This document shows positions 1-64,000 of a stretch of 64,000 nt of DNA, in pieces. Within the stretch, counting starts at the first letter, position 1, and the number at the start of each line of letters is the position of its first letter. A program made the translations under genes and the position numbers. The stretch lies in the NCBI RefSeq assembly GCF_000483125.1, contig NZ_KI519553.1, positions 345,124-409,123 of the forward strand, written 5' to 3'. Origin of the DNA: Atopobium fossor DSM 15642. Its GTDB lineage: Bacteria > Actinomycetota > Coriobacteriia > Coriobacteriales > Atopobiaceae. The notes beneath the pieces are model-generated. The model was not told where the DNA came from, searched no databases, and saw only the letters and a list, made by a program, of their open reading frames with translations.

Positions 1-1
1 T

Positions 2-364
2 AATGACTCTCAGTCACATAAGACGCCTCACCCACAGATAGATATGGATACTTCCCATGGAGCTGCTACTTCGGATGGTTTCAACATGGAAGATGCTAAG
101 CAGTCAGTAAAAAATGCAGCTCATAAGGCAACTACCTGGCTGGAAGATACTTTTCCTGGGAAGAGTAACGCAGTGTTCTTTGCCATTTGTGGTTTGTTGG
201 CTGCCATTGCCTTTATTGCTATTGGTTTTTGGCGCTCAATGCTGCTCATTGTTTTTGTTATATCAGGGTATGCGTTTGGACAAAGCATAGATGGCAATCC
301 CACCATTATTAATTCTATAAAAAGAGCTCTTAAAGATCTTTTTTCTTCTCGTAATCATCGCTAG
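2..364 (+). CDS. DUF2273-like small membrane protein (5' end uncertain)
   Basis: A short protein with a polar N-terminus and two closely spaced hydrophobic segments (about residues 43-60 and 62-79 counted from the ATG at 44), followed by a basic tail. This is the layout of DUF2273 proteins, which accompany Asp23/Gls24 envelope-stress proteins and are thought to anchor them to the membrane. The next gene is an Asp23 protein 15 bases downstream, which supports the call. The frame is open back to base 2 and there is no clear ribosome binding site before the ATG at 44, so the true start may lie outside the window or be that ATG or the one at 86. Family assignment is by topology and neighbour, not by a diagnostic motif. 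Confidence 0.6.
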   Translation, partial: NDSQSHKTPHPQIDMDTSHGAATSDGFNMEDAKQSVKNAAHKATTWLEDTFPGKSNAVFFAICGLLAAIAFIAIGFWRSMLLIVFVISGYAFGQSIDGNPTIINSIKRALKDLFSSRNHR

Positions 365-379
365 AAAGGAAGCAGTAAT

Positions 380-949
380 ATGACTACCACTCAGAACAAC
401 GACGAGCTCACCTCTACCGCATCTTCTTCTGCTTCGATTACAGACGAGCAGATTACATCTAAAGAATATGCAGATGCTACTACCTTTACTTCAGAAAACA
501 CAACTGATGCAGAGCCTTTTGATGAGGACGTGGATAGCGAAGATTCACTTACTTTTTCTAATGGCGTTATCGAGAAAATCGTAGCACTTGCTGTGCGTGA
601 CGTAGATGGTGTGTTGGGTATGCGTGGTGGCTGGGTTAATCGCGTGTATGAGACCTTTGGAGCAGTAAGTCCTACGCGTGGTGTTACGGTAGAGGTTACG
701 CCAGATAATGCTGTGCGCGTAAACATTGCCGTTCTTATTGAATATGGTGCCTATGCTCCTCAAATCTTTGAAGACGTCAAAAAGGTTGTAGTTAAACAAA
801 TTACAGGTATGACGGGTCTTGAAGTTGCAGGTGTTAATTTGCGCATTGAGGATGTGCTTACGGCAGATGAGTTTGAGGCTGGCAAACGTGAGGATGCGGC
901 TAAGGCTGCATCAGATTTTGATGAGTCTGCCGAGAATCCTGAGGACTAG
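380..949 (+). CDS. Asp23/Gls24 family envelope stress protein
   Basis: 189 residues. The first 55 or so are acidic and Ser/Thr-rich with low complexity. The core from about residue 57 (LTFSNGVIEKIVALAVRDV, then DGVLGM) is the classical Asp23/Gls24 domain, continuing through a VNIAVLIEYGAYAP strand to a conserved V-N-L-R-I-E-D-V end. The C-terminal tail is again acidic. Asp23 proteins of Gram-positive bacteria form membrane-associated assemblies at the cell envelope and are induced by alkaline or cell-wall stress. The start has a good site (AAAGGAAG, 364-371). The gene sits directly after the DUF2273-like membrane protein and 33 bases before murT, suggesting a cell-envelope operon. Confidence 0.88.
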   Translation: MTTTQNNDELTSTASSSASITDEQITSKEYADATTFTSENTTDAEPFDEDVDSEDSLTFSNGVIEKIVALAVRDVDGVLGMRGGWVNRVYETFGAVSPTRGVTVEVTPDNAVRVNIAVLIEYGAYAPQIFEDVKKVVVKQITGMTGLEVAGVNLRIEDVLTADEFEAGKREDAAKAASDFDESAENPED

Positions 950-982
950 CCACATATAAAGCTATAACGAAAGTTGTACTGC

Positions 983-2329
983 ATGAATATTCGTACTAGA
1001 GCTGCTGTTGCGGCAGGTAGATTTGTGTCTTGGGGCTTGCGCAATGTGGCTCATCGTAATGCCTCACAACTACCTGGTAGGGTAGCATTGAGCTTAGATA
1101 GCCAGGCTATTGCAGGATTGTCTACCAAGTTGATTGAAGGCTCAATTGTGGTGTGTGGAACCAATGGCAAAACCACCACTAATAATGTGCTGGCCGCCTC
1201 TGTGGAAGCTACGGGCAAGCGTGTGCTGTGTAATCGTGCTGGTGCCAACATGGCTGCTGGTGTTACTGCAGCACTTTTGCCAGGCACAACAGCTCATTGG
1301 GCTGTGCTTGAAGCAGACGAGCTTTCAACTGTGCATATTTTGCCGCAACTTAAGCCTACGTATCTAGTGCTCCTTAACCTATTTCGTGATCAATTGGACC
1401 GTGCGGGAGAGATTGATCACATTCAAGATGTGCTCGTGCAAGCATTGGTATCTTCTCCTCAAACTATACTTATTGCCTGTGGTGATGATCCTCTTAGCAT
1501 GGGTGTTGCTTTAAGAGCGCAACAGTCTGGCGTGCGAGTATGTACCTTTGGCATTGGGGAAGATCTCCATTTGCCACAAGATCGTGTACCTGAAGCTAAG
1601 TTTTGTCAGGTATGTGGTGAGGAATTGCACTATATCTATCGCAGCTATGCTCAGCTTGGTAAGTTTGCTTGTCCTCATGGAGATTTTGCTCGCCCTGAAC
1701 TAGATTTTGTCGCAACAAACGTCCATACAGATCGTAATGGTATTAGCTTTACTGTTACAGTACCCACAGGCACCTCGTATGACTTACATGCTAATTTTGG
1801 TGGCATTTACATGGTGTATAACTTGATTGCTGCCTATGCGGCTGCAAGTTTTGCTGGTGTTAATGCTGCTACCTTCCAAAAAACATTGGATGAGTACCAT
1901 CCACAAAATGGTCGTTTGCAGCGTTTTATGGTACAGAGCAGGGAAGTTACGCTTAATCTAGCTAAGAATCCCACGGGATTTAATCAGAATCTTTCGTTAC
2001 TTGCAGCGGATGAGCGAAGCAAGCATGTCTTTATTGCCATCAACGACAATTTTAATGACGGCAAAGATATTTCTTGGATTTGGGATGTGGACTTTGAACG
2101 CTTAGCCCAGGCTCATTGCGTCAACGTCTATTGTAGTGGTTTGCGCGCTCACGATATACAAGTACGCCTTAAATATGCAGGTATTCAGGCTCATGTGGTA
2201 TCAAATGTACAGGAATTTATGGATGGTATCACTTCTAGTGCTTTAGACCAACCCGCATACGTGTTAACTAACTATTCTGCATTGTGGCCTGCCAAAGCCG
2301 AGCTAGAGAGCATGGGAGAGCACATATGA
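983..2329 (+). CDS. murT: Lipid II isoglutaminyl synthase, Mur ligase-like subunit MurT
   Basis: 448 residues. MurT is the ATP-dependent ligase half of the MurT/GatD complex, which amidates D-glutamate of the lipid II stem peptide to D-isoglutamine at the cytoplasmic face of the membrane. Visible features: Mur-ligase P-loop GTNGKTTT at residues 59-66, and the zinc-ribbon insertion typical of MurT with Cys208, Cys211 and Cys230 followed by P-H. The C-terminal part (DUF1727) is also present. The ATG at 983 is preferred over an in-frame TTG at 974. The stop overlaps the gatD start as ATGA (2326-2329), indicating translational coupling of the two subunits. Confidence 0.95.
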   Translation: MNIRTRAAVAAGRFVSWGLRNVAHRNASQLPGRVALSLDSQAIAGLSTKLIEGSIVVCGTNGKTTTNNVLAASVEATGKRVLCNRAGANMAAGVTAALLPGTTAHWAVLEADELSTVHILPQLKPTYLVLLNLFRDQLDRAGEIDHIQDVLVQALVSSPQTILIACGDDPLSMGVALRAQQSGVRVCTFGIGEDLHLPQDRVPEAKFCQVCGEELHYIYRSYAQLGKFACPHGDFARPELDFVATNVHTDRNGISFTVTVPTGTSYDLHANFGGIYMVYNLIAAYAAASFAGVNAATFQKTLDEYHPQNGRLQRFMVQSREVTLNLAKNPTGFNQNLSLLAADERSKHVFIAINDNFNDGKDISWIWDVDFERLAQAHCVNVYCSGLRAHDIQVRLKYAGIQAHVVSNVQEFMDGITSSALDQPAYVLTNYSALWPAKAELESMGEHI

Positions 2330-3072
2330 GTTCTAAGACAATAGTTGTGGCACATCTGTTTCCCGAGCTACTCAACCTCTATGGTGACTCTGGCAACATG
2401 TTGTGCTTTAAGAAGCGTATGGAGTGGCGCGGCATCCAGGTGGAAATTCGCGAGGTTCATCCTGGCGACACACCCTCATTTAATGATGTAGACATTGCTT
2501 TTATTGGCGGCGGATCAGATCGTGAGCAAAAAATTGTTTGCGATAAGCTCTTGTCTGTAGGCAATGAAATTACTTCATTTGTAGAAGACGGTGGCGTACT
2601 CATGGCAGTATGTGGTGGTTATCAGTTGCTGGGCCATAGCTACCTTATGGGGAATGAGGAAATCCGGGGTTTATCGCTTGTTGATTTGTATACAGATCAT
2701 GGTGACCCGCGCTTAATTGGAAACATTGTGGTAGATAGCCCCCTTTGTGATCATAAGGTTGTGGGCTACGAAAACCATGCTGGGCGCACCCATCTTGGCG
2801 AAGGTGTTACGCCTTTTGGTAAGGTCGTGTATGGGCACGGTAATGATGGAAATACGGGATACGAAGGGGTGCTGTATAAAAACGTTATAGGCACGTATAT
2901 TCACGGTCCTTTGTTGCCTAAAAATCCTGGTATTGCAGATTATGCAATTTCGCATGCATTGGAGCGGGCAACCGGTAAGAGCTACCTGGAACCTTTGGAT
3001 GATACCGCCGAACTTTTGGCAAACAACACCATGGTAAAACGCCTGCTTGCGGGTGAGGTAGAGGAAGCTTAG
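2326..3072 (+). CDS. gatD: Lipid II isoglutaminyl synthase, glutamine amidotransferase subunit GatD
   Basis: 248 residues, a class I (triad) glutamine amidotransferase of the CobB/CobQ type. It hydrolyses glutamine and channels ammonia to MurT. The nucleophile lies in AVCGGYQLLG (Cys96) and the catalytic histidine in TYIHGPLLPKNP (His193). The oxyanion region FIGGGSDREQ is at about 59-68. The ATG at 2326 overlaps the murT stop. A longer reading from 2284 would add residues that do not match the family, whose members begin near V-V-A-H-L-F-P. Length is normal. Confidence 0.95.
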   Translation: MSSKTIVVAHLFPELLNLYGDSGNMLCFKKRMEWRGIQVEIREVHPGDTPSFNDVDIAFIGGGSDREQKIVCDKLLSVGNEITSFVEDGGVLMAVCGGYQLLGHSYLMGNEEIRGLSLVDLYTDHGDPRLIGNIVVDSPLCDHKVVGYENHAGRTHLGEGVTPFGKVVYGHGNDGNTGYEGVLYKNVIGTYIHGPLLPKNPGIADYAISHALERATGKSYLEPLDDTAELLANNTMVKRLLAGEVEEA

Positions 3073-3132
3073 AGGCAGTATTTTCTAATAAATTATGGGT
3101 GGAATTTTTGCTTGGCTTATCACTCATGATTC

Positions 3133-3161
3133 TTTAATTTTGCAAGAAGTGCTTGTATAAT
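3133..3161 (+). promoter_or_regulatory. thiX: Probable promoter of the TPP riboswitch / thiXYZ transcript
   Basis: A perfect TATAAT hexamer at 3156-3161 lies about 12 bases before the riboswitch begins. The -35 region at 3133-3138 (TTTAAT) is poor. Start of transcription would fall near 3168. Assigned by consensus only. Confidence 0.5.
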
Positions 3162-3172
3162 AGAGCAAAATA

Positions 3173-3254
3173 AAAGGGGGCTTGCGTACGCAGGCTGAGA
3201 GTAAACCCATTACGGTTTTGACCTTACCTGATCTGGATAATGCCAGCGTAGGAA
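3173..3254 (+). ncRNA. TPP (thi-box) riboswitch
   Basis: The conserved core of the thiamine pyrophosphate aptamer is present: CTGAGA at 3195-3200, ACCC at 3205-3208, then ACCTGATCTGGATAATGCC (3226-3244) and AGCGTAGGAA (3245-3254). These are the pyrimidine- and pyrophosphate-sensing arms in normal order and spacing. It precedes a terminator hairpin and a thiXYZ-type importer, so TPP binding is expected to switch the operon off. Confidence 0.95.
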
Positions 3255-3270
3255 CTAGAGTACTTATTAA

Positions 3271-3298
3271 GTCCTTTCGCATGGCGAAAGGACTTTTT
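3271..3298 (+). terminator. Riboswitch expression-platform terminator
   Basis: A perfect 10-bp stem (GTCCTTTCGC 3271-3280 with GCGAAAGGAC 3284-3293), a 3-base ATG loop and a run of five T. This is an intrinsic terminator directly after the TPP aptamer. Its 3' arm contains AAAGGA (3287-3292), the only Shine-Dalgarno-like sequence before the permease start at 3305, so the same hairpin could also hide the ribosome binding site. Confidence 0.9.
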
Positions 3299-3304
3299 GT
3301 TTAC

Positions 3305-4093
3305 ATGCTTTGTGCTCAAAAGTTAAAAAAAGTGTTGTATCCAGCATTGTCTTTGTTGGGTGTTCTGCTTGCTTGGCAGCTTGTTGTTGTATGCGGTTTA
3401 GTCCCAAACTACTTATTGCCAACACCTATACAAGTATTTGGCGCATTAGTAAAAGAAGCAAGTTTATTGTTTGCGCATACCAAAACCACGCTTATAGAGG
3501 CTCTTATCGGTCTTGTAATAGGAACTGTGGTGGGAAGTACGTTTGCTATTCTTATGGATCGATTTGAGGGTTTTTATCTGACCCTTGAACCGTTGGTTAC
3601 CATTTCTCAGACTATTCCAACCATTGCCATTGCACCACTTTTGGTGTTGTGGTTGGGCTATGGTCTTCTCCCTAAAATCGTGTTGGTAGCACTGACTACC
3701 TTCTTTCCCGTGCTCGTATCATTATTGGCCGGTTTGCGTTCTGTTGATCCGGACATGATTGATCTTATGCGTGTAATGCGTGCTTCACGTTGGCAAATAT
3801 TTGTACACGTTAAGTTGCCAGCAGCTGCAGAGCAATTCTTTGCTGGTTTATCCATAGCTGCTGCATATGCCATTGTTGGTGCCGTTATTGCAGAATGGTT
3901 AGGAGGAATCTCTGGTCTAGGCGTATACATGACACGCGTACGCAAATCATTTTCTTATGATCGTATGTTTGCGGCAATCATTGTTATTTCAACAATTTCA
4001 TTGGTACTTATGGGTGTAATTCGTGCGCTGGAACGTGCGGCTATGCCTTGGAAACAAAATTATTCCAACAAGGAAGGTGTTCTTCATGACTAA
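3305..4093 (+). CDS. thiX: Thiamine/HMP-precursor ABC transporter permease (ThiX-like)
   Basis: 262 residues, an integral membrane permease of the SsuC/TauC/ThiX type with six predicted helices and the cytoplasmic EAA loop (LMRVMRASRWQIFVHVKLPA) that contacts the ATPase. Reading upstream from 3182 would run through the riboswitch and terminator, so the ATG at 3305 is chosen, 12 bases after AAAGGA. The TPP riboswitch in front and the NMT1-type binding protein and ATPase behind indicate import of a thiamine pyrimidine precursor (hydroxymethylpyrimidine or its formylaminopyrimidine relatives). The exact substrate cannot be told from sequence. The stop overlaps the next start by eight bases. Confidence 0.88.
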   Translation: MLCAQKLKKVLYPALSLLGVLLAWQLVVVCGLVPNYLLPTPIQVFGALVKEASLLFAHTKTTLIEALIGLVIGTVVGSTFAILMDRFEGFYLTLEPLVTISQTIPTIAIAPLLVLWLGYGLLPKIVLVALTTFFPVLVSLLAGLRSVDPDMIDLMRVMRASRWQIFVHVKLPAAAEQFFAGLSIAAAYAIVGAVIAEWLGGISGLGVYMTRVRKSFSYDRMFAAIIVISTISLVLMGVIRALERAAMPWKQNYSNKEGVLHD

Positions 4094-5138
4094 GCGTAAC
4101 TTGTACAAAACTACTGTTTCTCGTAAGTCATTCATTGCGGGTGCAGGTGCTTCTTTGGCAGTAGCAGCCATGGGTCTTGCTGGCTGCGGTTCCAAGCCTG
4201 GTGCGGACGCAGGTAAGACAAAGGAGCTTTCCAAGCTAACTTTGTGCTTGGATTATACGCCCAACACCAATCACACAGGTCTGTATGTGGCACAGTCCAA
4301 GGGTTTCTTTGCAGATGAGGGCTTAGAGATTGAGATTGTTCAGCCAGCAGAAAATTCTTGTGAGGCTATGGTTGGATCTGGTCAAGCACAGCTGGGTGTT
4401 TCGTATCAAGATTATTTGGCAAGTGCGTTGTCTCAGGAAAATCCTTTTCCTCTTACGGCAATCGCAGCAATTTTACAGCACAATACTTCGGGTATTATGA
4501 GCCGTGCCGAGGATGGCATTACCTCTGCAAAGGGCATGGAAAATCATACCTATGCAACTTGGAATATCCCGGTTGAGCAGGCAACTATTAAGCAGGTTGT
4601 TACCTCCGATGGTGGTGATTTTTCCAAGGTTAGCATGGTTCCTTACGAGACGGACGATGAGGTATCTGGTCTTAAGGCCAACATGTTTGATACGGTATGG
4701 GTATACGAGGGCTGGGCATACCAAAATGCACGCATTCAAGATTACGCCGTTAATTACTTCTCGTTTGTAGATATGGATCAGGTATTTGACTTCTATACGC
4801 CTATTTTTGTGTCAAATAACGATTTTATGAAAGATCATGCAGATCAGGTTAAAGCCTTTTTGCGTGCAGTAAAGAAAGGCTACGAGTTTGCAATTTCTAA
4901 TGCGGATGATGCAGCCTCTATCTTACTTAAAGCTGTTCCCGAGCTTGATGAGAAACTTGTGCGAGCCAGCGCTCAGTTCTTGGCTGGCGAGTATCAAAAG
5001 GATGCTGCATCTTGGGGTGTTATTAATGCCGATCGTTGGGCTCGTTACTTTGGTTGGTTGAATGATAACAACTTGGTAGAAAACAAGCTGGATGTTACTT
5101 CTGGTTGGACCATGGACTATCTTGAGGATACAAAGTAG
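4086..5138 (+). CDS. thiY: NMT1/THI5-like substrate-binding lipoprotein (ThiY-like)
   Basis: 350 residues. The N-terminus is a lipoprotein signal: basic region with SRKSF, a hydrophobic stretch, and lipobox LAGC with the acylated Cys34. The mature part begins LTLCLDYTPNTNHTGLYVAQ, the hallmark of NMT1/THI5-family pyrimidine-binding proteins. SRK-x-F resembles a Tat motif but lacks the second Arg, so a Sec route is assumed. The ATG at 4086 has a strong site (AAGGAAGG, 4071-4078) and overlaps the end of thiX. The stop overlaps the thiZ start by one base (TAGTG). Confidence 0.9.
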   Translation: MTKRNLYKTTVSRKSFIAGAGASLAVAAMGLAGCGSKPGADAGKTKELSKLTLCLDYTPNTNHTGLYVAQSKGFFADEGLEIEIVQPAENSCEAMVGSGQAQLGVSYQDYLASALSQENPFPLTAIAAILQHNTSGIMSRAEDGITSAKGMENHTYATWNIPVEQATIKQVVTSDGGDFSKVSMVPYETDDEVSGLKANMFDTVWVYEGWAYQNARIQDYAVNYFSFVDMDQVFDFYTPIFVSNNDFMKDHADQVKAFLRAVKKGYEFAISNADDAASILLKAVPELDEKLVRASAQFLAGEYQKDAASWGVINADRWARYFGWLNDNNLVENKLDVTSGWTMDYLEDTK

Positions 5139-5965
5139 TGAGTGCTGATTGCACATATATTTCTGATAGATCTATTCCTCATGCATGTAAGGTTGGGTCT
5201 GAAGATGGATTACAACCTGCACTTGAGGCAGATGCATTAACGCTTTATTGGGAGCACATGGAAGTGGTGCGCAATGCATCACTCAAGGTGCTCCCTGGCG
5301 AGCTTGTATGTATTATTGGTCGTTCTGGTTGTGGTAAAACCACCTTGCTTCATGCACTTGCTGGGCTAACTCAACCAACATCAGGTCGTGTTCTGGTGCA
5401 AGGCCGTGACTGCACAGCTCATCCGGGCAATGTAAGTTATATGCTGCAAAAAGATTTACTTATTCCTAGCAAAACTGTGATTGATAATGCCAGTTTGCCG
5501 TTGGTGATTGCGGGATTTAAGCCCAAAGAGGCGCGCAGACAGATGGCGGATTTGTTTTGTAAGTTTGGACTTGAGGGATACGAAGATAAGTGGCCAAGCC
5601 AGCTTTCTGGTGGCATGCGTCAGCGTGCAGCATTTTTGCGTACCTATATGATGGGCAATCAAGTGGTGCTTCTTGATGAGCCCTTCTCGGCACTTGATGC
5701 TATTACGCGTGTAGAGATGCGCGAGTGGTATAGAAGTGTGGCGCGTGAGTTTAACCTTGCTTCTTTAGTGATTACACACGATGTAGATGAGGCAATTGCA
5801 CTGGCAGATCGTGTGTATGTGCTTGCTGCTCCCAAAAATGCCAAGAAGTCCAGTGAGTCTTCAAGTATTTGTTTTGAACTGGTGATTGAGCGTTCTTGTG
5901 ATATGGGCTTTGAGCTAACACCTGAGTTTTTGAGCTACAAGGCACAGCTACTTGCACAGCTCTGA
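5138..5965 (+). CDS. thiZ: ABC transporter ATP-binding protein (ThiZ-like)
   Basis: 275 residues. The cytoplasmic ATPase that powers the ThiX permease. Motifs: Walker A GRSGCGKTT (61-69), Q-loop in YMLQKDLL, signature LSGGMRQR, Walker [13 protein letters not shown], and H-loop VITHD. It is close to the SsuB/TauB/ThiZ group. The GTG start at 5138 shares its G with the stop of the binding-protein gene. The first 35 residues are longer than usual for the family. It is the last gene of the riboswitch operon and converges with the next gene on the minus strand. Confidence 0.9.
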   Translation: MSADCTYISDRSIPHACKVGSEDGLQPALEADALTLYWEHMEVVRNASLKVLPGELVCIIGRSGCGKTTLLHALAGLTQPTSGRVLVQGRDCTAHPGNVSYMLQKDLLIPSKTVIDNASLPLVIAGFKPKEARRQMADLFCKFGLEGYEDKWPSQLSGGMRQRAAFLRTYMMGNQVVLLDEPFSALDAITRVEMREWYRSVAREFNLASLVITHDVDEAIALADRVYVLAAPKNAKKSSESSSICFELVIERSCDMGFELTPEFLSYKAQLLAQL

Positions 5966-5994
5966 CATCCTCTCTATGAGTCTTGATTTTTGTA

Positions 5995-6897
5995 TCAATT
6001 TGAGCCTGCATGAGCACCAGTATTTGATGTGTTATTAACCTCAGTTTTGCTATCGCTTTCAGGGCTTGAACTTAAATCAGAGCTTATGCTCGAATCTGCG
6101 GATTCTCCAGTAGCTAAAGTATCTGTATGGGTACTGGTATTGGCATTACTGCTGCTACTAGCACTGGAAGAACTGTTAGATTCTGTAGTGTTATCGAGCG
6201 TAGTGTTATCTGCAGTGTTAGTGTTGGCATTGGCAGATTGAGCATCTTTATGAGTGCTGGCTGCATTGTCATTTCCTGCTTCGGCGGTACTGGAAGCTCT
6301 GTTGTCAGCGTTGGGCTTCTCGTTAGCATGAGAACCGGCTGTAGTAGGCTGCTCATTTTGCAGGCTAGGGACAAGAGATATTCGTTCACCAAGGCCCTGA
6401 CCAGCGGAAAGTGCATCAATAACAAATGCAGTAATTGCTACGGCTAGCAATGCAGCAATACTTGTAACAACTATGGTAAGACGACGCTTGCGAGTGTGTT
6501 CGCTTTGCATGTGACGATAGTAGTCTGGAGCTACGCGGCCACCAGACTGTACGATTTCTGCAGTAGAGGCAGGCGTAGTAGTACCAGCAATGGAGCTTGA
6601 AGAGATGTTAGGAGTTCCTGCATCTACCCAGTCTGGTGCAACTTCACGGATTTTATCGGCACTCGCATTGAGCAGCCCTCTGAAGAGCTGATAGGCTGAT
6701 GCGGCAACAGCAGCACCAATAGCGGCCCCTACCAGTCCACCAATGAGACCAATTTTGGATGAGAGGAGGGCTGAGGTAATAGTGGAAAGTACAGATGCAA
6801 TAATCTGTGCAACAGAAAAATCCTCAAACACGCGTCGGCGTGTGGATGTAGCTTGGTTTGTTTGGACTTCTTGCTTATCTTGCACAATGTTGGACAT
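5995..6897 (-). CDS. Hypothetical membrane protein with Ser/Asn/Asp-rich tail
   Basis: 300 residues, function not recognised. There is a glycine/alanine-rich hydrophobic segment at roughly residues 40-70 (GLIGGLVGAAIGAAVAASA), a cytoplasmic or linker part with VAPDWVDAG and a basic TRKRR stretch, a second membrane segment (IVVTSIAALLAVAITAFVI), and then about 130 residues of Ser, Thr, Asn, Asp and Ala that are probably extracellular and disordered. The ATG at 6897 is chosen because GGGAGA lies a few bases upstream; an in-frame ATG at 6909 lacks such a site. It stands alone between convergent thiZ and divergent mntP. Confidence 0.7.
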   Translation of the reverse strand: MSNIVQDKQEVQTNQATSTRRRVFEDFSVAQIIASVLSTITSALLSSKIGLIGGLVGAAIGAAVAASAYQLFRGLLNASADKIREVAPDWVDAGTPNISSSSIAGTTTPASTAEIVQSGGRVAPDYYRHMQSEHTRKRRLTIVVTSIAALLAVAITAFVIDALSAGQGLGERISLVPSLQNEQPTTAGSHANEKPNADNRASSTAEAGNDNAASTHKDAQSANANTNTADNTTLDNTTESNSSSSASSSSNANTSTHTDTLATGESADSSISSDLSSSPESDSKTEVNNTSNTGAHAGSN

Positions 6898-7075
6898 AGC
6901 ATCTCCCATGTGTTGATGAAGCTGTAGTATACGTGTTGCATGTGAAGGCCATTTGCGTATTATGTTGGCAAACCTTGGAGTTGTGTTGCTGTATGTTGAG
7001 TTTTTAGGATAGTGTAAAGAAGAGCTCGTGCTACAATCTCAATTCACGTTCTGGAAGAGGAACAAAGGAGAGATT

Positions 7076-7669
7076 TTGCATCTGGTTGAAATTTTGCTTC
7101 TGGGCGCAGCACTTTCCGCGGATGCTTTTGCGGTTACGCTGTCTGACACCTTTGCCTACCAGAATGAATCTCGCGCAAAGATGCTCCTGCTGCCCGTAGC
7201 TTTTGGTGTATTTCAGGCACTTATGCCGCTATTAGGATATTTCTTAAGTGGGGCATTTGCTCAGATTATTACTGCCTATTCAGGTATTGTGACCTTTATC
7301 ATGTTGGGCGTTATTGGTGGCAACATGGTGCGCGAAGGTATTATGGCCTTGCGCAGTGGCGTGGATGTTAACGAGATTACCGAGTGTGTTGTGACGGACA
7401 CCCATAATCCCATGTGCCGTTTAACCTTTAAGATTATTGTATTTCAGGCAGTGGCTACGGCACTTGATGCCTTTGCTGTTGGCATTAGTTTGCGTGCTCA
7501 GTCCGTAAACATTTGGCTTACAGTAGCTCTTATCGGCTGTACTACGTTTATGCTTTCACTTTTGGCACTTTCAACTGGTCGTAGATTTGGCAATCTTTTG
7601 GGCGATAAGGCCGAGGTTGTTGGTGGAATTGTTCTTCTGTGCATTGGTATCAAAGCATTGCTGTTTTAG
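7076..7669 (+). CDS. mntP: Manganese efflux pump MntP
   Basis: 197 residues with six predicted helices arranged as two repeats. Each repeat carries the MntP (DUF204) signature D-A-F-A-V: SADAFAVTLSDTF near the N-terminus and TALDAFAVGISL in the second half; the aspartates are implicated in Mn(II) export. Start: TTG at 7076 preceded by AAAGGAGA (7065-7072). This places the protein N-terminus next to the LVEILLLGAALSADAF segment as in other MntP proteins; an in-frame GTG at 7028 would add 16 residues with no site. I see no yybP-ykoY manganese riboswitch upstream. Converges with the MATE gene 4 bases away. Confidence 0.9.
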   Translation: MHLVEILLLGAALSADAFAVTLSDTFAYQNESRAKMLLLPVAFGVFQALMPLLGYFLSGAFAQIITAYSGIVTFIMLGVIGGNMVREGIMALRSGVDVNEITECVVTDTHNPMCRLTFKIIVFQAVATALDAFAVGISLRAQSVNIWLTVALIGCTTFMLSLLALSTGRRFGNLLGDKAEVVGGIVLLCIGIKALLF

Positions 7670-7673
7670 CATC

Positions 7674-9077
7674 TTATGCAGTAATTGCGCGCGTTTCTTC
7701 TTTGCGGCGAGCTGCCTTGAGCCATCGGCCTGTGCGGTAGTACACAATGTAAATACCTGTGGTTAAAATCCAGGTAATGGGATAGCTCATCAAAATGGTT
7801 TCCATGCTATGGAACACAGGGACAATGATGAGTAACCAAGCAATACGCAAAATACAGGTACCAAACAGCGTAATAAGCATGGGGCGTACACTTTCACCGG
7901 CACCACGAATAATGCCAGAGATGTTGGCAGAAATGGTATACACCACATAGAACGGTGCAATATAGCGGACGATAAGTGCAGACCACTCGGCAACGGCTAT
8001 ATCAGGCAAGAAAAACATGCTGATGGGTTTAACAAACACAAAAAGAAATATGGATAGTACACCAACCAGCGCCAAAGACATGGCTGTGGATACCTTAAGG
8101 CTGGTGTGCATACGATCGTATTTTCTAGCTCCAAAGTTTTGAGCTGCAAAAGTGGTTACGGCAACACCAAGTGAATCCCCGCTTTGCCAAATAATGCCAT
8201 CAACACGACTTGAAAGACCCCAGCCTGTAACGGCATCCATACCAAAGGTATTTACCGCTGTTTGTGCAATGATATTAGAAATGGAATAAGCGGCAGATTG
8301 TACACCTAAAGGTAGGCCGGTAAGCAACATAACACGCGCAATTTTGCGCTCAATACGAATACGGGTAAGTTCTACGCGCCACGGACCATGTGCATGAGAT
8401 AGTTTATATAACACCATGCTTGCAGCCAAAATATATGCCAGTGCAGTTGCAATGCCTGCGCCAAGGGCATCCAGATTCATGCCTGCAACAAAAATAAGAT
8501 CCATCAGCAGATTAAACACCAAGGCAATTCCCACAATCATAGAGGGTGTGCGAGAATCACCAATAGCACGCATAAGCCCCGAACCCATATTATATATAAG
8601 CGAGAAAACCAGCGAGCCAAAATACCAATGACCATAGATCAAAGCATCTGGCATCAGATGGCTGGGAGTACCCATCATGTGCAGTACTGGACCTACAAAC
8701 ACTACTCCTAGTATTGAGAAAAGCACGCCTCCCACAACGGCAATACCCATGGCAGTATGGACGGAAGCAGACAAACGTTCATCGTCGTGTGCTCCAAAGT
8801 ACTGACCTACAATAACCGCGCAACCAGCGCCTACACCTACGGCAAAGCCTACTGCCAAGTCCGTAAGAGCTTGGGTAACCTGAATGCCTCCAACAGCGGC
8901 TTTACCAGCAAACTGACCTACAATCCAGGTATTCATGAGGGTGTAGAGCTGCTGCATAAAGGCACTCAAAAAGATAGGAATATATAGTTGTAACAGCTGC
9001 TTCCAGATAACGCCCGACGTTACATCGAGCGTTTCTGATTGTGCTTCTTGATCGTTCGTCTCTATAACTTTAGTCAT
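7674..9077 (-). CDS. MATE family efflux transporter
   Basis: 467 residues, about twelve membrane helices in two homologous halves. The first half begins LLQLYIPIFLSAFMQQLYTLMNTWIVGQFAG, and the second has GLPLGVQSAAYSISNIIAQ; both are diagnostic of MATE/MatE (MOP superfamily) Na+ or H+ coupled drug and metabolite exporters of the NorM/DinF type. The substrate cannot be predicted. The ATG at 9077 has no clear ribosome binding site. It lies 41 bases after the end of the glutamine synthetase gene on the same strand, so read-through from that gene is possible. Confidence 0.92.
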   Translation of the reverse strand: MTKVIETNDQEAQSETLDVTSGVIWKQLLQLYIPIFLSAFMQQLYTLMNTWIVGQFAGKAAVGGIQVTQALTDLAVGFAVGVGAGCAVIVGQYFGAHDDERLSASVHTAMGIAVVGGVLFSILGVVFVGPVLHMMGTPSHLMPDALIYGHWYFGSLVFSLIYNMGSGLMRAIGDSRTPSMIVGIALVFNLLMDLIFVAGMNLDALGAGIATALAYILAASMVLYKLSHAHGPWRVELTRIRIERKIARVMLLTGLPLGVQSAAYSISNIIAQTAVNTFGMDAVTGWGLSSRVDGIIWQSGDSLGVAVTTFAAQNFGARKYDRMHTSLKVSTAMSLALVGVLSIFLFVFVKPISMFFLPDIAVAEWSALIVRYIAPFYVVYTISANISGIIRGAGESVRPMLITLFGTCILRIAWLLIIVPVFHSMETILMSYPITWILTTGIYIVYYRTGRWLKAARRKEETRAITA

Positions 9078-9118
9078 ATGCGTTTATGTTTTGATCTTTA
9101 GGATGGCGCGGGGGACAC

Positions 9119-11209
9119 TCAGATGTAAAAAAGCATCTTGTTATAAGAAGGAACAGGCCAAAAGTCATGACTGCAAAGTTGTTCCATAGTGTCTACGACT
9201 TCCCGCAAACGATTCATAGCAGGTAAAACGTTATCACGATATGCGTAGTCTTGCTCTGACACGTCTTGGATAGTTCCAGCTTCTGTATTGCGCCTCTCCA
9301 GTTCATCTACGGCATCGTAAATACTATCAATGCCATCAGTGAGGCGTACAATCATGTCCTTCTCGGCACGGGCCTTAAGGCCTAGGTCAACTTTGGTGGC
9401 TACTCCAGCAGCAATGTCACCGGAATAGTCAATAAGGGCTGGTAGATACATGTGACGAACCATGTAGCTCATAGTATTGGCTTCAATGTTAATAAGCTTG
9501 GCGTATTGTTCTGCATAAGAAATATAGCGTGCGCGAAGTTCTGATTCACTAAGAACGCCATATTTGGCAAAGAAGTCAATATTGCTTTGTTTGACTAGGC
9601 AGGGTAGGGCATCAGGCGTAGTAGGATAGTTGGGCAAACCACGGCGTTGAGCCTCTACAGGCCACTCATTGGAATAACCATTGCCATCAAAAATAACACG
9701 CTGGTGCTCCGTGAGACTTTGCTTAATCCACGCCATAGCCTCATGTACAAAGTTTTCGCAGGTGGTGTTGGTAAGATCAGTGGCAAATTTGTCTAGCTGT
9801 TCTGCTACTGCGGTATTAAGCACAGTATTGGAATCAGAGAGATTTTGCTGGCTACCGCACATGCGGAATTCAAACTTGTTGCCCGTAAAAGCAAATGCGC
9901 TGGTACGGTTGCGATCTGTAGTGTCTTGGGTAATGTCTGCGAGCTGGGGAACACCCAAATCCATGCGTGTACGATGAGCGGAGCTTAAGCTTTGACCTTG
10001 AATAATGCCATTTACAATGCCTGATAAATCGTCACCCAAGAAGATAGAGATAATAGCTGGGGGAGCTTCATTGGCACCTAAACGGTGGTCGTTACCTGCA
10101 GAGGCAACACTGGCACGTAAAAGATCTGCATGTTCATCTACAGCCGCAATGACACAGGCGAGAAATACGAGGAACTGCAGGTTTTCCTCGGGGTTATCGG
10201 AAGGGTCAAGTAGGTTTTTACCATCAGCAGTCATGGACCAGTTGTCATGCTTGCCAGAACCGTTTACATATTCAAAAGGACGTTCATGTTGCAAACATAC
10301 CAGGTCATGATGGGAGGCAAGTAAGCGCATCTTTTCCATGGTAAGAAGGTTGTTATCAATGGCAACAGAGCCTTCCTCAAAAATAGGAGCCAACTCGTGT
10401 TGACAAGGAGCAACTTCGTTATGTTTGGTCTTTGCAGGGATGGCAAGCTTCCACAGTTCGTCATCAAGTTCCTTCATAAACTCGTTAACGGTGGGGCGAA
10501 TGGCACCAAAGTAGTGTTCTTCCAGTTCCTGGCCTTTGACGGGAGCACAACCAAAGAGGGTACGTCCAGTCATAATAAGGTCGGGACGTGCAGCAAAGTC
10601 CTCTTCGCGGATGAGAAAATACTCCTGCTCGGGACCAACAGTGGTGGCAACGCGTACGGGCTTCTTGCCAAACAACTCAAGTGCACGCTTAGCCTGCTTA
10701 TCTAGCACAACCATGGAGCGTAGCAGTGGTGTTTTTTTGTCCAGCGCTTCGCCTGTGTAAGAAATAAAGGCAGTGGGAATGCACAAAACCTCGTCTTTAA
10801 TAAAGACGGGACTACCTGGATCCCAGGCGGTATAGCCGCGAGCCTCAAAGGTTGCTCTCAATCCACCAGAGGGGAAGCTTGATGCATCGGGTTCACCCTG
10901 GATGAGCTCCTTGCCAGAGAAGGTCATGAGGGTTGTGCCATCACGTTTAGGCGTAAGGAAGCTATCGTGCTTCTCGGAAGTAATGCCGGTAAGAGGCTGG
11001 AACCAATGGGTGTAGTGGGTAGCGCCTTTCTCCAGAGCCCACTCTTTCATGGCGTGTGCAACTTCATTTGCAATGTCAAGGTCAAGGGCGCGGCCTTCGT
11101 GGATAACCTTAGAAAGCTCTTTGTACGTAGGCTTGGGAAGACGTTCTTGCATTACAACATCGCTAAATACGAGGCTACCAAACTCCTCCGAAACCCTGTT
11201 CTTGAGCAT
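9119..11209 (-). CDS. glnN: Glutamine synthetase type III (GlnN)
   Basis: 696 residues, the length of GSIII rather than the roughly 450 of GSI. GSIII forms a dodecamer that condenses glutamate and ammonia with ATP in the cytoplasm. The N-terminal GSIII region ([18 protein letters not shown]), the [11 protein letters not shown] segment, GPEQEYFLI, the [17 protein letters not shown] active-site block and KFEFRMCGS are all recognisable. Start ATG at 11209 has AGGGAAAG upstream. It is the only glutamine synthetase in the window and probably the main ammonia-assimilating enzyme beside GdhA. Confidence 0.95.
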
Positions 11210-11396
11210 GTGAAACCCACTTTCCCTTGCAAGAAGTATGCATATGCACAGTGCAGCTTATTACCGCAAGAATTGTCGCACGTTTTGTGCATATAAGTAT
11301 CTGTAACTGCTTGATTATTAGAGTATCTAAGTAATATTTCTAGACTATGACCACAAGCAAAAATATGCAGCATTTTTACAAGTTTTTCCTGCGGGT

Positions 11397-11425
11397 TTGA
11401 CAGTGCTCGCCGTGAGGATGATAAT
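11397..11425 (+). promoter_or_regulatory. Promoter of tRNA-Ala
   Basis: TTGACA (11397-11402), a 17-base spacer, and GATAAT (11420-11425): a near-consensus housekeeping promoter. Transcription would start near 11432, about 44 bases before the tRNA. The rest of the 11210-11475 gap should also contain the oppositely directed glnN promoter, which I could not pin down. Confidence 0.8.
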
Positions 11426-11475
11426 TGCACTCACGTTTGCATGACTTTGCCATCTGCAAAGCAATTCGCCTTAAT

Positions 11476-11551
11476 GGGGATGTAGCTCAGTTGGGAGAGC
11501 GCGGCGTTCGCAACGCCGAGGCCGAGGGTTCGATCCCCTTCATCTCCACCA
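11476..11551 (+). tRNA. tRNA-Ala (anticodon CGC)
   Basis: 76 bases including an encoded CCA. Acceptor GGGGATG pairs with CATCTCC. The anticodon loop TTCGCAA in stem CGGCG/CGCCG gives anticodon CGC, reading GCG. The T-arm loop is TTCGATC. Confidence 0.97.
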
Positions 11552-11558
11552 TTTATTT

Positions 11559-13103
11559 CTAATTGCTTATCAGCCCTTCCTGAACAAGAAACTTATGTGC
11601 AACTTCTTGAGCGGATTTTCCCTCTACATCTACCTGATAGTTCATGTCTGTCATTTGACTTTCTGTAATTTTACCTGCGAGCTTATTTAAAGCAGACTCT
11701 AGCTCTGGATATTGTTGCGCAAGCGCCTTGCTCATGAGGGGAGCACCTTGATATGGTGGGAATAGATGTTTATCATCCTGCAATACTACAAGATCATATT
11801 GTTTTATTTGGCTATCGGTTGAGTAAGCGTCAATAAGGTTAACATCTCCGGTTTGAATGGCCTTATAGCGTAGTGCTGGTTCCAGGGTATTAACAGTAAA
11901 ATTAAGACCGTAGAGTTTTTGTAAACCAGGGTATCCATCTGCTCTGTCATTAAATTCAAGAGAAAAGCCTGCAGTGATCTTGTCCTGTACTTTTGAGAGA
12001 TCAGATATTGTTGTAAGTCCATACTGTTGTGCAAATTGACGTGTTGTTGCAAGTGCATACGTATTTTGGTATGCCATAGGCTTTAGATACAACAAGTTAT
12101 CTTGATTTAAAATGCCATCTCTAGCTGCAGTATATACAACTGATGGATCAGTTGATGTTGGTGGAGTATTTTTGAGAAGACTGCTGGTAATAGTGCCACT
12201 AAACTCTGGATATATATCAATTTCGCCTGACTTTAGAGCTTCGTACAAAAAGCTTGTCTTACCAAAGCTTGGTTTAAGCTCAACAGAAAGATTTGAAGTA
12301 TCCTCAATAAGCTCTTTATACAGGTTAATAAGAATTTCTGGTTCTGCTCCAAGCTTGCCTGCAATAGTAATCGTTTTTCCTGTGTGAGTAGTATCTTTGG
12401 GAGAAAAGTTCAAAGTGAGTATTGATGGTGCAAAAGTTATTGCCAAACAAATTCCTGTAATGACAGCAGAAATGCCAATAGTTCTTAACTTTGCTTTCTC
12501 GAGTGCCTTGAGTATTGTGCTAAAAATAATTGAGAGTGCCGCAGATGAGAGTGCTCCTATAAGGATAAGAGAAGAGTTGTTGCGATCTATTCCGAGCATA
12601 ATGAAGGAGCCTAAACCGCCTGCTCCAATAAGAGCTGCAAGGGTAGCCGTACCAATAATGAGTACTGTTGAAGTACGTATGCCCGATACAATAATTGGCA
12701 TGCTTATAGGCAGAATGAAAGTTTTGAGACGTTCCCACCTATTCATGCCAAAAGCAATACCGGCTTCTACTAGGCTAGAATCAATGCTCCTGAGTGCTGT
12801 AATAGTGCTTTGCATGATAGGAAATATTGCATATACCACCAGTGCGACTACTGCTGGTAGAACACCAATTCCCATAAAAGGAATTAACAATCCCAGCAAA
12901 GCAAGTGATGGAATGGTTTGGAAGATGCCTGTTATTTGCAAGGTAAGTTCAGACCATTTCTTTTTCTTGCTCAGCAGTATTGCAAGAGGAACCGAAATAA
13001 TAATGGCAACCAAAAGAGAAAGAAGTGAGATTTGAATATGTTGGATAAGTGCAACAAGCCAGTCTCCAAAACGTGCTTGGAAAACTTCTACTAGGTTAGT
13101 CAT
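11559..13103 (-). CDS. Osmoprotectant ABC transporter, fused permease and substrate-binding protein (OpuC/ProWX type)
   Basis: 514 residues. The first 210 or so form a permease with five or six helices and the coupling loop ([19 protein letters not shown]). A linking helix is followed by an OpuAC/ProX-like binding domain from about residue 240 ([21 protein letters not shown]) to the end. Such fused proteins import glycine betaine, carnitine or choline; the fused domain stays tethered at the outer face. The ATG at 13103 has GAAGGAG eight bases upstream and overlaps the end of the ATPase gene. Together with that ATPase it forms a complete importer. Confidence 0.9.
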
Positions 13104-13824
13104 GCTGCACTCCTTCAAATAGTTCTTGCACATAGGCGTTGGCAGGATGGCTCAAAATCTCTTTGGGAGAGGCAATTTGCAGCATGTTTCCTTGGTCCAA
13201 AACAGCAATTCTATCGGCAAGAAGCACCGCTTCTTGCACATCATGAGTTACAAAAACTACGGTCATCTTTAGAGCTTCATGAACACGTTTTGTCAGTTTT
13301 TGTAATTGCTGTCTTGTAATGGGGTCAAGTGCCGAGAATGGCTCATCCATGAGAAGAACTTTTGGCTCACCAATAATGGCTCTCACAATGCCCACACGTT
13401 GCTGTTCACCTCCCGATAAATCTTTGGGATAGCGATTCATATAGTCTGCAGCAGGAAGGTTAACCTTATTTAAAAGATCGCGGGTACGCTCCTCAATCTT
13501 TGCTTTATGCCAACCTTTCATAGTTGGAATAACAGCAATATTTTCTGCAACTGTTAAATTAGGAAACAGTGCGATTTGTTGAAGTACGTATCCCATAGAC
13601 AGGCGCATTTGGCGCAAATCAAGCTGATTTTGTTGCACACCGTCAATAATGATTTTTCCATCAGTTGCCTCAATAAGACGGTTAATCATTTTAAGAGTGG
13701 TAGTTTTTCCTGAGCCAGAAGGGCCTACAAGGACAAAAAACTCACCATTCTCAATGGTAAAGGACTGGTTTGAAAGGATGCTCTTGTCACCAATGTGTTT
13801 GCTTACCTTATCGAAGACTATCAT
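13096..13824 (-). CDS. Osmoprotectant ABC transporter ATP-binding protein (OpuCA/ProV type)
   Basis: 242 residues. Motifs: Walker [11 protein letters not shown]-loop [15 protein letters not shown] (typical of OpuA/OpuC ATPases), signature LSGGEQQR, Walker [17 protein letters not shown], and H-loop FVTHD. It lacks the C-terminal tandem CBS domains used by OpuCA and OpuAA to sense ionic strength, so gating must differ or rest with transcription. Its start overlaps the end of the MarR gene by 17 bases and its stop overlaps the permease start: one operon of three genes. Confidence 0.9.
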
Positions 13825-14302
13825 AGTTGTCCCTTATTTTTTGCTTAAGCGCTGCGTTGTATGTTTGCGTCAAGGTAGTTAATTGATCTTGTTCTTGCGT
13901 ACTGAGGCTGGCGATTGTTTGCAGCTCAATCGTATTAAGCGAATCAATAATTGGCTGTGCAAACTGCAATCCTTGAGGGGTAAGTCTTATGTGTTTGTAG
14001 CGTTTGTCATGCTCGGTTGTGATAAATTCAATCCATCCTTTTTTGTGCCAATTCTTTATGGTTGCATTGACAACTTGCTTTGTAGAATAGGTCTTCTCAG
14101 CCAACAAACTCTGTGTAACGTATCTACCAGTTGCGATGGGATAGTTGGCCATCCATAAAAGCATTTGCAACGACTTGCTTTGCAAACCATACTGGCGAGC
14201 AAACCATTCATAGAGGTTTGCTTGTTCGTTAAATAGGCGAACATAGAGCTTGTTGGAGCTACCTGTTATAGATGTATGTTTTGTTTTTTCCAAATGTATC
14301 AT
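13808..14302 (-). CDS. MarR family transcriptional regulator
   Basis: 164 residues with the winged-helix layout of MarR: a dimerisation helix, then LAEKTYSTKQVVNATIKNWH as helix-turn-helix with recognition helix, then the wing WIEFITTEHDKRYKHIRLTPQG, with the D-x-R motif that MarR proteins use to contact the minor groove. As the first gene of the operon it very likely controls the osmoprotectant transporter and itself. Candidate operators lie at 14313-14383. Similar regulators (GbsR/OpcR type) sense choline or betaine, but that is inference here. Confidence 0.85.
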   Translation of the reverse strand: MIHLEKTKHTSITGSSNKLYVRLFNEQANLYEWFARQYGLQSKSLQMLLWMANYPIATGRYVTQSLLAEKTYSTKQVVNATIKNWHKKGWIEFITTEHDKRYKHIRLTPQGLQFAQPIIDSLNTIELQTIASLSTQEQDQLTTLTQTYNAALKQKIRDNYDSLR

Positions 14303-14312
14303 CCATCTAAAT

Positions 14313-14383
14313 AGTCAAAGTTTTTTACTAAGCACAATAAGTTAATAGTAGCAAACTTTGCTTAGTAGTCAAATAATTTGACT
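14313..14383. promoter_or_regulatory. Candidate MarR operators
   Basis: Three related elements. There is a perfect dyad AGTCAAA-TAA-TTTGACT (14367-14383). A TAGTCAAAG half-site lies at 14312-14320. An inverted pair ACTAAGC (14327-14333) and GCTTAGT (14360-14366) flanks the likely promoter of the minus-strand marR operon. The sites share the AGTCAAA word, as expected for repeated binding sites of one dimeric regulator. No binding data; the link to this MarR is inferred from position. Confidence 0.55.
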
Positions 14384-14542
14384 TTCTTATGCTTCACAGC
14401 AGCCTGCTTGTTCCTGGTAGCATTGCCCGTTTTTAAGAAACGCATGCATTCTTGTTAATGTGTACATGCATATACGCTAAAAAGCGTGTAATCTATTGCC
14501 GAGAAATTCAAATATACATGGCGTGTTGTTGGAGAGAAAAGC

Positions 14543-15145
14543 ATGGAAAAGAACAGGCTTGAGTCATTTTCGGATGGATGTATTGCCATTTTTATTACTG
14601 TTATTTTGCTAACGTTTCAGGTTCTAGCCCATGGTACTTACCGCGATTTACTACCTCTTATTCCAAGCTTTGTATGCTATCTGTTAAGCTTTATTGTCAT
14701 TGCAATTTATTGGGGCAATCAGCACCATTTGGTTCATGCTATTCAATTTATAAATAGCAAGATTATGTGGGCAAACCTAGCGTGGTTATTCTCTTTAAGC
14801 CTGGTGAGTTTTGCTACTGCGTGGACATCACTCAATATGTTAGCTCCTCAAACGGTTTCTTTTTACGGGGTTATCTTGCTGCTGTGCAATAGAACGTACG
14901 TTTTGCTGGAACACATGGTCGTGGAACAACAAAAGTTTGAGGCTCAGCAAAGTGGGCAACCTTGTAATTTAGAAGATGCATTGGGTAATCGTGATAAAGA
15001 GCGCCTTGCTATGTGCATGTACGTAGCTGGTGCAATTATTTCCTTATGGCTTCCACTTGCAGCACTGATTTTATATATGTTGGTAAATGTCATGTGGTTC
15101 ATTCCCGATAGTCGTATTAGTAGGCATTTAAGTCGTATGAAATGA
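14543..15145 (+). CDS. TMEM175 (DUF1211) family potassium channel-like protein
   Basis: 200 residues. The N-terminus RLESFSDGCIAIFITVILL carries the (F-S-D) signature of bacterial TMEM175 proteins, which form tetrameric K+ channels in the inner membrane. About six hydrophobic segments follow, with the conserved YWGNQHHLVHAI region. Start ATG at 14543 has TTGGAGAGAA upstream. It is monocistronic, ending at a terminator at 15242. Its position beside an osmolyte transporter may reflect a shared role in ion and osmotic balance, but orientation differs from the marR operon. Confidence 0.85.
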   Translation: MEKNRLESFSDGCIAIFITVILLTFQVLAHGTYRDLLPLIPSFVCYLLSFIVIAIYWGNQHHLVHAIQFINSKIMWANLAWLFSLSLVSFATAWTSLNMLAPQTVSFYGVILLLCNRTYVLLEHMVVEQQKFEAQQSGQPCNLEDALGNRDKERLAMCMYVAGAIISLWLPLAALILYMLVNVMWFIPDSRISRHLSRMK

Positions 15146-15241
15146 TGTGTTTGAACTCTATGAAGTAGTTCAACAGGCATGGTTCATGGTACCTATATTC
15201 TTGCTAGCGGTGTATTACTAGATTTTTATATCTGTAGAAAT

Positions 15242-15278
15242 AAACCCGAGAACTGCATGGAGCGGTCCTCGGGTTTTT
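15242..15278. terminator. Bidirectional intrinsic terminator
   Basis: AAACCCGAG (15242-15250) pairs with CTCGGGTTT (15268-15276), followed by further T on the plus strand; the minus strand also ends in a T-rich tail. It lies between the TMEM175 gene (plus) and the LPXTG gene (minus) and can serve both. Confidence 0.85.
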
Positions 15279-15315
15279 GAACAAGTGTCTTTGTAAGAGA
15301 TTACAAGAGCAAGTC

Positions 15316-16830
15316 TTAGTTCATAGAGTCCTTACGACGAAGATATGCACTTGCTCCAATAACGCTTGCTCCAGCAACAGCAGCCATTGCAAGGGCACCT
15401 GGCAATGTTGCATCGCCGGTTTTAGGAAGTGTGGACTTTCCACTTGCTTTTCCGTTTGTCTTTCCACTTACCTTACCGTTAGTGGTGGGTTTAGTTGTAT
15501 TTACAGGACCGTTTCCACCTTGAGGTTTGGGATTTTGTGGAGTACCAGGTGTGGTACCAGGCGTGGAAGGATTGCTAGGAGTGGCCGCAGTTACCATAAA
15601 GTTTGCTGTAGCCAAACCATCTTGAGAAACAATATCCAACTTATGAGCGCCTGCCTGCAAGGTCTTTGTGTAGGCTGGCAACAAAGTAATTACCGTGCTA
15701 CCAGATTTGCGCTCATACATGGTGCTGGGAATAGGAGCGCCATCAACTAATACATCTACAAACAATGCGTTATCTGCACTGGATGTAAATACGGCCTTCT
15801 CGCCCTGAACAAATGATTGAGGAGCAGTCATTGTATACGTGATAGGGGCTTTCTTTGCAATATCAAAGGAAAGCGCATTAGACATTGCGCTACGACCATC
15901 TTTGGTAAGTACTTTTACCTGTACTGAATAGGTGCCAGAAGTCTTTGGAGTACCTTGCAAGATGAGTTTATCTGTATCAATCTTGGCGGTCAGACCCAAA
16001 GCTGCTGGATCAAGAGTAACTTCGGTAGTTGCATCGGGATACTTCTTCATGAAGTCACTCAGATGCATAGGTGCACCAGAGCCTTCGGTTACCATAACAT
16101 CCACAGCAGCACTTGCGTCGACAGCAGTACCCTCAGTAAGCTCTGGGAACTTGCCCTCAAGTGTGATGGTAATTTTCTCAAAAACTGGAGCAGCAATATT
16201 AGTGGGCTTTTCTGTAGATCCACTAAAGGTTGCGGCATGACTTCTGTCATCAATTTTTTTGGTTACAAAGGTGCAATTATCAAAAGCTGCTTTTGCACCA
16301 GCCTCAATAACGGGAGTGTGGACAAAGCTACAGTTCTTAAAGGTGACCTTTGCTCCGCTTTTAACGGTTACAGTTGAGCCAATAGCGCTAGGCGCACCTG
16401 TGTGAATGCCAGCTTTACCAAAATCAATATCACTTACGGCAATATTGTTGTCTTTACCAAAATTAACAGAAAGAGCTTCACCGCCACCAATGCGTCGAAG
16501 CTTAGGACCCTCAGCACTTAAAATGCTTTTCTTCTGCCAACCCTGCAAATTTGTTACAAAGCTGGGAATATCAAGCGTGCCACTGTCACTTATGTCAGAG
16601 CAAACGCGCACGGTTGTGGCTTTTTTAGCCTGAGCCCAAGAAAATTCTTGCGACAAGGTGTATCCACCACCCGTTGTTTCGTAAACTCCGGCTTCACGTG
16701 CTTGAGCTACGCTGACTGTTGGCACCACGGTTGGCGAAAAGCCAATTGGTGCCGAGACAGGCGCAAGGACAAGCCCAGATGCCATCAAAGAAACTAGCGC
16801 AATTTTTGCTGACGTAGTTCGTATAGTCAT
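15316..16830 (-). CDS. LPXTG-anchored surface protein with Ig-like repeats
   Basis: 504 residues. Signal peptide at the N-terminus (hydrophobic ALVSLMASGLVLAPVSAPI, likely cut after SVAQA near residue 45). Residues 50-230 include a stretch reminiscent of beta-helix rungs (VKSGAKVTFKNCSFV, AGAKAAFDNCTFV). Residues 230-420 look like two or three Ig-like/Big or cadherin-like domains. Then comes a Pro/Gly/Thr/Lys-rich wall-spanning region with SGK and NGK repeats. It ends with sorting signal LPKTG (468-472), a hydrophobic segment and RRKD. Sortase would link it to peptidoglycan. Ligand unknown; an adhesin is the usual role. No sortase gene lies in this window. Confidence 0.88.
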   Translation of the reverse strand: MTIRTTSAKIALVSLMASGLVLAPVSAPIGFSPTVVPTVSVAQAREAGVYETTGGGYTLSQEFSWAQAKKATTVRVCSDISDSGTLDIPSFVTNLQGWQKKSILSAEGPKLRRIGGGEALSVNFGKDNNIAVSDIDFGKAGIHTGAPSAIGSTVTVKSGAKVTFKNCSFVHTPVIEAGAKAAFDNCTFVTKKIDDRSHAATFSGSTEKPTNIAAPVFEKITITLEGKFPELTEGTAVDASAAVDVMVTEGSGAPMHLSDFMKKYPDATTEVTLDPAALGLTAKIDTDKLILQGTPKTSGTYSVQVKVLTKDGRSAMSNALSFDIAKKAPITYTMTAPQSFVQGEKAVFTSSADNALFVDVLVDGAPIPSTMYERKSGSTVITLLPAYTKTLQAGAHKLDIVSQDGLATANFMVTAATPSNPSTPGTTPGTPQNPKPQGGNGPVNTTKPTTNGKVSGKTNGKASGKSTLPKTGDATLPGALAMAAVAGASVIGASAYLRRKDSMN

Positions 16831-16865
16831 GCAACCTTCCCTTCTAGAACATAAGTACCGTTCTT

Positions 16866-16917
16866 ATATAGTTAACCAATAATAACTATATTATACTGTT
16901 ACAATATTTATTGTCTA
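16866..16917 (-). promoter_or_regulatory. Promoter and dyad operator of the LPXTG gene
   Basis: On the minus strand, TAGACA, a 16-base spacer and TATAAT (TATAAT occupies 16890-16895) form a good promoter. Directly downstream and touching the -10 is a dyad with 9-base arms, ATATAGTTA (16866-16874) and TAACTATAT (16883-16891). This position is typical of a repressor operator. One half reads TAGTTAACC (16869-16877), the same word found in the dyad before the ABC/ECF operon at 23851. Confidence 0.6.
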
Positions 16918-17031
16918 AGAGAAAACATAAAACTAGTAGGGTTTATTACTCATAGATTTGCAAGGCATTTTGCCCTATCATCGTTATAAACTTCTTTGTA
17001 TTCTTGTTTTGTTGAAGATGGATGAATCAAT

Positions 17032-17574
17032 ATGGCCATTCTTAATGCATTTATTGTTTTGCCAGTTCTTCTTGTGTTTTGGTTTTTTAAATTTATTCTT
17101 TTTATTATGCGCATCATTGGTCTTTCAATGATTTTTAAGACACTAGGGCAAAAACCTTATGTAGCAATAGTTCCGTGTGCTGCCTCTTATTATCTTGGAG
17201 AAGCATTGGGATTGCCAAATTACGGAAATATGTTGGCGTTCAGAGATGCAGTTTGCTGGCTCACTCTTAACTGGTTTTTTGATGCGGCTTTCTTTTCATA
17301 TTTACTTTGTGCATCAATCGATGAAATGATTACTTTTCTCATTTCACCAACTTCACTTGTTGGTTTTATAACGATATGTGTTGGCATGGTGCTTCGCTTT
17401 ATTTTGTCAGAACGTTTAAGTCGTGGGTTTGGTCATACAACTCTCTATGCAGTAGCGCTTACGCTGTGTCCAAGTATTTTCTTATTGCTTGTCCAGCGCA
17501 AACAGGAACATATCTTCAATCGAGAAAAAATGATTTGTTCTGAAAACATATTCTCAATTAATAGACCTTCGTAG
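17032..17574 (+). CDS. Hypothetical membrane protein (possibly DUF5684-like)
   Basis: 180 residues, very hydrophobic, with about five membrane segments: residues 3-25, 27-45, 70-100, 105-125 and 132-152. The segment LSMIFKTLGQKPYVAIVPCA followed by YYLGEALGL resembles the W-K-I-F-x-K-A-G-x-P-x-W-x-x-L-I-P pattern of DUF5684 membrane proteins, but the match is loose. The C-terminus is basic and cytoplasmic. Base composition is more AT-rich than neighbours. No strong ribosome binding site; GAAGATGGA lies upstream of the ATG. Function unknown; it follows the divergent LPXTG promoter region. Confidence 0.6.
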   Translation: MAILNAFIVLPVLLVFWFFKFILFIMRIIGLSMIFKTLGQKPYVAIVPCAASYYLGEALGLPNYGNMLAFRDAVCWLTLNWFFDAAFFSYLLCASIDEMITFLISPTSLVGFITICVGMVLRFILSERLSRGFGHTTLYAVALTLCPSIFLLLVQRKQEHIFNREKMICSENIFSINRPS

Positions 17575-17723
17575 TAGCTCATTTTACGTACCGTGTTATA
17601 AAAAAGTATGCAATTCGATAGTACTTTTGTATATCTAAAACACTGGTGTCCACTGGCATATACTGTAGATATACGTAAAAGCATCAATACAGTTATATAG
17701 AGGTCTTTTTGCAATTTCTTAGC

Positions 17724-18695
17724 ATGCAATCAAGTCATAATCCATATGAAGCTTGTAAACTTTGTCCACGCACCTGTGGAGCTCAACGCAATGTAGGAAA
17801 AATTGGTCTTTGTGGTGCTACGGCAACCTTGCGTGTTGCTCGTAGTGCGCTTCATTTTTGGGAAGAACCACCTATTTCGGGAGAAATGGGGTCAGGGGCA
17901 ATCTTTTTTTCTGGTTGTCCTTTGCGCTGCGTATTTTGCCAAAATCAGCAAATCTCGCAAGGTAATTTTGGACATGAAATAACTGTGCAGCGTCTTGCTG
18001 CCATGATGCTTGAGCTTCAGCAGCAAGGAGCTCTTAATATAAATCTAGTAACTGCACTGCATTATGCACCGCAGGTACATGACGCTTTATGCATGGCAAA
18101 AAAAGCAGGGCTCGTTTTGCCCATTGTCTGTAACACATCGGGCTATGAGCTGGTAAGTACTATACGTGCCATGGGTGATGTCGTAGATGTATGGCTGCCT
18201 GATTTTAAGTATGCATCATCCACACTTGCATACAAGCTTTCGGGTGCAAAGGATTATCCAGAAGTTACTATAGCTGCTTTAGAAGAAATGCTTGCTCAGG
18301 TGCGCACGCGTGGGACTCGCGTAGTGGGGGACAATGGTGCTCTTACTACAGGTATTATCGTTCGACATTTAGTGCTTCCTGGACACATAGAAGATTCATG
18401 TGCGGTTCTCGATAAACTCTGGGAGCTTGCGGGCAACGATATTGATATTTCCATCATGAATCAATACACCCCCAATGCACACTGTCGAGCTGCGGGTGGC
18501 AATTTAGCCCGTGCGCTTATTGATGAAGAGTATGAAGTGGTGCTCGATTATGCAGATGACCTTGGATTTGAGCACATGTGGTGGCAGCAGGGTGGTACGG
18601 TTTCGGAGAGTTTTGTACCAGAATTTGACGCCACCGGTGTAGAAGGTCCAGAACTCAGTAGCTTTTCTCGGTATTTAGCACAATCGTCGAGTTAA
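17724..18695 (+). CDS. PflX-like radical SAM protein (COG1313)
   Basis: 323 residues. The N-terminus has Cys11, Cys14, Cys18 and Cys30 (CKLCPRTCGAQR ... GLCGA), a second cysteine cluster typical of this group. The radical SAM motif C-x3-C-x2-C is at Cys65, Cys69 and Cys72 (SGCPLRCVFCQN). The rest is a partial TIM barrel. It belongs to the pyruvate formate-lyase activase-like family COG1313 (PflX), whose substrate is unknown. There are two possible starts: TTG at 17709, close to AGAGG, or ATG at 17724, without a good site. Monocistronic or with the small protein downstream, 54 bases away. Confidence 0.85.
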   Translation: MQSSHNPYEACKLCPRTCGAQRNVGKIGLCGATATLRVARSALHFWEEPPISGEMGSGAIFFSGCPLRCVFCQNQQISQGNFGHEITVQRLAAMMLELQQQGALNINLVTALHYAPQVHDALCMAKKAGLVLPIVCNTSGYELVSTIRAMGDVVDVWLPDFKYASSTLAYKLSGAKDYPEVTIAALEEMLAQVRTRGTRVVGDNGALTTGIIVRHLVLPGHIEDSCAVLDKLWELAGNDIDISIMNQYTPNAHCRAAGGNLARALIDEEYEVVLDYADDLGFEHMWWQQGGTVSESFVPEFDATGVEGPELSSFSRYLAQSSS

Positions 18696-18749
18696 AAGGC
18701 TATAGTCTATACAACCACCTTGCGCATGCGAGCAAGTTAAGGAGATGCT

Positions 18750-19049
18750 ATGTCAAGCAACGATGCATTAACCGATTCCGAGCGCGCTGAGCTTGAACAA
18801 CTGCGTGCTCAAGCTGCTGCACAGCAAAAAGCTGCCGAGCGTGCCGAGCTAGAATCCTTGCGAGAAGCTCAACAAGCAGCACAGCGCCAAGCAGAAGAAG
18901 ATGCACGAATTGCAGCAATACGTGAGCGTAATCGCCGTGCTATGGAGCCAGATGAGGATTTACATATGCCTTTTGCGCAAAAGCTTGTCCTTGGTGTTTT
19001 AGCTATAGTTGTAATTGGTTGTGCTATTTACTACTACCTGCATCATTAA
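18750..19049 (+). CDS. Small coiled-coil protein with C-terminal membrane anchor
   Basis: 99 residues. Residues 8-65 are rich in Glu, Ala, Gln and Arg with heptad character (repeats of AERAELE and REAQQAAQRQAEED), predicting a long coiled coil. A single membrane helix follows (KLVLGVLAIVVIGCAIYYYL), ending in LHH: a tail-anchored layout. Start ATG has TAAGGAGATGCT. No family recognised. It could be a scaffold or membrane organiser. It lies between the radical SAM gene and pncB with its own ribosome binding site. Confidence 0.75.
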   Translation: MSSNDALTDSERAELEQLRAQAAAQQKAAERAELESLREAQQAAQRQAEEDARIAAIRERNRRAMEPDEDLHMPFAQKLVLGVLAIVVIGCAIYYYLHH

Positions 19050-19091
19050 GTTACGCAGTACAGCATTGCATACGGCTGCAAGGAGAGCAAC

Positions 19092-20573
19092 ATGTCTTTA
19101 ACCGATCGCACCAAGCCATCTGATATTGCACTAAATACAGACCTGTACGAGCTCACTATGGCTCAAGGGTTTTTTGAGTCAGGACTAGGGGATACACAGG
19201 CTTGTTTTACGATGTTTTTCCGTCAAAATCCTTTTCATGGTGGATATGCAGTTTCTTGCGGTGTTGGTCAGATTGCAGATTTGGTAAAGAATTTTGTGTT
19301 TGAAGACGATGCCATTGCGTATCTAGCTTCATTAGATGCGCCAGGCGGCGGCAAGATGTTTACGCCTGAGTTTTTGCAATACCTTCGCGATTTTAGCATG
19401 CGTGTCTCGGTTTGGGCAGTTCCAGAGGGTGAGGTAGTGTTTCCTCGTGAACCTATGATTCGTGTTGAAGGTCCAGCTATTGATTGTCAGCTTATAGAGA
19501 CGGCGTTGCTTAATCTTGTTAATTTCCAAACACTCGTTGCGACAAAAACTGCTCGTGTGGTGCAAGCTGCACAAGGTCATGTGGTATCTGATTTTGGTTT
19601 GCGCCGTGCACAGGGTCCTGACGGTGGTCTAGCGGTGGCACGTGCTTCTTTTGTTGGCGGTGCCAGTTCTACCTCTAATGTTTTAGCGGGTAAGATTTAT
19701 GGCATTCCCGTATTTGGCACCCACGCCCATTCTTGGGTTATGGCGTTTCCTTCGGAATTAGAGGCATTTAGAGCATTTGCAAAGTCTAGTCCTAAAAATT
19801 GCGTATTGCTGGTAGACACCTATGATGTATACAAAGGCATTCAAAACGCTATTACCGTTGCACACGAGATGGAGCAGGCAGGTGAGCGTCTTACTGCCAT
19901 TCGCATTGATTCGGGTGACTTAGCCAAACTTTCCAAATATGCACGTCAAGCCTTTGATGATGCGGGCTTGTCCTATGTAAAAATTTCCGTTTCCAACGAT
20001 CTGGATGAGCACACTATTCAATCTTTATTTGCACAAGGTGCTCCTATTGATTCCTTTGGTGTGGGAACCAAGCTTGCTACCTGTGATCCTCAGCCTTCTT
20101 TGGGTGGCGTATATAAACTTAATGCTACACGTAAACCTGACGAGAAAAGCTGGACACCTGCTATGAAGTTGTCCGAGCAAGCATATAAACGCACCATTCC
20201 AGGTGTGCAGCATGTGCTACGTTTTTTGGATGATAGTGGCTGTCCTATGGGGGATATGATTGTGGATGATGCCTATGTCAATTCTGACAAAACTATTGCC
20301 ATTGACGTGCTTGATCCCTACACCAGTTATGATTTGTCTGCGTACACTCCCGTTGAACTTCTCGAACAGTATGTTGATGAAGGTGAACCTGTGGCGGATA
20401 CAGCAACATTGGAAGAAGCGCGTCGTCGCTGTCACGATGCAATGATGCGTTTGGATCCTGCTACAAAACGCTTCCTCAACCCTCAGATTTATCCTGTAGG
20501 AATGGAAGAGGGTCTGGCTAAGTTGCGCGAAGATCTGAGTAGGGAAGAGCGTGCTCGTTCTGGTCGACGATAA
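19092..20573 (+). CDS. pncB: Nicotinate phosphoribosyltransferase
   Basis: 493 residues. Converts nicotinate and PRPP to nicotinate mononucleotide in the Preiss-Handler salvage route to NAD. The N-terminus ALNTDLYELTMAQGFFESG is diagnostic of the family. SDFGLRRAQGPDGGLAVARA, the catalytic-loop region GTHAHSWVMAF and IRIDSGDLAKLS (phosphate binding) are all present. Start ATG has AAGGAGAGCAAC upstream. Length is that of the longer bacterial PncB2-type enzymes. It stands upstream of argS but separated by 137 bases. Confidence 0.95.
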   Translation: MSLTDRTKPSDIALNTDLYELTMAQGFFESGLGDTQACFTMFFRQNPFHGGYAVSCGVGQIADLVKNFVFEDDAIAYLASLDAPGGGKMFTPEFLQYLRDFSMRVSVWAVPEGEVVFPREPMIRVEGPAIDCQLIETALLNLVNFQTLVATKTARVVQAAQGHVVSDFGLRRAQGPDGGLAVARASFVGGASSTSNVLAGKIYGIPVFGTHAHSWVMAFPSELEAFRAFAKSSPKNCVLLVDTYDVYKGIQNAITVAHEMEQAGERLTAIRIDSGDLAKLSKYARQAFDDAGLSYVKISVSNDLDEHTIQSLFAQGAPIDSFGVGTKLATCDPQPSLGGVYKLNATRKPDEKSWTPAMKLSEQAYKRTIPGVQHVLRFLDDSGCPMGDMIVDDAYVNSDKTIAIDVLDPYTSYDLSAYTPVELLEQYVDEGEPVADTATLEEARRRCHDAMMRLDPATKRFLNPQIYPVGMEEGLAKLREDLSREERARSGRR

Positions 20574-20710
20574 ACAGTAGGCCTGTTCACGCGTAGTTTT
20601 TATTAAACGTGCAAATGTACTAAAAAATGTTGTATGAGCTTTGTTAAACTGCTATGAATTGCAAAATTGCATGTCAAATATGCAAAATGCTATCGATCAA
20701 GGAGTGACTT

Positions 20711-22555
20711 ATGCCCGAGACTATTGAAGAGTTGGTAAAACAGGCCATTGCTGCTGCTCAGCAGGCAGGAGATTTGCCTGAATTTATCGTAGAGGATTGT
20801 GGCGTTGAGCGCCCAGCCGATACTGACCACGGCGAGTGGACTTCCACCGTTGCTCTTCGATCTGCTCGCCTTGCTCGTATGGCACCCGCAAAGATTGCTC
20901 AAGCAATTACCACTCATATGCCTGCTAATCCTGCTATTGCAAAGGTAGAGGTAGCTGGTCCGGGTTTCATTAACTTTTATCTTAATGCTGCTGCAAACAA
21001 CGAGGTTATCCGCGACGTTCGTGAGCAGGGTGAGGACTTTGGTCGCGCTAATGTAGGTAATGGCCTTAAGCTTAACTACGAGTTTATTTCTGCTAATCCA
21101 ACTGGTCCTTTGCATGTTGGTCATGGCCGCTGGGTTGCTCTGGGTGACTCCATGTGCAACGTTATGGAGCATGCAAACTTTGACGTGTTCCGTGAGTATT
21201 ACATCAATGATCACGGCAGTCAGATGGACGTATTTGGTGGCTCTGTTGCTACTCGTTATATGCAGTTGGTTCAGATTATTCGCGAGAAGGGCTTGAGTGC
21301 ACAAGACGCGTATCAGCTGTTGCTTTCCGATCGTGAAGCATACGTAGAAGATGAGCTGGATGAGGCTCCTCAAACACATCCTTATATGGATGCTTTTAAC
21401 GAGATTTTAGGCGGTAACTCCTACGGTGGCGATTATATTATCGAGATTGCCCTTGAGTTTTATGAGGCAGATGGCGACAAGTGGGCAGATGTTGACGAGA
21501 AAACCCGTGGAGATGAGTTCCGCGAGCGCGCGTATCAGGCAATGTTGCAGCGCATCAAGAACACCACTCACCAGGCACGTTGCGACCTTGATTTGTGGTT
21601 CTCCGAGCGCAGCTTGTATGTTAAGGATGAGTCCGGTACCTCTCCGGTAGACCGTGCCTTTGCACGCCTGGAAAAGATGGGTCACCTGTATACCACCGAT
21701 GACGGTGCTTTGTGGTTCCGTTCTACCACCTTTGGTGATGACAAGGACCGCGTACTCATTAAGTCTAATGGTGAGTACACCTACTTTGCTTCCGATGTTG
21801 CCTACCACTGGGATAAGTTCCAGCGTCAGGATTATTCCATTGATTTGTGGGGCGCTGATCATCACGGCTACATCGCTCGTGTAACCAATGTATGCGATGC
21901 TTTGGGCTATCCCGGTAAGTTTGAGGTAGATCTTGGTCAGTTTGTAAACCTACTGCGTAATGGTAAGCCTGTGCGCATGTCTAAGCGTAAGGGCACCATG
22001 GTTACATTCCAGGAGCTTTTGGACGAGGTAGGCGTAGATGCAACACGTTATACCTTGGTATCTAAGTCCTCCAACCAGACTATCGATTTTGATATTGAAG
22101 CTGTTAAGCAGCGTAATACTGCCAATCCTGTATTCTATGTACAGTATGCTCATGCACGTATTTGCTCTATTTTGCGTCGTGCTGCTGGAGTAGATGATGC
22201 TCAAGCCCAGACAATGGGTATGGATGCGGTAGCAGCTCAGGCTATTGGTGAGCATTACGATCTTTCATTGCTTACCAATCCCGCTGAGCTTCAGATTGCT
22301 CGTAAGCTCAGCTCTATGAGCGATATGATCGCTTCTGCTGCTCGTGATCGCGCACCCTTCCGTCTGACACATTATTTGGAGGAGCTGGCAAGTGACTTCC
22401 ATGCGTTTTATAACAACTGCCAGGTACTTCCTTCCGAAGGCCGCCCGGTAGATTCAGAGTTGTCTCGTGCACGTCTGGCAGCTTGTGATGCGGTACGTCG
22501 TGTACTTGCTCTTAACCTTAAGATGATTGGTGTTTCTGCACCCACCAAGATGTAA
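20711..22555 (+). CDS. argS: Arginyl-tRNA synthetase
   Basis: 614 residues. Charges tRNA-Arg. The N-terminal Add-1 domain covers about residues 1-100. The class I HIGH motif reads HVGH at residues 135-138 (SANPTGPLHVGHGRW), and the KMSKS equivalent RMSKRKG is near residue 422. The C-terminal DALR anticodon-binding domain ends the protein. Start ATG is preceded by CAAGGAGTGACTT. Codon use is strongly biased, as in a highly expressed gene. Followed by a terminator. Confidence 0.97.
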   Translation: MPETIEELVKQAIAAAQQAGDLPEFIVEDCGVERPADTDHGEWTSTVALRSARLARMAPAKIAQAITTHMPANPAIAKVEVAGPGFINFYLNAAANNEVIRDVREQGEDFGRANVGNGLKLNYEFISANPTGPLHVGHGRWVALGDSMCNVMEHANFDVFREYYINDHGSQMDVFGGSVATRYMQLVQIIREKGLSAQDAYQLLLSDREAYVEDELDEAPQTHPYMDAFNEILGGNSYGGDYIIEIALEFYEADGDKWADVDEKTRGDEFRERAYQAMLQRIKNTTHQARCDLDLWFSERSLYVKDESGTSPVDRAFARLEKMGHLYTTDDGALWFRSTTFGDDKDRVLIKSNGEYTYFASDVAYHWDKFQRQDYSIDLWGADHHGYIARVTNVCDALGYPGKFEVDLGQFVNLLRNGKPVRMSKRKGTMVTFQELLDEVGVDATRYTLVSKSSNQTIDFDIEAVKQRNTANPVFYVQYAHARICSILRRAAGVDDAQAQTMGMDAVAAQAIGEHYDLSLLTNPAELQIARKLSSMSDMIASAARDRAPFRLTHYLEELASDFHAFYNNCQVLPSEGRPVDSELSRARLAACDAVRRVLALNLKMIGVSAPTKM

Positions 22556-22570
22556 CTTGCTCGTTAAGCT

Positions 22571-22626
22571 TAACCGGACACTTTGAGTAGATACATGGTC
22601 TTTCTCAAGGTGTTCGGTTACTTTTT
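22571..22626 (+). terminator. Terminator of argS
   Basis: TAACCGGACACTTTGAG (22571-22587) pairs, with some G-T pairs, with CTCAAGGTGTTCGGTTA (22604-22620), followed by CTTTTT. A long imperfect stem with a T tract at the end of argS. Confidence 0.8.
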
Positions 22627-22653
22627 AGAAGCGCGAAATAACTTGCTAAATTC

Positions 22654-23730
22654 TTAGCATCCCTGTTTCTTGAGCCAGATGCGTGGTGACATACCTGTCT
22701 GTTTGACAAAAATCATTCGTACCGATGCTGCGCTAGCATAGCCAAGTTCATCTGCAATTTGATTCAGCGTTTTTCCGCACAGAAGACTTTCTTCTATTTT
22801 ATGCATACGCAAATGAGTAAGCACATCACCAATACTTTGACCTTGCTCTTCCTTAAATTGCGTGCAAAGTGTAGTGCGTCCCACATGGAAAATACGAGCA
22901 AGTTCATCAAGCGTCGGTGGGCAAGAAAGAGAACTCTGCAGCAATGCAATGATGGCTTGCGAGAACTGTTTTCTTTTATAAGATGGAGATGTTACTGCTT
23001 GAACTGGTCCAGCGCCAGTACAAGAGTTGTCGAACTTACTTTTTGCAATTAGTCCCAGTATTTTGAGCATTTGTGCATAGGTATCTACCTGTGATGTTTT
23101 CTGGCAAAGATTACTTGGTAATAGTTTTGCAAAAAGATCAATAAGCTGGTTATTATCATTAAAACCTAAAGGTCTATCAATAAGTGTGTATGCTGCCTCA
23201 TGTAGCTCGCTAAACTGCTGAGCAAGCTCACGCAAGAGCGACATGGTAAGACATACCGTTGCGCTTGAATAAACGGTTCCCGCTTTAATCTCAAATCGAT
23301 AGGTTCCCGCAGGATAGGGAAAAGAAACCGTAACTTGCGGAGCATGCTGAGCTATAGTCTCAAAAGCACCTGTATCAATATGCAGGTAGGGAGGCTGAAG
23401 ACCTGCCTGTTTCCAAATATCATTCATGAGTGCAAGCTCCTGCATTTGCATGGTGCCAATGCAAACAAAGTCTTCAATAGGTTTCTCTTCCAGGGAAAAA
23501 TCTTCAAGTGCAAGCCAACTCATGCGAGAGACAAGACAGCCCTCAAAAGGAACATACCACCAATACCATCCGCGTGCCTGTGTTGTATTCACGCGAAAGA
23601 CCTTACCAACACCTGTCCACTTGTATTCCGGATAGGCTTTTATCTACTCCATTTGCGGCATAATTTGCGAACGCATAGTGGGAGAAATATGAGAAAAAGC
23701 AGCGTAAAATGCCTGCTCTGCATGAGTCAT
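22654..23730 (-). pseudogene. AraC family regulator interrupted by in-frame TAG
   Basis: From the ATG at 23730, which has a perfect ribosome binding site (AAAAAGGAGATAT), the frame reads 28 residues (MTHAEQAFYAAFSH through PQME), meets TAG at 23644-23646, and continues in the same frame for 329 codons to 22654. The downstream part carries a sensor domain and a C-terminal AraC DNA-binding domain with two helix-turn-helix units (LDELARIFHVGRTTLCTQFK and LNQIADELGYASAASVRMIF). Sequence just after the stop (IKAYPEYKWTGVGKVF) is clearly still protein-like. Either the gene is inactivated, the stop is a strain or sequencing variant, or a shorter protein starts at GTG 23592 without a ribosome binding site. 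Divergent from the transporter operon it probably controls. Confidence 0.85.
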
Positions 23731-23850
23731 ATATCTCCTTTTTGTAGTCTGCTACAAGCTTCTATTTGCATTCCATAACTGTTGCAATTGTTCGTGCAAC
23801 ATAAAAATCGTTCGCGTTTACCTTATTTCAAGACAAGCCATATATATCAC

Positions 23851-23866
23851 TAGTTAACCTTAACTA
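23851..23866. promoter_or_regulatory. Dyad operator candidate before the ABC/ECF operon
   Basis: TAGTTAA-CC-TTAACTA, a perfect dyad with 7-base arms, in the gap between the AraC gene and the operon. A possible promoter overlaps it: TTAACC (23854-23859), 17 bases, GATTAT (23877-23882). The sequence loosely resembles metal-dependent DtxR/IdeR boxes. The same TAGTTAACC word occurs in the LPXTG promoter dyad. Regulator identity is inference. Confidence 0.5.
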
Positions 23867-23904
23867 ACAAATATGAGATTATTTTAGCATAGAAGGAGGA
23901 AGTC

Positions 23905-25662
23905 TTGGATCTTTACAAGAGGATCTTTGCCTATGTACCAGAGAAAAAAGCTTATGGCGTGTTAGCTGTGTTCTGCTCGGTATGTTCGGCAGTGCTTACC
24001 TGCGCAGGCTATTTTGTCATCTATCAGGTACTCAGAGAAATATTGATGGCTAACAACCTGGTCGTAGCACAACAGCTCTCCATCCTTGCTATTGTGCTTT
24101 TAACAGCAGGAGCTTTGCTCTATCTCTTGGCAAGCATATTTTCTCATATACTGGGCTTTAGGCTCGAAACCAACCTACACAAGCGTGGTATAGATGGTAT
24201 TGTACAGGCTTCATTTCGCTTTTTTGACACTAATGAGTCGGGCATTATTCGTAAGACCATAGACGATAATGCTGGCATGACACATTCGGCTGTAGCCCAT
24301 ATGATCCCAGATTTAGGGCAGGCATTTGTGACACCTATTCTAGTGATTATCCTCAGCTTTTTTGTAAGTCTAAGAGTAGGTATTGCGGTGGTTGTCACGG
24401 TGTTTATTGGCGTAGTCATCATGTCAAAAATGATGGGCGGAGAAACCTCCTTTATGCAACAGTACCAAGATGCCCTCAAGCGCATGAGTGGCGAGACGGT
24501 TGAATATGTTCGTGGTATTCAAGTCATTAAGATTTTTAAGGCGGATGTTAATTCGTTTAAGGCATTGCATGAAGCCATTACCTCATATGCGCAAGGCGTA
24601 TATTCCTATTCAAAGAGTTGTAAGGTTCCTTACGTTACCTACCAGTGGATCTTTTTAGGCGCAGCAGCTCTTCTAGTCATACCAATCGCTCTTATGCTCA
24701 ATACCATCACCGAACCTCATTTCTTTATGATTGAGCTTTTGATGTACATATTTCTTCTTGGCGTAGTGTATGTATGTCTGATGCGTGTTATGTACTCCAC
24801 ACAACATATATTTGAGGCAAAATATGCCGTAGATAGCCTAGAAAAACTCTACGACGAAATGAACAAAGACAAGCTGCAGTTTGGAAATGAAACGAGCTTC
24901 GAGAACTTTGATATTGCTTTTGAGAATATGAGTTTTTCCTACGGAGACAAGAGTGTCTTTAAGAACTTTAATCTTAGTCTTGTTGCAGGTAAATCCTATG
25001 CACTCGTAGGTTCATCTGGCTCGGGTAAATCAACGCTTGCTAAACTGCTCAGTGGGTTTTATAAGGTAGATGATGGTGCGGTTACCATCGGCAAAAAACC
25101 GCTTTCTGCGTATAGCGAAGACGCCATCATTAAGGCTATATCGTTTGTTTTCCAAGATCCAAAGTTGTTCAAGATGTCCATCTATGACAATGTGGCACTT
25201 GCCAAAGCTGGGGCAACACATGACGAAGTCATGGCTGCGCTTATGAAAGCAGGGTGCGCCGATATTCTCGATAAATTCCCTGAACGTGAGAATACCCTTA
25301 TAGGCGCCAAAGGAGTGTATCTTTCCGGTGGAGAAAAACAACGTATTGCCATTGCGCGTGCGCTTCTCAAAGATGCACCTATTCTTGTTATGGATGAGGC
25401 ATCTGCTGCTATTGATGCAGATAACGAATATAAATTGCAAGAGTCGTTTAAGACGTTGATGCAGAACAAGACCACCATCATGATTGCCCATAGGCTCTCT
25501 AGCATTCAAAACGTAGATGAGATTCTTGTGCTAAAAGATGGTGAGATTGCCGAGCGTGGAAGCCACCTCGAGCTCTTGAAAAAACAAGGCGAATACAAAG
25601 CTCTTCTCGATATGTACTACAGCGCAAATGATTGGAGACTGAGCTATGATTCAGCACTTTAA
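23905..25662 (+). CDS. ABC half-transporter, ATPase-permease fusion (YbtP/IrtA-like)
   Basis: 585 residues. Residues 1-310 are a six-helix exporter-fold membrane domain; 330-585 are the ATPase, with Walker A GSSGSGKST, signature LSGGEKQR, Walker B ILVMDEASAAID and H-loop IAHR. It pairs with the next gene to form a heterodimer. In this family, pairs such as YbtPQ and IrtAB import iron-siderophore complexes despite the exporter fold. The neighbourhood (AraC regulator, ECF module) matches that theme, but export cannot be excluded. TTG start at 23905 with AGAAGGAGGA (23891-23900). Confidence 0.88.
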   Translation: MDLYKRIFAYVPEKKAYGVLAVFCSVCSAVLTCAGYFVIYQVLREILMANNLVVAQQLSILAIVLLTAGALLYLLASIFSHILGFRLETNLHKRGIDGIVQASFRFFDTNESGIIRKTIDDNAGMTHSAVAHMIPDLGQAFVTPILVIILSFFVSLRVGIAVVVTVFIGVVIMSKMMGGETSFMQQYQDALKRMSGETVEYVRGIQVIKIFKADVNSFKALHEAITSYAQGVYSYSKSCKVPYVTYQWIFLGAAALLVIPIALMLNTITEPHFFMIELLMYIFLLGVVYVCLMRVMYSTQHIFEAKYAVDSLEKLYDEMNKDKLQFGNETSFENFDIAFENMSFSYGDKSVFKNFNLSLVAGKSYALVGSSGSGKSTLAKLLSGFYKVDDGAVTIGKKPLSAYSEDAIIKAISFVFQDPKLFKMSIYDNVALAKAGATHDEVMAALMKAGCADILDKFPERENTLIGAKGVYLSGGEKQRIAIARALLKDAPILVMDEASAAIDADNEYKLQESFKTLMQNKTTIMIAHRLSSIQNVDEILVLKDGEIAERGSHLELLKKQGEYKALLDMYYSANDWRLSYDSAL

Positions 25663-27367
25663 GCGCAAGTTTCAGGTAACCGACGAGGGCGCTCGCGGAC
25701 TTTTGAAGGCTTCTTTTTCGAGTCTTTGCGTATACATTGTAAGCATGTCTCCCGTTATGCTTGTTATGCTCATTGGCGATATGCTCTTGTCGGGCAATAA
25801 GCACGAGAGCTGGTTGTATATTGCAAGTGCTGTGGTAACGCTTATAGCTCTTGCGATTACTCTTGCAATTGAATACGAAGGCACCTATAACGCAACTTAC
25901 AAAGAGAGCGCTCATTTGCGCATTGGTATTGCAAAGCGTCTTCAGAGTTTGCCACTCAGCTTCTTTTCTAAGCGCAACCTCTCTGATCTTTCGCAATCTA
26001 TCATGTCGGATGTGGAAGCTATCGAGCATGCTATGAGCCACTCTATCCCTAAGATTTATGCTATCTATTTCTTCCTGCCACTTCTTACCGTTATGCTCAT
26101 GGCTGGAAATGTATGGCTTGGTCTTGCAGTCATTGCTCCTAATGTATTACGTTTTTTGGTGTTGCCTTTGTACAGGCAACAGGTTGAGCGAGGCAATAAA
26201 AAATTCTATAAGGTATTGCGGGAGCAAAGCGAAAAATTCCAAGAAGTTATTGAACTTAATCAGGAGATTAAAGGCTTTAATTTGAGCCAAGAGATCAAGC
26301 GTAGTCTGTATGAAAAAATGGACTATGGTGAGCGCATTCACCTTCTGTCGGAGGTTGGCAATGTACAAGTTATGGGACTTTCTTCGCTCTTTTCATTTAT
26401 TAGTCTTGGCGTGGTGCTTGCCGTGGGTACGCAACTCTTGGTAACAGGTAGCATTAACGTGCTCTATCTGTTGGGATATATGCTTGCAGCCATCAAAGTT
26501 AAGGAAATTGTTGATATTTCCAACGAGTCTATGCTTGAAATATTATTTGCGGAGCCGCGTGTAGCAAAGCTTAAGGAGATTAATGAAACCGCTGTACAGG
26601 AAGGTGCAGAGGTTGAATTAAAGAACTTTGATGTTGAACTTACTCATGTTGGTTTTGCATACGATAAAGACACATCAGTTTTGAGTGATGTTTCATTTGC
26701 AGCAAAACAAGGGGAAGTAACCGCTCTTGTAGGTGCCTCTGGCTGCGGTAAAACAACGCTCCTCAAACTCATTTCTCGTCTCTATGATTATGATTTAGGA
26801 CATATTTGCATAGATGGCAAAGATATTAAGGGCATTTCGACCGATTCACTCTTCGATAAGACATCTATTGTTTTTCAGGATGTAACACTCTTTAATAGCA
26901 CAATTATGGAAAACATCCGTATTGGAAAACTGGATGCGACAGATGAAGAAGTGCGCCATGCAGCTCAGCTTGCTAATTGCATGGAATTTATCGACCGATT
27001 ACCCGACGGTTTTAACGCTACTATTGGTGAAAATGGAGCCGAACTTTCAGGTGGTGAACGTCAACGTCTTTCTATTGCCCGTGCATTTCTGAAGGATGCC
27101 CCTATTCTTATTTTGGACGAAATTGCAGCAAATCTTGATATAGAAAACGAGCGCAAAGTTCAAGAAAGTTTGAGCAAGCTTATCGAGAATAAAACTGTTG
27201 TGGTTATTTCTCATCGTTTGAAATCAGTGGAAACAGTGGACAAGATTGTAGTACTGGATGGTGGCAAGGTCGAAGCTGTGGGCACACATGCTGAGCTTCT
27301 AAAAACATCTTCTACCTATAAAAATCTTATTGAGAAATCTAAACTTGCCGAAAAGTTTGTGTACTAA
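25646..27367 (+). CDS. ABC half-transporter, ATPase-permease fusion (YbtQ/IrtB-like)
   Basis: 573 residues, partner of the previous protein. Six membrane helices (1-310), then the ATPase with Walker A GASGCGKTT, signature LSGGERQR, Walker B ILILDEIAANLD and H-loop ISHR. The Walker B tail I-A-A-N-L-D departs slightly from the usual T-S-A-L-D. The ATG overlaps the previous gene by 17 bases, with TTGGAGA upstream. The intimate overlap supports a heterodimer with balanced synthesis. Substrate unknown; a metal chelate is inferred from family and context. Confidence 0.88.
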   Translation: MIQHFKRKFQVTDEGARGLLKASFSSLCVYIVSMSPVMLVMLIGDMLLSGNKHESWLYIASAVVTLIALAITLAIEYEGTYNATYKESAHLRIGIAKRLQSLPLSFFSKRNLSDLSQSIMSDVEAIEHAMSHSIPKIYAIYFFLPLLTVMLMAGNVWLGLAVIAPNVLRFLVLPLYRQQVERGNKKFYKVLREQSEKFQEVIELNQEIKGFNLSQEIKRSLYEKMDYGERIHLLSEVGNVQVMGLSSLFSFISLGVVLAVGTQLLVTGSINVLYLLGYMLAAIKVKEIVDISNESMLEILFAEPRVAKLKEINETAVQEGAEVELKNFDVELTHVGFAYDKDTSVLSDVSFAAKQGEVTALVGASGCGKTTLLKLISRLYDYDLGHICIDGKDIKGISTDSLFDKTSIVFQDVTLFNSTIMENIRIGKLDATDEEVRHAAQLANCMEFIDRLPDGFNATIGENGAELSGGERQRLSIARAFLKDAPILILDEIAANLDIENERKVQESLSKLIENKTVVVISHRLKSVETVDKIVVLDGGKVEAVGTHAELLKTSSTYKNLIEKSKLAEKFVY

Positions 27368-27433
27368 ATAATTGCGCCTGCGCAGCTGTAGTTGTAGTTG
27401 CGCAGGTAGAGCATTCAAAGAACAGGAGTAGCT

Positions 27434-28018
27434 ATGAATACCGAAAAACTCAAAGTAAAAGATTTGGTAACCATAGGTGTATTTGCAGTTGTCTACTTTG
27501 TGGTGATGTTTTCCTTAGGCATGATAGGTATGGTACCCATCCTCTTTCTTATTTGGCCAACGCTTTTAGGTGTTGTTGCGGGCAGTATTGTTATGCTCTT
27601 TATGGCAAAGGTTCCTAAATCTTGGGCTTTGTTTATTTTTGGCATGATTGCTCCGCTTGCTATGTTTGTGGGAGGACATACTGTTGTTGTTCCTCTTTAC
27701 TCTTGCGTGGTAATGCTTATTGCAGAGTTTGTTCGTCGTGCAGGTGATTTTAAGAGCATGATGCATAATATTGCAGCTGCAGCAATCTTTAATGCGTGGT
27801 CATGCGGATCGCTCTTTCAGATATTTTTGGTACACGATAGGTATTTTGAGCTCACTGTTGCGCAGATGGGCGTAGAGTACGGTAATACGCTTGATAAGCT
27901 TATGAGCTATCCCACAATGGGACTTATTATTGTAGGCGCTCTTATAGGTGGGCTGATTGGCGGTTTTATTGGAAAAGCCCTGCTTAAAAAGCATTTTGAG
28001 AAAGCAGGTATTGTCTAA
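27434..28018 (+). CDS. ECF transporter S component (MptD / Trep_Strep family)
   Basis: 194 residues with about six hydrophobic segments, beginning KLKVKDLVTIGVFAVVYFVVMFSLGMIGMVPILFLIWP and ending in a glycine-rich helix (GLIIVGALIGGLIGGFIGKALLKKH). This is the pattern of the Trep_Strep (TIGR02185) family of putative substrate-capture (S) components of energy-coupling-factor importers. The S protein sets specificity and sits in the membrane without ATPase activity. Start ATG has AACAGGAGTAGCT. Its stop overlaps the T gene as TAATG. Substrate not known for the family; association with siderophore-type ABC pairs suggests a metal-chelate or tetrapyrrole ligand. Confidence 0.82.
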   Translation: MNTEKLKVKDLVTIGVFAVVYFVVMFSLGMIGMVPILFLIWPTLLGVVAGSIVMLFMAKVPKSWALFIFGMIAPLAMFVGGHTVVVPLYSCVVMLIAEFVRRAGDFKSMMHNIAAAAIFNAWSCGSLFQIFLVHDRYFELTVAQMGVEYGNTLDKLMSYPTMGLIIVGALIGGLIGGFIGKALLKKHFEKAGIV

Positions 28019-28731
28019 TGCAGCAGGATAGTTTCTCTGTTGCACAAGGGAACCGAGTACATTTTAATCCAAATCCCTTAAGTAAACTTGCTGTTGTACT
28101 TGCTGTGGGTGTAACTATCTTGCATCCAATGCCAGATTGGGTGGGCTTGGCCATGGTATTGGTACTTGCCTTGTTTTGTATGCTTTCGGGATTCTTTATT
28201 ACGGGACTTAAAGCCTCTCTGTTCTATCTGCTACTTTGTATGGTTCCGTCAATTGACGGAGTCTCGGCTTTTCCTGCGCCTCTTAAAATGTTTATCTCGT
28301 TTTTCTTAATAGTTCGCATGTTTTATCTGCCTATATTTGCAGGAACATATTTGGTAAAAACATCAGATGTGGGCAGTATTTTGTCATCTATGGATGCGAT
28401 TCATACCCCTAAATCTATTTCCATTCCTATAGCAGTTATGTTTCGTTTCTTTCCTTCGTTTCATGAGGAGAGACGCAATATTAAGCTTGCTATGAAAGTG
28501 CGGGGGATAACGTTCAAAAACCCTATTGCCTATGCAGAGTATGTGGCAGTTCCTCTTCTTATTATGTGCTCCACTATTGCCGATGATATTGCCAAAGCTG
28601 CGGAGGTCAAATGTATCGAAAATCCCGTGCCGTCCATACGCTATACCGAAGTAAAGTTTCGATTGATTGATGTTGTGTTTCTTGGCATTATGGGTGTTTT
28701 GCTTGTGGGAGGTCTCACGTGGTTGAGATAA
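28018..28731 (+). CDS. ECF transporter transmembrane component T
   Basis: 237 residues, EcfT/CbiQ family. About four to five membrane helices are followed by the cytoplasmic coupling region. The A-R-G-like motifs that contact the ATPases are recognisable as AMKVRGITFKNP and AAEVKCIE (the second is altered from the usual A-R-G). An early LSKLAVVLAVGVTIL stretch is typical. The start overlaps the S gene by one base and its end overlaps the ATPase gene by 13 bases, so S, T and A are translationally linked. Confidence 0.85.
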   Translation: MQQDSFSVAQGNRVHFNPNPLSKLAVVLAVGVTILHPMPDWVGLAMVLVLALFCMLSGFFITGLKASLFYLLLCMVPSIDGVSAFPAPLKMFISFFLIVRMFYLPIFAGTYLVKTSDVGSILSSMDAIHTPKSISIPIAVMFRFFPSFHEERRNIKLAMKVRGITFKNPIAYAEYVAVPLLIMCSTIADDIAKAAEVKCIENPVPSIRYTEVKFRLIDVVFLGIMGVLLVGGLTWLR

Positions 28732-30134
28732 AAAATCTTACTATCTCATATGGCGAAGGAGCAGCTTGCTCAAGCATTCTTAAAGATATTTCGCTCACAA
28801 TCCATGATGGTGAGTGCGCAGTTTTTACGGGCAGAAGCGGTTCGGGAAAGACTTCGCTCATCAACGCCATAAACGGACTTGGTTCTCGTTATGATGGAGC
28901 GCACTTAGAAGGGGATATTCTTGTTGATGGACAGCAGATACATAAGCTTGAAGTCTTTGAAATTGCACAGGTTATCTCCAATGTATTTCAAAATCCCAAG
29001 ACCTATTTCTTTAATGTAAACACTACGCTTGAGTTGCTCTTTTATTTAGAAAACACAGGAGTTTCTCGTGCCGAAATGGATAGGCGCCTCAAAGATATGT
29101 TGACGCTGTTTCCTATAGAACATTTGCTCGATCGTAATATTTTTCAGTTGTCAGGCGGAGAAAAGCAAATCCTTTGTGTTGCCTCGTGCTATATTGCGGG
29201 TACAGGTATCATTTTGCTTGATGAGCCATCATCTAATTTGGATGCACAGTATATTGCTTTGCTTCACAACATGCTTGCTTGTTTAAAAGAACGCGGTATT
29301 TCACTGATACTTTCCGAGCATCGTTTGTATTACCTTATGGATATTGTGGATAGGTTTTTTGTGGTAGGGAATGGTTCTGTTACAGAATACCCCATACAAG
29401 ATGTGCAGTTGTGGTCATGTGAACAACGAAGTGCCTTGGGACTGCGCGACGTACAAAAAACGCCGCTTGCAGTGCCCATGATACAAGTAAAAGAATCGTG
29501 TGCAAATCAAATACATAGTGGCTTGTACTTACAGTCTCTCTTTGTAGATTTTCCTGGACAATCAGCAGGACTAAGAGTGGAACATACTACGTTTGAGATG
29601 GGTAACATTTATGGCATTGTTGGACACAATGGCTGCGGAAAGTCGAGCTTTGTGCGCGCTATGATTGGTGTGAATAAACATGCGCGTGGAGAAATTTTCC
29701 TAGATAAAAAGAAGTTTTCTGCAAAAAAGCGTCTTAATGCTTCATCGCTGGTTATGCAAGATGTTAACCATCAGCTCTTTAGCGAGGACGTAGAAAGTGA
29801 AGTTTGTCTTGGCGTGAAAAACTATGATTTGCAGGAACAAGAGCAGCTGCTTAAAAATCTTTCACTGTATGAGTTGCGCGAACGCCATCCCTTCAGCTTG
29901 TCTGGTGGGCAAAAACAGCGTGTAGTTATTGCGGCTACACTCTTTAAGGGTTCTCGCTTCATCTATTTTGATGAGCCTACTTCAGGTATGGACTATGAGA
30001 ATATGCTGAGTATTTCTCGTCTTATTAAGGCAGCATCTCAAACGAATAACATTATCTTTATTGTGTCTCATGATGTGGAGTTCCTCAATGAGACAGTCGA
30101 TGCTGTTATAAACCTAGAGTGCTATCGCGTATAA
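28719..30134 (+). CDS. ECF transporter double ATPase (A components fused)
   Basis: 471 residues with two complete ABC ATPase domains in one chain. First: Walker A TGRSGSGKTS, signature LSGGEKQ, Walker B GIILLDEPSSNLD, H-loop SEHR. Second: Walker A GHNGCGKSS, signature LSGGQKQR, Walker B FIYFDEPTSGMD, H-loop VSHD. Most ECF systems use separate EcfA1 and EcfA2; here both are fused, as in dedicated CbiO-like or YkoD-like pumps. GTG start at 28719 with GGGAGGT upstream. Last gene of the operon. Confidence 0.9.
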   Translation: MVEIKNLTISYGEGAACSSILKDISLTIHDGECAVFTGRSGSGKTSLINAINGLGSRYDGAHLEGDILVDGQQIHKLEVFEIAQVISNVFQNPKTYFFNVNTTLELLFYLENTGVSRAEMDRRLKDMLTLFPIEHLLDRNIFQLSGGEKQILCVASCYIAGTGIILLDEPSSNLDAQYIALLHNMLACLKERGISLILSEHRLYYLMDIVDRFFVVGNGSVTEYPIQDVQLWSCEQRSALGLRDVQKTPLAVPMIQVKESCANQIHSGLYLQSLFVDFPGQSAGLRVEHTTFEMGNIYGIVGHNGCGKSSFVRAMIGVNKHARGEIFLDKKKFSAKKRLNASSLVMQDVNHQLFSEDVESEVCLGVKNYDLQEQEQLLKNLSLYELRERHPFSLSGGQKQRVVIAATLFKGSRFIYFDEPTSGMDYENMLSISRLIKAASQTNNIIFIVSHDVEFLNETVDAVINLECYRV

Positions 30135-30367
30135 ACTCATGTCTTAAGAGCAGCTTTTGCAGCTACTGGAAACCCATGAGATAAAAATTAAAGTTCTCTC
30201 TATACAAAAGTATTTGTCACGGATTTTTTTCAGCATTGGTATCACTTGTATGATATACTCGCAGATGTTTTGATTCGTTCATTCTTTCTTGAACTTCATT
30301 CTTTTTAATCTCACAGGTTGTATCAACACAGTGTTGATTTTTAATTTCCATTTGAAGGAGACAAAGC

Positions 30368-32614
30368 GTGGCAGACACTACTGTTCAGAGCGAACAGCCA
30401 GAGCAATCCGAAGCAGAAGCAACCCCCGCAAAACCACGTCGTAGGCGCACGACAAAAAAATCTGCAGAAGCGCTTACAGAGCCCTCTCAGGCCAATCTTT
30501 TCTCAGCAGAGCCTGCCGAGAAAAAGCCGCGTAAGCGCACCAAAAAATCCGCCAGCTCCGCTGCTGCCGCGGATGATTCTACGCAAGCACCCGTTATACA
30601 AACTCCCGTTGCGTCCGCAACAGACGCTGGCGCAATCGCTTCAGCAAGCGAAGCCATTGTTTTGCCTAAGCGCCGCCGTGGCCGCCCCTCTAAGGCAGAA
30701 AAAGCAGCATATGAGGCTGCGCTTGCTGCAGCTCAGGCAGCTCAGTCTGCGCAATCCATACAAGCAGCACGTACTTCCGTTTCCGAAAGTACATCAACCA
30801 CACCATCTACACCTGACGATATAGCTGCTCCCAAGGGCAAAAATATTAAGCAAATGAATAGCCGTACGCAGCGTCATACAAGGGCCAGTAATAAGATGGC
30901 GGCTGCACCTACGCAGACCTTATCGGAAGCAGAGGCAGCAGCCTTTATAGCCGCTGCAACACAAGATGCTGCTACAAAAACAGATACTGCTACCGCTAGC
31001 ACAGATGCTGCTGTAAGTGTAGACACTTCAGCCATCACAGATGCTGCTCTACCTGCAACTCCCGCAGCAGATAAGCCTGCAGACCAAGCAGAATCTCGCA
31101 GTCCTCGTCGTCGACCTGGGCGTCCTGGTCGTAATTCCAAAAATATGCAGGATACAAACGGCGCTGTAAACAATGGTACTTCTCGCAATTCCAACGCTCA
31201 AAATGATCGTGAGAATCGTGACAGTCGTAACGATCGTGATTCTCGCAACGATCGTAATTCGCGTAACGAGCGCAACAACAATCGCCGCAACAACAATCGC
31301 CGCAATAATTTTGTAGATACCAACGCTGAACCTTCGCTTACCCGTGAACAGCTGACCGAGATGAAGGTAGCCGAGCTTCGTACTAAAGCTGCAGAGCTGG
31401 AAATTGATTTTGTGGGCGTTAAAAAGACCGACCTCATTGAGCTTATCTACACTACAGCAGCTCGTGCTGAGGGCTTCAGGCATGTTTGTGGTGTGCTGGA
31501 AATCCAAAAAGAGGGTCATGGCTTTGTTCGTTGCGATGGCTACATGCACGGTCCCAATGATGCCTATATCTTTAGTCAGATGATTCGCCAATACGGCTTG
31601 CGACCTGGTGATTTTATCGAAGGTGTTGTGGTTCCTGCTCGTGGTACTAACAAATCTTTGCCTCCAGTAGGTCGCATTTCTTCTATTAACGGTGTAAGCT
31701 GCGAGGAAGCGCGCAAGCGACCTAAGTTCCGTGATCTCACGCCTATTTATCCTAACGAGCCTCTTAAGTTAGAGAATGGTAAGGACTCCATTACTGGTCG
31801 TGCCATCGATTTGGTTTCGCCCATAGGTAAGGGTCAGCGTGGTTTGATTGTTTCGCCTCCAAAGGCTGGTAAAACTACTGTTCTGAAGCACATTTGCCAA
31901 TCCATTGCAGCAAACAATCCCGAAGTACACCTCATCTGCCTGTTGGTGGATGAGCGTCCTGAAGAAGTTACAGACATGCAGCGCTCCATTAAGGGCGAGG
32001 TTGTGGCTTCCACCTTTGATATGCCTGCCGAGAATCACACGACTGTTTCTGAGCTGGTTATTGAGCGTGCAAAGCGACTGGTAGAAATGGGCGGAGATGT
32101 AGTGGTGGTACTGGATTCCATCACACGTTTGGCTCGTGCTTATAACTTGGCTCAGCCTGCAAGTGGTCGTATTTTGTCTGGTGGTGTGGACTCCGCGGCT
32201 CTTTATCCTCCCAAACGTTTCTTGGGTGCTGCTCGTAACATCGAAAATGGCGGTTCTCTTACCATTATTGCTTCGGCTCTTATCGACACAGGCTCCAAGA
32301 TGGACGAGGTAATCTTTGAGGAGTTTAAGGGTACCGGCAATATGGAGCTTAAGCTTGATCGCGATTTGGCAGATAAGCGCATCTTCCCAGCAATTGATCC
32401 TGTTGCTTCTGGCACTCGTAATGAGGAGCTGCTTATTGATCCTGCACTGCAGCCCTTCGTGTGGGGCATTCGACGCATTCTGGCTAATATGAACAATGTG
32501 GAGCGTGCCGAGTCTTCGCTGGTTAAGAGCCTTAAGGCAACCAACAATAACGAGGAGTTCCTTATTCGTTCTGCTAAGAAGGCGCAAAACGCGGAGTATG
32601 CAGATGCGTTGTAA
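30368..32614 (+). CDS. rho: Transcription termination factor Rho, long N-terminal extension
   Basis: 748 residues, against about 420 for E. coli Rho. Residues 1-320 are low complexity: basic patches (RRRRTTKK at 24-31), two AT-hook-like motifs (RRRGRPSK 102-109; RRRPGRPGR 247-255), an Ala/Thr-rich stretch, then an Arg/Asn/Asp-rich tract (273-314). The conserved Rho begins with the N-domain LTREQLTEMKVAELR (324 on), RNA-binding OB fold with HGFVR (384-388), Walker A SPPKAGKTT (496-504), and Q/R loops TGSKMDEVIFEEFKGTGNME (641-660). Actinobacterial Rho proteins often carry such inserts, which broaden RNA binding. GTG start at 30368 with GAAGGAGACAAAGC. Ends at a terminator. Confidence 0.96.
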   Translation: MADTTVQSEQPEQSEAEATPAKPRRRRTTKKSAEALTEPSQANLFSAEPAEKKPRKRTKKSASSAAAADDSTQAPVIQTPVASATDAGAIASASEAIVLPKRRRGRPSKAEKAAYEAALAAAQAAQSAQSIQAARTSVSESTSTTPSTPDDIAAPKGKNIKQMNSRTQRHTRASNKMAAAPTQTLSEAEAAAFIAAATQDAATKTDTATASTDAAVSVDTSAITDAALPATPAADKPADQAESRSPRRRPGRPGRNSKNMQDTNGAVNNGTSRNSNAQNDRENRDSRNDRDSRNDRNSRNERNNNRRNNNRRNNFVDTNAEPSLTREQLTEMKVAELRTKAAELEIDFVGVKKTDLIELIYTTAARAEGFRHVCGVLEIQKEGHGFVRCDGYMHGPNDAYIFSQMIRQYGLRPGDFIEGVVVPARGTNKSLPPVGRISSINGVSCEEARKRPKFRDLTPIYPNEPLKLENGKDSITGRAIDLVSPIGKGQRGLIVSPPKAGKTTVLKHICQSIAANNPEVHLICLLVDERPEEVTDMQRSIKGEVVASTFDMPAENHTTVSELVIERAKRLVEMGGDVVVVLDSITRLARAYNLAQPASGRILSGGVDSAALYPPKRFLGAARNIENGGSLTIIASALIDTGSKMDEVIFEEFKGTGNMELKLDRDLADKRIFPAIDPVASGTRNEELLIDPALQPFVWGIRRILANMNNVERAESSLVKSLKATNNNEEFLIRSAKKAQNAEYADAL
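31197..31312 (+). repeat. rho: Asn/Arg-coding tandem repeats inside rho
   Basis: Short imperfect repeats encode units such as NDRENRDSRNDRDS. They end in two perfect 15-base copies, CGCAACAACAATCGC at 31271-31285 and 31286-31300, plus a partial third. Slippage here would change length in frame, so copy number may vary between strains. Confidence 0.8.
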
Positions 32615-32980
32615 AAACGCGTCTGAGTAGTGTTTGCTACAAAAATGTACGGTACCGGTGTACATTTGAGACAGCTGGAGCACTCATAAAGCATTGATAA
32701 AGCGACAAGTACTCAGATATTTGTCGCTTTTTTGTTCCGTTTATAACAGAATTTTATAAAGTTACCTACTATTTTGCATTTCTCGATAGTTTTTACCTAA
32801 AGTCACGCTACACTCAAAAAAGATAAGTTAAACGTAGGTTTAGCAAGCGACGGTACACACTCTTAAAACAAACTACGCCGTTGTGTTTGTGTTGGTCACT
32901 GTATATGGCAGGACCAACCTTATATCGTAGCTAAGAATGTTGCCGCCCTTGCACATCTTGCAGGGAAGGTACTGAGGAAT
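32615..32980 (+). other. Long gene-free region between rho and the next gene
   Basis: 366 bases without a gene. It holds an inverted repeat AAATGTAC/GTACATTT (32643-32650, 32660-32667) without a T tract, the rho terminator (32699-32733), and then about 245 bases that lead into the hypothetical gene at 32981. The latter part can fold into a GTTGGTC/GACCAAC hairpin (32891-32897, 32912-32918) and a second hairpin around CCCTTGCA/TGCAGGG (32948-32966), just before the ribosome binding site. I recognise no known riboswitch and no small ORF with a convincing start. Confidence 0.6.
32699..32733 (+). terminator. Terminator of rho
   Basis: Perfect 10-bp stem: AAAGCGACAA (32699-32708) with TTGTCGCTTT (32721-32730), a 12-base loop, and a T tract running to 32733. 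Confidence 0.92.
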
Positions 32981-34393
32981 ATGAAACGCTATAGTACACA
33001 TCCAGCGGTTTATGCTGGACTGGTGGGCGTTGCTTTGGTAAGCGTTCCGCGTACCGCTATGGCTGTTTCCGCTCAAACGCTTTCTGTTTTGCCTGGCCCT
33101 CGTGTGGTCATTCCTGCAGCTGTGGCAGCTTGCGTGGGTATTGCAGGAATTACCTATGCTGTTGTTCGCAAGCAATCACGTAGGCAGCAGGACAATTCGT
33201 GGCAGTCTGGTGACGTTGCCTGGCATTTAATAGATGAAACGTTTTCTGCTTCCGATGCTACTGAGTCTGATACTACTCCTGCTCCTGCTAAGAAGTCCCA
33301 TGAACTGATGACTTCAAATGTAGTTGCAGATGTACATGGTGCAGATACAAGCATAGATACAAGTACAGATGTAGGTGCGCATGAGGCTCGTGACTATGAG
33401 CAAATTGCACAAAACTATGTTAATAAACAGCGCTATGCTCAGCGTGTTGCTATTCAGAAACAGGGTGTAAAGGCAACCTTGCTTGAGCGTTTGGGAGCTC
33501 GTTTAAACGGCAATATGATGGATGGTTTGCCTGTCATTGAGCGCGCGGATGGTTCTGTTGGTGATGTAGGAACTTCTTGGTGGGAAGCAACCGTTGGTCC
33601 CAACATTACGCGTGGCAGTTTGATTGAGACTATGCTCGATGATCCAACTGCACCTCAGCCTCAAACTCCCACTCCTGCAGAGGCTCACTCACGCCGCCGT
33701 CATGCAGAAGTGGTTTCTCGTGTTGCTCATCTGGATTTGGGCATGTATCCCGAGCGTCGCAAAAGTGAAGAGTTAAACGATAAACGCGATATGTGGGAGC
33801 TTGCTCTTGCTGCATTGGACGAGAAGCTCGATGACACGGGTTCTGTTGCTGTAAACATCCCATCTTCTGCTCCTAAGCCTGTTGTGGCCAGTGCTGCTGT
33901 AGAGCTTACCGGTCAGATGGTTTGCGTTGCTCCTATTAGTACCGATGATGCTTTATCTAACGTGGTAACTGCCAATGAGCATGCGGTATCTAACAATAAG
34001 TCTACCGTTAACGGTGTCGCACCTTACAGGACACCCGTCCTGCTTGATATGGACACACTTGATGAACCTGATTTTCCTGCAGAGAGCACCGGGATCTTGC
34101 ACTTCCGCGTTCCTGCTAATCATCCCGAGGTAACGGATGAGAAGAGCTATGTTGAGTATCTCATTTCTGACGAGGAAGCAAAGGCTCGCTCTAAGAGGTA
34201 TGGTGCACATGCCAAGAAGTATGACTACCTTCGCGTTATTGATGGTGGTACCAGCACACGTTTGCAGGTATTGCAGCCTGCTAAAAAGAGCGGCTACAAG
34301 CCTCGCCACATGAAGCAGGTATCTGAAGTTGGTCAGAGTCTCCAAAATGCTCAGGTAGTACATGATTCATTTGCTTTGGCACAGCAAGGCTAA
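32981..34393 (+). CDS. Hypothetical membrane-anchored protein
   Basis: 470 residues, function not recognised. Two hydrophobic segments near the N-terminus (about 11-29 and 43-63, the second PAAVAACVGIAGITYAVV) are followed by a basic stop-transfer KQSRRQQ. The remaining 400 residues are hydrophilic with acidic, Ser/Thr/Pro-rich linkers. There are three more ordered patches: YEQIAQNYVNKQRYAQRVA (about 137-155), GTSWWEATVGPNITRGSLIE, and a C-terminal part with EVTDEKSYVEYLISDEEAKA. If the first segment is a cleaved signal (AMA near 28), the protein has one anchor with the bulk in the cytoplasm. Start ATG has GAGGAAT. It meets thrB tail to tail with 2 bases between. Confidence 0.75.
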   Translation: MKRYSTHPAVYAGLVGVALVSVPRTAMAVSAQTLSVLPGPRVVIPAAVAACVGIAGITYAVVRKQSRRQQDNSWQSGDVAWHLIDETFSASDATESDTTPAPAKKSHELMTSNVVADVHGADTSIDTSTDVGAHEARDYEQIAQNYVNKQRYAQRVAIQKQGVKATLLERLGARLNGNMMDGLPVIERADGSVGDVGTSWWEATVGPNITRGSLIETMLDDPTAPQPQTPTPAEAHSRRRHAEVVSRVAHLDLGMYPERRKSEELNDKRDMWELALAALDEKLDDTGSVAVNIPSSAPKPVVASAAVELTGQMVCVAPISTDDALSNVVTANEHAVSNNKSTVNGVAPYRTPVLLDMDTLDEPDFPAESTGILHFRVPANHPEVTDEKSYVEYLISDEEAKARSKRYGAHAKKYDYLRVIDGGTSTRLQVLQPAKKSGYKPRHMKQVSEVGQSLQNAQVVHDSFALAQQG

Positions 34394-34395
34394 GT

Positions 34396-35349
34396 TTACT
34401 TAACACTTTCAAAACGCACACCCATTTGGTCTGCACGCAAATCGCGCACCCAATAGTCTGGATAAGAACTGCGGATGGCATCTATGAGTGCCTCCGCAGT
34501 TTTTTGTTGGTGAGCTATGGCAATCATGGTAGAACCTGAACCAGAAATAACAAAGCCATCTGCACCGTAAGCTAACGCAAGTTTTTGTAATGGTTTGTAG
34601 TCTGCAATCAATGCCTTGCGATAGGGTTCATGCAGGCGATCTGCATTAGCTGCTGCAAAAACATCCATCTTCCCCGAAGTTAATGCATCAATTACACCAA
34701 CTACGCGTCCCATTTGCCATACTGCATCCTCAAAAGGAATAGTGGTGGGTAATACGCGACGTGCATCGGCGGTGCGCACTTCATAGGGTGGAGCTACGGT
34801 AATAAAATGCAAGCCACTATATACATCAAAGTGTGTTGAGAAAACCCTATCCTTAAAACCCTTGGCTTTATTAAGGGTACTAGGAGTGCTGCTCTGAGCT
34901 TCAATTTTTATGTTGTTCTCTACTTGAGCAGTGAAGGAGCTTACCAAACCACCCATAATCGCAGGTGCTACATTGTCTGGATGTCCTTCTAGTTTTGTAG
35001 CCATATCCAGGGTGAAAGCTTGATTATAGTTGTGGTTACTCAGCAACTGTGCTGCAACTATACCAGCTACAATGCAAGCAGAACTTGATCCTAATCCACC
35101 AGATAGTGGAATATCAGAATCAATAGTCAAGTGAACAGGAAAAGTTTTGTGTCCCAAAGCATCTAGCGTTGCACAAAAGCTAGTCCATACCAGATTATCT
35201 TCATTACAAAAACGAGCTTCGCAGCCATCGATGGTAAGTGCTGTGCTTGGTGTAAAGCTAAAGCGCGCATATAAATTGAGGGCCATACCAAGGCAGTCAA
35301 AACCAACACCCAAATTTGCCGAGGTTGCAGGTACAGTTACGCAAACCAT
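34396..35349 (-). CDS. thrB: Homoserine kinase
   Basis: 317 residues, GHMP kinase family. Phosphorylates homoserine for threonine synthesis. The N-terminus VTVPATSANLGVGFDCLG and the ATP-binding loop PLSGGLGSSSACIVA are diagnostic; the C-terminal GADGFVISGSGSTMIAI is also conserved. The ATG at 35349 overlaps the thrC stop as TAATG; a longer reading from 35385 would run inside thrC and is rejected. Co-transcribed with thrC. Confidence 0.96.
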   Translation of the reverse strand: MVCVTVPATSANLGVGFDCLGMALNLYARFSFTPSTALTIDGCEARFCNEDNLVWTSFCATLDALGHKTFPVHLTIDSDIPLSGGLGSSSACIVAGIVAAQLLSNHNYNQAFTLDMATKLEGHPDNVAPAIMGGLVSSFTAQVENNIKIEAQSSTPSTLNKAKGFKDRVFSTHFDVYSGLHFITVAPPYEVRTADARRVLPTTIPFEDAVWQMGRVVGVIDALTSGKMDVFAAANADRLHEPYRKALIADYKPLQKLALAYGADGFVISGSGSTMIAIAHQQKTAEALIDAIRSSYPDYWVRDLRADQMGVRFESVK

Positions 35350-36830
35350 TACAAAATCTTCTCGCAAGCGGAGGATACAACACAATCCATGTCTTCAATG
35401 GAGCATATTTCTGGATGTAGTACGGCTGCTGTGCGCAATTTACTCAGCATCTGAGGCGCAGTAGTGTTTGTTATATCTTGGAGTGCATCCATGGCCTCAA
35501 AGCCAGAAAGCGTACAAGCTTTACCCGTAAGTGCCTCTAGGACATCAGTAGAAAATTTGTAAGCGTTAGCAGTGGAGAGTACCACACGGCAGTCACAGTT
35601 AGGTTTGGCTTCGTTCATAACGCTTACAGCAACAGCAGTGTGAGTATCTATAAGAATCTTCTCGTTAGTCCATGTTGTATGAATTGCGGCACGTGTTTGA
35701 GTGTCGTCAGCACGACCACAAGCAAAGGTTTCCTGTAATTTAGCAAGCAACTCATCACTGATTTGATAAAAGCCCTGCTTTGTGAGTTGGGTCATGTAGT
35801 TAGAGATAAGCTCACAATTTCCATCGGATAGCAAATAAAGCAAACGCTCCAAATTGGAGGACACCAAAATGTCCATCGAAGGTGAGATGGTCTTGTTAAA
35901 GCTACGGCGGCGGTCGTATATGCCGGTGCGGATAAAGTCGTAGAGCACATCATTGACATTGGAGGCTACGGTTAGTTTTGCAACAGGCAGGCCCATCAGT
36001 TTGGCAAAATAACCAGCAAGCACATCGCCAAAATTACCCGTAGGAACAAAAAATTCAAGAGGATCACCTAAAGTGAGTGCGCCCGAGCGTACAAGTTGTG
36101 CATAGGCATCAAAATAGTAAACTACTTGAGGAACCAAACGTCCTATATTGATAGAGTTTGCGCTGGACAAAACGGTATTTTGAGCAGCTAGATCATCGGC
36201 AAGTTTATGGTTGGCAAAGATATTCTTAACCTGTGTTTGAATATCATCAAAGTTGCCCCTTACCGCGCTCACACAAACATTACTGCCAGTTTGGGTAATC
36301 ATTTGCAGACGTTGTACATCAGAGACTTTGCCTTCGGGATAGAACACAGTAATACCTATTCCAGGTACGTTTGCAAAACCAGCCAGTGCTGCTTTACCGG
36401 TATCACCCGATGTGGCAGTTACAATCATGACATTGCGACTGTCGCCTTGCCTCGAAACGCTCATAAGTTGTGGCAACATTTGCAATGCGATGTCTTTAAA
36501 TGCGCTTGTGGGTCCATGCCATAATTTAAGCATCCAAGAGTTACCTAAGGTAGTTATGGGTGTTATAGCATCACTGTCAAACCCAGTGCCATAGGCTGCC
36601 TTCACGCAATTCTCAATTTCTCCTGGCGTAAAGTCATCCAATAAAGTACTGAGCACAAGTTCTGCATTTTGCATAAAACTATTGTTACAAACACTTTGGA
36701 GGTCTAAGTGCTTCTTTGCGAGCGTGTCACAGATAAACAGGCCTCCATCGGGCGCAATACCTGTCAATATTGCTTGCTTACTTGTTAACAGTTTATGTGT
36801 AGAGCGCGTACTGTGGTAAAAAGTACTCAT
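35349..36830 (-). CDS. thrC: Threonine synthase
   Basis: 493 residues, PLP-dependent. Converts O-phosphohomoserine to threonine. N-terminal YHSTRS...APDGGLF is the start of the fungal/E. coli-type (long) threonine synthase. The PLP lysine is Lys112 in HGPTSAFKDIALQ. VTATSGDTGKAAL and the FVPTGNFGDVLAGYFAK phosphate-binding region follow. It heads the thrC-thrB operon, divergent from hom-lysC-asd with a 113-base shared promoter region, so both arms of the pathway may be regulated together. Confidence 0.96.
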   Translation of the reverse strand: MSTFYHSTRSTHKLLTSKQAILTGIAPDGGLFICDTLAKKHLDLQSVCNNSFMQNAELVLSTLLDDFTPGEIENCVKAAYGTGFDSDAITPITTLGNSWMLKLWHGPTSAFKDIALQMLPQLMSVSRQGDSRNVMIVTATSGDTGKAALAGFANVPGIGITVFYPEGKVSDVQRLQMITQTGSNVCVSAVRGNFDDIQTQVKNIFANHKLADDLAAQNTVLSSANSINIGRLVPQVVYYFDAYAQLVRSGALTLGDPLEFFVPTGNFGDVLAGYFAKLMGLPVAKLTVASNVNDVLYDFIRTGIYDRRRSFNKTISPSMDILVSSNLERLLYLLSDGNCELISNYMTQLTKQGFYQISDELLAKLQETFACGRADDTQTRAAIHTTWTNEKILIDTHTAVAVSVMNEAKPNCDCRVVLSTANAYKFSTDVLEALTGKACTLSGFEAMDALQDITNTTAPQMLSKLRTAAVLHPEICSIEDMDCVVSSACEKIL

Positions 36831-36943
36831 AAGTTACTCCATAGTTTTAGCAATTCAAGTAAACCTATGCATATAGTAACGGTAAAAGATACTTTGTGGG
36901 TGCTTAACTACCAACTGGAAACGTTCGATTGATTGGAACGCAC

Positions 36944-38110
36944 ATGAATATTGCCTTGCTCGGATACGGTACTGTTGGGCGAGGTGTGGACCACATTGTG
37001 TCTGACTTGTGCCCTACGCTGGAGGTTACACACATCCTTAAACGTCCGGGGAAGCTTTTAGATCCACGCGACATCGATTCGTTTGATGCAATTCTTGCCG
37101 ATACAAGCATAGAGCTTGTTGCGGAGTGCATGGGTGGTATCGAGCCTGCTCGTAGCTATATTTTAGCTGCACTTACATCAGGTAAGCATGTGGTTACTGC
37201 CAACAAAGCGGTTGTAGCTCGTCATTTTGATGAATTTGTTCAAGTGGCTACCGCTCATCAGGTTGGTTTGTTTGTAGAAGCAACTACAGGCGGTGGTATC
37301 CCTTGGATTGCTGGCCTTCGTAAGATGCGTCGTGTAGATGCACTTACGTCGTTTAGCGGTATTCTTAATGGTACTTCCAATTATATTTTAGACCGTATGG
37401 CTCATTCTAACTCTAGTTTTGATGAGGTCCTGACAGACGCACAAGAGTTGGGTTATGCGGAGGCAGATCCTTCTGCGGATATTGATGGTATGGATGTGGC
37501 AAACAAAACTATTATTTCTGCTGTGGTTGCTTTTGATGTCTTTCATAAAACAGAAGTGCCTACTTTGGGTATTCGAAATATCACACGTGCAGATATGGAT
37601 GCACTGGCATCTTGTGGTTTGTGTGTCAAACTCATGGGGCAGGGTATTGCAAAGGATGAGTCCTATGCCTTGGCAGTGCAGCCAGTTGTGTTACCTATAA
37701 CTTTGCTTGAAGCAAACGTTCCCAATAACTTTAATAGTGCAAGTGCTACGGGCTCAAGCATTGGTGAGCTTAAGTTTTATGGTCAAGGTGCCGGAAGTCT
37801 GCCCACGGGCAACGCCATGGTTCAAGATATATTGGACTGTGAGGCTGGTATACGTCCCAGCTATTGTTTTGATACTCAGAAAACTTATAATCCTGCTTTG
37901 CTTACAAGTAATTATCTTATTCGGACCGCTATGACTCTGCCAGTTGGGTTTACTGCTACACCAGCACCAGGTCTGTTAGCAACAAACTTCCAATTGGTGC
38001 GTTCTCTTACAGCAACACAGGCAGCTCAACTCTTGCAACAACTGCTCGTACAAGACCCGCACAGCTTCATGGCTGCTTATCCATCTACTCTAGTATTCCA
38101 GGAGGCATAA
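36944..38110 (+). CDS. hom: Homoserine dehydrogenase
   Basis: 388 residues. Reduces aspartate semialdehyde to homoserine with NAD(P)H. N-terminal Rossmann motif ALLGYGTVGRGV, then VTANKAVVARH, the substrate-binding FSGILNGTSNYIL and the catalytic-domain ELGYAEADPSADIDGMDVANK are all present. The C-terminal region after about 320 is short and lacks a clear ACT domain, so threonine feedback may be reduced or absent. The ATG at 36944 is preferred to a TTG at 36929. Followed by lysC after 3 bases. Confidence 0.95.
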   Translation: MNIALLGYGTVGRGVDHIVSDLCPTLEVTHILKRPGKLLDPRDIDSFDAILADTSIELVAECMGGIEPARSYILAALTSGKHVVTANKAVVARHFDEFVQVATAHQVGLFVEATTGGGIPWIAGLRKMRRVDALTSFSGILNGTSNYILDRMAHSNSSFDEVLTDAQELGYAEADPSADIDGMDVANKTIISAVVAFDVFHKTEVPTLGIRNITRADMDALASCGLCVKLMGQGIAKDESYALAVQPVVLPITLLEANVPNNFNSASATGSSIGELKFYGQGAGSLPTGNAMVQDILDCEAGIRPSYCFDTQKTYNPALLTSNYLIRTAMTLPVGFTATPAPGLLATNFQLVRSLTATQAAQLLQQLLVQDPHSFMAAYPSTLVFQEA

Positions 38111-38113
38111 TCC

Positions 38114-39451
38114 ATGCTTAAGGTTGCAAAATTTGGGGGTTCTAGTGTTGCCAATGCCCAACAGTTCAAAAAAGTTGCCTCCATTGTGGCAGCAGATTCA
38201 GATAGACGCTATATTGTGGTATCTGCATCGGGTAAGCGTTTTACCACTGATAATAAAATTACAGACCTTCTTTTGCTGGTAAATGCTCATATTTCTTATC
38301 ATGTTGATTGTACAGTGCTGTTACAAACCATTAAGGAACGCTATATAGAGTTAGCGCGTGAGCTTAAGCTTACCTATCCCATTGCTCAAAAGTTTGATGA
38401 GTTTGCCATGCATATCAAAGATGTTTCTCCAGAGTATGTTGTTTCGCGTGGAGAATGGTTTACCGCCCAACTCATGGCTGAATTTCTCAATAAGCCTTTT
38501 GTGGATGCTTCGGATGTAATTCGCTTTCATCATGATGGCAGTCTTAACCAAGAAGCCACGGCACAGCTTTTACAACAGCTAGTTGTCGAGAAAGGCAGTT
38601 TTGTCTTGCCTGGTTTTTATGGCGCAACAAGTGATGGCAAGATTAAGCTGTTTGAGCGTGGTGGTGGAGATATTACAGGTGCTATTGTTGCACGTGCACT
38701 GGAAGTGGATGTGTATGAAAACTGGACTGACGTGTCTGGTTTTTTGGCTGCAGATCCGCGCATTGTTAATGACCCGCGCATTATCCATCGCATTACCTTT
38801 GATGAAATGCGTGAGCTTTCGTATATGGGCGCTTCTGTTTTGCAGGAAGAAGCTATTTTTCCTGTTCGTGAAGCAAATATTCCCATTCAAATCAAGAATA
38901 CCAATGACCCAGAAGCTCTTGGCACCATGATTCGCGAGACGGCCGAGGAACGCGAGAGCGAGCATCTTATTACGGGCGTTGCTGGTCGTAAAAATTTTAC
39001 AGCGGTACATATTCAAAAGGCTCATATGTCTACCGAGATAGGATTTATTCGTCGTGCTCTGTCCGTTTTTGAACGGTATCACGTATCTGTAGAGCATGTA
39101 CCTACCGGTGTAGATTCTTTTGGTGTTGTGGTTAACGGTGCAGATGTAGTAGACACTATCTATTCCATTGTGAATGACTTGCAAAAAGAACTTGTGCCCG
39201 ATTCTATACACATAGTTGAGCACCTTGCTCTTATCAGCATTGTTGGTCGTAATATGAGCCGTCGTGCGGGTACTTCGGGTCGCATCTTTGGTGTACTTGG
39301 CGAAGCCGGTGTAAACATCCGTATGATTACACAGTCCTCACAGGAGATCTCTATCATCTTGGGTGTTAACAATGAGGACTTCAATACGGCAATTGGTGTT
39401 ATTTATAATCGTTTTGTAAAAAGCGAAATGGTGGGCACTATCAGCCAGTAG
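38114..39451 (+). CDS. lysC: Aspartate kinase
   Basis: 445 residues. Phosphorylates aspartate, first step to lysine, methionine and threonine. N-terminal KFGGSSVANA, VVSASGK and FERGGGDITGAIVA (substrate site) are characteristic, with two ACT domains after about residue 300 (the second starts ALISIVGRNMSRRAGTSGRI). Closest in layout to the class with ACT domains that bind lysine or threonine. Start ATG has AGGAGGCATAATCC. Middle gene of hom-lysC-asd. Confidence 0.94.
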   Translation: MLKVAKFGGSSVANAQQFKKVASIVAADSDRRYIVVSASGKRFTTDNKITDLLLLVNAHISYHVDCTVLLQTIKERYIELARELKLTYPIAQKFDEFAMHIKDVSPEYVVSRGEWFTAQLMAEFLNKPFVDASDVIRFHHDGSLNQEATAQLLQQLVVEKGSFVLPGFYGATSDGKIKLFERGGGDITGAIVARALEVDVYENWTDVSGFLAADPRIVNDPRIIHRITFDEMRELSYMGASVLQEEAIFPVREANIPIQIKNTNDPEALGTMIRETAEERESEHLITGVAGRKNFTAVHIQKAHMSTEIGFIRRALSVFERYHVSVEHVPTGVDSFGVVVNGADVVDTIYSIVNDLQKELVPDSIHIVEHLALISIVGRNMSRRAGTSGRIFGVLGEAGVNIRMITQSSQEISIILGVNNEDFNTAIGVIYNRFVKSEMVGTISQ

Positions 39452-39460
39452 GGGGATGTT

Positions 39461-40474
39461 ATGTCCGGTAAAGTTGTAGCAATTTTGGGCGCCACAGGTG
39501 TTGTGGGTGCACAAATGATGCAATGTCTAGAAGAGCGCAATTTTCCAGTTTCGCGCTTAGTTCCGCTTGCGTCTGAGCGCTCTGTGGGTAGGAAAGTGCA
39601 ATTTTGTGGAGAAGATCATGCTGTGCAGCTAGCATCTCCGCAAGCCTTTAATAACGTGGATATTGTGCTTGGTGCGGCGGGAGATCAGCAGGCTTCTGAG
39701 CTGCTACCACAGGCGGCAGTTCAAGGGGCGGTATGTGTAGATAACAGTCATGCCTTTAGGCTCTATGATGATGTTCCTCTTGTGATTCCAGAGATTAATG
39801 CTGCAGATATTGCCAATCATCCACGCAACATCATTGCTAATCCTAACTGTGCAACCATTATTGGTTTGGTACCAACATGGCCATTACATCAGGCGGCAGG
39901 TATCAAGCGCATGATTGTCTCGACCTATCAGGCAGCATCGGGGGCAGGTATGGCTGGTCTTACCGAGCTTGTTCGTGAGCATAAAGCACTTGATGAAGGC
40001 CAGGCTGTTGGCTCAACAGATCCTTTTGCGTATCAGCTGGCGTATAACCTTATTCCGCAGATTGGTGGCTTTAAGGATGATGATTACACATCCGAGGAGC
40101 TTAAAATGCAAAATGAGGGTCGCAAGATTATGCATATGCCTGAGCTTTTTGTGAGTTGTACCTGCGTTCGTGTTCCGGTTATGCGTTCGCATTCCGAATC
40201 CATTACTCTTGATTTTGAGCAGGATATGTCTCCAGAGCAGGCGCGTGAAATTTTGTCCCGCGCTCCTGGAGTCAAGGTTGTTGATAAACCCAATGAACTT
40301 GTGTATCCCATGCCTTTGGACACATCCAATCAAGATGCAATCTTTGTTGGGCGTATCCGTAAAGACCTTTCAAGCCCTACGCCTTCACGTTCGCTTACGC
40401 TGTGGTGTTGTGGAGATCAAATTCGTAAAGGCGCTGCAACCAATGCGGTGCAAATTGCGGAATATCTCTTGTAA
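39461..40474 (+). CDS. asd: Aspartate-semialdehyde dehydrogenase
   Basis: 337 residues. Reduces aspartyl phosphate to aspartate semialdehyde with NADPH. The dinucleotide motif LGATGVVGAQM is at residues 9-19, the catalytic cysteine is Cys130 in NPNCATI, the YQAASGAGMAGL block follows, and a catalytic His region RVPVMRSHSESI is near 235. Start ATG has GGGGGATGTT. The upstream lysC supplies its substrate and hom uses its product. Confidence 0.96.
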   Translation: MSGKVVAILGATGVVGAQMMQCLEERNFPVSRLVPLASERSVGRKVQFCGEDHAVQLASPQAFNNVDIVLGAAGDQQASELLPQAAVQGAVCVDNSHAFRLYDDVPLVIPEINAADIANHPRNIIANPNCATIIGLVPTWPLHQAAGIKRMIVSTYQAASGAGMAGLTELVREHKALDEGQAVGSTDPFAYQLAYNLIPQIGGFKDDDYTSEELKMQNEGRKIMHMPELFVSCTCVRVPVMRSHSESITLDFEQDMSPEQAREILSRAPGVKVVDKPNELVYPMPLDTSNQDAIFVGRIRKDLSSPTPSRSLTLWCCGDQIRKGAATNAVQIAEYLL

Positions 40475-40514
40475 TCTGTACAAAATGTGTTTGCAAAAAA
40501 GTTCAGATTTACAC

Positions 40515-40544
40515 TTGCATCCGCTGGTTTTTTTGTAATAATAA
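40515..40544 (+). promoter_or_regulatory. Probable promoter of tRNA-His and tRNA-Lys
   Basis: TTGCAT (40515-40520), an 18-base spacer and TAATAA (40539-40544), placing the start about 20 bases before tRNA-His. Reasonable match, position consistent. Confidence 0.5.
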
Positions 40545-40571
40545 TACACGCGCCATTTGAGGTGGGCAAAT

Positions 40572-40648
40572 GGTGGGTGTAGCTCAGTTGGCAGAGCGAC
40601 GGACTGTGGCTCCGTAGGTCGAGGGTTCGAGACCCTTCACCCACCCCA
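40572..40648 (+). tRNA. tRNA-His (anticodon GTG)
   Basis: 77 bases including CCA and the extra 5' G typical of tRNA-His, which faces C73. Anticodon stem ACGGA/TCCGT holds loop CTGTGGC, anticodon GTG. Confidence 0.97.
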
Positions 40649-40663
40649 TTTACAAATGAATAT

Positions 40664-40739
40664 GGATCGTTAGCTCAGCTGGTAGAGCAGGGGACTCTTA
40701 ATCCCAAGGTCCAGGGTTCGAACCCCTGACGATCCACCA
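40664..40739 (+). tRNA. tRNA-Lys (anticodon CTT)
   Basis: 76 bases with CCA. Acceptor GGATCGT pairs with ACGATCC. Loop CTCTTAA gives anticodon CTT. It lies 15 bases after tRNA-His and shares its transcript. Confidence 0.97.
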
Positions 40740-40751
40740 CTTGATTTTTCG

Positions 40752-40783
40752 ACTCAGAGCTTATAACAGCCCTGAGTTTTTTA
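40752..40783 (+). terminator. Terminator of the tRNA-His/Lys unit
   Basis: ACTCAG-A-GC (40752-40760) pairs with GC-C-CTGAGT (40769-40777), followed by a T run. Confidence 0.8.
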
Positions 40784-40887
40784 TTAGCTCAGTGAGTCAT
40801 TTGTCTACAAGTAGGTTACTCACGTGTACAATCACAAGCAATGCAGCAACTAAACGTGCTTTGTAGCATTGCGGGGGAGTAGTAGCT

Positions 40888-41832
40888 ATGACACAAGAAC
40901 TCATCTTTTTAGAACCCGTCTTTCACCAGAAGATTTGGGGCGGTCGCATGCTTGAGTCCGACTTTGGTTATCAGATTCCCGATGGCCCCATAGGTGAGTG
41001 TTGGGCAATTTCTGCTCATCAGTCAGGGGACTGTAAGGTTGCAAAAGGCAGGTTTGCAGGTATGCATCTGTCTGAGTTGTGGTCCACACATCGTGAATTG
41101 TTTGGCAAGCTTGCATCAGATCAATTCCCTTTACTTATCAAAATCCTTGCGGCGGATGATGACTTGTCCATTCAAGTTCATCCGGACGATACGTATGCTG
41201 CACAGCACGAGAATGGATCTTTGGGTAAATGTGAGTGCTGGTATGTGTTGCATGCTAAGCCTGGCGCAACTATCGTAGTTGGACAAAATGCAAGTTCACG
41301 TGAGGAATTTGCTCGTGCGGTAAACAAGAGCAAGTGGGGTGAACTTCTCAATATCATTCCTGTTAAAACGGGTGATTTCTTCCAAATAAATCCAGGAACG
41401 GTCCATGCAATTCGTGGTGGTACTTTGATTTTGGAAACCCAGCAGTCTTCGGATGTGACATATCGTGTATACGACTACAATCGGCGCCAGGCAGACGGTA
41501 GCTTGCGCGAGTTACATCTACAGCAGTCGCTCGATGTTATTGATTACAAGCAGCAGGCGCCTACCAATGGCACCATTACTGCTATCGAGAAAAACGGTGT
41601 AACCCGCTTGGTTTCTTGTGATTGCTATACGGTAGATCGTGTGCGCGTAGAGGATACGACCAGACTTATGGCTCACTGGCCATTTTTATGCATGAGCGTC
41701 ATTGAAGGCTCTGGCAAAGTAAATGGGCAGCTTGTTGCAAGGGGAGACCACTTTATTGCGCCGGCTGGTATAGACGTATTGGAACTCACAGGATCCATGG
41801 AACTTATTTGCTCATATCCACCTGCGGATTAG
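40888..41832 (+). CDS. manA: Mannose-6-phosphate isomerase, class I
   Basis: 314 residues. Interconverts mannose 6-phosphate and fructose 6-phosphate, zinc dependent. Short bacterial type I form (ManA/Pmi of Firmicutes). Motifs: IWGGRMLESDFGY near the N-terminus, LLIKILAADDDLSIQVHPDD (zinc ligands Q and H), KCECWYVL, and GTVHAIRGGTLILETQQSSDVTYRVYDY with the catalytic region. Start ATG has GCGGGGGAGTAGTAGCT. Monocistronic between terminators. Confidence 0.95.
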   Translation: MTQELIFLEPVFHQKIWGGRMLESDFGYQIPDGPIGECWAISAHQSGDCKVAKGRFAGMHLSELWSTHRELFGKLASDQFPLLIKILAADDDLSIQVHPDDTYAAQHENGSLGKCECWYVLHAKPGATIVVGQNASSREEFARAVNKSKWGELLNIIPVKTGDFFQINPGTVHAIRGGTLILETQQSSDVTYRVYDYNRRQADGSLRELHLQQSLDVIDYKQQAPTNGTITAIEKNGVTRLVSCDCYTVDRVRVEDTTRLMAHWPFLCMSVIEGSGKVNGQLVARGDHFIAPAGIDVLELTGSMELICSYPPAD

Positions 41833-41866
41833 TGCAATATCAGGGTCACAGGGAAAAGTGTAAACA

Positions 41867-41898
41867 AAAAAGCCAGAACAAATACGTCCTGGCTTTTC
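41867..41898. terminator. Bidirectional terminator between manA and tRNA-Arg
   Basis: AAAAGCCAG (41867-41875) pairs with CTGGCTTTT (41888-41896). T runs on both strands make it work for manA (plus) and tRNA-Arg (minus). Confidence 0.88.
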
Positions 41899-41906
41899 TT
41901 ATGATA

Positions 41907-41983
41907 TGGTGCGCCCGGGGGGATTCGAACCCCCAACCGGCGGATTAGAAGTCCGATACTCTATCCTATTGAGCTACGGGCGC
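41907..41983 (-). tRNA. tRNA-Arg (anticodon TCT)
   Basis: 77 bases with encoded CCA on the minus strand. Acceptor GCGCCCG pairs with CGGGCGC. Loop CTTCTAA gives anticodon TCT, reading AGA. Confidence 0.97.
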
Positions 41984-42138
41984 CTGCAAAGGGATTTTAT
42001 CACGCCGCGGGCTTGTGTGCCTGCTAAAAGATACGTTTTGCAATTTGTATTCACTTATCGATACTTTTATGTGTAAAAAATGTCTCTAATGCGTCATACT
42101 TGTATACAGTCTTGAGAAAATCTTCGGGAGGGTTCGTC

Positions 42139-43134
42139 TTGATTTATACCGTTACTCTCAATCCTGCAATCGATTATGTAATGCATCCACTTACGCTCGA
42201 TATGGGTTTTACTAACCGTTCTTCCAGTGAAGAGATGTATTGCGGTGGTAACGGCATTAATATAGCTGGCATTCTGAATGAGCTTGGGGTAGCCAACACA
42301 GCAATGGGTATTTGTGGTGGCTTTACGGGTGATTATTTAATCGAGTCACTTCAGTCTCAGGGTATTGCCTGTAATTTTGTGCGCTTGGACAAGGGTAATA
42401 CTCGTATTAACGTCAAGCTTAACGGTATTGTTATGTCTATCGTTAATGGTATGGGTCCCAAGATTCCACATCGTAAGCTTGAAGAGCTCTTGCACCGTAT
42501 GGAAATGATTCAGTCGGGGGATACAGTGGTACTTACCGGCTCCATTCCCAAGAGCTTGCCTGATACTACCTATGACATGATTATGAACCATTTATCTGGC
42601 CGTGGGATTCGCTTTGTAGTAGATGCGCCTGGCACGCTCTTGTTGCGCGCCTTAAGCGCTAAGCCATTTCTCATTAAACCCAATAACCATGAGGTTGGCC
42701 GCCTGTTTAACGAGAAGCCAGAAACACCAGAAGAGTGTTTGCCTTTTGCACGCATCTTGCATGATCGTGGTGCGGCAAATGTCATTGTTTCTTGTGGCAA
42801 GTATGGTTCTGCTCTATTGGATGAGTATGGTAACGAGCACATAACCTTGGTTCCTCCCTGTAAACTTGTTAATGCTACCGGTGCTGGTGATTCTATGGTC
42901 GCTGGTTTCTTAGCTAAGCTGGATGAAGGCGCAGATTATGACACTGCTCTTAATTTTGCTTCGAGCTGTGGTTCTGCCACTGCGTCATCCAAATATCTTG
43001 CAAATCGCGAAACTATCGAGAAACTCTATGCTGCTCTAGGCGGAGTTCTCGAAGAGCATAAAGAAGAAATTGCCGCTGCCCTTGAGCGCGTGCGCAAGGC
43101 AGAGCGTCGTCTTGATACATTGATGGATTCATAA
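42139..43134 (+). CDS. fruK: 1-phosphofructokinase family hexose kinase
   Basis: 331 residues, PfkB family. N-terminal IYTVTLNPAIDYVM and CGGNGINIAGILNELG are typical of FruK/LacC. GSIPKSLPD and the anion-hole/catalytic block NATGAGDSMVAGFL (catalytic Asp) complete the kinase. It phosphorylates fructose 1-phosphate, or possibly tagatose 6-phosphate. TTG start at 42139 with CGGGAGGG seven bases upstream; a reading from 42100 has no site. The C-terminus has an unusual charged coiled extension of about 35 residues (EEHKEEIAAALERVRKAERR). No fructose PTS permease is nearby; ptsH and ptsI follow. Confidence 0.88.
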   Translation: MIYTVTLNPAIDYVMHPLTLDMGFTNRSSSEEMYCGGNGINIAGILNELGVANTAMGICGGFTGDYLIESLQSQGIACNFVRLDKGNTRINVKLNGIVMSIVNGMGPKIPHRKLEELLHRMEMIQSGDTVVLTGSIPKSLPDTTYDMIMNHLSGRGIRFVVDAPGTLLLRALSAKPFLIKPNNHEVGRLFNEKPETPEECLPFARILHDRGAANVIVSCGKYGSALLDEYGNEHITLVPPCKLVNATGAGDSMVAGFLAKLDEGADYDTALNFASSCGSATASSKYLANRETIEKLYAALGGVLEEHKEEIAAALERVRKAERRLDTLMDS

Positions 43135-43142
43135 GGAGCGTT

Positions 43143-43400
43143 ATGGTTTCTCAGACAGTTACTCTTACCAACCCCAACGGTTTACATATTGGTCCTGCAA
43201 CAACCTTCTCTGATGCTCTGTATGATTTTCCTTGCAAGATTGAAGTAATTTCTCAGGGTAAACATGCAGATGCTAAGCGTCCTTTGGCTCTGTTGGGTAT
43301 TGGTATTCCCACTGGTTCTGAAATTGAAATTGTGTGTGATGGCGAGCGTGAGGATGAAGCTCTTGCAACTGCACTTGATCTTATCAACAAGCTGAATTAA
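43143..43400 (+). CDS. ptsH: Phosphocarrier protein HPr, atypical
   Basis: 85 residues. Carries phosphate from enzyme I to sugar-specific EIIA proteins. The phosphorylated His15 is present in NPNGLHIGPATTF. The usual Arg17 is Gly17 (H-I-G-P-A instead of H-A-R-P-A). The regulatory serine region, normally K-S-I-M-G, reads KRPLALLG, so residue 46 is Arg and there is no Ser46. The fold otherwise matches (VTLTNPNGLH, GSEIEIVCDGERED, C-terminal helix). It can pass phosphate but cannot be controlled by an HPr kinase at Ser46. ATG with AAGGAGCGTT, 8 bases after fruK. Confidence 0.88.
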   Translation: MVSQTVTLTNPNGLHIGPATTFSDALYDFPCKIEVISQGKHADAKRPLALLGIGIPTGSEIEIVCDGEREDEALATALDLINKLN

Positions 43401-43407
43401 TAAATTT

Positions 43408-43491
43408 TTGAATATAGTGCATAAATAATCATATTATTATGGATATAAAGTAAGTAATACGCTTACTTATGGCTATTTGTGTGTTTACACA
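43408..43491 (+). promoter_or_regulatory. ptsI: Candidate ptsI promoter and inverted repeats
   Basis: TTGAAT (43408-43413), 18 bases and TATTAT (43432-43437) could be a promoter between ptsH and ptsI. Two inverted repeats follow: AAGTAAG/CTTACTT (43448-43454, 43462-43468) and TGTG-TTTA-CACA (about 43480-43491). They could be operators; no regulator is identified. Confidence 0.4.
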
Positions 43492-43507
43492 CAGTTTGGG
43501 AGGTTTC

Positions 43508-45211
43508 ATGTTCCAGGGAGTTAATGCATCCGATGGCATTGGAATTGGTGTTGCACAAGTTGCGGTAGAGCCTGATCTGACTTTTACACCACATGCACCC
43601 GAAGATACAGAGGCAGAAAAGGCACGTTATGCTGCAGCTATTACTAAGTTTATTGAGCAAACCAATGCTCAAATTGAACGTATGTCCAAAACGGTAGGCG
43701 ATGATGCTGCTGCTATTATGGCCGCACATATTGAGTTTGCCGAGGATGATGGCATTAAGATGATGGTTAATGGCTCCATTGAGTCTGGTATGTGTGCCGA
43801 GCAGGCTGTATATGATGCATATGAGTCATATTACGTTATGTTCTCTCAGATGGAAGATGAGCTGTTCCGTGAGCGTGCCGCTGATGTTGCAGACGTAAGA
43901 ACTGGCCTTTTGGCAGATCTTTTGGGCAAGGAAGTGGTAGACCTTTCTACGCTGCCCGAGAACTCCATCGTAGTTGTGCACGAACTTACGCCTTCCATGA
44001 CAGCAGATATTGATAAGGATAATGTAGCTGGTATTGTTACCGAGACAGGTGGTCGTACTTCTCACTCTGCCATCATTGCTCGTGCTTTAGAGATTCCCGC
44101 AGTATTGTCTGTAGCTGAGGTAACTACCTCCATTGCAAACGGTGATACGGTAGTAGTGGATGGCACCAACGGCACCGTTATTGCTAATCCTAGTGATGAC
44201 GAGCTTTCCAAATATCGTGATGAGGCCAAGAAGTATGCCGAGGAAAAGGCTGCTCTTGAGGCCTATCGCGGCAAAGAGACCCTTACCGCAGATGGCAAGA
44301 AAGTCTTGTTGGTTGCCAACATTGGTAACCCTGACGATGCTAATGTAGCTGCCGAACATGACACCGAAGGCATTGGTCTGTTCCGTTCGGAATTTCTCTT
44401 TATGGATGCTTCCGAACTTCCTTCCGAGGACGAGCAGTTTGCCGCATATCAGAAGGTTGCCTTGCGTATGAAGGGCATGCCCATTATCATCCGTACGCTT
44501 GATGTGGGTGGAGATAAAGAGATTCCTTATCTTAACTTGCAGCAAGAAGAAAATCCCTTCATGGGCTTCCGCGCTGTGCGTTACTGTCTCAATAATCCGG
44601 ACCAGTATAAGGTTCAGCTCCGTGCATTACTTCGTGCCTCTGCTTTTGGCGACATTAAGATTATGCTTCCTTTGGTAACCACCATTGATGAGGTGCGCGA
44701 GGCAAAGGCTTTGGTAGAAGAGTGCAAGAATGAGTTGCGTGCCGCTGGTATTCAGTTTAACGAGAATATCGAAGTAGGCACCATGATTGAGACACCTGCA
44801 GCTTCTCTCATTGCAGATGACTTGGCCGCGGAGTGCGACTTCTTCTCCATTGGTACCAATGACCTTATTGGCTATACCATGTGTGCAGACCGTGGTAACG
44901 ATCGTGTGGCTTATCTATATCAGGTGTATCAGCCTGCAGTATTGCGCTCTCTTAGGCACCTTATTGCAGAAGGTAACAAAGCTGGCATTATGGTTGGCAT
45001 GTGCGGTGAAGCTGCAGCAGATCCTCTGCTTATTCCAGTGCTGCTATCCTTTGGTTTGAGCGAGTTCTCTGTTTCTGCTCCTTCTATCTTGCGCACGCGT
45101 AAGACTATTTCTAAATGGAGCAAGGCAGAGGCAGATGAGCTTACTAATAAGGTAATGAGCCTTAAGACCGCAGCGGAGGTTCGTGCTGCGCTTAAGGAGG
45201 CTGCTCGTTAG
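43508..45211 (+). CDS. ptsI: Phosphoenolpyruvate-protein phosphotransferase (enzyme I)
   Basis: 567 residues. Takes phosphate from PEP and transfers it to HPr. The active His186 is in TETGGRTSHSAIIARALEIPA; the PEP-binding TIM barrel has GIGLFRSEFLFM, IIIRTLDVGGDKE, FSIGTNDLIGYTM and GMCGEAAADP (catalytic Cys). Start ATG at 43508 with TTGGGAGG; reading from 43469 would be longer than the family. Length and domain order are normal, in contrast to the altered HPr. Confidence 0.96.
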   Translation: MFQGVNASDGIGIGVAQVAVEPDLTFTPHAPEDTEAEKARYAAAITKFIEQTNAQIERMSKTVGDDAAAIMAAHIEFAEDDGIKMMVNGSIESGMCAEQAVYDAYESYYVMFSQMEDELFRERAADVADVRTGLLADLLGKEVVDLSTLPENSIVVVHELTPSMTADIDKDNVAGIVTETGGRTSHSAIIARALEIPAVLSVAEVTTSIANGDTVVVDGTNGTVIANPSDDELSKYRDEAKKYAEEKAALEAYRGKETLTADGKKVLLVANIGNPDDANVAAEHDTEGIGLFRSEFLFMDASELPSEDEQFAAYQKVALRMKGMPIIIRTLDVGGDKEIPYLNLQQEENPFMGFRAVRYCLNNPDQYKVQLRALLRASAFGDIKIMLPLVTTIDEVREAKALVEECKNELRAAGIQFNENIEVGTMIETPAASLIADDLAAECDFFSIGTNDLIGYTMCADRGNDRVAYLYQVYQPAVLRSLRHLIAEGNKAGIMVGMCGEAAADPLLIPVLLSFGLSEFSVSAPSILRTRKTISKWSKAEADELTNKVMSLKTAAEVRAALKEAAR

Positions 45212-45270
45212 GAACAACATGCAGCCTGTGCTTTAAGAGTTGAGTAAAAACCCATAGCGTAGTTAATTAC

Positions 45271-45301
45271 AAGCACCTATCTATAAGATAGGTGCTTTTT
45301 T
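45271..45301 (+). terminator. Terminator of ptsI
   Basis: Perfect 12-bp stem AAGCACCTATCT (45271-45282) with AGATAGGTGCTT (45286-45297), 3-base loop and T run. Confidence 0.93.
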
Positions 45302-45324
45302 AAAGTACAGTTTTAAAGTACAAC

Positions 45325-46266
45325 TTACCAAGTACATGATGGAGAGGTAATGACACGCAGTTCATCAGGAAGAACCTCTACATCAAAGATGCGACCTTCA
45401 AGCTCTTCTCCATCGGTTTGTACGGGGACATCCTCGGTAAACTCAATGTGAAGCTTTTTGGCACGCATGGTTTTAATAACACGCGATGTGGTGTGCAAGC
45501 CCGCACGCATCATGCCAAGCAATCTTAAAATCGTGGGTACTGTGGGAATACGAACGTTGTAGCATACATCAAGCAGCCCATCATTGGGCACAGCAGCGGG
45601 GCATACCTTAAAGCCAGCTCCGTAAGTAGGTCCAATATTGATGGCAAAGAAAATCTCTTGTAAATCAAGGGTTTTCTCGTCATCTACAGTAGCAATCATA
45701 TGCCAACCTTCGTGTGCTTTGCTTAGTAGCTTAAGGCTAGAACTTATAAACAAAGCGGTGCCTTCTTGGTTATCACCTTGGTTGCGGCGAGCGGTTGTGT
45801 CATGTGCAACAGCCGCATCAATACCAAAAGACAATGTCTGCATAAAGTACTCGTTGTTAACCTTGCCCAAGTCAATCTTACGCACAGGTCCCTGCATAAT
45901 TTGACCCAAAGCGGCTTCGGGAGCATTGCGGGCTAGACCTAAGGTACGAGCATAGTCATTGCCGGTGCCCATAGGAATAATGCCAAGAGTTGGCCGATCT
46001 TGAATGGGAATATCCATGAGGCCGTTTACAACTTCATGAATAACACCGTCTCCGCCTAAAGCAATAACGGTTTGAAATTTGCGAGCAGCTGCGGCCATTA
46101 TACGAGCATCGCCCATAGCAGTGGTGCGCTGAATAGTGTAGCCTTCGGTAGCAGACTCAAAGCTGTTTAAAAAACGCTCGACAAAGTCGGCAGCGGCAGC
46201 ACCTTTACCACTATGAGAGGCAGGATTAGCAATAACAAGCGTGCGTCCTAGCCTAGGTGTTGGCAT
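45325..46266 (-). CDS. Diacylglycerol kinase family lipid kinase (YegS/DgkB-like)
   Basis: 313 residues. N-terminal LVIANPASHSGKG and nucleotide-binding ALGGDGVIHEVVNGLM (GGDGT variant), then GIIPMGTGNDYARTLG, are the DAG/sphingosine kinase catalytic domain (PF00781). The C-terminal half includes FAINIGPTYGAGFKVCPAA and the lipid-binding sandwich, ending QTDGEELEG. Probably phosphorylates diacylglycerol or a related lipid at the membrane. The ATG at 46266 has GGAAGGAATGTT; the ATG at 46287 is less likely. Confidence 0.9.
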   Translation of the reverse strand: MPTPRLGRTLVIANPASHSGKGAAAADFVERFLNSFESATEGYTIQRTTAMGDARIMAAAARKFQTVIALGGDGVIHEVVNGLMDIPIQDRPTLGIIPMGTGNDYARTLGLARNAPEAALGQIMQGPVRKIDLGKVNNEYFMQTLSFGIDAAVAHDTTARRNQGDNQEGTALFISSSLKLLSKAHEGWHMIATVDDEKTLDLQEIFFAINIGPTYGAGFKVCPAAVPNDGLLDVCYNVRIPTVPTILRLLGMMRAGLHTTSRVIKTMRAKKLHIEFTEDVPVQTDGEELEGRIFDVEVLPDELRVITSPSCTW

Positions 46267-46389
46267 AACATTCCTTCCAGTAATCAAATACGTCTGGAAC
46301 TATCTTAACGGTTACGGACCAAAATTAAGACAAAAAGATAGTGCATTGTTGGCATATGGAGACTAAGATTCATTTAGTTACATTAAAAA

Positions 46390-46417
46390 GGATTGTTACC
46401 CGGTTTGGGGCAAGACC
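46390..46417 (+). promoter_or_regulatory. Ribonucleic antiterminator (RAT) site for a BglG/LicT-type protein
   Basis: GGATTGTTACCCGG at 46390-46403 and GGGGCAAGACC at 46407-46417 match the RAT consensus (GGATTGTTAC ... GGCAAAACC), with a small hairpin between. Its 3' end overlaps the 5' arm of the following terminator, so the two structures are mutually exclusive. It regulates the EIIA gene at 46557. The matching antiterminator protein is not in this window. Confidence 0.88.
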
Positions 46418-46453
46418 TGAGGGGTGCTGTAGGGCATCTTGCGGGTCTTTTTG
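46412..46453 (+). terminator. Regulated terminator before the EIIA gene
   Basis: AAGACCTGAGGGGTGC (46412-46427) pairs with GCATCTTGCGGGTCTT (46434-46449) with one mismatch and several G-T pairs, followed by TTTTTG. Shares bases with the RAT element: antiterminator bound means expression. Confidence 0.88.
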
Positions 46454-46556
46454 TTTTGTTTACTAGATTTGTTGTATTGCATTAAGCTATTAAGCAGTGA
46501 CAAAAGCAATAGCAGAATAATAAATAAACTAGGTACAAATCAAAGAAAGGAATCAA

Positions 46557-47024
46557 ATGACTAAAGGTGTTACTTATAGCATAATCACCGCAGTTCCTGG
46601 TGATGTTGTCTCGTTGGATAATGTGAGTGATGAAGTTTTTGCCTCTCGTGCATTGGGTGAGGGTGTAGGCATCATTCCCAAAACTGGTACTATTACTGCT
46701 CCAGTATCTGGTACGGTTTCTGTTGTACAAAAGGCTGGTCATGCATATGCTATTAGTACTACAGATGGTCTTGATGTGCTCATACATGTAGGTATCGATA
46801 CCGTAGAGCTTGAAGGTAAAGGTTTTGAGCCAAAGGTGTTGGTTGGTCAGGTAGTTACCGCGGGTGATATCTTGGCCGTTGTTGATTTAGACACTATTAA
46901 ATCTGCTGGTTTTGATCCTACTACTTTAATTGTTGTTACTAACACGCAGGATTTCTCGTCCGTAAAGCCCCTGTTTGACTTTGAGGCTATGGCTACTTCT
47001 ACCATTATTGAGGTAATTAAATAA
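46557..47024 (+). CDS. PTS glucose-family EIIA domain protein
   Basis: 155 residues, a free-standing EIIA of the Crr/glucose family (PF00358). Phosphorylated His77 in GLDVLIHVGIDTVELEGKGF; the second active-site histidine is His62 in KAGHAYAI. Receives phosphate from HPr and passes it to EIIB domains of glucose, N-acetylglucosamine or beta-glucoside permeases, none of which is in the window. Start ATG has AAAGGAATCAA. Expression depends on the RAT/terminator leader, a control more usual for bgl or ptsG genes. Confidence 0.93.
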   Translation: MTKGVTYSIITAVPGDVVSLDNVSDEVFASRALGEGVGIIPKTGTITAPVSGTVSVVQKAGHAYAISTTDGLDVLIHVGIDTVELEGKGFEPKVLVGQVVTAGDILAVVDLDTIKSAGFDPTTLIVVTNTQDFSSVKPLFDFEAMATSTIIEVIK

Positions 47025-47091
47025 AATAATCTGCACTGTATAAGTTTATTGTTGGTTGCGATGCAGGCGTTGTTGTTTGAGGTCTATGTAC

Positions 47092-47120
47092 AATAAAAAT
47101 CCCCCGAAAAGCGGGGGATT
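47092..47120 (-). terminator. Terminator of the tRNA-Pro/Gly unit
   Basis: AATCCCCCG (47098-47106) pairs with CGGGGGATT (47112-47120); on the minus strand it is followed by TTTTATTG (47097 down to 47091). Also ends plus-strand transcripts of the EIIA gene only weakly, as there is no T run on that side. Confidence 0.85.
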
Positions 47121-47155
47121 AAACACTCAGATATACATCTAAATGAAATAAGTAA

Positions 47156-47231
47156 TGGAGCGGCAGACGGGACTCGAACCCGCAACAGTCAGCTTGGAAG
47201 GCTGATGCTCTACCAATTGAACTACTGCCGC
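47156..47231 (-). tRNA. tRNA-Gly (anticodon TCC)
   Basis: 76 bases with CCA, minus strand. Acceptor GCGGCAG/CTGCCGC; anticodon loop CTTCCAA in stem TCAGC/GCTGA gives TCC. Lies one base from tRNA-Pro, so one transcript. Confidence 0.97.
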
Positions 47232-47232
47232 G

Positions 47233-47309
47233 TGGTCGGGGTGACTGGATTCGAACCAGCGACCCTCTGCTCCCAAAGCAGATGCGCTACCAAGCTGCGC
47301 CACACCCCG
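47233..47309 (-). tRNA. tRNA-Pro (anticodon TGG)
   Basis: 77 bases with CCA, minus strand. Acceptor CGGGGTG/CACCCCG; loop TTTGGGA in stem TCTGC/GCAGA gives TGG. First of the two-tRNA unit. Confidence 0.97.
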
Positions 47310-47521
47310 ATTCGCTTTGGTAAGTATAGCAAGCTTTGTAAACAATTCAACCCGTGCAGTATCAAAGTTCTTAATATGTACGAAAACTTTCCTTTACGTA
47401 TCTTTTGCGTATACAGTTTGTTACGAGCTCATAGGAAATATCTATCTGTTGCTTGTAAACCGCTATGCTTTTCTCGATATAAAAATATAACAGCTATAGC
47501 TCGTGTACGGGTCAAGCGTAG

Positions 47522-48874
<1,353 letters not shown>

Positions 48875-49000
48875 TATTACACGGGTTGGCCTTTAGTGTG
48901 TAAAAAGTGATGTGGACATACTATTCGCGTGTTTTGACCGTGAACTAAGTGGGTAGACACTTGTTTGTCTGGTATCATGTCAAGGCTGTATGCATTAGTT

Positions 49001-49086
49001 GCGGGCGTGGTGGAACTGGTAGACACGCTAGATTTAGGTTCTAGTGGGTAACCCCCGTGAAGGTTCGAGTCCTTTCGCCCGCACCA
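49001..49086 (+). tRNA. tRNA-Leu (anticodon TAG)
   Basis: 86 bases, type II with long variable arm, CCA encoded. Acceptor GCGGGCG/CGCCCGC. Anticodon loop TTTAGGT gives TAG. Only 72 bases before tig. Confidence 0.96.
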
Positions 49087-49158
49087 GCGTACAACACTTA
49101 CTCAGATACAAGCGGCTACAGCTGTAGCCGCGTAGGTTCAAGACACACTGGAGGAACG

Positions 49159-50502
49159 TTGAAGATCACCGTCACCGCGCAGGAGCCTCAGGATAACAAG
49201 GTTGCCGCGCAGCTTACCGTTGCTGCTGAGGATGTTAACAAGGCAGTTGCTCAGGCATACAAGGACATTGCTAACAAGTACAATTTTCAGGGCTTCCGTA
49301 AAGGTAAGACTCCTCGTCCTGTTATCGATGGCATTGTAGGCAAGGATGGCGTTCTTGGTCAGGCTACCAACGATCTTCTTAATCAGGTAGAGCCTCTCAT
49401 GCTTGAGGAGTTGGATATCACTCCTGTAGGTGATGTTAACTACGGTGAGGAGCCTGTATTTGTTGTAGAGGGTTCTGACTATGTTTTGGACCTAACCATT
49501 CCTGTACGTCCTGTTGCAGAGCTCGATTCTTATGACGCTCCAGAAATTAACATGCCTCCCGCACAGGTAACTGAGGCAGAGATTGATGAGCAAATTGACG
49601 TTCTTCTGTCTTACCGTACCTCATATGAGGATGTAGAGGAGGATCGCGCTGCTGCTGCAGGCGATATTGTTAATGTCAATATCGAGAATATAGAGAATGC
49701 AGAGCGCTTTGCTGGCGAAAACCGCATGCTTTCTTTGGATGGCAAGGGTCTTCCTGAGGCTTTTGATGAGGGTATCAAGGGCATGAAAAAGGGTGAGACC
49801 AAGGAGATTTCTTGGACTGAATCCCATGGCGAGGGTGAGGATACTCATGAGCACAAGTTTGCTATTAAACTGACGCTCAACGCCATTAAGGTTGCCGTTA
49901 CTCCCGAGCTTGATGATGAATTGGCCGAGAAGGGCTTTGGTTTTAAGACCGTAGCTGAGCTTCGTGATGGCCTTAAGTCCGAGATTGAATCTGACAAAAA
50001 GAATACCCTTCCTACCCTCAAGGAGAATCGTGTTCTTGCCGAGATGGCTAAGCATCTTCAGCTTGAGGAAGTTCCTTCTGAGTATGTAAATCAGGTATTC
50101 AATGAGATTACTCAGAACTTCCTGTCTCAGCTTCAGTCTCAGGGTATGACCCTGGATGGCTGGCTGCAAATGCAGGGTGTTTCCGCACAAGACTTCATTG
50201 CAGATCTTCACAACCAGGCAGAGGAGAACGCTCGTCAGAGTCTGACTCTTGAGGCTATTGCTCGTAAGATGGGCTTTGAGGCTACTGCAGAGGACATCCA
50301 GAAGGAGTTTGAGGAGTCTGGTGCAGATAATCCTGCTCAGCTTGTTGAGAACTGGCGTGAGAACGGTCAGCTCCCTGCCATTCGCGCAGCTATTAAGCGC
50401 AACAAGGCTCTTGACTGGTTGGTAGACAACGCCAAGGTAACCGAGGTAGATGAGGTTGCTGAGCGTCGTGCTGCCAAGAAGGACGATAAGTCCAACAAGT
50501 AA
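49159..50502 (+). CDS. tig: Trigger factor (ribosome-associated chaperone)
   Basis: 447 residues. Binds the ribosome exit tunnel and nascent chains. The ribosome-binding signature GFRKGKTPRPV starts at residue 45; the PPIase domain (about 155-240) has GDIVNVNIE and the C-terminal SurA-like chaperone arms follow. TTG start at 49159 with GGAGG four bases upstream; reading from GTG 49057 would run through tRNA-Leu and is rejected. Strong codon bias. Leads into clpP and clpX, the common tig-clpP-clpX order. Confidence 0.96.
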   Translation: MKITVTAQEPQDNKVAAQLTVAAEDVNKAVAQAYKDIANKYNFQGFRKGKTPRPVIDGIVGKDGVLGQATNDLLNQVEPLMLEELDITPVGDVNYGEEPVFVVEGSDYVLDLTIPVRPVAELDSYDAPEINMPPAQVTEAEIDEQIDVLLSYRTSYEDVEEDRAAAAGDIVNVNIENIENAERFAGENRMLSLDGKGLPEAFDEGIKGMKKGETKEISWTESHGEGEDTHEHKFAIKLTLNAIKVAVTPELDDELAEKGFGFKTVAELRDGLKSEIESDKKNTLPTLKENRVLAEMAKHLQLEEVPSEYVNQVFNEITQNFLSQLQSQGMTLDGWLQMQGVSAQDFIADLHNQAEENARQSLTLEAIARKMGFEATAEDIQKEFEESGADNPAQLVENWRENGQLPAIRAAIKRNKALDWLVDNAKVTEVDEVAERRAAKKDDKSNK

Positions 50503-50607
50503 GCAAAGACTGGCAACTAAGCAGGAGGGGCTGTGCTATACAGGCATGGCCCCTCTATCAAAAATGGTCGTTGAAGTCTTTGTCATTGCATTAGAAAGGG
50601 GAATTGA

Positions 50608-51237
50608 ATGATCAATCCTACTAACACTCCACTCATTCCTTACGTCGTCGAGCAGACTCCGCGCGGCGAGCGTAGCTATGACATCTACTCCCGCTTGCTT
50701 AACGACCGCATCGTATTTTTGGGTGAACCCGTTACGCGCGATTCCGCAAATTTGGTAATTGCCCAGTTACTTCACTTGGAAAGCCAGGATCCTGATAAAG
50801 ACATTTCTTTGTACATTGATTCCCCTGGCGGCGATGTATATGCGGGTCTGGGTATCTTGGATACCATGAATTTTATCAAGCCAGATGTATCTACTATCTG
50901 TGTAGGCATGGCTGCATCTATGGGCGCTGTTCTTTTGGCAGCTGGTGCTAAAGGCAAGCGTTTTGCGCTCCCTAATTCCATGGTTCTTATTCATCAACCC
51001 AGTTCAGGTGCTCAGGGTCAGCAGACAGACATTCAGATTGTTGCGGATGAAACTAAGTATATCCGTGAGCATCTAAATAGCTTGCTTGCAGATTTTACGG
51101 GCCAGCCTATCGAGACAATCAATGCAGATACCGAGCGAGATAACTATATGCGCGCTCAGCAAGCAATGGAGTATGGCCTGGTAGACAAGGTTATTACCTC
51201 TCGTAAGGAAAGCGCCAACACCTCCGAGGAGCGTTAA
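50608..51237 (+). CDS. clpP: ATP-dependent Clp protease proteolytic subunit
   Basis: 209 residues, serine protease forming tetradecamers with ClpX. Catalytic Ser104 in [13 protein letters not shown] and His129 in [18 protein letters not shown]; the Asp of the triad follows in the C-terminal half. [17 protein letters not shown] is conserved. ATG with AGAAAGGGGAATTGA. Stop and clpX start overlap as TAATG (51235-51239), coupling protease and unfoldase. Confidence 0.97.
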
Positions 51238-52535
51238 TGTCGGATTTTGATGGCACGAATTTAGACTCACAAATGCATTGCTCGTTTTGCGGCAAGTCGC
51301 GCGATCAGGTGCGTAAGCTCATCCAGGGACCTGGTGGTGTATTCATTTGTGATGAATGTGTTGCTGCTTGTAGTGACATTATTTCTGAGGCTGATGAGTT
51401 TGCTGTAGAGGCTGAGGAAGAAGAGCAGTTTGAAGTAGCCCCACTTATTAAAAATTTACCAACTCCTCATGAAATTTATGACGAGCTTTCACAGTACGTT
51501 ATGGGTCAGGAAGATGCCAAACGTGCTATGAGTGTTGCGGTATATAACCACTATCGCCGTGTTATTGCTGGTGATGACGTGCTGGAAGAGGGCGAGGAGG
51601 AAGTTGAGCTTGCAAAGAGTAATATCTTGCTACTTGGTCCTACCGGTACAGGTAAGACACTCTTGGCTCAAACACTTGCTCGTTTCTTGGAAGTACCCTT
51701 TGCTATTGCGGATGCTACCACGCTTACCGAGGCTGGCTATGTAGGCGAAGACGTAGAAAATATCCTGCTCAAGCTTATTACTGCCGCCGATGGTGATGTT
51801 GAGCGTGCTCAGGTTGGTATTGTATATATTGACGAGATTGACAAAATTGCTCGCAAGGCAGAAAACTTGTCTATTACGCGTGATGTTTCTGGCGAGGGTG
51901 TCCAGCAGGCACTTCTTAAAATTCTTGAAGGTAGCGTTGCAAGCGTTCCTCCTCAGGGTGGTCGTAAGCATCCTCAACAGGAGCTTATTCATATTGATAC
52001 CACCAATATTTTGTTTATTTGTGGTGGTGCATTTGTTGGTTTGGATAAGATCGTTGCGGATCGCATTGGTAAGAAGGGCGTGGGCTTTAACTCTGAGTTG
52101 GCTACCAAGGTAGAGGACTCACAAGATGAGCTCATGAGCGATGTCACCCCTATGGACCTGCACAAATTTGGTATGATTCCGGAGTTCGTTGGTCGTATTC
52201 CTGTAATTACGTCTACACGTGAACTTCGTGAGGATGACCTTGTAAAGATTCTAACTGAGCCTAGGAATGCCATTGTTAAACAGTATTGTCGCATGTTTAA
52301 GCTGGAGGGCGTTCAGCTTGAGTTTGAGCCTGAAGCTCTGCGTGCAATAGCTCGTCTGGCACTTAAGCGTGGTACTGGTGCTCGTGGTCTGCGTGCTATT
52401 TGTGAAGCAACACTACAAGACACCATGTTTAACATTCCCGATGATCTTACCGTAGAGAAGGTCGTGGTAACACAGGCTGCAGTAGATGGATTAGAGCAAC
52501 CGCAGCTTATTTCTACAAAGAAGAGTCGTAAATAA
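51237..52535 (+). CDS. clpX: Clp protease ATP-binding subunit ClpX
   Basis: 432 residues. N-terminal zinc domain with Cys15, Cys18, Cys38 and Cys41 (CSFCGKS ... ICDEC). AAA+ core: Walker [15 protein letters not shown], Walker [15 protein letters not shown], pore loop and sensor regions [12 protein letters not shown]-like (here [14 protein letters not shown]) and [10 protein letters not shown] at the C-terminal subdomain. Unfolds substrates for ClpP. Ends at a terminator. Confidence 0.97.
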
Positions 52536-52558
52536 ACTGCTCGTAAATAGAAAAAGAT

Positions 52559-52602
52559 TCCCTGCATGATTACGTAGTTGGTAGCATGCAGGGATTTTTT
52601 TA
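52559..52602 (+). terminator. Terminator of tig-clpP-clpX
   Basis: TCCCTGCATG (52559-52568) pairs with CATGCAGGGA (52585-52594), followed by seven or more T. Confidence 0.92.
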
Positions 52603-52630
52603 TAGGTGAGTTCTTGCGTGCAGAATAGGT

Positions 52631-53101
52631 TTATTCTTCTTGTCCTTTACGAATTGAACGAATAATCTTTGCAAGTCCTTCAAAGTCTAAATGTACATGT
52701 TCATCTTCGTTATCTACATGAATGCCATTCCAGTCAATATGGACTTCCTCACCTTTTTTATGATCTCGTACATGTATACCATCGTTTAGGTTGATGTTAA
52801 CGTAATCCTTATTTGAGGCATGTGCTTCTTGCCAGCTGGAGCTAGGTTCTTCGTTGGCTTCTTTGTTAGTAGTCGTATTGTCAGAGTCCGTGTTTTCTGG
52901 ATCGGCAAAAAGAAGCTCATCTACTGTGACACCATAAAGCAAGGCGAGTGCAATAAGATTGTCAGTATCAGGTGACGATTCAGCACATTCCCACTTAGAG
53001 ACCGCCTGACGAGAAACTTGTATCTTTGCAGCAACTTGTTCTTGAGACAGACCAGCCATTTTTCTATAGTCGTAGAGCCTTTTTGCAATCTCGAGTTTCA
53101 T
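52631..53101 (-). CDS. XRE family regulator with histidine/aspartate-rich tail
   Basis: 156 residues. Residues 1-65 are a Cro/CI helix-turn-helix (LSQEQVAAKIQVSRQAVSKWECAESSPDTDNLIALA). The rest has an acidic linker and then three related beta-like repeats (YVNINLNDGIHVRD, EVHIDWNGIHVDN, HVHLDFEGL). The tail could bind a ligand or metal, or be a dimer module; I do not recognise it. The ATG at 53101 has GAAAGG upstream; longer readings start within AT-rich non-coding sequence. An inverted repeat ACGACT-ACTA-AGTCGT (53129-53144) in its leader may be an autoregulatory operator. Confidence 0.8.
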   Translation of the reverse strand: MKLEIAKRLYDYRKMAGLSQEQVAAKIQVSRQAVSKWECAESSPDTDNLIALALLYGVTVDELLFADPENTDSDNTTTNKEANEEPSSSWQEAHASNKDYVNINLNDGIHVRDHKKGEEVHIDWNGIHVDNEDEHVHLDFEGLAKIIRSIRKGQEE

Positions 53102-53128
53102 ACGATGACCTTTCGAAGATAGAGACGT

Positions 53129-53144
53129 ACGACTACTAAGTCGT
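53129..53144. promoter_or_regulatory. Inverted repeat upstream of the XRE gene
   Basis: ACGACT (53129-53134), 4 bases, AGTCGT (53139-53144). It lies between the XRE start and the divergent membrane-protein gene, where a regulator could control both. Confidence 0.4.
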
Positions 53145-53384
53145 TTGCTCTGTTTTGATATGTCGTGCAGCTGCATATAGATATAGTAGGTTATTGGCTT
53201 TTTGGCACTACCAATTTTAGCTTGCAATTTACTATGCAACCAAAAGTTGCGCAGTTGCGTATGAAAAAACTTATATTTTTTGAGTAGACCTTTTGTTGAT
53301 GGGTAAAAATTTTCTTAACTACACATTACTGTGTTATAAAAAGACAACTGCTGTGGTGTTTTAGGTATTCGATTGGATGCATCT

Positions 53385-54260
53385 ATGCAAACCACGAGAC
53401 TCAAACTTATCTTGCACCGATTTGCTATTCCAGTTTTGGGTGGATTGGGATTTGTACTGCTTGCACTCACACACCATATTCATTTTATTCCCTTGGTGCA
53501 TAATGTTATTCTGCTCATCTCTTTTGTCTGTGAGGCAGCTGCTTTGGTCTTGATGTTTCTTCTCGTAAAGCAGCTATCTATTAAAAAGATCTTTCGTATT
53601 TTAATTTATATAGTGCTCGTGCTGCTTAGTGTAGCCTCTTGTTTTGCGAACTTTCTTTTATTTTCCTTGGATGTTCGTAGCTTGGCTCATTTTGAGTATC
53701 AGAACCAAACGTATTATTACAACTATGAGGGTTTTATCGATCCTTACTACGGCATATACAGACAAAATGATGCATTAACCACAACAAAAATTGGTGAGTA
53801 TTACAACTATATAGGTTCCCCCGATACCCTGAGCGAGCAAGACAAGCAGATTATTGTTATTCAGGCAACTCAAGATGGCATGCGTCGTGCGGGTGATACA
53901 AAGTCTTCTTCTGTTCAGTCATCTGCAGAGAAAAACAGCAATAACCAGGAGAGCATTAGCACTGCTGATGAAATAAGCGCGCTGCTTAATACACTTAAAC
54001 CAAGTGATGTTATTCGTATTCAAAATTCGTCATATGGCTTAGTGTGGATAGATAAAGCCATGGCTCAATATAGGTGGATATTCGTTGTAATAGATGAACA
54101 AAACATCAGGTATATATCTGAGCTTCCTGCTACAAGCGCAACGGTAGAAGGACAGATAGAAGATGAAGGCTCAATACTCGTAACATGTACAGATACCGAT
54201 GATTCTCAGCAAACCTATCGGTCAACGGATGGTGGACGCACTTGGGAGCTTTCGTCATAA
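53385..54260 (+). CDS. Hypothetical membrane protein with C-terminal Asp-box
   Basis: 291 residues. Three hydrophobic segments lie in the first 110 residues (about 12-29, 36-58 and 66-92). A tyrosine-rich linker follows (EYQNQTYYYNYEG). The soluble region ends with TYRSTDGGRTWELS, a good match to the Asp-box/BNR motif S-x-D-x-G-x-T-W of sialidase-like beta-propellers. One Asp-box alone does not make a propeller, so the domain is probably a small beta structure outside the cell. Start either ATG 53385 (chosen, TTGGA upstream) or TTG 53373. Divergent from the XRE gene. Confidence 0.7.
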   Translation: MQTTRLKLILHRFAIPVLGGLGFVLLALTHHIHFIPLVHNVILLISFVCEAAALVLMFLLVKQLSIKKIFRILIYIVLVLLSVASCFANFLLFSLDVRSLAHFEYQNQTYYYNYEGFIDPYYGIYRQNDALTTTKIGEYYNYIGSPDTLSEQDKQIIVIQATQDGMRRAGDTKSSSVQSSAEKNSNNQESISTADEISALLNTLKPSDVIRIQNSSYGLVWIDKAMAQYRWIFVVIDEQNIRYISELPATSATVEGQIEDEGSILVTCTDTDDSQQTYRSTDGGRTWELSS

Positions 54261-54436
54261 GACAAACCCTAAAGTAACAATGGCCTTCGGAGAACGAATT
54301 TGTTTAATCGTCCAAGTCTTTTCCGCTAAGCTGTTAGATATCGTCCGTTTAATTACTCCTCGCTCATATGTACAAAGATATAGCTAACCTATTGTTTATC
54401 TTAAGCTAGGAAGCGCTATCGGGAGAGTTTGTGCCT

Positions 54437-55888
54437 ATGAGTAATACTAAATTTCGCTTGGAAATGGATTCAATTGGCCAGAAGGAAGTTCCTGCGGATG
54501 CCTATTATGGAATTCAATCTTTGCGTGCATATGAGAACTTTACCATTACGGGTCTTCGTTATTCAACAGAGATGATTGTGTCAATTGCGCAGATTAAAAA
54601 AGCGTGCGCAATTACAAATTACCAGGTCAATCGTATGGAAAAGAAGGTATACGAAGCTATTAGTAAAGCATGTGACCTGATTATTGATGGCAAATTTCAT
54701 GACCAATTTATTGTTGACCCCATTCAAGGTGGTGCGGGTACCTCAATGAACATGAATGCCAATGAGGTTATTGCCAATGTAGCTATTGAGTTGTTGGGTG
54801 GTACAAAAGGCGATTATAGTCTTGTAAACCCAAATGATGATGTTAATTGTGGTCAATCAACCAATGACGTATTCCCTTCATGTGGCAAAATCACTGCACT
54901 CAAGCTGCTTATTCGTGCAACAGAACAGCTCAAGCGCTTACACACTGCCTTGTTACTTAAGGCTACAGAGTTCGATCATGTCATTAAGATGGGACGTACG
55001 CAACTTCAAGATGCAGTGCCTATTCGCTTGGGTCAAGAATTTCATGCTTATGCCGTAGCTATCGGTAGAGATATTGACCGCTTTGAGCAAGCAAAAGAAG
55101 AGATGCGCTCACTTAACATTGGTGGTACAGCTATTGGTACGGGCATCAACGCAGATGTTGGATACATGAATAATGTGGTTAAAAACCTTTCACAAGTGAC
55201 TGACCTACAACTTGTGCAAGCAGAAGACCTTATCGATGCCACACAAAATTTGGATGGCTATGTTGCGGTATCAGGCACCACAAAATCTTGTGCAGTTAAC
55301 ATGTCAAAGATTGCAAATGATTTGCGCTTGCTTAGTAGTGGTCCTCGTTGTGGATTTCACGAGATTAACCTTCCGCCCAAACAAAATGGTTCCAGTATTA
55401 TGCCGGGTAAAGTTAATCCTGTTATTCCTGAAGTAGTTAACCAGGTAGCTTTTAATATTGTGGGAAATGACATTACGGTTACTATGGCGGCAGAGGCAGG
55501 TCAACTAGAGCTTAATGCCTTTGAGCCCGTGTTGTTTTACAACCTCTTTCATTCTATTGAGCAAATAGAGCGGGTTACGCAAACATTTGTAGATAATTGC
55601 ATTATGGGAATTACTGCTAACGAGAAACACTGTAAGGAGCTGGTGGATAATTCTGTTGGCATTATTACGGCAATTTGTCCGTATGTTGGTTATGCAAAAG
55701 CTGCAAGCATTGCTAAAAAAGCAATTGCGACTGGTGCTAGTGTTAAAGAACTTATTCTAAAAGAACAGCTTTTAACAGAAGAAGAGATGAAAACCATCTT
55801 TGACCCTTATGCTTTAAGTCGGCCTGGTATTGCGGGAATGGAGCAAATGATTAACGATGGAAAATATCGAGAAGGACAGCGCGTTTAG
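54437..55888 (+). CDS. aspA: Aspartate ammonia-lyase
   Basis: 483 residues, class II lyase (fumarase/aspartase superfamily). Splits aspartate to fumarate and ammonia. The N-terminus RLEMDSIGQKEVPADAYYGIQS, the GSSIMPGKVNPVIPE catalytic loop (serine base) and the C-terminal YAKAASIAKKAIATGASVKEL, which distinguishes aspartase from fumarase, are present. Start ATG at 54437 (GGGAGA upstream); GTG at 54431 is possible. The stop overlaps the fumC start by 32 bases. Confidence 0.93.
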   Translation: MSNTKFRLEMDSIGQKEVPADAYYGIQSLRAYENFTITGLRYSTEMIVSIAQIKKACAITNYQVNRMEKKVYEAISKACDLIIDGKFHDQFIVDPIQGGAGTSMNMNANEVIANVAIELLGGTKGDYSLVNPNDDVNCGQSTNDVFPSCGKITALKLLIRATEQLKRLHTALLLKATEFDHVIKMGRTQLQDAVPIRLGQEFHAYAVAIGRDIDRFEQAKEEMRSLNIGGTAIGTGINADVGYMNNVVKNLSQVTDLQLVQAEDLIDATQNLDGYVAVSGTTKSCAVNMSKIANDLRLLSSGPRCGFHEINLPPKQNGSSIMPGKVNPVIPEVVNQVAFNIVGNDITVTMAAEAGQLELNAFEPVLFYNLFHSIEQIERVTQTFVDNCIMGITANEKHCKELVDNSVGIITAICPYVGYAKAASIAKKAIATGASVKELILKEQLLTEEEMKTIFDPYALSRPGIAGMEQMINDGKYREGQRV

Positions 55889-57254
55889 GGTAGAGCACGA
55901 TAGTTTAGGTGAAGTCCTCGTTGATGCCAGCCATTTTTGGGGTGCTCAAACACAGCGATCGTATGGCAACTTTTGTATTGGACAACCGCAAGAGCGTATG
56001 CCCTTTGAGATTATTTATGCCTTTGCACAGCTTAAAAAAGCTTGTGCACTGGCAAATTATGAGCTCAATCCAACAAAGATGACACAGGAGAAGTGTCAGA
56101 GTATTGTTGCGGTCTGTGACAAAATCTTGGCTGGAGAACTTTCGGATGAATTTCCACTGGTGGTGTATCAAACAGGTTCAGGTACACAAACCAACATGAA
56201 TGTTAATGAGGTAGTGGCAAACGTTACTAACCTCGCAAACGGACAAGGGTTTTTGCATCCCAATGATGACGTTAACATGAGTCAATCCAGCAATGATACC
56301 TTTCCTAGTGCTATGCACATTGCGTTCGTAACACAGATTGAGTCTAAGCTTATCCCGAGCCTTAAGCAATTGATTGCAGGGTTTGAGGCAAAAGAGCATG
56401 AGTGCAAGGGTGTTATCAAGTCGGGACGCACGCATCTTATGGATGCAGTGCCTATCAGTTTTTCTCAGGAGCTTTCGGGTTATCGGTTTTCTCTGCAGCA
56501 AAATCTTGCTTTGTTGCAAGCTGTGTTGGTGCCGCTTAAGCAGCTTGCCATTGGTGCAACGGCTGTGGGTACAGGCCTTAATGCACCTTTACATTTTGAT
56601 GTAAAGGTGTGCGAGCAGCTTCAAAAACAAACAAACAGTGATTTTGTACCCTGTGCTAATAAATTCCACGCGCTTACCTCACTTGATGAGGTGGTTGCTG
56701 TACATGGCGTACTTAAAGCTCTTGCGATGGATCTGTTTAAGATTGCAAATGACATTCGCCTTATGGCAAGTGGTCCACGCTGTGGTCTTAATGAGGTTAT
56801 CTTGCCTGCTAACGAGCCTGGTAGTTCCATCATGCCTGGTAAGGTTAATCCAACGCAGTGTGAACAAGTTACGCAAGTTGCTGTACAGGTTTTTGGCAAT
56901 GACGCCAGTATTGGTTTTGCGGCAAGCCAAGGTCAGTTTGAACTCAATGTGTTCTTACCAGTTACTGCCTATAATTTCTTGCAGTCGGTACGCTTGCTCA
57001 GCTCATCCATGGATAGTTTTTTGGAGCATTGTTTGCAGGGTTTGAGGGCAAATGAGTCAAAAATGACAGAGAACCTTAATCGTTCACTTATGTTGTCTAC
57101 ACTATTGTCACCAAGCATTGGTTACGAAAAGAGTGCTCAGTGTGCGCTGCTTGCGCATAATAAAGATATTTCTTTGAAGGAAGCTGTGCTGGAGCTTGGT
57201 TACTTAAGTTCAGAAGCCTTTGACCAGATATACCATCCGGAGCAGATGATTTAG
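55857..57254 (+). CDS. fumC: Fumarate hydratase, class II
   Basis: 465 residues, paralogous to the preceding aspA. Hydrates fumarate to malate. Features: FRVEHDSLGEVLVDASHFWGAQTQRS, the S-S-N-D-T-F block (NMSQSSNDTFPSA), HLMDAVPI with the catalytic His, and GSSIMPGKVNPTQCEQVTQ, the fumarase form of the signature loop. Class II enzymes need no iron-sulphur cluster, so they survive oxygen. Start ATG at 55857 lies inside aspA; the local ribosome site is weak and coupling to aspA translation is likely. Confidence 0.93.
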   Translation: MENIEKDSAFRVEHDSLGEVLVDASHFWGAQTQRSYGNFCIGQPQERMPFEIIYAFAQLKKACALANYELNPTKMTQEKCQSIVAVCDKILAGELSDEFPLVVYQTGSGTQTNMNVNEVVANVTNLANGQGFLHPNDDVNMSQSSNDTFPSAMHIAFVTQIESKLIPSLKQLIAGFEAKEHECKGVIKSGRTHLMDAVPISFSQELSGYRFSLQQNLALLQAVLVPLKQLAIGATAVGTGLNAPLHFDVKVCEQLQKQTNSDFVPCANKFHALTSLDEVVAVHGVLKALAMDLFKIANDIRLMASGPRCGLNEVILPANEPGSSIMPGKVNPTQCEQVTQVAVQVFGNDASIGFAASQGQFELNVFLPVTAYNFLQSVRLLSSSMDSFLEHCLQGLRANESKMTENLNRSLMLSTLLSPSIGYEKSAQCALLAHNKDISLKEAVLELGYLSSEAFDQIYHPEQMI

Positions 57255-57314
57255 AAGACTGGATGCTAGACATTAGATATGAAAGACCAAAGATTAGAGA
57301 CTGAGGGTTAATTA

Positions 57315-58472
57315 ATGAGTGTTTACGATGAATCAATGAAGCTACACGAAGAACTTCAGGGCAAGATTGAAGTTGTTTCCAGAAAGCAGGTTAACACCAA
57401 AGAGGAACTCAGCCTTGTATATACACCTGGCGTTGCAGCAGCATGCAAAGCTATCGAGAAGGACGAAGAGCTGTCTTATACCCTTACAAGAAGAGGGCAT
57501 ATGGTAGCGGTTATTACTGATGGAAGTGCCGTGCTTGGTCTTGGTAACATTGGTCCTTGCGCTGGCATGCCGGTTATGGAGGGTAAATGCGCTCTGTTTA
57601 AGGAGTTTGGCGATGTAGATGCCTTTCCTCTATGTATTGACTCTACGAATGTGGATGAGATCGTTCAAGCTATCGCGCTTATTTCTAAGAGTTTTGGTGG
57701 CATCAACCTTGAGGATATTGCAGCTCCTCGTTGTTTTGAAATCGAGAAACGCCTTAAGGAAACACTTGATATTCCCGTCTTTCACGATGATCAGCATGGG
57801 ACGGCAATAGTTGTTGCCGCTGCTCTACTGAATGCTTGTAAGGTAAGCAATAAGTCTTTTGAGCATGCAACTATTGTTATTAATGGCTGTGGAGCTGCTG
57901 GATGTGCTATTGCCACCTTGCTCCTTAAGATGGGTATTCATGACCTTATCCTGTGTGATAAGGATGGTATTCTTGATCCAGAAACGCAGCAATTAAATCC
58001 GGCTCAGCTTGCATTGGCGCAGCAAACAAACAAAAATAATCGTAAGGGCCTGCTTAAGGATGCACTGGTTGATGCGGATGGCTTTATTGGTGTTTCTCGG
58101 GCTAATCTTGTAACGCCGCAGATGGTTGCCACCATGAATGACGGTATTGTCTTTGCAATGGCAAATCCTAGTCCAGAGATTTTGCCAGAAGATGCTTTAA
58201 AGGGTGGAGCGAAGGTTGTTGGTACGGGGCGTAGCGACTATCCCAATCAGATTAATAATGTCCTCGTATTCCCTGGCATTTTTAAGGGTGCACTGCAAGC
58301 TCGTGCAAAAGAAATTACGGATGAGATGCAGATTGCGTCTGCCTATGCCATTGCTTCCATGATTAGCGATGAGGAACTTACACCCACCAATATTCTTCCT
58401 TCTGCACTTAATAAGGAAGTGGCTGATGTAGTTGCGGCACAAGTTGTAAAAGCTTGGGAAGCTACACAGTAA
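57315..58472 (+). CDS. NAD(P)-dependent malic enzyme
   Basis: 385 residues, the short bacterial MaeA/YtsJ type. Oxidatively decarboxylates malate to pyruvate and CO2. Motifs: SLVYTPGVAAACKAI with the catalytic Tyr, GLGNIGPCAGMPVMEGK, catalytic Lys region in the same, FHDDQHGTAIVV (metal binding), and Rossmann INGCGAAGCAIA. Cofactor preference is not clear from the sequence. 61 bases after fumC, ATG with CTGAGGG upstream: it completes aspartate to fumarate to malate to pyruvate. Confidence 0.94.
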   Translation: MSVYDESMKLHEELQGKIEVVSRKQVNTKEELSLVYTPGVAAACKAIEKDEELSYTLTRRGHMVAVITDGSAVLGLGNIGPCAGMPVMEGKCALFKEFGDVDAFPLCIDSTNVDEIVQAIALISKSFGGINLEDIAAPRCFEIEKRLKETLDIPVFHDDQHGTAIVVAAALLNACKVSNKSFEHATIVINGCGAAGCAIATLLLKMGIHDLILCDKDGILDPETQQLNPAQLALAQQTNKNNRKGLLKDALVDADGFIGVSRANLVTPQMVATMNDGIVFAMANPSPEILPEDALKGGAKVVGTGRSDYPNQINNVLVFPGIFKGALQARAKEITDEMQIASAYAIASMISDEELTPTNILPSALNKEVADVVAAQVVKAWEATQ

Positions 58473-58487
58473 AGGTACGCAAAAGTA

Positions 58488-59078
58488 TTAGTTTAATTGA
58501 GCGATGCGGTAGTAGCAGTCTGCACAAACGGACTTATAGGTAACATCTGCCTGGTCATCAATCTCAATCTGCTTGCCTTCAAATGATGGTTTATTGTTAA
58601 TAAAGCGCATGTTAAAGGTTGCTTTTTTGCCACAGGAGCAAATGGTTTTAATTTCTTTAATATCGTCTGCAATTTCTAACAAGCGAGTGGCACCAGGAAA
58701 ACCATCAGTCCTGAAGTCTGTACGTAAGCCGTAGCACATAACAGGGATACTCTTGGTGTGAGCAAAAACGTGCAGTTGGTTTACCTGCTGAGGAGTTAAA
58801 AACTGGGATTCATCTACCAATACGCAAGCAATTTTCTTATTAAGCTTCTCAAACACATGAGCAAGGACTTCCTGCATGTTGTCTTGGCGATGTACTAAAT
58901 GGTCAACCGTGCGTAATGTACCAAGTCTACTAACAACGGTGTTGTCACCCTTAGTGTCTACAGAAGGCTTGAGCACTACTACGTGCATACCACGCTCTTC
59001 ATAGTTGTAAGCAACCTGCAGCAGGGAGGTAGACTTTCCGCAGTTCATAGCGCCGTAGGTGAAATACAACTTAGCCAT
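58488..59078 (-). CDS. tdk: Thymidine kinase
   Basis: 196 residues, type II (TK1-like). P-loop GAMNCGKSTS at residues 9-18, LVDESQFL (Walker B), and a C-terminal zinc site with ICSCG and VCADC. Salvages thymidine to dTMP. ATG with AAAGGATGGCCTT. Converges with the malic enzyme gene. Monocistronic. Confidence 0.95.
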   Translation of the reverse strand: MAKLYFTYGAMNCGKSTSLLQVAYNYEERGMHVVVLKPSVDTKGDNTVVSRLGTLRTVDHLVHRQDNMQEVLAHVFEKLNKKIACVLVDESQFLTPQQVNQLHVFAHTKSIPVMCYGLRTDFRTDGFPGATRLLEIADDIKEIKTICSCGKKATFNMRFINNKPSFEGKQIEIDDQADVTYKSVCADCYYRIAQLN

Positions 59079-59154
59079 AAGGCCATCCTTTGCTCAAAAA
59101 GCGCTTGTGTAGTTAGACATAAGCGTCAAAAGTTAGTATGTGGTGCGGCATCTA

Positions 59155-60120
59155 TTATTGCGCATTTGTGCTGTGGTGTCCTTGGTGCTTTTCTATAGAT
59201 TGGGTAAGCGCAGGGCCACCAACCATACCCGCAAGCACCAATAAAAATCCCGTACAGAACTTGTAGGCAAAACCAGATTGAGTAAAGAACTTAAGGGGCA
59301 TCAAAATGCCTAGGTGACAAGCGGCAATAAGGCTTAGACCACACACAACGCGTAGAGCAATTTGACGCTTGTTGGACTGATCAATAGTAAAGTTTACAAA
59401 GCGCTTCTCGGCCCACCAAGAAACTCCCAATCCAGCAAGAAGCCCTGCAGTAGTAAAAGCATCCTTTTGCATCTCCACCACATTGATGGTGGTGGCAATT
59501 CCTTGGGTGGGATAAGGCTTGAGTACGGTATACAGCATAAGGGCCAGTGCTGTAAACAAAAAGGTAAGTGCAACGGTAATGGGGGAGGTGGTTTTGCGCT
59601 CCATCCAGTTGAGAAGATGTGCACTAAGCCATAGAGAAAGTATACCTATGGCTATACCTACCAGGACGTCTTGGGGAGTGTGTACGCCCAAGATATTACG
59701 CGAAAACGCTGCTAGTCCAATGAGAAAAATAGCAAGAGGAATAACCCAGCTACCAAGCTTTCGATAATGCCAGGCAGCGGCTCCAAAAATGGAGGCTGCA
59801 GTTTGACTGTGACCACTGGGAAAGGAGTATCCTGTGGCTCCACCAAGAGCTGCTGGAGACGGGTGAATGTTTGTGGAGCGTAGCCACGGCCGAGGGACGC
59901 AAAAGAAGTCTTTAAGTGTTTGATTAATGTTGTTACCCACTGCAAAACTGGTAAGTACATACCAGCCTGCATGTTTATCTATGCACCAGTACAGTGTTGC
60001 TATCACAATAACGGCAGCTGGCCCCACTACTATGGATGTTACAAAATTAAAAAAACTATCTAACATAGGTCCTATGGACTCGCGAATACTTTGTAACCAT
60101 AAGAGATATGAGATGTCCAC
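59155..60120 (-). CDS. PAP2 family membrane phosphatase
   Basis: 321 residues, about eight membrane segments. The acid phosphatase motif set is complete: KDFFCVPRPW, PSGHSQTAAS and SRNILGVHTPQD, for lipid or pyrophosphate phosphatase activity at the outer face. Undecaprenyl pyrophosphate or phosphatidic acid are typical substrates; not determined here. The GTG at 60120 is chosen because AGGAGGT lies 7 bases before it, one base after the tatD stop. Confidence 0.9.
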   Translation of the reverse strand: MDISYLLWLQSIRESIGPMLDSFFNFVTSIVVGPAAVIVIATLYWCIDKHAGWYVLTSFAVGNNINQTLKDFFCVPRPWLRSTNIHPSPAALGGATGYSFPSGHSQTAASIFGAAAWHYRKLGSWVIPLAIFLIGLAAFSRNILGVHTPQDVLVGIAIGILSLWLSAHLLNWMERKTTSPITVALTFLFTALALMLYTVLKPYPTQGIATTINVVEMQKDAFTTAGLLAGLGVSWWAEKRFVNFTIDQSNKRQIALRVVCGLSLIAACHLGILMPLKFFTQSGFAYKFCTGFLLVLAGMVGGPALTQSIEKHQGHHSTNAQ

Positions 60121-60121
60121 A

Positions 60122-60988
60122 CTATTCACCTCCTGTTATGCTAGCAAAAACATTGGCAGCATTGTGAGCGAGTTGTGCTTGGAGTGCAAGTGGGTCTATA
60201 GCTCGGATATGTGCGAGCTTCTCAATAGTTTGGATAAGCGTGTTTGCAATTTCTTGAGCTGTGAGCTGGGTATGATTGGGCATTGGCAGGTCAGTTTCTG
60301 TAAGAAGTTGCTTAATGGGGATTTGACGAGCATATTCACGACCACGCCGTGTATTAAGCATCATGGGGTTTATAGAGAAAAGACAGTCATGCGTGATGGC
60401 TTTGTGCAAGGTATCGCTTGGCCCGCTGTACCAATGGAAGATACAAATACAGTGCTTAAGAGCGGTTGTTTGTTCTAGGATTGTAAGGGTTTCTGGGGCA
60501 GCTTGCACAGCATGAATGGAAAGCACTCGAGACTGACCATCCGCTTGTGAAGCGTGTGCTGCTGCGGTACAAATTTGAGTAAAGGCTGCAATTTGGGTGT
60601 CTTTGGATGCAAGGTTTACATGACTGGAGGAAAAATCAAGACCAATTTCACCCACATAGCGGTGATGCTTTATGAGTTTAGCTGCATACATAAGGTCAGC
60701 TTGGCTTATGGAGTTATCCGCAATCCACCATGGATGAGCTCCAATACCAATGCGAAGGTTGGATATGTGTACGTTGTTGTTTGTATTAGTTAGATCTGTT
60801 CCCATGTGCAACGCAAACTCAACCGAGCTCTGTGGTGTGACAGGTACCGCAAAACATGCCAGTCCTCTTTGCTGGGCATCTGTACATACTTGTTGAGGGT
60901 CATCACAAAAATCTAGGTGTAGATGCATGTCATATAACTGGTAGGTTGTAGAAAATGGTGCGGATGTTATAGCTGTTGTTTGTATCAT
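60122..60988 (-). CDS. TatD family metal-dependent hydrolase
   Basis: 288 residues. TIM-barrel hydrolase; metal site starts with YDMHLHLDF (His22 and His24), then GEIGLDFSS (Glu), IHAVQ and CIFHWYSG with further ligands, and LLTETDLP (Asp). Typical of TatD-type DNases, or related amidohydrolases. The ATG at 60988 lies 19 bases after tcdA. It is shorter and more divergent than housekeeping TatD, so the substrate is uncertain. Confidence 0.83.
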   Translation of the reverse strand: MIQTTAITSAPFSTTYQLYDMHLHLDFCDDPQQVCTDAQQRGLACFAVPVTPQSSVEFALHMGTDLTNTNNNVHISNLRIGIGAHPWWIADNSISQADLMYAAKLIKHHRYVGEIGLDFSSSHVNLASKDTQIAAFTQICTAAAHASQADGQSRVLSIHAVQAAPETLTILEQTTALKHCICIFHWYSGPSDTLHKAITHDCLFSINPMMLNTRRGREYARQIPIKQLLTETDLPMPNHTQLTAQEIANTLIQTIEKLAHIRAIDPLALQAQLAHNAANVFASITGGE

Positions 60989-61007
60989 AGCTATCTCACG
61001 CCTGATA

Positions 61008-61781
61008 TTATCGGTGCTTGGTTTGGTTATTAACCAAACCAGTGATGTCACGAATAACACGACCTGCAAGCATGTGTCCCATAAGAGGTGGAATATAGCT
61101 CATAGTTCCCAAGATAGACCCCTTGTCCATCTGACCATCACCATCGCCTAGGGCTGGCAGAGGAACCTCATCAGAGTAGAGTACCTGCAACTTGTTAATA
61201 CCTCGCTTCTTGCATTCCTTGCGCATAATGCGTGCTACGGGACATATGGTGGTTTTCTCGATAGGGGCAAATTGAAAATAGGTAGGGTCAATTTTATTTG
61301 CGCCACCCATGGAGCTTATTTCGGGAATACCTTGGTCTTGGCACCACTTTGCTAGTGCAAGCTTTTGAGAGATGGTATCTATAGCGTCCACAAGATAATC
61401 CGGGCGAGGAAGGGTATTGAGTACTTCTTCTACAGCTTTGGGTAAAAAAGCGTGAACGATTTGGACCTGCGCGGCAGGGTTAATATCATAAATAAGCTGC
61501 GCCATAACCTCTACTTTAGGACGTCCTACGGTACTGTGAAATGCTACAGCCTGGCGATTAATGTTACTGAGTTCTACTGTGTCTCGATCAAGCAAAATAA
61601 ATTTGCCCACACCTCCACGTGCAAGAGCTTCGGCACAATTTGATCCTACACCACCAATGCCTATGATCATGACGCAGCTATTGGCTAGTTTTACCAAAGC
61701 ATCTTCTCCCATCACAAGCATGAGGCGTGCCATGGCGGGATTATTAATAATATCGGTAGCCGTGATAGCTGTGTTATCCAT
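61008..61781 (-). CDS. tcdA: tRNA threonylcarbamoyladenosine dehydratase (TcdA/ThiF family)
   Basis: 257 residues, E1-like. The ATP-binding loop GIGGVGSN at 41-48 and LLDRDTVELSNINRQ with the Arg finger are clear, with VDAIDTISQKLAL after. TcdA makes cyclic t6A37 in tRNAs. The ATG at 61781 (AAGGATCAC upstream) overlaps the end of the previous gene by 8 bases (ATGGATAA). Confidence 0.88.
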   Translation of the reverse strand: MDNTAITATDIINNPAMARLMLVMGEDALVKLANSCVMIIGIGGVGSNCAEALARGGVGKFILLDRDTVELSNINRQAVAFHSTVGRPKVEVMAQLIYDINPAAQVQIVHAFLPKAVEEVLNTLPRPDYLVDAIDTISQKLALAKWCQDQGIPEISSMGGANKIDPTYFQFAPIEKTTICPVARIMRKECKKRGINKLQVLYSDEVPLPALGDGDGQMDKGSILGTMSYIPPLMGHMLAGRVIRDITGLVNNQTKHR

Positions 61782-62730
61782 GATGTGATCCTTGAGCAAT
61801 AGTAAGGTTTTGGAATCGAGCGGCGATAAATTCATCAGTATAGTTGGCATCAACCCAGTTTTCAAAGGCGTTTTGTGCAGGAATACCCTCGTCACGTGCT
61901 GTTTTGCGACCAAAACATATGACGGTCATAAAAATATCTGCAACCAAATATATGGTGAGCAGCGCTACAAAAATGACCTGCCTTTTTGTGGTAGCCATGC
62001 CAATGCGATAAAGCAAATCGGGCATAATGATACGTGTCCATGCAAGTCCCAGCATGCCCCAGAAAAACAAAAAGCGCCAGGCAACCCACTGGGTAATATG
62101 ATCTGGAAGGTATATATAGGTCCAACTTGATGCATGAAAAAAGGTTTCCATACCCCAACCGGTTAGCTGCTCAAGGCTACCGCCAACCAATACTGATACA
62201 AAAAAGATAGTCATACTGCTGGCATTGCGATGACGAAGCTCCCAACAAATAATGGTAAGGAGCACTGCCCCAAAGCCATATAACGGGGAAAACGGACCCC
62301 ATACCAAGCCCACACGACTTTGTGTAAGGCCAGCCGTTATAAACATCCATATTTCTTCTAGGATGAGTCCAGCAACACTGCCTACCAAGAAGATAATGAC
62401 AAGCTGGTAAGGTTTAAGCTTCATGTAGGACAAATAGGCATCACGAGCGCGATCTACCGAGTGTTGGATAGCATCACGTTGCTCACGTGTGAGGTGTTTT
62501 TGACCCGTGCGGAGGCTCGCGATAATACCATGCTCATGACGGATTTTCTCAGCCTGCGTTACGTAGGCTCTAATTTGAGCGGCATACTGGGCTTCCACAG
62601 GCATGTCTTCGCCCACCATGTGGTACACAGAAGTGCCATGTCCAAGCCAAGAGATAAAACGACGAATGCCAGCAATAATTACCCTGAAAACCAACAGGAT
62701 TACAAGCAGTGATATAAGAGCAATAAGCAT
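61774..62730 (-). CDS. PF06541 family membrane protein (putative ABC transporter permease)
   Basis: 318 residues. An N-terminal membrane anchor, a charged coiled stretch (EAQYAAQIRAYVTQAEKIRH), then about five helices with RVGLVWGPFSPLYGFGAVLL, the hallmark of PF06541 (CmpB-type putative ABC transporter permease). No ATPase partner is adjacent, so the function label is weak. ATG with CTGGAGCCCTGT. First gene of a four-gene minus-strand operon: this gene, tcdA, tatD, PAP2. Confidence 0.85.
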   Translation of the reverse strand: MLIALISLLVILLVFRVIIAGIRRFISWLGHGTSVYHMVGEDMPVEAQYAAQIRAYVTQAEKIRHEHGIIASLRTGQKHLTREQRDAIQHSVDRARDAYLSYMKLKPYQLVIIFLVGSVAGLILEEIWMFITAGLTQSRVGLVWGPFSPLYGFGAVLLTIICWELRHRNASSMTIFFVSVLVGGSLEQLTGWGMETFFHASSWTYIYLPDHITQWVAWRFLFFWGMLGLAWTRIIMPDLLYRIGMATTKRQVIFVALLTIYLVADIFMTVICFGRKTARDEGIPAQNAFENWVDANYTDEFIAARFQNLTIAQGSHHG

Positions 62731-62923
62731 ACAGGGCTCCAGAGAGTAGAAAACAGATTTTTATTGTCGCACATGCGTCCAGACTATGGTCTTCCTGCAG
62801 TAAAACGCACAGGTACATCATCATGATATGACTGTGCCATGCGGCGTGTTATTCTGCTTGTTATACTTATTTGTTCACAAATCTTTTGTCATGTAATCGC
62901 ACCAAGAGAAGGCAGAGTGTATC

Positions 62924-64000
62924 GTGGAAGAGATGCCTAAAACGTATGATCCACAAACGAGCGAGCCAGAACTTATCCAAAAATGGATGGATGCTGGCTG
63001 CTATCGTCGGAGCAAGGGTGTAGGGGATTGCACAGTTGTTATTCCACCGCCAAACGTTACGGGCATTTTGCATATGGGCCATGCTATGGATGACTCTATT
63101 CAGGATACCTTTGTACGCTATAACCGTATGCGTGGTCGTTCTACTCGCTGGATTGTGGGTACCGATCACGCTGGTATTGCAACACAAACCAAGGTAGATA
63201 AAAAACTCAAGTCCGAGGGGGTTTCTCGTTTGGAAATTGGTCGTGAGAAGTTCTTGGAGGCTTGCTGGGATTGGACGCATGAGTATGGCGGAACCATCTT
63301 AAGTCAGATTAAGCGTATGGGATGTTCGGTAGACTTTGAGGACGAGCAATTTACCATGAGCCCTGCCTATGCACAAGCGGTGCGCAAGGTGTTTGTTCAG
63401 TGGTATCACGATGAGCTTATCTATCGCGGCAAGCGTATTGTTAACTGGTGCCCTCACTGCCTGACTGCCATCTCTGACGATGAAGCAGAGTATCGTGATG
63501 AGAAGGGCCATCTGTGGTATCTGCGCTATCCTCTTACCGAGCCCGTGGATGGTGTTGAATACATTACCGTTGCTACTACTCGCCCAGAGACTATGCTGGG
63601 AGATACAGGCATTGCGGTTTCTCCGTCTGACCCAGACAAGCAAAAGCTGGTGGGCAAGACGGTTATGCTACCCATTGTTAACCGCGAGATTCCTATTTTT
63701 GCAGACTGGCATGTAGACGCTGGTTATGGTACTGGCTTTGTTAAGGTAACACCTGCTCATGACCCCAATGACTTTGCTATGGGTGAAGCTCACGATTTGC
63801 CAAAGATTAACATTTTTGATGAGACTGCCCATGTGGTAGACGGTTATGGTGAGTTTAGTGGTCTGGACCGTGATGAAGCTCGTAAAGCTGTTGTGGCTTG
63901 GTTTGAGCAGCACGAACTTTTGGACCACATTGAGGATCTTGAGCATTCCGTCATGCATTGTTATCGCTGCGATACTACACTAGAACCTTGGCTCTCTGAG
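62924..64000 (+). CDS. valS: Valyl-tRNA synthetase (partial, runs off the window)
   Basis: 359 residues are visible of an enzyme that is normally about 880. VVIPPPNVTGILHMGHAMD contains the HIGH motif (HMGH, 50-53); the Rossmann fold continues with TDHAGIATQ, and the editing domain begins with VATTRPETMLGDT. GTG at 62924 (GAAGGCAGAG upstream) is chosen; ATG at 62933 is the alternative. No T-box leader is seen in the 193-base gap before it. Confidence 0.96.
   Translation, partial: MEEMPKTYDPQTSEPELIQKWMDAGCYRRSKGVGDCTVVIPPPNVTGILHMGHAMDDSIQDTFVRYNRMRGRSTRWIVGTDHAGIATQTKVDKKLKSEGVSRLEIGREKFLEACWDWTHEYGGTILSQIKRMGCSVDFEDEQFTMSPAYAQAVRKVFVQWYHDELIYRGKRIVNWCPHCLTAISDDEAEYRDEKGHLWYLRYPLTEPVDGVEYITVATTRPETMLGDTGIAVSPSDPDKQKLVGKTVMLPIVNREIPIFADWHVDAGYGTGFVKVTPAHDPNDFAMGEAHDLPKINIFDETAHVVDGYGEFSGLDRDEARKAVVAWFEQHELLDHIEDLEHSVMHCYRCDTTLEPWLSE

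Follow-up and report, generated by a model that had tools for sequence, protein, structure and literature searches.

A probable recent nonsense allele of an AraC-type regulator gene, with an intact paralogue, beside an importer operon of Atopobium fossor

In-frame stop codons in bacterial genes under apparent purifying selection are widespread and short-lived, a TAG/CAG case being among those described (Belinky et al. 2021, PMC7918605). Here we describe an amber-interrupted regulator gene in a 64,000-nucleotide stretch of Atopobium fossor DSM 15642 (hereafter the window; G000:C1:345124-409123), whose 1.65-Mb genome is assembled in 4 contigs at 97.55% completeness. With other AraC/XylS regulators the window regulator shares the C-terminal double helix-turn-helix (PF12833 and PF00165), and it differs from them in its N-terminal half, which falls in a PQxxQ-bearing Coriobacteriia subfamily without a Pfam or NCBIfam family. 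The neighboring importer resembles the MptD/Trep_Strep systems that combine ECF and ABC half-transporter genes: a TIGR02185 S component, a CbiQ-like T component, a fused ATPase and two half-transporters are encoded in one operon. Whereas the operon of the sister species is led by a TetR-like gene, that of the window has a divergent AraC gene.

The regulator gene (Table 1) runs from an ATG at 23730-23728 to a terminal TAA at 22656-22654. An earlier note on this DNA, made from its letters, had described a strong ribosome-binding site with the ATG, a TAG at codon 29 and 329 open codons beyond it, all of which we recovered on re-reading the sequence; the Shine-Dalgarno duplex energy at the ATG is -8.7 kcal/mol, the 1% quantile of the background being -8.8. 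The same note spoke of a sensor and a DNA-binding domain. The latter stands, as the C-terminus matches both PF12833 (E=3e-16, 59.9 bits; cut-off 33.6) and PF00165 (37.8 bits; cut-off 26.6) and thereby places the product in the AraC/XylS type, while the supposed sensor half matches no Pfam or NCBIfam model and is defined by homology inside its Coriobacteriia subfamily alone. A single-sequence AlphaFold model of the read-through protein has a mean pLDDT of 39 and is confident in the last ~55 residues only.

Table 1. Features of the regulator gene, the intergenic region and the divergent importer operon (window coordinates)
Feature	Position	Strand	Remark
AraC-type regulator gene with one amber	22654..23730	-	28 codons + TAG + 329 codons + TAA
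Amber TAG, codon 29	23644..23646	-	CAG (Gln, PQxxQ motif) in paralogue and 30/30 homologues
Ribosome-binding site AAGGAG of ATG 23730	23735..23740	-	4 bases 5' of ATG
AraC helix-turn-helix domain PF12833	22669..22902	-	residues ~277-354
GTG, candidate restart, codon 47	23590..23592	-	weak Shine-Dalgarno; start of no homologue
Operator-like direct repeat GAACGATT-N12-GAACAATT, period 20	23786..23813	-	exact twice in genome
TTAGTTAAGGTTAACTAG element	23850..23867	-	resembles same-place elements in paralogue and several family loci
ABC half-transporter 1, divergent	23905..25662	+	TTG start, intact
ABC half-transporter 2	25646..27367	+	intact
ECF S component, MptD/Trep_Strep family	27434..28018	+	intact
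ECF transmembrane component, CbiQ-like	28018..28731	+
Fused double ECF ATPase	28719..30134	+

An intact paralogue of 357 residues is encoded at C2:320863-321933 of the same genome. Its protein is 59% identical to the window copy and the two align without gaps from the homologous ATG through codon 46, across the stop; the matches number 16 of 28 before the stop and 14 of 17 in codons 30-46. This agreement, and the match of the frame across the stop to a class-wide family, go beyond chance. Family searches, with the paralogue pair as query and then with a ten-sequence alignment, recovered full-length relatives in the family and the class; scans of the plasmid collection, viral contigs and genome contigs gave no relatives, and the genome search did yield them. 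The resulting 30 full-length loci from Coriobacteriia genomes (29 outside the source genome plus the C2 paralogue) include many from one genus, and 8 representatives share less than 75% identity with one another. Codon 29 of the paralogue is CAG, and glutamine occupies this position in 30/30 of the homologues, encoded by CAG each time, inside a PQxxQ motif whose P25, Q26 and Q29 do not vary across the ten-sequence alignment. The frame is open throughout in all of these, placing the window stop inside a homologue-continuous frame. A TAG flagged as internal in one further homologue (L005, from G018) proved to be the normal terminal stop of that gene. The earlier note had predicted TGG or CAG at this codon and a recent point change in a real gene, and the uniform CAG agrees with both: the stop is one C-to-T transition, read on the coding strand, in an invariant glutamine codon. 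The ancestral codon can be taken as known with near certainty.

The conservation pattern of the gene further suggests that the stop is recent. Among the family-conserved columns the window copy departs from 14, of which 12 are common to the paralogue, leaving the stop and the mild Y88F as the departures specific to it; because the stop is thus, besides Y88F, the sole conserved position altered in the window copy alone, it is probably young. Over the 328 codons after the stop the two copies differ at 96, 71 and 188 first, second and third codon positions, as is typical of a gene that has been preserved as coding for a long time. Roughly 4.3% of random substitutions in the gene would create a stop, and ~380 nucleotide differences separate the copies; by our estimate several stops would be expected on a long-unconstrained branch, and one is seen. 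The presence of one stop and no frameshift therefore argues for constraint during most of the time since duplication, although purifying selection before the mutation is inseparable here from selection after it. In relative-rate tests the unique changes of window copy and paralogue stood at 22:8, 25:11 and 21:7 against three nearer outgroups (p 0.013-0.029; the outgroups are mutually related and the p values not independent), and at 12:17, with no excess in the window copy, against a fourth, more distant one. Such an excess is as expected for a dispensable duplicate and agrees with either a relaxation of constraint or a new role; the faster evolution of the window copy may mark a new function instead of dispensability.

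The importer operon (23905-30134) is intact and divergent from the window regulator. The C2 paralogue is divergent from an ABC half-transporter pair of its own, and the relatives at L072, L073, L004 and L005 are likewise divergent from an ABC half-transporter, which suggests that the C2 copy probably retains the ancestral context, the importer operon having recruited the window copy. In a sister species from the same genus (G001) there is an orthologous importer operon (L097:3213-9981), its first gene 65% identical, which is led by a co-directional gene, called TetR-like from its sequence alone, in place of the divergent AraC gene. An orthologue of the window AraC gene was not found in this species, and the TetR-like gene had no match in the source genome in a search run without a positive control. 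The sister species also has, at L098:683-13453, a second ECF operon that is laid out in the same way and has an AraC-like gene and an ABC pair of its own; next to it lies a further ABC pair, at whose head stands a TetR-like gene. The AraC subfamily itself is Coriobacteriia-wide, unnamed and marked by the invariant PQxxQ, and is divergent from ABC half-transporters in the loci inspected. Elsewhere in the window (3164-3271) lies a TPP riboswitch scoring 56.7 bits, just above the gathering score of 54.3.

The intergenic region holds an operator-like direct repeat. Exact matches to GAACGATT-N12-GAACAATT occur at only 2 sites in the genome, one before each paralogue, the next-best site having one mismatch. 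From the end of the repeat to the divergent transporter start there are 91 bp at both loci, whereas the AraC start is 55 bp away in the window and 10 bp at C2. The recognition-helix segments of the two proteins are similar, with 82% identity in the HTH1 region and 73% in the HTH2 region. That both regulators read the same putative operator would be the simplest mechanism, and given the shared repeat before both genes some of the lost regulator's work could fall to the intact paralogue. The earlier expectation that regulator loss would leave the importer constitutively on or off is therefore complicated by a paralogue with the same operator-like repeat, and stands unproven. Among upstream regions of AraC genes of the subfamily (L103-L108, L110, L121, L129, L130 and the two copies here), 5 of 11 representatives (window and C2 included) show GRACGA as a direct repeat with a period of 20-21 just upstream, versus 0.5% of shuffles, and many have a GTTARC-like element. 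A strict class-wide operator pattern occurs in only 3 of 9 family representatives outside the source genome, so that its wider conservation is no more than a lead.

Taken together, we consider it likely that we see a nonsense allele, recent and near-null, in an AraC-type regulator gene that is a fast-evolving duplicate. The C-to-T transition turned the invariant PQxxQ glutamine codon into TAG, and translation from the normal start would yield a peptide of 28 residues, with regulator made in small amounts or not at all. All the same, the importer genes are intact, and their divergent promoter region keeps a putative operator with half-sites identical to those of the paralogue. With the window copy lost, the operon would be left to the C2 paralogue, which probably exerts some cross-control, or without specific control, its expression drifting to an unregulated level. 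The stop, its ancestral codon, the intact paralogue, the shared operator-like repeat and the lack of an amber-suppressor tRNA in the assembly are observed, while loss of function, autoregulation and cross-regulation are what we infer.

A sequencing or assembly artefact or a sample polymorphism, the true codon being CAG, is unlikely. A lone change in a codon that is elsewhere invariant, with the rest of the gene intact and seen in one assembly of one strain of the species, might be a mistake or a variant present in a minority of the sample; against this stand the 4 contigs and 97.55% completeness of the assembly, and the fact that single substitutions are not what assemblies most often get wrong.

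We regard as quite unlikely the proposal that selection keeps the amber as an expression brake, with rare glutamine insertion or restart giving trace or shortened regulator and the operon left to the paralogue. If true, a single stop codon would put two transporter loci under one regulator through a shared operator.

Very unlikely, in our view, is reinitiation at GTG 23592, which would produce an N-terminally shortened regulator, perhaps with an altered response to the inducer. This codon lies ~50 bases past the stop with an AAGG at suitable spacing on its 5' side, and the DNA-binding domain is intact 3' of it. However, its Shine-Dalgarno is weak (-4.3 versus -8.7 kcal/mol at the ATG), the shortened protein would lose both the PQxxQ motif found in all homologues and the paralogue-like segment of codons 30-46, and a start at this position is used in 0 of the 30 homologues. 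A mis-set start, with the gene beginning at 23592, is rejected: relatives that all start there would have spoken for it, and every homologue extends upstream through PQxxQ.

It is highly improbable that a near-cognate tRNA-Gln rarely decodes the amber, giving trace full-length regulator at a level lowered by the stop. The widespread, short-lived in-frame stops of PMC7918605, with their TAG/CAG case, would be compatible with it, as would the tRNA-Gln(CUG) present in the genome and the lack of further damage downstream of the stop. Nonetheless, the stop occurs in no relative, and therefore nothing indicates that the amber is being retained. The suppressor tRNA that the earlier note offered as an alternative did not materialize: an RF00005 search of the genome, with ARAGORN run on all 45 tRNAs recovered, showed a CUA anticodon in 0/45. 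RF1 is present, the search of the 97.55% complete genome gave no match to PylS, the pyrrolysine synthetase, and in the window TAG serves as a normal terminator, closing 10 of its 45 long frames. Thus, the genome search revealed neither a recoding system for the stop nor an amber-reading tRNA, so that readthrough by a dedicated system is unlikely and recoding of TAG was rejected.

If the likely reading as a nonsense allele holds, the locus offers a clean case of regulator loss after duplication, in which the ancestral codon, an intact twin, a shared operator-like site and an intact target operon can all be named, and it lends itself to a simple test of whether control of a transporter operon passes to a paralogue once the local regulator is lost. 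The allele itself is of an ordinary mutational type, unusually well documented by its relatives. It is like the in-frame nonsense alleles of Belinky et al. (2021, PMC7918605) in being one CAG-to-TAG change in an otherwise intact gene and apparently young. Unlike those cases, it comes from one genome, in which an undamaged paralogue also has the operator-like site.
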